DNA of 9,306 bases from JAUWCW01 sp030609125 [NCBI: Candidatus Rokuibacteriota bacterium] (GTDB lineage Bacteria; JAUVQV01): contig JAUWCW010000056.1 of NCBI GenBank assembly GCA_030609125.1, positions 1 to 9,306 on the forward strand, in the 5' to 3' direction. The number at the start of each line of letters is the position of its first letter. Positions within the stretch are counted from its first letter, which is position 1. This document shows positions 1 to 9,306 of this stretch, one piece after another. The notes beneath the pieces were generated by a model. That model saw only the letters and a program-made list of their open reading frames with translations, ran no database searches and had not been told where the DNA came from. Made by a program: the position numbers and the translations under genes.

Positions 1-60
1 ATGCTCCCGCACGGGTTTCGGAATAACCACCTGGTATTTGCTTGAGATCGTCGTATGCAT
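1..60 (-). CDS. AbrB/MazE (SpoVT-AbrB) family DNA-binding protein, N-terminal part only
   Basis: The first 20 codons of a minus-strand gene that runs off the left edge. The translation contains ISSKYQVVIPKPVRE, the opening beta-hairpin of the SpoVT-AbrB fold (T-x-[SK]-x-x-Q-[VI]-x-[IL]-P), which in AbrB regulators and MazE/VapB-type antitoxins forms a dimeric swapped-hairpin DNA-binding domain. Two ATG codons are adjacent (reading from 63 and from 60). The one at 60 is preferred because an AGGAG ribosome binding site at 67-71 is then 6 bases away. A gene of this type is often the antitoxin of a toxin-antitoxin pair with the toxin downstream, but nothing beyond the edge can be seen, so toxin-antitoxin status is only a possibility. 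The promoter and palindrome just upstream fit autoregulation. Confidence 0.8.
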   Translation of the reverse strand, partial: MHTTISSKYQVVIPKPVREH

Positions 61-76
61 CATATTCTCCTTTTTA

Positions 77-88
77 GTTATCGATAAC
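77..88. promoter_or_regulatory. Perfect 12-bp palindrome, candidate operator
   Basis: GTTATCGATAAC is a perfect inverted repeat located between the predicted -10 and the ribosome binding site of the AbrB-type gene, so it covers the predicted transcription start. AbrB/MazE-type proteins commonly repress their own promoters through palindromes. That this protein binds here is an inference from position only. Confidence 0.4.
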
Positions 89-91
89 ATA

Positions 92-120
92 ACGGTAGGT
101 TGTTGGCGGGTTCCTGTCAA
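92..120 (-). promoter_or_regulatory. Predicted sigma70 promoter of the AbrB-type gene
   Basis: On the minus strand a perfect -35 TTGACA (115-120) is followed after exactly 17 bases by TACCGT (92-97), a 3/6 match to the -10. Transcription would start near 85, about 25 bases before the start codon. It lies in the gap between this gene and the upstream Crp-like gene, so the AbrB-type gene can be transcribed independently. Confidence 0.55.
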
Positions 121-197
121 GGAATTACGCAGCGGGCTGCATAGAAGGCACTACTCCTGGTACAGCAGGGTACAGCGAGGCAAGCGGCGGAGCGAAA

Positions 198-1436
198 TCA
201 AATTTCCTCCGGATGCGGCAGGATTCTGCCTGAAGAAAGCACAATCCTGCCGGCGCCGATGAGCTTGCGAATCATGAGGTCCATTTCGGGAAGGGAGCAG
301 GACGACACTCTCGATAGCTCGCTGAGCAGTTCACCCGGAACAAGCCCCTCGACCAGCCGTTCGGGAGAGCGGTTGAGCACCTGGAAGACATGGTACTCCA
401 GATCCTTGAGCCTGGGATCCTCGCTGAAGAACATGCGTCTTCTGGTTACCCCGCTCAGCTGGGCCGACGCCTTGTTGATGAGGTTCGCCGCCATGGCGGG
501 GCTGTTATAGATGATGCGCGGTATCTGGCTGCTGTCGAACTCGAGGTAGCGGCAGTTGGTTGCGGCGATGCCGGTCATGGAGGGAGGCTCCTTTCCGCTC
601 AGCCAGGAGAGGCCCAGGACCGCTCCGCTGCCCAGGTTCCCGAGGACCTGCTTCCTCCCTCCCGCTCTGCGGGAAATCTCCACCGAACCGTCGATGAGAT
701 AGACTGCCTTGCTGATGCCGGCGTTCTCGAGAAAGAGGGCCTCGCCCTCGAAGGCCGTTTTCCCGAAGACCGCAAAGAGCCTGTCATCAACCGGCCGCAG
801 GGGAAGTCGGACCTCAGCCATTCCCTCCATGAGCAGGGCGTCCCAGGCATGACTGTCGACGACGTCAGGGAGATACTTCGATACGGATATGGAGTAGGGG
901 GTGACGGACTGCTGGAGGAGTTCGTGCCACCTGCGAAAGGCGTCGATCCCTGTCCACGACAGACCGTGATACTCAGTGAAATAGCAGGATGTGATGGCGC
1001 CGCCCTGCAGTTCCATGATGCCCTTGCCCTCGCTGGCGACACAGTCGACAAAGCCCGTGAGTCCTGACTCCTTCTGCTCCAGGATAACTTCGGCGATATC
1101 ACAGGAGTCGGGCCCGCCGGCACAGTGCCGGCGCCGATGACAGAGGCCTCTCAGACGCGCCGCCAGGGACGGGGGAAGTTCGAAAACATACATCTTCCCC
1201 TGCTTGATCTGACACTTCCCCCAGATCTCGCGGTATTTCCTGGTGGTCATGATACGCCGGCCGATCTGTTCGATGACTTTCAGGAACTCTCCGCGGGAGA
1301 CGATGACGAGATCCAGCGATTCCTGGAACTGGAGAACGATGTGCCCCGAGAAGGAGGAGGACCTGATCTCGTCGGTCATGACGGCGAGGTCGACTGCTTC
1401 GCCCTCATGCAACAGACGGCTTCCGGGAAAAATCAT
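198..1436 (-). CDS. Crp/Fnr-like transcriptional regulator with long N-terminal extension
   Basis: A 412-residue protein. Residues about 220-330 resemble the cyclic-nucleotide-binding beta-roll of the Crp/Fnr family (VYLIDGSVEI, then LGNLGSGAVLGLSWLSG), followed by a long helix (about 310-332) and a C-terminal winged-helix-like region (about 342-408, with ELLSELSRV and RKLIGAGRIVLSSG). The phosphate-binding cassette lacks the Glu and Arg that CRP uses for cAMP (GLSW where CRP has GELG, and no Arg in PPSMTGIAA), so cAMP binding is doubtful. Residues 1-180 are an extension holding two weakly similar segments (about 28-60 and 126-176) that faintly recall DUF4388/PATAN-type regulatory domains, plus a Cys/His cluster (C99, H100, C105, C112). 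The frame stays open upstream to 1538, but the start at 1436 is preferred: the extra 34 residues look non-coding and would cover the predicted promoter. The ribosome binding site there is weak (GGTGA). Ligand and targets are unknown. It is divergent from the EF-G-like gene. Confidence 0.75.
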   Translation of the reverse strand: MIFPGSRLLHEGEAVDLAVMTDEIRSSSFSGHIVLQFQESLDLVIVSRGEFLKVIEQIGRRIMTTRKYREIWGKCQIKQGKMYVFELPPSLAARLRGLCHRRRHCAGGPDSCDIAEVILEQKESGLTGFVDCVASEGKGIMELQGGAITSCYFTEYHGLSWTGIDAFRRWHELLQQSVTPYSISVSKYLPDVVDSHAWDALLMEGMAEVRLPLRPVDDRLFAVFGKTAFEGEALFLENAGISKAVYLIDGSVEISRRAGGRKQVLGNLGSGAVLGLSWLSGKEPPSMTGIAATNCRYLEFDSSQIPRIIYNSPAMAANLINKASAQLSGVTRRRMFFSEDPRLKDLEYHVFQVLNRSPERLVEGLVPGELLSELSRVSSCSLPEMDLMIRKLIGAGRIVLSSGRILPHPEEI

Positions 1437-1471
1437 GATTTCACCGATGACGTAGAATCTATCCTGCCCAT

Positions 1472-1501
1472 ATCGTAAACAACTATGTATTGATAGCACA
1501 A
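1472..1501 (-). promoter_or_regulatory. Possible promoter of the Crp-like gene
   Basis: On the minus strand TTGTGC (1496-1501) and TACGAT (1472-1477) are separated by 18 bases, about 35 bases upstream of the chosen start codon. Both are partial matches to sigma70 elements. The local sequence is AT-rich compared with the surroundings. Confidence 0.35.
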
Positions 1502-1543
1502 ATGTCTTCGGTGTCCAAGAGAAGGTTGGAGAGAGCAAGGGTG

Positions 1544-1559
1544 AGGGCCCGGCGGCCCT
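1544..1559. promoter_or_regulatory. GC-rich inverted repeat abutting the EF-G-like promoter
   Basis: AGGGCC and GGCCCT form a 6-bp perfect stem around a CGGC loop. Its right arm shares a base with the -35 element that starts at 1559, so it could be an operator. There is no T-run after it on either strand, so it is not a convincing terminator. Confidence 0.25.
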
Positions 1560-1587
1560 TGACGGGGAGGGGAGAGAATGCTATAGA
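1559..1587 (+). promoter_or_regulatory. Predicted sigma70 promoter of the EF-G-like gene
   Basis: TTGACG (1559-1564), 17-base spacer, TATAGA (1582-1587). The -35 matches 5/6 of the consensus and the -10 matches 4/6. The predicted start near 1594 gives a leader of about 100 bases before the ATG at 1693. Confidence 0.6.
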
Positions 1588-1692
1588 AAATGCTTTGTTG
1601 CGGGCTGGACATGGCTTCTGAGAACTCCTTGCCGGATTGCTCTCGGGCGGAAAGATCCGGAGTAGAGGGCAGACGGTGAGAAAGGGGTACCA

Positions 1693-3780
1693 ATGAAAAA
1701 ATACTCTCTCGATGAAATTCGCAACGTCGGTATCATTGGAGGCGGCCGCGCCGGCAAGACGTCTCTGACGGAAGCGCTGGTCTACCTCAGCGGGGCCACC
1801 AAGAGCCTTGGGACCGTGGAGGAGGGGAACACCGTAACTGATTTCGATGCCGACGAAATCGAGCGGAAGAATTCCCATCACTCCGCCCTCGCATCCCTCG
1901 AGACCGGGCGGGGAAAGCTCAACCTGGTGGACACGCCGGGGACAGCGAGTTTCCTGAACGACACCCTGGCAGCGTGCCGGGTGGTGGACGGAGCGCTCAC
2001 TGTCGTCAGCGCGGTTGACGGCATCAAGTTCGAGACCGAGACCGTCTGGAAGCATGCCAGGGAAAACAGTCTGCCCACGGTCGTTGTCATCAGCGAAATG
2101 GACAAGGAGCGCGCCGATTTTCAGAAAGTTATGGACGATTTCGAATCCATCATAGGCGTCAAGCCCGTGCCGCTTCAGTGGCCCATGGGGAAGGAGAGCT
2201 CCTTCAGCGGAGTGGTGGACCTACTGGGAATGACAGCCCACACCTTCGCCGCCGACGGCAGCGGCAAGGAAAAGACCGTGGAGATACCGGAAGAACTGAA
2301 GGACGAGGTGCAGGCGGCGCGTGAATCGCTTGTCGAAAACGTCGCCGAGAGCGACGATGATCTGCTGGAAAAGTACCTCGAAGGCGAAGCACCGGGAGAC
2401 GAGGAGTTGCGCGCAGCGCTTCGCAAGGGGGTTCTCGAGGGGAAGATCGTCCCCGCGGTCTTCACCGTTTCAGTGAAGAACTGGGGCACGGCGTCCCTGA
2501 TGGACGTCATCTTCGACTACCTTCCCTCACCCGCCGATAGACCGGCGGTTACGGGAAGCCCCCAGGGCAGCGAAGAGGTGCAGGAGAGGGCAGCCAGCGA
2601 GAGCGCTCCGCTGTCGGCCCTCGTCTTCAAGACGGTGGTCGATCCCTACGCGGGAAAGATCTCTCTCTTTCGCGTTTTTTCCGGGAAGGTTCACGGGGAC
2701 CAGGTATTCAACGGCAGCAGGGGGACCAAGGAGCGGTTTGGGCAGCTCGCCCAGGTTCTGGGCAAGAACGTGAAGGCCGTGCCGGAGGTGACGGCCGGCG
2801 ATTTCGGCGCCATGACGAAACTCAAGGAAACGGCGACGGGCGATTCGATCTGCGACGAGAAGCAGACTTTTATCCTCCCCGACATCAACTTCCCCAAGCC
2901 TGTGATCTCGGTGGCGGTGGAGCCCAAGTCCAAGGGAGACGAGGACAAGCTTTCCACGGCCCTCTCGCGACTGAAGGATGCCGACACGGGCCTGAAAGTA
3001 AGCCTGGACCCCCAGACACAGGAGATGCTGATCTCCACCATGGGGCAGCAGCACATCGAGATCGTCGTCGGGCGCCTGAAGAAGATGGGGGTCGAAGTCA
3101 TCACCAAGGAGCCGAAGGTTCCCTACCGCGAAACGATCAGCAAGCCTTTCAAGTCCCAGTACAGGCACAAGAAACAGACCGGAGGGGCCGGACAGTTCGC
3201 GGAGGTTTACCTGCGTGTGGAGCCCCTGGAGCGGGGAGGGGGCTTCGAGTACGGCTGGGAGGTCTTCGGGGGTGCGATTTCCAAGGGGTTTCAGACCTCC
3301 ATTGAAAAGGGAATCCGGCAGGTTCTCAAAAAGGGCGTCATAGCCGGCTACCCTGTGGTCGACGTCAAGGCCGTGGTCTACGACGGCAAGCAACATCCCG
3401 TTGATTCCAAGGACATAGCCTTTCAGATCGCCGGGCGGGAAGCATTCAAGATGGCCGTAGAGGGGGCGGGTCCGAAGCTTCTCGAACCGATCATGGCCCT
3501 GGAGATCGTCGTTCCCGAAGATTGTGTCGGAGATGTGATGGGTGACCTCAATTCCCGCCGGGGACGCGTGGCGGGAGTTGACATCGCCGGCGGGCGCCAG
3601 ATCGTCAAGGCCAACGTCCCCCTCGCGGAAAGCCTGCGGTACGCCACGGAGCTGACGGCCATGACCGGGGGCCGCGGGCAGTTCACCATGGAACTGGCCC
3701 ACTATGATGAGGTGCCTGCCCAGGTGAGTGAGAAGATCATCGCTGCCTCCAGGCAGAAGGAAGAGGAGAAAAAAGCGTAG
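1693..3780 (+). CDS. Elongation factor G-like translational GTPase (EF-G paralog)
   Basis: A 695-residue protein with the full five-domain EF-G layout: GTPase domain (about 1-290), beta-barrel domain II (about 307-385), domain III, domain IV (from YRET at 478, with RHKKQTGGAGQF at 490-502 and a YDGKQHPVDS loop) and domain V ending in TGGRGQFTM. EF-G drives tRNA/mRNA translocation and, with RRF, ribosome recycling; which job this paralog does cannot be told from sequence. G1 is intact (GGGRAGKT, 16-23). Others deviate: the G2/switch I region ends KNSHHSA without the usual Thr, G3 is DTPGT (80-84) where EF-G has DTPGH with the catalytic His, and G4 is SEMD (134-137) instead of NKMD. It belongs to the group often annotated as EF-G2 or EF-G-like, not the str-operon fusA. 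The start is supported by AAGGGG five bases upstream. It is a single gene from its own promoter, with ihfA 82 bases downstream from a separate promoter. Confidence 0.88.
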   Translation: MKKYSLDEIRNVGIIGGGRAGKTSLTEALVYLSGATKSLGTVEEGNTVTDFDADEIERKNSHHSALASLETGRGKLNLVDTPGTASFLNDTLAACRVVDGALTVVSAVDGIKFETETVWKHARENSLPTVVVISEMDKERADFQKVMDDFESIIGVKPVPLQWPMGKESSFSGVVDLLGMTAHTFAADGSGKEKTVEIPEELKDEVQAARESLVENVAESDDDLLEKYLEGEAPGDEELRAALRKGVLEGKIVPAVFTVSVKNWGTASLMDVIFDYLPSPADRPAVTGSPQGSEEVQERAASESAPLSALVFKTVVDPYAGKISLFRVFSGKVHGDQVFNGSRGTKERFGQLAQVLGKNVKAVPEVTAGDFGAMTKLKETATGDSICDEKQTFILPDINFPKPVISVAVEPKSKGDEDKLSTALSRLKDADTGLKVSLDPQTQEMLISTMGQQHIEIVVGRLKKMGVEVITKEPKVPYRETISKPFKSQYRHKKQTGGAGQFAEVYLRVEPLERGGGFEYGWEVFGGAISKGFQTSIEKGIRQVLKKGVIAGYPVVDVKAVVYDGKQHPVDSKDIAFQIAGREAFKMAVEGAGPKLLEPIMALEIVVPEDCVGDVMGDLNSRRGRVAGVDIAGGRQIVKANVPLAESLRYATELTAMTGGRGQFTMELAHYDEVPAQVSEKIIAASRQKEEEKKA

Positions 3781-3787
3781 TTTATCC

Positions 3788-3816
3788 TTGACTTTGTCGA
3801 TTTGCGCGTCTACACT
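3788..3816 (+). promoter_or_regulatory. Predicted sigma70 promoter of ihfA
   Basis: TTGACT (3788-3793), 17-base spacer, TACACT (3811-3816). The predicted start is near 3823, about 40 bases before the ihfA ATG. It is one of the best promoter matches in the window and suggests ihfA-merR (and perhaps the tRNA and pcm) form a unit separate from the EF-G-like gene. Confidence 0.65.
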
Positions 3817-3862
3817 GCCAACAAATATCCGGAGCAGATAGCCAGCGTTAGGAGGAAATCTC

Positions 3863-4141
3863 ATGACGAAAGCCGACATTGTGAACGCCCTTTACGAAAA
3901 GATCGGACTTTCAAAGAAAGAGACCTCCCACATAGTTGAGGTGGTCCTCGAAACCCTGAAGGAAAATCTGGAGAAGGGGCATAAGATAAAGCTGGCCGGA
4001 TTCGGAAATTTCGTTGTGCGGCAGAAAGTTGCGCGAAAAGGGCGGAATCCGAAGACCGGCGAGGAGATAGAAATCTCCCGGCGCCGGGTCGTCACCTTCA
4101 GGCCGAGCCAGATTCTCCGCAAGGCGGTCAACCAGCCGTAG
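3863..4141 (+). CDS. ihfA: Integration host factor subunit alpha
   Basis: A 92-residue DNABII protein. IHF is a heterodimer with IhfB that binds specific sites in the minor groove and bends DNA sharply, serving transcription (including sigma54 promoters), replication and recombination. The sequence shows the N-terminal helical pair (MTKADIVNALYEKIGLS), the LAGFGNF dimer core (44-50), and the beta-arm motif GRNPKTGE (60-67) whose Pro63 intercalates between base pairs. It also has RRRVVTFRP (73-81), which is typical of the alpha subunit rather than HU or IhfB. The ribosome binding site AGGAGG is 7 bases from the ATG. The length is slightly shorter than E. coli IhfA because the C-terminal tail is short. 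The partner ihfB is not in the window. The merR-type gene follows 52 bases downstream, a commonly seen arrangement that suggests co-transcription. Confidence 0.93.
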   Translation: MTKADIVNALYEKIGLSKKETSHIVEVVLETLKENLEKGHKIKLAGFGNFVVRQKVARKGRNPKTGEEIEISRRRVVTFRPSQILRKAVNQP

Positions 4142-4193
4142 AGGCGTATCGGGAGGAGCCCTCTGTTGCGAGGCCATTCCCTTCCGGAAGACC

Positions 4194-4547
4194 ATGGTTA
4201 AGATCCCCGACAAAATGTTCTTCAGAATCGGTGAAGTAGGCCGGATCACCGGCGTGAAGCCCTACGTGCTCCGCTACTGGGAATCCGAATTCAAGCTCCT
4301 CAAGCCGATCAAGAACAAGGCGGGGCAGAGGATCTACCGCCGCAGGGAAATAGAGACGGTTCTGGATATCAAGAACCTGTTGTACAAGAAGAAATTTACC
4401 ATCGCTGGCGCCAAGAAACACCTCTCGGAGGAAAGCCGGTCCCGGGGGGGGCAGCAGATGGAACTCGGTTTTGCCACATCTCATGTCAAGGAAGCGGTCG
4501 ACAGGATCCGTGAAGAGCTCGTCGCTTTGGAAAAGGCCCTGAGGTGA
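4194..4547 (+). CDS. MerR-family transcriptional regulator
   Basis: A 117-residue protein. The N-terminal winged-helix DNA-binding domain spans about residues 8-77: FFRIGEVGRITGVKPYVLRYWE carries the helix-turn-helix and the LRYWE signature of MerR proteins, then GQRIYRRREIETVLDIKNLL. Residues about 97-116 form an amphipathic helix suited to a dimerising coiled coil. No effector domain or cysteine metal site is present, so this is the short MerR type linked to ihfA in many proteobacteria; its target genes are not known to me. The start at 4194 fits the typical 'IPDKxxFxIGEV' opening of homologs, although the local ribosome binding site (GGAAG, 3 bases away) is poor. A stronger GGGAGGAG at 4151-4158 has no suitable in-frame start near it. 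It probably shares the ihfA promoter. Confidence 0.88.
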   Translation: MVKIPDKMFFRIGEVGRITGVKPYVLRYWESEFKLLKPIKNKAGQRIYRRREIETVLDIKNLLYKKKFTIAGAKKHLSEESRSRGGQQMELGFATSHVKEAVDRIREELVALEKALR

Positions 4548-4565
4548 TCCGTCTTGCAGGCGGGG

Positions 4566-4583
4566 CGCGGTTTCTGAGCCGCG
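4566..4583 (+). other. Hairpin between the merR-type gene and tRNA-Pro
   Basis: CGCGGTT and AGCCGCG pair over 7 positions (one G-T pair) around a TCTG loop. No T-run follows, so if it terminates at all it would be weak. It may instead separate the mRNA from the tRNA precursor. Confidence 0.3.
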
Positions 4584-4596
4584 AAGGTTCGGTAAA

Positions 4597-4674
<78 letters not shown>

Positions 4675-4698
4675 TTTTTCCACCGTAAGCGGTCGTCG

Positions 4699-5352
4699 AT
4701 GACAGACTTCCATCTTGCCAGAAAAAGGATGGTCGAAACCCAGATCATCCGCCGCGGCATACGTGACCCTGCCGTTATCCGCGCCATGTCGTCGGTTCCC
4801 AGGCACCTGTTCGTGGAAGAGGCTTTCCAGGACCAGGCCTACGGGGACTTCCCGCTCCCCATCGGCAGCGGACAGACGATATCGCAGCCGTACATCGTCG
4901 CCCTCATGACGAGTTCTCTCAGGTTGACGGGAGTCGAGAGGGTACTCGAGATAGGGACCGGGTCGGGTTACCAGACGGCCGTTCTCGCCGAAATAGCGGA
5001 GAGGGTGGTCACGGTGGAGCGCATCAGCTCCCTGGTCAAAAAAACCCGCCGGCTCCTGGAGGAGCTCGGCTATCACAGAGTCGCCTGCCACCTTTCCGAC
5101 GGAACCCTGGGCTGGAAGGACTCCGCCCCCTACGATGCCATTCTTGTCACCGCCGGTTCCCCCGAGATCCCCGCGGAACTCGTGGAGCAGCTCGCAGACG
5201 GGGGAAGGCTCGTCATCCCCGTCGGCACCCGTCGCCACCAGGTGCTCAAACGGGTGACACGTGATGGGGACAGGAAGAACGTGGAGGACCTGGGAGGATG
5301 TGTCTTCGTGCCTCTTATCGGCCATTCAGGGTGGAAGGAGGAGGAGCTCTAA
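4699..5352 (+). CDS. pcm: Protein-L-isoaspartate O-methyltransferase
   Basis: A 217-residue cytoplasmic enzyme that methylates L-isoaspartyl residues in damaged proteins using S-adenosylmethionine, starting their repair to aspartate. Visible marks are the N-terminal VPRHLFVEEAF, the substrate-site motif GQTISQPYIVALM (58-70), the SAM-binding loop LEIGTGSGYQ (83-92), VTVERI (acidic residue after beta2), the SDGTLGW region (133-139) and PYDAILVTAG. The length is normal for the family (about 205-220). The start at 4699 matches the usual opening of homologs but has no clear ribosome binding site, and the gene begins only 25 bases after tRNA-Pro. In many bacteria pcm sits beside surE; here no surE is present and a decayed signalling gene follows. 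No catalytic motif is missing. Confidence 0.94.
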   Translation: MTDFHLARKRMVETQIIRRGIRDPAVIRAMSSVPRHLFVEEAFQDQAYGDFPLPIGSGQTISQPYIVALMTSSLRLTGVERVLEIGTGSGYQTAVLAEIAERVVTVERISSLVKKTRRLLEELGYHRVACHLSDGTLGWKDSAPYDAILVTAGSPEIPAELVEQLADGGRLVIPVGTRRHQVLKRVTRDGDRKNVEDLGGCVFVPLIGHSGWKEEEL

Positions 5353-5376
5353 AAGCGGGGGAAGTGAAAGAAACGG

Positions 5377-5405
5377 TTGGCTCACCGCAAAAGTTTGCCT
5401 ATAAT
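5377..5405 (+). promoter_or_regulatory. Predicted sigma70 promoter upstream of the HD-GYP gene
   Basis: TTGGCT (5377-5382), 17-base spacer, and a perfect TATAAT (5400-5405). The predicted start is near 5412. No ATG, GTG or TTG occurs in the frame of the REC-GGDEF remnant soon after this point, so a transcript from here would serve the HD-GYP gene with a leader of about 250 bases. Confidence 0.55.
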
Positions 5406-5414
5406 TGCACCGGG

Positions 5415-5447
5415 TTCGGAGGGGCGCTCGGGAGCGCGCGCTCCGAA
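5415..5447 (+). promoter_or_regulatory. Strong GC-rich leader hairpin
   Basis: TTCGGAG (5415-5421) pairs with CTCCGAA (5441-5447). Inside, GCGCTC (5424-5429) pairs with GAGCGC (5432-5437). The small internal loop has 2 and 3 bases. It begins only a few bases after the predicted transcription start. There is no T-run, so it is not an intrinsic terminator. A role in mRNA stability or regulation is a guess. Confidence 0.4.
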
Positions 5448-5665
5448 GCCGGAAAGGACAGGATTCTGTCACTCCTCACCGCCATCCTTTCACGCGAAGG
5501 GTACCAGGTCTTCCAGGCCCGAAGCGGGGAAACGTGCCTTGCCCTTGTCAGGCGGGAAGAGCCGGAAGTCGTCCTCATAGATTTTCACTCGCCGGACACG
5601 ACGCTTTACCAGGCCAAGAGGCAGGGGCGCAACCGGGTGCAGGCCTTCCAGCCGGCGGGGCAGCC

Positions 5666-7717
5666 ATGACAACCGGACCCGCGAGCCGGCTGCAGTGGAA
5701 AGTCTTTGTCTTTCTTGCCGTATCGCTCATCAGCTTCATGGGGTTGTTCGCCTTTTTCTACTCACGCTTCCTCGCCCGCCAGGTCATCGGGCAAGCCGCC
5801 TCCCATTCCGAACTCGTGGCGGACACGATACAGCTTGGACTCGTCCAGAACATGATGAGCGACAACAGGGAGGGGATCAGGCTCACCCTGAAAGACATCG
5901 TCGACCACGTAGAGATCCTGGAGGTGCTCATCTCCGACCCGGAGGGGACAATCGTTTACTCATCCAGTCCCGAGCTCGAGGGAAGAAACCTCAGACACAC
6001 CTCCTTCGCGGGCATTCAGGAGAAAGATGGGTGGAAGGCGGTGAAGGGCGAAGATGGGGAACCGGGGGAGATATACCGCTTCAGCCCCATACCGAACCGG
6101 CGGACATGCCACGCATGCCATCCCCCGGCCCGGGCGGTGCTGGGCGCCGTCGCCATGCGGCTTTCCCTCGAAGGTCCCGAAGAGCTCATTCTGACCAACA
6201 GGTACCTTTTCCTGGGGCTCGTCTCTATCCTGCTCATAGTGCTCTTTGTCGTCAATGCCCGGTTTTTCTCAAGAAACGTGAATCGTCCCATCGAGGTGCT
6301 GATGGAGCGCTTCCGCCAGGTGGGTGAGGGGAACCTGGAGAGCTCGCGTGCGGCTCCCCCGGCGAGGCCCGACGAGCTTGGAATTCTGAGCATGCATTTC
6401 GAAGAGCTCATCGGGACCATCAAGGATCTTCACGAGCGCGAGACGCAAAAGGAAAAGGAAGTTGTGCTCCTGCAGCGCGACAGGGATCACCAGGACGAGC
6501 TGGAGAGGATGAACAGGCAGCTCAGCGAGAGGGTGGAGAGGCTGGACGAGGCCAACAGAAGGATCAACACTCTCGCCAGGCAGCTGGAAGAAAAAAACGA
6601 ACGCCTTGAGAGCGCCGTGAAGAACATTTCAGCCCTGAACAGGGTTGGGGTTGCGCTGAGCTCGGAGCTCGATCTCGACAATGTTGCCAAGCTCCTGATT
6701 AACATATCCGCCAAGGGGCTCCGGTCCGAGATCGGCTATATGATGATCATGGACGAACAGGGCGAAAAGCTCCAGATGAGGTCCTGGACGGGGATGAGCG
6801 AGGGTTTTGACCCCAGCCGCACCGTCAGCCCGGGCGAGAGCGTTTCGGGGATGGTAGCCAAGACGGGGCAGCCTCTGCTCATACCCGCCGTCGACCGCTC
6901 TGGGGGAATCAAGAGCGAAAGCCGCTACGGCTTCACCAGGCGTTCGGTGATCAGCGCTCCCATCAAGATCAAGGACAAGCTTCTCGGGGTAATCGAGCTT
7001 ACCAACAAGAAGGGGGCGGAAAGTTTCAACGAGGAGGACCTGCAGATGCTGCAGTCCATCGCCAACCAGGCTGCCGTCGCCATCGAAAACGCCAACCTCT
7101 ACCGTCAGGTGCAGAAGAGTTACTTCGACACCATCAAGGCTCTCGTGCAGGCGGTCGAAGAAAAGGACCCCTACACACGGGGCCATTCGGAGAGGGTTAC
7201 CACCTTCAGCGTTAAGATAGCGGAGAAAATGGGGTTCTCGTCCAGGCAGGTGCAGGCCATCCGGTACGGAGGGGTTCTTCACGACGTCGGCAAGATCGGC
7301 ATAAACGTCAACATCATCCAGAAGCCGGGGAGGCTCACCCAGGAGGAGTTCACGCTGATCAAGAACCACCCCCTGATCGGCGAGCGCATCATCAGCCCCA
7401 TAGCGTTCCTGAAGGACGTTCTGCCCGTCGTCAGCCAGCACCACGAACGCTATGACGGCAAAGGGTATCCTCTGGGACTGGACGGTTCGAAAATGGCCCC
7501 GGAGGCGCGTGTCCCGGCCGTAGCGGACGCCTACGATGCGATGAGAACAGTCCGACCCTACCGGAACCCCCTCCCGCGGAAGGAAGCCATTGCCGAACTG
7601 CGGCGCTGCTCGGGTACACAATTTGATCCAATTGTGGTAGAACATTCCCTCGAGATTCTCGATGAGGATCCGGAAATTCATAAACTGGAAGAGAGTTTGT
7701 CGAAAGTCGGGATGTAG
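5666..7717 (+). CDS. Membrane HD-GYP c-di-GMP phosphodiesterase with HAMP, GAF and a c-type haem motif
   Basis: A 683-residue sensor. Transmembrane segments lie at about 12-35 and 179-199, enclosing an extracytoplasmic domain that has a Cache/PAS-like stretch (ISDPEGTIVYSSSPELEGR) and then TCHACH, a CxxCH haem c attachment site at 148-152. After the second membrane segment come HAMP (about 200-255), a coiled coil (about 256-318), GAF (about 325-475) and HD-GYP (about 485-670). HD-GYP metal and signature residues are present: GHSER (H507), HDVGKIG (H539, D540), NHP (H568), HHERYDGKGYP (592-602) and DAYDAM. Enzymes of this class hydrolyse c-di-GMP, so it should lower c-di-GMP in response to a redox or gas signal at the haem (inferred). 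The chosen ATG overlaps the stop of the REC-GGDEF remnant (ATGA), with GGGG upstream. The frame extends further upstream but that part looks non-coding. The stop codon lies within tRNA-Pro(CGG). Confidence 0.92.
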   Translation: MTTGPASRLQWKVFVFLAVSLISFMGLFAFFYSRFLARQVIGQAASHSELVADTIQLGLVQNMMSDNREGIRLTLKDIVDHVEILEVLISDPEGTIVYSSSPELEGRNLRHTSFAGIQEKDGWKAVKGEDGEPGEIYRFSPIPNRRTCHACHPPARAVLGAVAMRLSLEGPEELILTNRYLFLGLVSILLIVLFVVNARFFSRNVNRPIEVLMERFRQVGEGNLESSRAAPPARPDELGILSMHFEELIGTIKDLHERETQKEKEVVLLQRDRDHQDELERMNRQLSERVERLDEANRRINTLARQLEEKNERLESAVKNISALNRVGVALSSELDLDNVAKLLINISAKGLRSEIGYMMIMDEQGEKLQMRSWTGMSEGFDPSRTVSPGESVSGMVAKTGQPLLIPAVDRSGGIKSESRYGFTRRSVISAPIKIKDKLLGVIELTNKKGAESFNEEDLQMLQSIANQAAVAIENANLYRQVQKSYFDTIKALVQAVEEKDPYTRGHSERVTTFSVKIAEKMGFSSRQVQAIRYGGVLHDVGKIGINVNIIQKPGRLTQEEFTLIKNHPLIGERIISPIAFLKDVLPVVSQHHERYDGKGYPLGLDGSKMAPEARVPAVADAYDAMRTVRPYRNPLPRKEAIAELRRCSGTQFDPIVVEHSLEILDEDPEIHKLEESLSKVGM

Positions 7718-7784
7718 CGCAGCCTGGTAGCGCACCAGTTTCGGGAACTGGGGGCCGCTGGTTCAAATCCAGTCATCCCGACCA
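7708..7784 (+). tRNA. tRNA-Pro, anticodon CGG
   Basis: A complete 77-base tRNA with encoded CCA. The acceptor stem is CGGGATG/CATCCCG, the anticodon stem CCAGT/ACTGG has loop TTCGGGA, and the anticodon CGG at 7742-7744 reads CCG. The T arm is GCTGG-TTCAAAT-CCAGT. Its first 10 bases overlap the end of the HD-GYP gene: tRNA positions 8-10 (TAG) are that gene's stop codon. No separate promoter is evident in front of it, so it may be processed from the HD-GYP transcript. It is closely similar to the tRNA-Pro(GGG) at 4597 in the acceptor, D and T arms. Confidence 0.96.
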
Positions 7785-7811
7785 CTTTTCCGCCGTTCAC
7801 GCTTCCTGCAA

Positions 7812-7833
7812 CCCCGCGGGCCCGCCGACGGGG
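7812..7833. other. GC-rich inverted repeats after tRNA-Pro(CGG)
   Basis: In the 106-base gap before the LOG-like gene, CCCCG (7812-7816) can pair with CGGGG (7829-7833), and a perfect palindrome GCGGGCCCGC (7816-7825) lies inside. The two foldings compete. No T-run follows, and I see no convincing promoter in this gap. Confidence 0.25.
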
Positions 7834-7890
7834 AAAAGCGGTCCGACGGCATCGAGGAAGGAATCGGACGGGAGCGTAAAGGGGGGAGCG

Positions 7891-8391
7891 ATGACCGTGC
7901 AGGTCGGCATTATCGGCGCGGGAACCGCCGATGAGAGACTGCGGGCCCTGGCCCGGGAGGTCGGGAATCTGGCGGCCCGCAGAGGCTGGATCGTCGTCTG
8001 CGGAGGACTCGGAGGAGTGATGGAAGCCGCCAGTGAGGGGGCGACGAAGGCGGGGGGTCTCGTGGTGGGTATTCTGCCCGGCCCCTCACCAGACGGAGGG
8101 AATCCGCACCTCACTGTCGCTCTCGCCACGAACATGGGGCACGGGCGCAACGCGATCATTGCCCAGTCCGCGGATGTTCTCATCGCCGTCGGCGGCGGGT
8201 ACGGCACGCTCTCCGAAATGGCGCTGGGACTGAAGATGAAAAAGCCCGTCGTATCCCTGGAATCGTGGCGGCCCGATCCTGCCGTCATCGTTGCCGAGAC
8301 GGCGTCCGAGGCGATCGCCGCCGCCGCGGCCGGGGCAGGCGTCAAAGCGGGAGAAACCGGAAAGGAGAGCCAAAGTTGGTTGAAACCCTGA
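7891..8391 (+). CDS. LOG-like Rossmann-fold protein (TIGR00725 / SLOG type)
   Basis: A 166-residue protein of the SLOG/lysine-decarboxylase-like superfamily. Visible motifs are VGIIGAG (5-11), the [10 protein letters not shown] loop (37-46), HGRNAII (84-90) and [10 protein letters not shown] (100-109), corresponding to the PGGxGTxxE nucleotide-binding motif of LOG enzymes but with Gly in place of Pro. LOG proteins hydrolyse cytokinin riboside monophosphates or AMP to the free base and ribose 5-phosphate. For the TIGR00725 branch no activity is established to my knowledge, so the substrate is unknown. The start is supported by AGGGGGGAG just upstream. The C-terminus (about 140-154) is alanine-rich and low in complexity. 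Its last 16 bases overlap the start of apt, indicating one operon with coupled translation. Confidence 0.85.
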
Positions 8392-8891
8392 AAAGCATGA
8401 TTCGCGACATCCCCGACTTTCCCAAGAAGGGCATACTTTTCAAAGACCTGACGCCTCTTCTCAGCGATCCAGTCTCCTTCCGCCGGATGGTGGATATGAT
8501 GGCGGAGCGCTACGAGGGGCAGGGCATCGACATGGTCGTGGGGGTGGAGGCCCGGGGATTCATCATCGGTGCGGCTCTCGCCTACCGGCTCGGGGCGGGG
8601 GTCATCCTCATCCGCAAGCCGGGGAAACTGCCGTACAAGACGCACCACACGATCTACGAGCTGGAATACGGCACGGACCAGCTCGAGATCCACCAGGATG
8701 CCATCAAGCCCGGGCAGAAGGTTGTCATCGCCGACGACCTTCTGGCCACGGGAGGGACCATGAAGGCCGCCGTGGACCTCGTGGACAAGTTCGACGGCGA
8801 AATCGTGGAGTGCGCCTTCCTGGTGGAACTGGAGTTCCTCAAAGGCCGGGAAAAGCTCCACAAAAAAGTCTTCTCCCTGATGAGCTTCTGA
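8376..8891 (+). CDS. apt: Adenine phosphoribosyltransferase
   Basis: A 171-residue cytoplasmic enzyme that converts adenine and PRPP to AMP and pyrophosphate (purine salvage). Evidence: [21 protein letters not shown] (9-29), [15 protein letters not shown] (54-68), [10 protein letters not shown] (80-89), the [11 protein letters not shown] motif (96-106) and the PRPP-binding loop [13 protein letters not shown] (116-128). The start is taken as TTG at 8376 because AAGGAG lies 8 bases upstream and the resulting length and N-terminus match the family. The first ATG, at 8397, would cut into the conserved N-terminal helix and has no ribosome binding site. It overlaps the LOG-like gene by 16 bases. 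No active-site residue is missing. Confidence 0.94.
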
Positions 8892-8958
8892 GAGAGGATG
8901 GGAGTGATTGAGGAGAACCGGAGTAATAGTCGTCTATTTCGAGGATTCGACGATTGAG

Positions 8959-8981
8959 GATCGGGCGAAGACGGCCCGATC
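8959..8981 (+). other. Hairpin between apt and tRNA-Arg
   Basis: GATCGGGC (8959-8966) and GCCCGATC (8974-8981) form a perfect 8-bp stem with a 7-base loop, 15 bases before the tRNA. The sequence after it is A-rich (ATGAATGAAATA) with no T-run, so it is at most a weak or factor-assisted terminator. It might instead mark the boundary between mRNA and tRNA precursor. Confidence 0.4.
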
Positions 8982-8996
8982 ATGAATGAAATAGGA

Positions 8997-9073
8997 GCCC
9001 TCGTAGCTCAGGTGGATAGAGCGGCAGATTCCTAATCTGTAGGCCGCAGGTTCGAGTCCTGCCGGGGGCACCA
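8997..9073 (+). tRNA. tRNA-Arg, anticodon CCT
   Basis: A complete 77-base tRNA with encoded CCA. The acceptor stem is GCCCTCG/CGGGGGC (one T-G pair), and the D arm is GCTC/GAGC. The anticodon stem is GCAGA/TCTGT (one G-T pair) with loop TTCCTAA, giving anticodon CCT at 9031-9033, which reads AGG. The T arm is GCAGG-TTCGAGT-CCTGC. AGG should be a low-use codon in this GC-rich genome. Confidence 0.97.
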
Positions 9074-9114
9074 TGAAAGGAAAGAGCGGGTATGGGAATG
9101 CCCCCTCTCTGTGA

Positions 9115-9120
9115 TATACT
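9115..9120 (+). promoter_or_regulatory. -10-like TATACT before the PHP gene
   Basis: TATACT matches the sigma70 -10 at 5 of 6 positions. No recognisable -35 lies 16-18 bases upstream. If used, transcription would begin about 6 bases before the ATG of the PHP gene. Confidence 0.35.
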
Positions 9121-9132
9121 TCCTGCCCTATT

Positions 9133-9306
9133 ATGATTGATCTGCACACCCACACCTTATTCAGCGACGGCGAGCTGGTTCCGGCAGAGCTCGTCAGGCG
9201 GGCGGCGTGCATCGGCTATCGCTACATCGCCATTACGGACCATGCGGACAGCTCCAACCTCGAGACAGCGGTAACCGGCGCCGTCAAGGCTGCGGAAGAG
9301 GCTCGC
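9133..9306 (+). CDS. PHP-domain metal-dependent phosphoesterase, N-terminal part
   Basis: The first 58 codons, running off the right edge. [20 protein letters not shown] carries PHP motif I (H5-x-H7) and the SDG that follows. ITDHAD (34-39) is motif II with metal-ligand His37. PHP proteins use a multi-metal centre to hydrolyse phosphoesters. The family includes histidinol-phosphatase, the polymerase N-terminal domain and stand-alone enzymes; a start this close to the HxH motif fits a small stand-alone enzyme, but the exact member cannot be named from this fragment. The ATG at 9133 has no Shine-Dalgarno sequence in front (CTGCCCTATT), yet it gives the usual PHP N-terminus, so the start is probably right. 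It lies 59 bases after tRNA-Arg. Confidence 0.88.

What the first reader, a model, noticed from the sequence alone, without database searches (positions are those of the whole stretch)
5364..5669. In-frame scar of a receiver-GGDEF protein translationally coupled to an intact HD-GYP gene
Seen: half a receiver domain ending LIDFHSPD runs directly into TLYQAKRQGRNRV, the end of a GGDEF domain, in one open frame whose TGA overlaps the next ATG. Known: response regulators with GGDEF output make c-di-GMP and HD-GYP proteins degrade it. Inference: an ancestral synthase/phosphodiesterase pair lost its synthase by an internal deletion that kept the frame and the coupling junction. Frame retention hints that translation through this region still helps express the HD-GYP protein, or that the deletion is recent.
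Basis: partly seen in the sequence, partly recalled or inferred. Interest (0 to 1): 0.6.

Follow-up and report, generated by a model that had tools for sequence, protein, structure and literature searches.

The report
Remnant of a lost c-di-GMP synthase
Just before an intact enzyme gene that should break down the bacterial signal c-di-GMP lie the two worn ends of a gene that once made that signal; a related genome still has that gene whole at the same spot, so this looks like ordinary gene loss in which the reading frame happened to stay open.

Summary
Frame 5364-5669 joins part of a receiver (REC) domain to the C-terminal end of a GGDEF domain, and its TGA overlaps the ATG of an HD-GYP gene (5666-7717). 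The deletion reading is supported: the only other genome held from this phylum (G001) has nearly the same gene order and an intact 501-residue REC-GAF-GGDEF gene here. The scar aligns to its residues 25-69 and 480-499, so about 410 codons are missing. No other ortholog of it was found in the window's genome.

(1) The 'ancestral synthase/phosphodiesterase pair' is not supported: G001 has no HD-GYP gene here, and two full-length homologs found elsewhere have no GGDEF gene within 1.5 kb. (2) The remnant has also lost its start: REC strand 1 and the acidic pair are gone, and a promoter-like site and a strong hairpin stand there. An open frame is therefore weak evidence for translation. A simulation fits a young lesion (neutral divergence under about 0.2 per site) or continued constraint; these cannot be told apart. 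Most likely it is neutral debris that now forms part of the HD-GYP gene's 5' leader. Low interest; a new instance of a known kind.

The parts
4699..5352 (+). pcm (protein-L-isoaspartate O-methyltransferase), syntenic upstream neighbour
   Evidence: Pfam PCMT E 1.8e-66; 61% identical to G001:C243:24277-24906
5364..5669 (+). open frame of the remnant, from GTG 5364 to the TGA that overlaps the HD-GYP ATG (the frame is also open upstream, to ATG 5298 inside pcm)
   Evidence: of ATG, GTG, TTG and CTG, the frame holds GTG 5364, CTG 5466 and GTG 5637
5377..5405 (+). promoter-like site TTGGCT-17-TATAAT, where the start of the ancestral REC gene would be
   Evidence: 10 of 12 consensus matches; 1 site found against 0.7 expected in 4500-7900, so weak
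5410..5452 (+). strong hairpin; its 3' arm ends about where receiver similarity begins
   Evidence: 5408-5480 folds at -39.1 kcal/mol (a second small stem included), z -3.9, 0 of 200 shuffles as stable; no other match over 18 bases in the genome; no Rfam family
5463..5597 (+). remaining part of the receiver domain (helix 1 to strand 3, phospho-acceptor Asp of LIDF kept; strand 1 and acidic pair missing)
   Evidence: 18 of 45 residues identical to G001
5595..5603 (+). deletion junction; about 410 codons (G001 residues 70-479) absent
   Evidence: alignment of both ends to the G001 protein
5595..5654 (+). C-terminal end of a GGDEF domain (DTTLYQAKRQGRNRVQAFQP)
   Evidence: 12 of 20 identical to G001 residues 480-499; PRK09894 end match
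5666..7717 (+). intact HD-GYP phosphodiesterase gene, 683 aa: membrane sensor, HAMP, coiled coil, GAF, HD-GYP
   Evidence: HD_5 E 2.5e-35, GAF_2 E 2.4e-18, HAMP E 9.4e-9; HDVGK at residue 539 and GYP at 600
6107..6121 (+). CHACH (CxxCH) in the N-terminal sensor, a possible c-type heme site
   Evidence: CxxCH also present in both nearly full-length homologs
7708..7784 (+). tRNA-Pro(cgg), syntenic downstream neighbour; overlaps the HD-GYP 3' end by 10 nt

Best explanation
The stretch 5364-5669 is what is left of a REC-GAF-GGDEF diguanylate cyclase gene that once stood between pcm and tRNA-Pro(cgg). An internal deletion removed about 410 codons, from just after receiver strand 3 to the last 20 or so codons of GGDEF, and happened to keep the frame (shown by synteny and two-ended alignment, with one relative). 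The original start of the gene is also lost or replaced by DNA holding a promoter-like site and a hairpin (shown as absence of strand 1; the cause is not known). The HD-GYP gene behind it is intact. It is inferred to have come to this locus separately and to be transcribed from the 5377-5405 site and/or by read-through from pcm, with the remnant as a passive leader. A little coupling across ATGA is possible but not needed. The net inferred effect at this locus is a switch from making c-di-GMP to degrading it.
For: Nearly the same gene order in G001: EF-G, IHF-like, MerR, tRNA-Pro(ggg), pcm, [REC-GAF-GGDEF], tRNA-Pro(cgg), APRT-like phosphoribosyltransferase, tRNA-Arg(cct) (domains). Both ends of the scar align to that protein far above shuffles, and it has the highest combined score (140; next 128) of the 14 rows printed. 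No full-length ortholog was found in the window's genome: the best hit is 35% (C252), and that protein has its own ortholog in G001 at 57%. Only residues matching Pfam positions 10-54 of REC remain, and the other two frames give no Pfam match. The frame is coding-like over 5451-5666 (score 12.0; in-frame control mean 20.2, sd 6.7; shifted frames mean -32.3) and less so over 5353-5450 (1.5 over 32 codons). No HD-GYP gene is at the G001 locus.
Against: Only one relative is available, so which state is ancestral rests on one comparison plus the fact that the scar is a partial gene. With the 79-residue scar as query, the syntenic protein was only the fourth-best match in G001, and by tail alone the paralog C252 scores higher (67 against 61). 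C316, the second hit to the G001 protein (31%), was not tested for an ortholog of its own. The gene order is not identical: the window has an SLOG-family gene (7891-8391) between tRNA-Pro(cgg) and the phosphoribosyltransferase that G001 lacks. Frame and codon bias are well kept, as expected also if the stretch were still translated, and the leader 5353-5450 scores higher in this frame than in the other two. The promoter-like site is no more than chance expects. An assembly error cannot be excluded without reads.
Confidence: 0.72

Rival explanations
1. The remnant is still translated, from GTG 5364, and serves as a leader whose terminating ribosomes restart at the overlapping ATG of the HD-GYP gene (translational coupling).
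For: ATGA overlap; frame open and coding-like for 72 codons. Neutral drift of 0.3 substitutions per site would leave both properties in only 2% of simulations. Another c-di-GMP pair in this genome has its GGDEF and HD-GYP frames separated by a single stop codon (C214).
Against: The original start and receiver strand 1 are gone, and the only usual in-frame start left before the receiver part, outside pcm, is GTG 5364. A transcript from the 5377-5405 site would not contain it (inference). At drift of 0.05 per site, 61% of simulations keep frame and bias without selection. The other two forward frames are also largely open here.
Confidence: 0.15
2. It is a real small protein of about 100 residues, not a scar.
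For: Open frame with coding-like composition.
Against: Half a receiver without strand 1 or acidic pair; low-confidence single-sequence model, mean pLDDT 62 and pTM 0.52. 41 of 60 genomes had a match at E 0.001, but no listed match other than the window itself spans the whole 79-residue query; the furthest-reaching end at residues 76 and 74 and lie in frames of 791 and 741 residues. An intact long gene sits at the syntenic place.
Confidence: 0.05
3. The deletion is an assembly artefact (for example a join across strain variants in a metagenome), and the organism has an intact gene.
For: The window is one whole short contig of a 376-contig assembly; reads were not available.
Against: No second contig of the bin holds a near-identical receiver half, GGDEF tail or full-length gene, as a chimera of collapsed copies within this bin would require. 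The N-terminal loss would need a second error. A chimera with DNA of another organism is not excluded by this.
Confidence: 0.08

Closest known systems
REC-GAF-GGDEF gene of G001 (C243:22713-24215, minus strand)
   Same: Same place in nearly the same gene order; both ends of the scar align to it
   Different: 501 residues and intact, with GGEEF and an RxxD inhibitory site (both read by eye); no HD-GYP gene follows it
PleD-type response-regulator diguanylate cyclases (NCBIfam PRK09581)
   Same: Best named NCBIfam family for the receiver half of the scar (E 9e-8)
   Different: The scar lacks strand 1, the acidic pair, the second half of the receiver and the catalytic GGDEF core; its score is far below the family cutoff
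Truncations and deletions in c-di-GMP genes in enterobacteria (review PMC10333796; passages seen)
   Same: Loss of part of a c-di-GMP turnover gene by deletion
   Different: The ycgG cases described there leave a working enzyme; here the catalytic domain is gone
GGDEF and HD-GYP tandem of this genome (C214) and of G001 (C313)
   Same: A synthase gene followed directly by a phosphodiesterase gene
   Different: Both frames look intact there (motif scan and reading by eye), and it is a different locus

Membership tests
Gene remnant (pseudogene) of a REC-GAF-GGDEF diguanylate cyclase | Intact homolog at the same genomic place in a relative | tested here: met
   one relative only
Gene remnant (pseudogene) of a REC-GAF-GGDEF diguanylate cyclase | Both ends align to that homolog with the middle missing | tested here: met
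Gene remnant (pseudogene) of a REC-GAF-GGDEF diguanylate cyclase | Relaxed selection on the remaining codons | tested here: inconclusive
   Differences by codon position: scar REC 19/20/29 over 45 codons, scar tail 4/7/10 over 20; intact pair C252/C184 REC 10/6/19 over 45; pcm 65/53/117 over 214; MerR 37/24/59 over 117. More second-position change, but few codons and no formal test; simulation allows recent neutrality
Functional diguanylate cyclase | GG(D/E)EF active-site motif | tested here: not met
   Absent from the frame, read by eye
Functional receiver domain | Strand 1 with acidic pair, phospho-acceptor Asp, later Lys | tested here: not met
   Only profile positions 10-54 of 111 present; Asp kept, the rest missing
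HD-GYP phosphodiesterase (5666-7717) | HD and HHExxDGxGYP motifs in an HD_5 domain | tested here: met
   motif wording recalled; enzyme activity not testable here
Translationally coupled gene pair | Overlapping stop and start | tested here: met
   ATGA at 5666-5669
Translationally coupled gene pair | Expression of the second gene depends on translation of the first | not testable with these tools
   needs a reporter or ribosome profiling

The most novel reading that the evidence does not exclude
A dead diguanylate cyclase gene has been turned into a leader that controls its opponent: the promoter-like site, 5' hairpin and in-frame remnant together set how much HD-GYP phosphodiesterase is made, so that the ruin of a synthase gene regulates c-di-GMP breakdown.
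Probability: 0.07. Interest if true: 0.5.

Novelty: new member of a known kind. Interest (0 to 1): 0.2.

Why it matters
It is a fairly clear example of a c-di-GMP locus changing from synthesis to (inferred) degradation in a phylum with only two genomes held here. It also shows that a neat in-frame scar beside an intact opposite-acting gene need not mean that the two were once a pair: the relative has only the synthase.

Tried and rejected
Riboswitch in the leader: the only Rfam matches in the window at gathering score are three tRNAs. Fold of 5412-5700 as a structured leader: no more stable than shuffles (z 0.32); only the stretch with the hairpin at 5410-5452 stands out. Hairpin or promoter as a repeated mobile element: the two other matches in the genome are 18 and 15 bases long, E 0.4 and 0.8. 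Missing receiver N-terminus hidden in another frame: no Pfam match up to E 1 in the other two frames. Direct repeats that would explain the deletion or an insertion of the HD-GYP gene: none in 5300-5720; the eight families in 5300-7900 I judged to be chance. Relatives in GTDB contigs: the scan confirmed one distant hit over the GAF region only. Structure of the 100-residue frame: low confidence, single sequence, used only to say that no confident fold is seen. Paper searches (12 of 22, 7 of 7 and 3 of 3 papers listed): I saw no title or abstract about this locus; only PMC10333796 was opened, as found passages. One search printed wrong numbers for the C252/C184 pair because I took the locus in the wrong orientation; one search replaces them. 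One search stopped half-way on a missing file; its first part (base composition by codon position) ran.

Full report
WHAT IS THERE. The frame 5364-5669 exists as described and ends in a TGA (5667-5669) that overlaps the ATG (5666-5668) of an open HD-GYP gene, 5666-7717. Its first recognisable part is a receiver segment; Pfam Response_reg matches only profile positions 10-54 of 111, E 3.3e-5 to 6.4e-5 for two query lengths, below the curated score cutoff. NCBIfam gives PleD for residues 36-78 (E 9e-8) and, independently, the end of a diguanylate cyclase model for residues 66-95 (E 0.011), both far below the family cutoffs. The 24-residue tail alone gives no Pfam match.

THE SYNTENIC RELATIVE. 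The window is one whole contig of a 2.3-Mb genome in 376 contigs. Searches of its order, class and phylum each returned two genomes, itself and G001. In G001 the pcm ortholog (61%) lies in nearly the same gene order, with EF-G, an IHF-like gene, MerR and tRNA-Pro(ggg) before it, and tRNA-Pro(cgg), a phosphoribosyltransferase (APRT by recall) and tRNA-Arg(cct) after it. One difference besides the scar and the HD-GYP gene: the window has an SLOG-family gene (7891-8391) that G001 lacks there. Between pcm and tRNA-Pro(cgg), G001 has one 501-residue gene with REC (E 4.1e-24), GAF (8.2e-24) and GGDEF (1e-47). The scar aligns to its residues 25-69 (18 of 45 identical) and 480-499 (12 of 20 identical); the part between, about 410 codons, is missing. 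Shuffled versions of the two pieces reach at most 47 and 40 against observed scores of 79 and 61 (1000 shuffles each). Of the 14 rows printed for GGDEF-type frames in the loci then held, the syntenic gene has the highest combined score (140; next 128; one row, L051, is a clipped copy of the same gene). Against this: by the tail alone the paralog C252 scores 67 to its 61, and with the 79-residue scar as query three other G001 places score better.

IS THE GENE REALLY GONE? The best full-length match to the G001 protein in the window's genome is C252 at 35%, then C316 at 31%. C252 has its own G001 ortholog, C184, at 57%, so it is a paralog; C316 was not tested in this way. No second near-identical copy of the scar exists in the bin, which is estimated 92% complete.

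A SECOND LESION. The intact homologs G001 C243, C252 and C184 read VLIVDDD, LVLVVDDE and LILVVDDE before the segment at which the scar begins to align. The scar has none of this, and the other two frames give no Pfam match. In its place lie a TTGGCT-17-TATAAT site (1 found, 0.7 expected) and a strong hairpin at 5410-5452 (z -3.9 for 5408-5480); neither recurs in the genome beyond 18 bases. Of ATG, GTG, TTG and CTG, the frame holds GTG 5364, CTG 5466 and GTG 5637, besides ATG 5298 inside pcm.

AGE OR CONSTRAINT. Over 5451-5666 the frame scores 12.0 nats by the window's codon usage; 130 in-frame control windows average 20.2 (sd 6.7, lowest -4.5) and 260 shifted windows average -32.3 (highest -16.5) (controls come from the training genes, so they are somewhat flattered). 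The leader 5353-5450 is intermediate: 1.5 over 32 codons in this frame, -6.8 and -11.2 in the other two. Under neutral drift, the chance of keeping both an open frame and such a score is 0.61 at 0.05 substitutions per site, 0.36 at 0.1, 0.10 at 0.2 and 0.02 at 0.3 (substitutions only, no indels). So the loss is young or the frame is constrained; the data do not choose. Second-position changes are relatively high in the scar (19/20/29 over 45 codons; tail 4/7/10 over 20) compared with an intact receiver pair (10/6/19 over 45), pcm (65/53/117 over 214) and MerR (37/24/59 over 117), which leans to relaxation, without a formal test.

THE HD-GYP GENE. It has HAMP, GAF and HD-GYP domains, the HDVGK and GYP motifs, and CHACH at residue 148 of its N-terminal part. 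G001 has no HD-GYP gene at this locus and its best match elsewhere is 36% over residues 286-660 only; the N-terminal part matches in G001 at 23%. In 386 genomes, 42 (the window's own among them) have a match at E 1e-75 or better; only three candidates per genome were scored, so this is a lower bound. Two, G277 and G309, match nearly full length (34% and 32%), both with CxxCH. Neither has a GGDEF gene within 1.5 kb, and of 28 loci from that search examined (the window's own left out) one, L091, has one directly upstream (a loose motif scan). In an earlier scan of the same kind, L024 has a GGDEF frame downstream of its HD-GYP gene. A GGDEF/HD-GYP tandem does exist elsewhere, at C214 in this genome and C313 in G001.

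CONCLUSION. A partly deleted REC-GAF-GGDEF gene, most likely neutral debris, forms the upstream neighbour and probably the leader of an intact HD-GYP gene that is inferred to have arrived separately. Translational coupling through the remnant is possible but not shown.

Noticed in passing
window 6107-6121: CHACH in the membrane sensor of the HD-GYP protein suggests a periplasmic c-type heme sensor driving c-di-GMP breakdown; two nearly full-length homologs in distant genomes (L085, L086) also carry CxxCH.
   Followed up: partly
window 7708-7717: The last 10 nt of the HD-GYP gene, stop codon included, lie inside tRNA-Pro(cgg).
   Followed up: no
L079 and L035 (G000:C214): Read by eye: a receiver-like frame ends in a TGA directly before a GAF-GGDEF frame, which is followed after one stop codon by an HD-GYP gene, an apparently intact, tightly packed c-di-GMP operon in the same genome.
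   Followed up: partly
L081 and L053 (G001:C299): A second pcm-like gene in G001 also stands next to a GGDEF gene.
   Followed up: no
L054 10217-10230 (minus strand): TATACT ends 8 nt before the ATG of the intact REC-GAF-GGDEF gene, as for a leaderless transcript; a TATAAT stands in the matching gap of the window.
   Followed up: no
window 7891-8391: An SLOG-family gene (LDcluster4, E 7.3e-42) lies between tRNA-Pro(cgg) and the phosphoribosyltransferase gene; G001 lacks it at this place.
   Followed up: no
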